From assembly GCA_030043395.1 (NCBI GenBank), contig JASHXW010000434.1:1-7865 (forward strand): a stretch of DNA of 7,865 nt. The letters run 5' to 3'. The translations under genes were made by a program, and so were the position numbers. Numbering within the stretch: position 1 is the first letter of the stretch; each line of letters begins with the position of its first letter. The notes under the pieces were generated by a model. It saw only the letters and a list, made by a program, of their open reading frames with translations, ran no database searches and was not told the DNA's origin. The stretch is from Streptosporangiaceae bacterium. GTDB lineage: Bacteria > Actinomycetota > Actinomycetes > Streptosporangiales > Streptosporangiaceae. Of this stretch, positions 1 to 7,865 are shown in pieces.

Positions 1-18
1 TGGTACCCGTTTTCGCTG

Positions 19-33
19 GTAGAGAATTTCTAC
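19..33. repeat. short AT-rich inverted repeat
   Basis: GTAGA and TCTAC arms of 5 bp flank a GAATT centre. It lies in the non-coding stretch to the left of the DnaA-box cluster and could be a small protein-binding site. The arms are too short to exclude chance, and no function is assigned. Confidence 0.3.
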
Positions 34-66
34 ACGCACGCACGGCCGAGCACAAGAGGGTTCGCC

Positions 67-90
67 AACTAATTTCAAGATTCTTTAGCT
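67..90. other. AT-rich patch beside DnaA boxes (possible unwinding element)
   Basis: This 24-bp stretch is 18/24 A+T, in striking contrast with the GC-rich surroundings. It directly abuts the first DnaA-box-like 9-mer. In bacterial origins an AT-rich duplex-unwinding element typically sits next to DnaA boxes, so the arrangement fits that plan. The composition is seen directly; the unwinding role is inferred. Confidence 0.35.
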
Positions 91-172
91 GTCCACAGAT
101 AGTCCACAGCTCATCCACCACGGCGGCCCCGTTATCCACAGAATGACGCTCGCTTCGCCGCTGTCATCCACA
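89..172 (+). promoter_or_regulatory. cluster of five phased DnaA-box-like sites
   Basis: Five 9-mers occur on the same strand. They are CTGTCCACA (89-97), TAGTCCACA (100-108), TCATCCACC (111-119), TTATCCACA (132-140) and TCATCCACA (164-172). The fourth is a perfect match to the classical DnaA box. The first and second differ at one base from the actinobacterial form TTGTCCACA, the fifth at one base from TTATCCACA, and the third at two. Start-to-start distances are 11, 11, 21 and 32 bp, close to 1, 1, 2 and 3 turns of B-DNA, so all would face the same side of the helix. Such arrays bind DnaA at replication origins, at titration loci or at DnaA-regulated genes. No dnaA, dnaN or par gene is visible in the window, so which of these applies is open. 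Confidence 0.7.
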
Positions 173-195
173 AGGCCGCTCGTCAGCCTGTGCAT

Positions 196-233
196 ACTGG
201 CAGCCGATCCGCCGCCTCGTGACGGCTGCCAGT
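196..233 (-). terminator. hairpin terminator of the diiron protein gene
   Basis: A perfect 11-bp inverted repeat (ACTGGCAGCCG at 196-206, CGGCTGCCAGT at 223-233) encloses a 16-nt loop. It begins at the base next to the stop codon of the minus-strand gene that ends at 234. No U-tract follows on the minus strand, which is common for GC-rich actinobacterial terminators. It also separates the gene from the DnaA-box cluster. The hairpin is certain at sequence level; the terminator role is inferred from position. Confidence 0.65.
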
Positions 234-1277
234 CTAGAAGACCGGGATGATGTCCTCGGCGTTGATGTCGTCGGACACGTCCACGCCCTCGATGTCCAGC
301 TCGGGCATCGCGGGGAAGTCGATCCCCCAGCGCTGGACGATGACGCGGATCTTGGCGATCGCGCTCCGCCAGTTGTCCGCTTGCTCGTCGTACGACAGCA
401 CCCCGAGGCCCGCGTCCCTGGCATGGTCCATCAGGACGCGATGGTTGTTCAGGAAGTAAGGCGGAAGGTCCCAGAACCCTTCTGGCGGTTCCCAGAGGAT
501 CATCGACAGGAAGACGAATCCCGCCCGCAGCTGCCTGGTGATTGTCGCCCTGACCTCATCGGTCAGGCCGGGCCACTCGTTCTCCAGGATCGTCATGCAG
601 ATCTGCAGGTGCCGGGACTCGTCCCTGCCGATCTTGTGGAACATCTCGGAGAAGACCGGGTGCTTGGTGCCGGAGGCCATTCCGCGAAACAGCGTCGACG
701 CGGCCATCTCGCCCATCATGAAGCTGGTGAACAGCACCGGCAGCGAGTAACGCCCGACGGCGTTGCTGTAGCCCTTCCAGTACCGGCCGCCGTTGTGGTA
801 CAGCCACCCGATGTTGTTGTGCGCGGCACGCTCGAGGTCGGTGCTCGGTGTCCAGTTCAGCGGCCCTCCGGGCCACAGGCAGGCGATCGAGCGCTGGCAG
901 CACTCCTCGTGGTTCATCTCGTCCCTGGTGATCGAGAAGAAGCACTTGCGAACCGGGTCTTCCTCGTGCTGCTCGAAGGCCCTGATCGTTGCCCGAGCGA
1001 ACACGGCAGGGCCTGATGCGTCGAAGTTCGCCAGCACCGAGAACCAGTACATGATCCCCAGCCGCTGCTCGGTGCTGAAGTCCTCGGGCCGCAGTCCGGC
1101 CCACGGCAGGTCAGCCGGGTTCCAGGCCATCAGCTTGGACTTCTGGTAGATAGCGGCGAGTTTCTCGGTCTCGACCCGCCACTCCATCGGGTAGATGTTC
1201 GGCTGCGGCACCTCCGGAGCGGGCCAGAACCCGCCATCGGGGACCAGAAGCTCTCGTTCCACCTTCGGTTCCGCCAT
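234..1277 (-). CDS. ferritin-like diiron protein (R2/oxygenase-like)
   Basis: This 347-residue protein carries the four-helix diiron signature of the ferritin-like/RNR-R2 superfamily. The motifs are DEMNH (E120, H123), a lone helix glutamate in MMGEM (E190) and DESRH (E220, H223). The first ligand is probably D86 in the segment NFDASG; related proteins often have Glu there, whereas class Ia R2 uses Asp. The WNPADLPW segment (52-59) resembles the pre-helix motif of bacterial ferritin-like oxygenases. No signal peptide or membrane segment is seen, so it is presumably cytosolic. The likely chemistry is O2-dependent oxidation or oxygenation; the substrate is unknown, and a true ribonucleotide reductase role is unlikely because no nrdA-like partner is nearby. 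The start is well supported: AAGGAGT (1284-1290 on the complement) sits 7 nt upstream of ATG. It is monocistronic, divergent from the SnoaL-like gene, and followed at once by a hairpin. Confidence 0.85.
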   Translation of the reverse strand: MAEPKVERELLVPDGGFWPAPEVPQPNIYPMEWRVETEKLAAIYQKSKLMAWNPADLPWAGLRPEDFSTEQRLGIMYWFSVLANFDASGPAVFARATIRAFEQHEEDPVRKCFFSITRDEMNHEECCQRSIACLWPGGPLNWTPSTDLERAAHNNIGWLYHNGGRYWKGYSNAVGRYSLPVLFTSFMMGEMAASTLFRGMASGTKHPVFSEMFHKIGRDESRHLQICMTILENEWPGLTDEVRATITRQLRAGFVFLSMILWEPPEGFWDLPPYFLNNHRVLMDHARDAGLGVLSYDEQADNWRSAIAKIRVIVQRWGIDFPAMPELDIEGVDVSDDINAEDIIPVF

Positions 1278-1283
1278 GGCAGT

Positions 1284-1290
1284 ACTCCTT
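1284..1290 (-). promoter_or_regulatory. ribosome binding site of the diiron protein gene
   Basis: AAGGAGT on the minus strand, with the AAGGAG core 7 nt from the ATG at 1277, is a near-ideal Shine-Dalgarno sequence and fixes the start of the 347-residue frame. Confidence 0.75.
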
Positions 1291-1370
1291 CGGCCGTTGC
1301 GCTGACCGTGCCCATCTGCAGGTCTACCCGCTTAGCGCCGTGCACGCGAGAACAACGACGCTATGACAGT

Positions 1371-1399
1371 TTAAGCACGCGGTTGCGGATTCTTGTAAC
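1371..1399 (+). promoter_or_regulatory. weak candidate promoter for the SnoaL-like gene
   Basis: TTAAGC (1371-1376) and TGTAAC (1394-1399) are separated by 17 bp in the 191-bp divergent intergenic region. They match the sigma70-type consensus at 3/6 and 4/6 positions. The match is weak, and nothing better was found in this interval. The promoter of the divergent diiron gene must also lie here, but I cannot place it. Confidence 0.25.
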
Positions 1400-1455
1400 A
1401 GCTTGCGGCCGTCGACGGACGCGGACTGTCAGTGCCCTGTGCAAGTCTGCGTCGC

Positions 1456-1466
1456 AGGAGGTGATC
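1456..1466 (+). promoter_or_regulatory. unusually complete Shine-Dalgarno sequence
   Basis: AGGAGGTGATC matches the sequence complementary to the 16S rRNA 3' end over 11 consecutive bases. The AGGAGG core ends 7 nt before ATG 1469. It selects 1469 over an in-frame ATG 66 nt upstream, which has no such site. Confidence 0.85.
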
Positions 1467-1468
1467 GC

Positions 1469-1846
1469 ATGGAGCCAGCGAGCGTTGTCGCAGAGCTGTG
1501 GGGCCGCTTCCAGGCCAGGGACTGGCAGGGCGCAGGAGAACTTATGGCCCAGGACGCGGTGATCGAGTGGCCAGCCAGCGGCGAGCGGATGGTCGGCCGG
1601 GCGAATTTCATCGCAGTCAATCGGGAGTACCCGGAGGGCTGGTCGATTCGCGTGCTCAGGATCGTCGCTGAGGGCGGTCAGGTCGTTTCCGAGGTCGAGG
1701 TGCCGCACGCGGAGCTCGGCGTGTTCCGGGCTGCATCCTTCTGGACAGTCACCGATGGCCAGATCACGAGCGGAACCGAGTACTGGACCACCGTGGGCGC
1801 CGACGAGAGCCCGCAGTGGCGGGCACAGTACGTGCAGCGAATCTAG
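1469..1846 (+). CDS. SnoaL-like / NTF2-fold protein
   Basis: This small 125-residue protein has the length and pattern of the SnoaL-like (nuclear transport factor 2 fold) family. An N-terminal helix (VVAELWGRFQARDW, 6-19) leads to the AGELMAQDAVIEWP segment, then GERMVGRANFIAVN. Alternating beta strands follow (IRVLRIVAEGGQVVSEVEV; FRAASFWTVTDGQITSGTEYW). The W-T-V-x-D-G-x-I pattern near residues 92-99 is typical of the family's late strand pair. Members form cone-shaped alpha+beta barrels that are cyclases, isomerases, hydrolases or simple ligand binders, so the reaction cannot be assigned. The start is set by an 11-nt Shine-Dalgarno match. The gene is divergent from the diiron gene, and its 3' end faces the propeller gene across 75 bp with no clear terminator. 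Confidence 0.8.
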   Translation: MEPASVVAELWGRFQARDWQGAGELMAQDAVIEWPASGERMVGRANFIAVNREYPEGWSIRVLRIVAEGGQVVSEVEVPHAELGVFRAASFWTVTDGQITSGTEYWTTVGADESPQWRAQYVQRI

Positions 1847-1921
1847 GCGCTTGCCCGATGAGCCCGTAGCATGGTCAGCCCGCAGCATGGCGTCACGACG
1901 CGGACTGGCGCTGGCCGGTGC

Positions 1922-3520
1922 CTAGGGGACCGCGTGCAGGAAGTCGACGCCGCCAAAGTTCGCTGCGGAGGACCCTGACTCCACTGCCACGTACACGTCG
2001 GCTCCGTCCCCCGCCGTGGTGACCTGGTACGCGCCCGAGATCGCCGGGGCGGTCTGGCACGTGCCGGGGCCGGCTGCGCTCGACCCGTCATAGGTCACGC
2101 AGCCGAGCGTTCCCGGGAGCGGGCTGAAGTTTCCGTTGACCCTGTCCACCCTGAAGATCGCCAGCGCCGACGGTTCGGAGGAGCCAAGGCCGGACTCGGC
2201 GTAGTACAGCGTCCGGCCGTCCGGTGACAGAGTGCCCGCGTAGCCGCCTGCGAGAGCAGCATCGGTCCGGCAGCGCCAGTCGGAATCCCCGGTCTCACCG
2301 TCGGCGCTGATGCACGCCTGTCGGCCGTTCCGCTGCGACAGCAGCCCGGTCCTGCGGTTCCGGTTGAGCACGGCGATCGGTGAGGGCGCCGCATAGCCGT
2401 TGGTGTAAATGAAGGCGCCGTTCCTCGACAGGACAGCCCGCTCGACGTCGAACAGGCCGCGCCCGTCGACGCAGCTGAAAGGCCCCAGCGGACTCTCCCC
2501 GTCGTCGCTAACGCACCCTCCAGTGCCCCTCAGAGGCACCAGGCCGCCCTTGGCATCCCGCTTGAACGCCTGGACAAGATCGTTATCCCGATCAGGGATA
2601 TAGACGAATTTGTTGCCCGCGGTGACGATATCCCAGGGCGAGCCGATATTAGGCATGGCCCGGCACACCACTGTGCTGCCGCTCTGATCGGTTGTGCCGT
2701 TGTCCGTGATGCAGCCCTGCTTGCCGGCGAGCTGGTGCAGCGCGCCGGTCTTGGTGTTGCGCCGGAAGATCGCGATCCCGCTGTGGGGCTGGCTGGCGTA
2801 ATCGGATGCGTACAGGTACTTCTGGTCCGGCGTGATGTGCACGTTGGAAACAAGATCGACCTCCCGGCCGACTTCGCACGTGCCCGGCCCCTCGTTGCTC
2901 GAGCCGTTGGCCGAGATGCACCCGAGCGTGCCGGGAAGCTGTCGCAGCTTCCCGGTCTTGAGGTTCCGGCTGAAGATCGCGATGCCGCCGACGTCAACTC
3001 CGGACACTTCGTTCTGCGATGCCACGTACAAGAAGCGTCCGTCGGCGGAGATCGCGATCGAGGTCGCGTCCCCCGTGCCCAGGTCGCGGGCCTTGGTGCA
3101 CTGGTTCAGGCCATCCTGGCTCGCGCCTCCGTCGGAGAAGCATCCAGCCTTGCCGACTAGCTGAGAGAGCACACCGGTCTTCGTGTCGCGGCTGAAGACC
3201 GCGAGCACCGGACGAGACTCGGCAGCTACCGACGAGAGCTGGCCGTAGCCCACAACGTAGGCGAAGCGGCCATCGGGGCTGACCGCGACAGTGGTGGCCC
3301 CGCCGCCGCCGCGAATAGCCCGGCACGTTCCGGCACCTGCGGTGCTTTCGCCGGTACTGGTATAGCAACCATTCAGGCCGCGTACTTGAGTGACGGATCC
3401 GGGCACCGGCACGGACGCGGGGAGGGCGGCGGCGAGAGCCGGGCCCGCCGTCCCGATCAGCGCCGTCATCGCAGTCAGCGCGGCACAGATTGTCACGGGT
3501 GATACGCGATGCGAGGGCAT
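1922..3520 (-). CDS. secreted seven-bladed beta-propeller protein with Cys-pair loops
   Basis: This 532-residue protein begins with a Sec-type signal peptide: R5, a hydrophobic stretch at about 10-27, and probable cleavage after ALA near residue 30. The rest is built from seven repeats of about 66-75 residues. Each has a beta-propeller strand pattern (SPDGRFAYVV, SADGRFLYVAS, TPDQKYLYASD, SPDGRTLYYAE), then an IAIFSRNxKTGxLxQLxG segment, then a loop closed by two cysteines. The pairs are 52/66, 127/141, 201/215, 270/286, 336/350, 403/417 and 474/488. The C-terminal GGVDFLHAVP probably pairs with the N-terminal strand to close the ring. The repeats resemble lactonase/YncE-type propellers known in actinobacteria, but no enzymatic residues can be pointed to. 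The extracellular Cys pairs probably form one disulfide per blade. The function is unknown; binding or surface roles are plausible. It looks to be transcribed from its own promoter immediately upstream, without a Shine-Dalgarno site. Confidence 0.85.
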   Translation of the reverse strand: MPSHRVSPVTICAALTAMTALIGTAGPALAAALPASVPVPGSVTQVRGLNGCYTSTGESTAGAGTCRAIRGGGGATTVAVSPDGRFAYVVGYGQLSSVAAESRPVLAVFSRDTKTGVLSQLVGKAGCFSDGGASQDGLNQCTKARDLGTGDATSIAISADGRFLYVASQNEVSGVDVGGIAIFSRNLKTGKLRQLPGTLGCISANGSSNEGPGTCEVGREVDLVSNVHITPDQKYLYASDYASQPHSGIAIFRRNTKTGALHQLAGKQGCITDNGTTDQSGSTVVCRAMPNIGSPWDIVTAGNKFVYIPDRDNDLVQAFKRDAKGGLVPLRGTGGCVSDDGESPLGPFSCVDGRGLFDVERAVLSRNGAFIYTNGYAAPSPIAVLNRNRRTGLLSQRNGRQACISADGETGDSDWRCRTDAALAGGYAGTLSPDGRTLYYAESGLGSSEPSALAIFRVDRVNGNFSPLPGTLGCVTYDGSSAAGPGTCQTAPAISGAYQVTTAGDGADVYVAVESGSSAANFGGVDFLHAVP

Positions 3521-3526
3521 GCGGCG

Positions 3527-3554
3527 ATTATGTCATTGACAACTGGCGCGCTAA
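3527..3554 (-). promoter_or_regulatory. extended -10 promoter giving a leaderless propeller mRNA
   Basis: On the minus strand TGACATAAT (3535-3527) is an extended -10 element: TGn followed by CATAAT, 5/6 to consensus. It ends only 6 nt before the ATG at 3520. A weak -35, TTAGCG (3554-3549), lies 16 bp further up. Transcription would start at or next to the start codon, and there is no Shine-Dalgarno sequence, so the mRNA is probably leaderless. A 7-bp inverted repeat (GCGATTA 3524-3530, TAATCGC 3563-3569) has one arm over the -10 element and may be an operator, though this is less certain. Confidence 0.5.
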
Positions 3555-3583
3555 ATGGCTTCTAATCGCTAACCGCGCGATTC

Positions 3584-4726
3584 CTAGACGCCAAGTCCGC
3601 GGCCGATGATCTCCTTCATGATCTCGGTGGTTCCGCCGAAGATCGTCTGAACCCGGCCGTCGGCGAATGCCCTGGCGACCGGGAACTCACGCATGTAGCC
3701 GTAACCGCCGTGCAACTGCAGGCACCGGTCGACCACCCGGTTGCACAGCTCGGTGTCCCACCACTTGACCATCGAGGCGTCCTCGTTGGAGAGCCGGCCA
3801 GCGTTGTGCTCAAGCACGGCCTTGTCGGTGAATGCCCGCGCCACCGCCAGCTCGGTGGCCATTTCGGCCAGGACGAACCTGCTGTGCTGGAACGAGCCGA
3901 TCGGCCGGCCGAACGCCTGTCGTTCCTTGCAGTACTCGAGCGTCTGCTCGAAGACGGCCTCGGCTCCGGCGAGCGCGGTCGCGCCGATGGCTACCCGCTC
4001 CCTGGGCAGGTTCTGCATCAGGGCGATAAACCCGCCGCCCTCCTCCCCAAGCAGGTTCTCGGCGGGGACCCGCACGTCGCTGAAGAACAGCTCCGAGGTG
4101 TCCTGCGCGTGCATTCCGACCTTGTCCAGGTTGCGGCCGCGCTCGAACCCGGGCATCCCCCGCTCGGCCACGAGCAAGCTGATTCCCCGATGACCGGCCT
4201 GCGGATTCGTCCTGGCCACGACAATCACCAGATCGGCCAGCTGGCCATTGGAGATGAACGTCTTGGCCCCGTTCAGAATGTAGGAACTTCCGTCTTTCAC
4301 GGCACTGGTGCGGATGCCCTGCAAGTCGCTGCCCGCGCCCGGCTCGCTCATCGCGATCGCGGTGATCAGCTCCCCGCTGCAATAGCCAGGCATCCATCGT
4401 TCAGCCTGCTCGGACGTCATGAGGCGGCGGAAGTACTGACCGTTGATGTCGTTGTGCACCGAGAAGCCGGGGCCGTTCGCGCCTGCCCTGGCCATTTCCT
4501 CGTTCAGCACGAGGTAATACCGGTAGTCGTCGCTGCCGCCACCGCCGTACTTCTCGTCAACGTCGATCCCGAGCAATCCCGCTTGGCCTGCGGCCAGCCA
4601 CACGTCCCGTGACACCACGCCATCCCGCTCCCACTGCTCGTGGTACGGGGTGACCTCCTTGGCGATGAACGCGCGGACCGTCTCCCGGAACGCCTCGTGG
4701 TCACTAGTGAAGATGTCCCGCTGCAT
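3584..4726 (-). CDS. acyl-CoA dehydrogenase, long-chain (ACADL) type
   Basis: This flavoprotein of about 380 residues oxidises acyl-CoA to trans-2-enoyl-CoA and passes electrons to ETF. The N-terminal helical domain (4-120) is followed by the FAD/substrate motif AMSEPGAGSD (125-134), the middle beta domain, and a C-terminal helical domain with LHGGYGYM (338-345) and FGGTTEIMKEI. The usual YEGT catalytic glutamate position reads G, as in mammalian LCAD (YGGTNEIMKE). In that group the base is the Glu of LPQER, present here as E243 in LPRER, so the enzyme should be active. Chain-length specificity is inferred only from this similarity. I chose ATG 4726 because AGGGG lies 7 nt upstream; the in-frame ATG at 4732 has that site only 1 nt away. 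The gene is divergent from the regulator-exporter pair across about 100 bp and may share its control. The propeller gene lies 63 bp downstream on the same strand. Confidence 0.93.
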   Translation of the reverse strand: MQRDIFTSDHEAFRETVRAFIAKEVTPYHEQWERDGVVSRDVWLAAGQAGLLGIDVDEKYGGGGSDDYRYYLVLNEEMARAGANGPGFSVHNDINGQYFRRLMTSEQAERWMPGYCSGELITAIAMSEPGAGSDLQGIRTSAVKDGSSYILNGAKTFISNGQLADLVIVVARTNPQAGHRGISLLVAERGMPGFERGRNLDKVGMHAQDTSELFFSDVRVPAENLLGEEGGGFIALMQNLPRERVAIGATALAGAEAVFEQTLEYCKERQAFGRPIGSFQHSRFVLAEMATELAVARAFTDKAVLEHNAGRLSNEDASMVKWWDTELCNRVVDRCLQLHGGYGYMREFPVARAFADGRVQTIFGGTTEIMKEIIGRGLGV

Positions 4727-4789
4727 GACCATGCCCCTGCCCGCCGACTACCCGTGACGCGAACGTAGCACGTCCGTGCCGCCTTCCTA

Positions 4790-4818
4790 TTGTGAAGTAC
4801 TCCTTTCGCAATTATAGT
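4790..4818 (+). promoter_or_regulatory. promoter of the regulator-exporter operon (leaderless)
   Basis: TTGTGA (4790-4795, 4/6) and TATAGT (4813-4818, 5/6) are separated by exactly 17 bp. The -10 ends 8 nt before ATG 4827 and no Shine-Dalgarno sequence precedes that codon. The transcript should therefore begin at or within a base or two of the ATG, which suggests leaderless translation, a common mode in actinobacteria. Confidence 0.65.
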
Positions 4819-4826
4819 TTCGAAAC
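4817..4826. promoter_or_regulatory. palindromic candidate operator GTTTCGAAAC
   Basis: This perfect 10-bp palindrome overlaps the last bases of the -10 element, covers the predicted transcription start and abuts the start codon. A half-site-like TTTCG also occurs at 4804-4808. A repressor bound here would block transcription, so autoregulation by the ArsR-like protein encoded immediately downstream is the natural reading. It could also influence the divergent acyl-CoA dehydrogenase gene. The palindrome is seen directly; the bound protein is inferred. Confidence 0.5.
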
Positions 4827-5474
4827 ATGTCCTTCACAGATGACGAGCGACCGCGGCCACACGGTCGCCGGCCAGTGCCAGGAAGCCCGGGGACGCCGGA
4901 GAACCCGGCCAAGATCACCGATCCGCGGGCGTTGCGGGCGCTGGCCCACCCGGCGCGCATCGCGATCTTGCAGCATCTGGCACTCGACGGGCCAGCGACC
5001 GCGACCGAGTGCGCCGAGATCGCCGGGCTGTCGCCGTCTGCATGCAGCTACCACCTGCGTGCCCTGGCACGCTACGGCTTCGTCGCTGAGGAGCGCTCGA
5101 CCGCGGCCGACCAGCGCCACCGCCCGTGGCGGGCGCTGATAGTGGCGATGTCGTTCGGGGAGGATCCTGACCTGCCGCCGGCCACGCGTGCAGCAAGCCG
5201 GCTCGCTGTGGAGGCCCTGGAAGCCCGGATCGACGAGATCCGCGCGGAGTACCGCGACCACGAGGCGGAGTACCCGCGAGAGTGGGGCGCGCTCGGCTCG
5301 AATCAGGACGTGCTGCACGTGACGGCCGCGGAACTCACTGAGGTCCGCCGCAGGATCGCGGACATCCTGGCTGAGTACCGGCGGCTGGATGCGAAGGATC
5401 AGCCACCGGAGTCCCGCCGGGTGCATGTGATGGCCGAGTTCCTGCCCTGGTTCAAGCCGGACAGCGCGTCATGA
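4827..5474 (+). CDS. ArsR-like winged helix-turn-helix transcriptional regulator
   Basis: This 215-residue DNA-binding protein has an unstructured, charged, Pro-rich N-terminus (1-30). An ArsR/HTH_20-type winged helix follows: ALAHPARIAILQHL (38-51), then the helix-turn-helix ATECAEIAGLSPSACSYHLRAL (59-80, recognition helix around SPSACSYHLRAL), then the wing to about residue 105 (GFVAEER...HRPWRAL). A helical, acidic C-terminal half (120-190) probably serves dimerisation or ligand sensing. It lacks the CxC metal-binding motif of ArsR/SmtB metal sensors, so a small organic ligand is more likely than a metal. Its stop overlaps the exporter start (ATGA), implying translational coupling and control of that exporter. 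The start rests on a leaderless promoter ending 8 nt upstream. It is probably a repressor of its own operon; the inducer is unknown. Confidence 0.88.
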   Translation: MSFTDDERPRPHGRRPVPGSPGTPENPAKITDPRALRALAHPARIAILQHLALDGPATATECAEIAGLSPSACSYHLRALARYGFVAEERSTAADQRHRPWRALIVAMSFGEDPDLPPATRAASRLAVEALEARIDEIRAEYRDHEAEYPREWGALGSNQDVLHVTAAELTEVRRRIADILAEYRRLDAKDQPPESRRVHVMAEFLPWFKPDSAS

Positions 5475-6859
5475 CGGCCGGTGCGCGCGGGAAAGCGAGC
5501 CGGGTCAGCCTGCTAACGTCGTGGCGCTCAGGCCCGCTCGCGGTCAGGGAGTTCAGGCTGCTCAGCCTGGGCCAGTTCGCCTCGACGGTGGGAGATGCCT
5601 GCTACGCGGTCGCGCTGCCCTGGTTCGTGCTGTCCGCCCACGGCGGCGCCGTCCTGCTCGGCACGGTGCTTGCGTGCTACGGCGTGCCGCGCACCGTGCT
5701 GATCCCCGTCGGCGGGGTGCTGGCGGACAAGTTCGGCCCGCGGGCCGTGATGCTCGCTGCCGACGCGACCAGGTGCCTGCTGGTCGCCGTGCTTGCCGTC
5801 CTTGCCGCCCGGCACATGGACTCCTTGGCGCTGCTCGGCCCGATCGCGGCGCTCCTCGGCGCGGGCGAGGGAGCGTTCATCCCCGCCTCGTACTCGATCA
5901 TGCCCGCGCTGTTGCAACCTGAGCAGCTGGCCGCGGGGAACTCGTTGTTCACGGCCCTGCTGCAACTCGGCACGCTCGGCGGTCCGGTGCTTGGCGGCCT
6001 GCTGGTGGGCACCGCAGGTCCCGCTCCCGCGTTCGCCATCGACGCGGCGTCCTTCGCGGTGTCTGCTGGCGCGCTGATCCTGCTGCGAGCACCCCGGCCG
6101 GTCCAGGAGGCCGCCGTCGCGGCGCAGGCCGACGGCGCCTTGCCTGTGCCGGACGAGCCGGCCGGCCCGCAGCAGGCGGCCAGTCAGCCGCCCGCGGCAT
6201 CGCCGCAGGCCGCGGAGCCCGGCGCGGCAAGCTCCGTGTGGTCCCTGCTGCGCCAGTCCAGGCTCTTGCAGATCATCGTCGGCGTCTGCATCGTCGCGAA
6301 CCTCAGCTCGGGGGGCACGTTCGAGGTCGCGCTGCCTGACCTGGCCCACAAGCTGTACGCGGCAGCCGGCTACGGAGCGCTCGTCGCCTGCTTCGGCGGC
6401 GGCGCAGCCGTCGGCACGCTCGCCGCCGCGCGCGCCGGCCGCCTGCCCCGCCCGGGCGCGACCGCGATGTACGTGTTCCTGGCCGAGGCTGTGGCCGCCA
6501 GCCTCGTGCCATTCGCCGGCGGGCTTGCCGGGGCCTGCGCGGCGATCGCCATATTCGGGATGTGCAACGGATTCGGAAACGTCGTCGTCGTGACGCTCCT
6601 GCAGCAATGGGCGCCGCAGCAGCTGCTTGGCAGGGTAATGAGCCTGGTGATGCTCGCCGCCATTGGCGTATTCCCGATATCAGTCGCGGTGGCCGGGGTC
6701 CTGGTCAGGCAGTTCGGGCCGACGCCGTTCTTCCCGGCAGCAGGGCTCGTGCTGGCTGTGCCGATCCTGGCCGGGCTTTGTACCCGCGAGATCCGCAACT
6801 TCGGCGTGCAGGCCGGCCAGCCGAGTCAGTCAGATCACGCTGCCGTGCTGGCCAGGTAA
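5471..6859 (+). CDS. MFS exporter (EntS/MFS_3-like drug or metabolite efflux)
   Basis: This 462-residue integral membrane protein has about 12 predicted transmembrane segments in two halves. The halves are joined by a long Ala/Pro/Gln-rich cytoplasmic linker (about 208-252). Motif A is recognisable as GGVLADKFGPR (81-91) after TM2. The paired loop motifs LLQPEQLAAGNSL (147-159) and QQWAPQQLLGRVMSL (378-392) are characteristic of the MFS_3/EntS branch of proton-driven exporters. Its ATG overlaps the stop of the ArsR-like regulator by 4 nt, and no good Shine-Dalgarno site precedes it, so it is probably translated by coupling from the regulator. The substrate cannot be read from sequence; a toxic compound, siderophore or secondary metabolite are all possible. 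The last 25 bp overlap the convergent HNH endonuclease gene. Confidence 0.9.
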   Translation: MTAGARGKASRVSLLTSWRSGPLAVREFRLLSLGQFASTVGDACYAVALPWFVLSAHGGAVLLGTVLACYGVPRTVLIPVGGVLADKFGPRAVMLAADATRCLLVAVLAVLAARHMDSLALLGPIAALLGAGEGAFIPASYSIMPALLQPEQLAAGNSLFTALLQLGTLGGPVLGGLLVGTAGPAPAFAIDAASFAVSAGALILLRAPRPVQEAAVAAQADGALPVPDEPAGPQQAASQPPAASPQAAEPGAASSVWSLLRQSRLLQIIVGVCIVANLSSGGTFEVALPDLAHKLYAAAGYGALVACFGGGAAVGTLAAARAGRLPRPGATAMYVFLAEAVAASLVPFAGGLAGACAAIAIFGMCNGFGNVVVVTLLQQWAPQQLLGRVMSLVMLAAIGVFPISVAVAGVLVRQFGPTPFFPAAGLVLAVPILAGLCTREIRNFGVQAGQPSQSDHAAVLAR

Positions 6860-7344
6860 GCGGCCCACTGCGGGTCGCCATCCCTGGCCGCGCCGATCAG
6901 CCGCCAGTGCGAGCCACGCGGCGCCAGCGGATCCCAGCGCAGCGTCCAGCCGAGCTCCTCGATCAGCCGGTCCGCCTTGCGATGGTTGCACTTCGTGCAC
7001 GACGCCACGCAGTTCTCCCACACGTGGGCGCCGCCCCTGCTGCGCGGGATGACGTGGTCGATGGTGTCCGCGGCGGCGCCGCAGTAAGCGCAGGCGAAGT
7101 TGTCCCTGCGCATCAGGGCTGCCCTGGTCAGGGGCACCCGGTTGCGATGCGGAACCCGGACGTAACGCCGGAGCCTGATCACGGAGGGCGCTGTCAGCAC
7201 GACCGACGCGGAATGCAAGACGAGCCCGTTGGAATCGTCGTGCAGGATCTCCGCCTTCTCAGCGAGCACAAGTCCCACGGCCCGGTGCAGGCCGACGGTG
7301 GTCAGCGGCTCGTAAGTGATGTTGAGCAGCAGTACCCTGCGCAA
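6835..7344 (-). CDS. HNH endonuclease family protein
   Basis: This 169-residue protein is of the stand-alone HNH type common in actinobacterial chromosomes. The N-terminus RRVLLLNITYEPL leads into an alpha/beta region. A zinc-binding HNH domain follows, with CAYC (C85, C88) and CTKC (C116, C119) as metal ligands, IDHVIPRSRGG with H97 in the core motif, N111, and H121 in CNHRKAD. The C-terminal RLIEELGWTLRWDPL and DPQWAAYL also fit the family. The chosen start is TTG 7344, preceded by GGAGG 5 nt upstream, and the protein then begins as homologues do. A longer frame to ATG 7428 adds 28 residues without family character. The physiological role of these proteins is not established; no intron, phage or restriction partner is nearby, so it looks like a resident gene. 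It is divergent from glbO. Confidence 0.88.
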   Translation of the reverse strand: MRRVLLLNITYEPLTTVGLHRAVGLVLAEKAEILHDDSNGLVLHSASVVLTAPSVIRLRRYVRVPHRNRVPLTRAALMRRDNFACAYCGAAADTIDHVIPRSRGGAHVWENCVASCTKCNHRKADRLIEELGWTLRWDPLAPRGSHWRLIGAARDGDPQWAAYLASTAA

Positions 7345-7620
7345 TGCCACCTCCCCAGACCGGGCTGCCCGCTGGCTGCCGAGGCACCCGTGACCAGTGT
7401 GATGGGACGACGGGCACGCCGCCAACACCTATTTACGCTAAGCGGCGGCCGCGCCGGCGAACTCGCCATGAATCACAGGTGACGATCCGCCTGCATGCGC
7501 TCATCGAACTCCTCAAGCACATGCCGGGCCGCGTGCCGCCATGGTGCCAGCGTATGCGACGCCGATCAGCATCGTCGCGGGTCAAGCCGCTGAAGCACGG
7601 CCAGTACGCTGGAGTGCGAC
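7345..7620. other. divergent intergenic region between HNH gene and glbO
   Basis: The stretch shows no convincing gene. It contains GCCGCC (7418-7423) and GGCGGC (7444-7449) as a 6-bp inverted repeat around a 20-nt AT-richer centre (CTATTTACGCTAA), which may hold the HNH promoter. A GGAG Shine-Dalgarno site (7611-7614) lies 6 nt before glbO. Open frames crossing it are GC-driven and lack family resemblance. Confidence 0.45.
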
Positions 7621-7865
7621 ATGGAGAACACAGCGCAGGACGCCACAGCAGGGCAGAGCTTCTACGAGGCGGTCGGCGGCGCGGAGACATTCACCCGCCT
7701 GGTCCGGCGGTTCTACGCCGAAGTCGAGTCCGATCCTGATCTCCGGCGGGTCTATCCCAGCCGCGACCTCGGGCCCGCGGAAGAGCACCTGCGGCTGTTC
7801 CTGATGCAGTACTGGGGCGGACCGACGACCTACGACGAGCTGCGCGGCCATCCGCGGCTCCGGAT
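7621..7865 (+). CDS. glbO: truncated haemoglobin GlbO, N-terminal part
   Basis: This is the first 81 residues of a group II truncated haemoglobin, cut by the window edge. The core [22 protein letters not shown] (14-35) and the segment [14 protein letters not shown] through [18 protein letters not shown] closely match the M. tuberculosis GlbO family. The distal residues tyrosine B10 (Y32 in RFYAEV) and tyrosine CD1 (Y45 in RRVYP) are both present. The proximal histidine F8 and tryptophan G8 lie beyond the window. The family binds O2 tightly in the cytoplasm and is linked to redox and respiratory protection. A leader of about 13 residues ([13 protein letters not shown]) precedes the globin fold. 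The start has GGAG 6 nt upstream. It is divergent from the HNH gene. Confidence 0.93.

Follow-up and report, generated by a model that had tools for sequence, protein, structure and literature searches.

A helically phased array of DnaA-box-like sites precedes the promoter of a putative noncoding RNA gene in actinomycetes

DnaA is a transcription factor as well as the initiator of replication. Which of these roles, if either, is served by a cluster of DnaA-box-like sites lying away from dnaA and dnaN, beside the gene of a diiron protein? The question is raised by a 7,865-nt contig of a Streptosporangiaceae bacterium (GenBank assembly GCA_030043395.1, contig JASHXW010000434.1), the whole of which is referred to here as the window. 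Five sites fall within 84 bp (89-172), all on the plus strand and with start-to-start spacings of 11, 11, 21 and 32 bp: CTGTCCACA (89-97), TAGTCCACA (100-108), the weak site TCATCCACC (111-119), the perfect box TTATCCACA (132-140) and TCATCCACA (164-172). This arrangement, claimed in a preliminary description of the DNA, was confirmed by a site scan, and the adjoining bases 67-90 are indeed 75% AT. Single sites with up to two mismatches are frequent: the window has 10 where 6.2 are expected, and 25 of 200 shuffles reach that number. The same-strand cluster of five is rare; 1000 first-order Markov simulations of the window never exceeded three (one site in 840 runs, two in 155 and three in 5).

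The box stretch runs on leftward into a promoter-like element (27-55) and a conserved RNA start (6-22). Reading along the minus strand, the boxes are followed by a conserved AT-rich motif, AAAGAATCTTGAAATT (71-86), a -35-like hexamer TTGTGC (50-55), a 17-bp spacer and a -10-like hexamer TAGAAA (27-32), the last assigned from the family alignment. Counted from this promoter, the five boxes lie at about -39, -50, -61, -82 and -114. A transcription start is predicted near base 20, and the sequence CTACCAGCGAAAACGGG at 6-22 belongs to the 5′ start of a putative noncoding RNA (1-22, minus strand) that is cut by the left end of the window, the predicted leftward transcript leaving it at base 1. The same start is found in relatives (loci L001, L002 and L003) and, diverged, in copies at other places. 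A model of the array plus promoter (R2) matches the window at 2-176 on the minus strand with an E-value of 7.9e-25, the window being one of its 38 training rows.

The neighbour upstream of the RNA gene encodes a ferritin-like diiron protein (234-1277, minus strand; Rubrerythrin/AurF matches below the Pfam cut-off). Directly 3′ of it lies an 11-bp perfect inverted repeat (196-233), a probable terminator separating the diiron gene from the array. The window encodes ordinary bacterial genes, and the named proteins nearest to the diiron protein come from actinobacteria, for the most part Streptosporangiales. At the far end, the window boundary truncates a bacterial-like globin gene (7621-7865); before it, on the opposite strand, lies a gene for an HNH endonuclease (6835-7347).

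Eighty loci around relatives of the diiron protein were scanned with a strict box pattern, a cluster being defined as at least three boxes. Clusters were present in four (L001, L002, L003 and L007), downstream of the gene and in the orientation seen in the window, directly past the gene in the first three and at a distance of about 740 bp in L007. The other 76 showed none within the available DNA, some contigs ending early (72 bases in L005, 304 in L033 and 375 in L031). The genome of L004 carries an array-RNA element at another place. Beyond the boxes, the four loci share AAAGAATC(T/A)TGAAATT-like DNA (diverged in L002), a promoter of TTGTGC or TTGCGC followed by a TAGAAA-like hexamer, a conserved start, a segment rich in hairpins and a terminator whose loop is CATCTCATACATG. 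The genes beyond the RNA are DUF1707 and dapA in L002, dapA and RNase J in L007, and cobS in L001. Conservation in close relatives, which had been put forward as a check, is thus mixed: the element persists, while the cluster was seen at the diiron site in only four of the 80 loci. When the array and promoter were used as a DNA query in 12 genomes, clear matches were obtained only in G001, G002 and G003. Cobalamin riboswitches occur on the opposite strand in the diiron loci L001, L002, L003, L005 and L006, upstream of the diiron gene in the last four and beside cobalamin genes in L001.

The element proved to be one member of a dispersed family. Among 200 genomes of the bacterial family, the terminator pattern (up to two mismatches) matched 28, one to five times each, some of which are chance matches since the backward control matched 8 of 200. 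A promoter regular expression applied within the terminator-pattern loci gave 48 distinct copies, the window among them; the selection made no use of boxes, AT motif or RNA body. The 45 copies with at least 170 nt upstream entered the count of boxes and positions. For the alignments, 29 short full-length copies yielded 25 in A3 and 22 in A4, and 38 of the 41 boxed copies entered A5. In 41 of the 45, a stretch of 150 bp held two or more TGTGGA and three or more GTGGA, almost always in a single orientation. The mean per copy was 2.38 for TGTGGA versus 0.04 for TCCACA, and two or more TGTGGA were found in 1.25% of control windows, which include the arrays themselves. The spacer between the -35 and -10 hexamers, which are not textbook, is 16-17 bp in all 45, the hexamers having been a selection criterion; the constancy of the promoter hexamers and of the CTCATAC hairpin is partly due to selection, because both served to pick the copies. 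Allowing up to two mismatches, 32 of the 45 show the motif AAAGAATCTTGAA at -29 to -31 relative to the -35 element; in the other 13 it was not found.

Searched against the same 200 genomes, R2 returned 45 full-length array-promoter units in 24 genomes, with up to three per genome, and 69 further weak matches, mostly box-only. These whole-genome model searches scored few candidates per genome under strict filters, so absences from them are soft. The inspected loci, the window included, have 46 full-length matches, two of which run off sequence ends; each of the remaining 44 has a match to model R1 within 300 nt downstream, a result that tests linkage rather than discovery, because most of those copies had served as training data for both models. 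RNA copies without an array also exist. The GTGGA box is absent in four of the 45 copies, which keep promoter and hairpin, and hence the boxes are not required for the RNA. Box-less copies (L139, L143, L165 and L185), of which several stand second in a tandem pair, provide natural comparisons for the role of the boxes. Other loci have the hairpin only: the terminator-like hairpin CCAGCTCATACCTGG marks a further locus in several genomes with no R2 array match (L160, L161, L163 and L164).

The helical phasing asserted in the preliminary description was borne out across many copies. In the 45 family copies, boxes cluster near -39, -50, -60, -71, -81, -92, -103 and -114 from the promoter, the rung at -39 holding the most sites, and a period of 10.7 bp counted from the promoter gave R = 0.778 over 180 sites. 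Rungs 1, 2, 3, 5 and 8 are occupied in the window. Across the copies, neighbouring boxes are usually 11-12 or 20-23 bp apart, the commonest single spacing being 12 bp, not 10.7. A class-level set (85 sites at 19 other loci; see below) gave R = 0.777 at 10.7 bp and its best value, 0.813, at 10.9 bp. The ladder phase was 3.7 bp in the class set versus 4.1 bp in the family set (main rungs only), i.e. within 0.5 bp. The copies share ancestry, so that the counts and phase tests are not independent, and a fixed distance between box and promoter can be inherited without function. The low-affinity DnaA-ATP sites of E. coli oriC, 2 bp apart, support cooperative DnaA binding, and by arithmetic such gaps correspond to 11 bp from start to start, as in the window (available portion of PMC6727663). 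Unlike those arrays, the present one is no origin, and its ladder points at a promoter. The spacing of origin boxes tolerates whole but not partial turns, as excerpted from PMC4285127.

The predicted transcript is about 200-500 nt long in relatives and ends in a hairpin with the loop CUCAUAC. An alignment of 22 copies gave a consensus of 40 base pairs, 22 of which show two-sided changes. All five structure measures exceeded all 500 shuffles and every slid control, the structure having been derived from the same alignment, which favours it. The only copy folded alone, L149, gave z = -6.2, that is 6.2 standard deviations below its shuffles. A closed ATG or GTG reading frame is absent from 25 of the 48 copies; the longest elsewhere has 83 codons in a single copy (TTG starts not counted). 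Covarying structure is thus combined with the lack of a conserved reading frame, consistent with a noncoding RNA, and a small-protein gene was set aside given the 25 copies without such a frame. At the gathering score, none of the 4227 Rfam families matched the element in the window, in seven loci or in 20 class loci, and a lax search of eight loci gave sub-threshold matches only. The element looks like an undescribed noncoding RNA gene of actinomycetes, often in several copies and not listed in Rfam.

The element extends beyond the family. Of 296 genomes sampled from the class, nine matched the terminator pattern (one mismatch), eight of them new, and an array lay upstream in all eight new loci (E-values from 1.9e-14 to 8.4e-23), none of which was in the training set of R2. 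A search of 394 class genomes with the relaxed hairpin GGCCCCT-N4-CTCATAC-N4-AGGGGCC gave matches in 50, and with its backward control in none. Thirty loci, including the eight already found by the terminator pattern, were inspected: R2 matched 20 at E-values of 4e-12 or below and eight weakly (0.003 to 2e-6), five of these by the promoter part only, and two had no R2 match, one being cut by a contig end. A broader promoter motif, its regular expression written after viewing the loci, occurred once each in 19 of the 30 and nowhere else in 169,926 nt. Two or more sense GTGGA occur in 17 of these 19 promoter-bearing loci and two TCCAC in none, compared with 3.0% of control windows (arrays included); L310 has one box only. 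The stem bases beside the loop change in pairs, and CTCATAC is constant, as the pattern demands. Flanking genes vary from copy to copy (20 proteins at 16 loci). In a phylum sample, R1 matched five of 396 genomes, one strongly (G003); the weak match in G286 looks on inspection like a divergent member.

Two class-level loci depart from the usual form. In L282 the usual type of promoter and RNA is preceded by four TCCAC boxes, whose orientation is reversed relative to most other copies. L308, from an AT-richer genome of 1.6 Mb (G812), has no box, and its promoter and hairpin (one loop mismatch) make it a possible member, in which case the RNA family may reach small-genome actinomycetes.

Could the cluster be an origin? 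The layout of phased boxes beside an AT-rich patch had been read as that of a replication-initiation element, perhaps the edge of oriC or a chromid or plasmid origin. In six relatives (G001-G005 and G007), however, dnaA and then dnaN lie elsewhere with their own boxes in the gap between them (tblastn identified DnaN in all six, and Pfam confirmed it at five loci). An AT-rich, trio-like tract lies 3′ of the box in the relatives' oriC, as judged by eye, whereas the window's AT patch (71-86) is 5′ of TTATCCACA, and no unwinding tract was found 3′ of that box; in B. subtilis, reversing the boxes beside the trios inactivates the unwinding region (available text of PMC6669920). The boxes all face one way, up to three full units occur per genome in differing gene settings, and no replication or partition gene was found among the eight genes of the window scanned, nor a rep gene or iterons among their eight proteins and seven neighbours in L001, L002 and L007. 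An origin, an origin remnant, or a chromid or plasmid origin is accordingly extremely unlikely, and the origin and origin-edge readings were rejected on the relatives' oriC, box polarity and neighbours. A mobile or phage element was also rejected: viral contigs contained no match to the diiron protein and no exact match to the hairpin. The diiron protein matches five plasmid records, and the one inspected (L081, 21 kb) is without a box cluster.

The relatives' origins are informative in another respect. R2 was trained without oriC, and 42 of its 69 weak matches were checked: 36 are located beside both dnaA and dnaN, and one beside dnaA only. The sites thus resemble the group's oriC in both box sequence and spacing, and this landing at dnaA/dnaN in 37 of 42 cases is the strongest evidence that they are DnaA boxes, as far as sequence can indicate. 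The five checked matches away from dnaA/dnaN are L246, L257, L259, L266 and L269. L259 (1701-2100, genome G061) has a DnaA-box array immediately before a dnaB helicase gene, about 36 kb from that genome's oriC, the RNA being absent there. Binding by some other protein that controls the RNA would fit the fact that several rungs are weak matches (GGTGGA and GGGGATAA); boxes of the GGGGATAA type are, however, also present in the relatives' oriC, and with the hits at dnaA/dnaN such a protein appears very unlikely.

We consider that bases 1-172 probably comprise the control region and the first nucleotides of a leftward-transcribed noncoding RNA gene under the control of DnaA. The same-facing boxes are spaced by about one turn of the helix or by integral multiples of it; DnaA would occupy them cooperatively along one side of the double helix and from there influence the promoter at 27-55. 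That boxes and promoter keep a constant phase is consistent with a DnaA-controlled regulatory region, the option among those first proposed that now finds support. Since an origin-like box geometry is locked to a promoter, DnaA would serve as a transcription factor and not merely be titrated, and activation is favoured by inference because the boxes lie wholly upstream of the -35 element. The boxes would sense free or ATP-bound DnaA, so that expression of the RNA should track the initiation of replication or the activity of DnaA. The transcript would fold into several hairpins with GNRA-type loops and end in a strong terminator hairpin, whose exposed CUCAUAC loop is, by inference, the likeliest site of contact between the putative RNA and a target. 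The arrangement suggests that the replication-initiating protein also controls the putative RNA. We put forward more tentatively the broader proposal of an RNA family across the class Actinomycetes with helically phased, oriC-like DnaA arrays at its promoters, through which the initiator would gate RNA regulators directly. If so, the replication cycle would be coupled to gene expression through RNA, in several copies per genome in some lineages.

datA-type sites change the timing of initiation, assisted by IHF, and the present array is, like them, a DnaA-box cluster outside oriC. It might accordingly titrate or inactivate DnaA, the promoter and RNA being separate or aiding only by transcription through the site. 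Up to three units per genome would add many boxes, and clusters near oriC in Streptomyces coelicolor and Bacillus subtilis are reported to repress untimely initiation; these, like datA/DARS, are likewise box clusters outside oriC (available sections of PMC4585315). Unlike datA/DARS as portrayed there, the arrays stand in fixed phase before a promoter and the same RNA in 44 of 44 uncut full-length cases, and the helical register recurs in two separate sets; a sink needs neither, which makes titration as the sole function unlikely. Under the favoured reading of a DnaA-controlled RNA gene, the extra arrays may also titrate DnaA.

Searches of the open-licence literature brought up no described noncoding RNA family whose promoters have a DnaA-box array of their own, and the only comparable pairing of DnaA boxes with a small RNA, in the texts available, is CcnA of Caulobacter crescentus, a 182-nt noncoding RNA with three weak DnaA boxes in its gene and a role in the cell cycle (PMC8959179, in part). 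Both are noncoding RNA genes with DnaA boxes; CcnA lies at the origin and has CtrA boxes in that account, whereas the present RNA lies away from oriC, is often multicopy and has a phased upstream array. The loop sequence CATCTCATACATG occurred, within the same partly available literature, only in an unrelated paper.

The Ms1/6S-type RNAs of Actinobacteria are likewise structured, noncoding and widespread in actinomycetes; Ms1 is tracked by a HAD-hydrolase/CpaE/oxidoreductase neighbourhood in genera including Planomonospora, Streptosporangium and Actinoallomurus (accessible parts of PMC9130861 and PMC11077062). The terminator pattern had no match in the genomes of those three genera (G009, G012 and G011). 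None of the 20 flanking proteins of 16 loci (three without a Pfam match), nor of seven more, was annotated as HAD hydrolase, CpaE or oxidoreductase. The 20 do include one flavin reductase and one APP1 phosphatase, which we take to be HAD-like. Identity with Ms1 was set aside on neighbourhood, sequence and structure having been compared through Rfam only.

If the DnaA-controlled reading is correct, the element would offer a direct readout of DnaA activity in actinomycetes and a new RNA with a conserved loop. The family would be spread among actinomycetes, with cultivated relatives suitable for tests; one class-level carrier, G843, is close to Pedococcus, of the non-pathogenic, soil-dwelling Pedococcus/Phycicoccus group, a neighbour protein at its locus L284 being 98% identical to one of Pedococcus sp.
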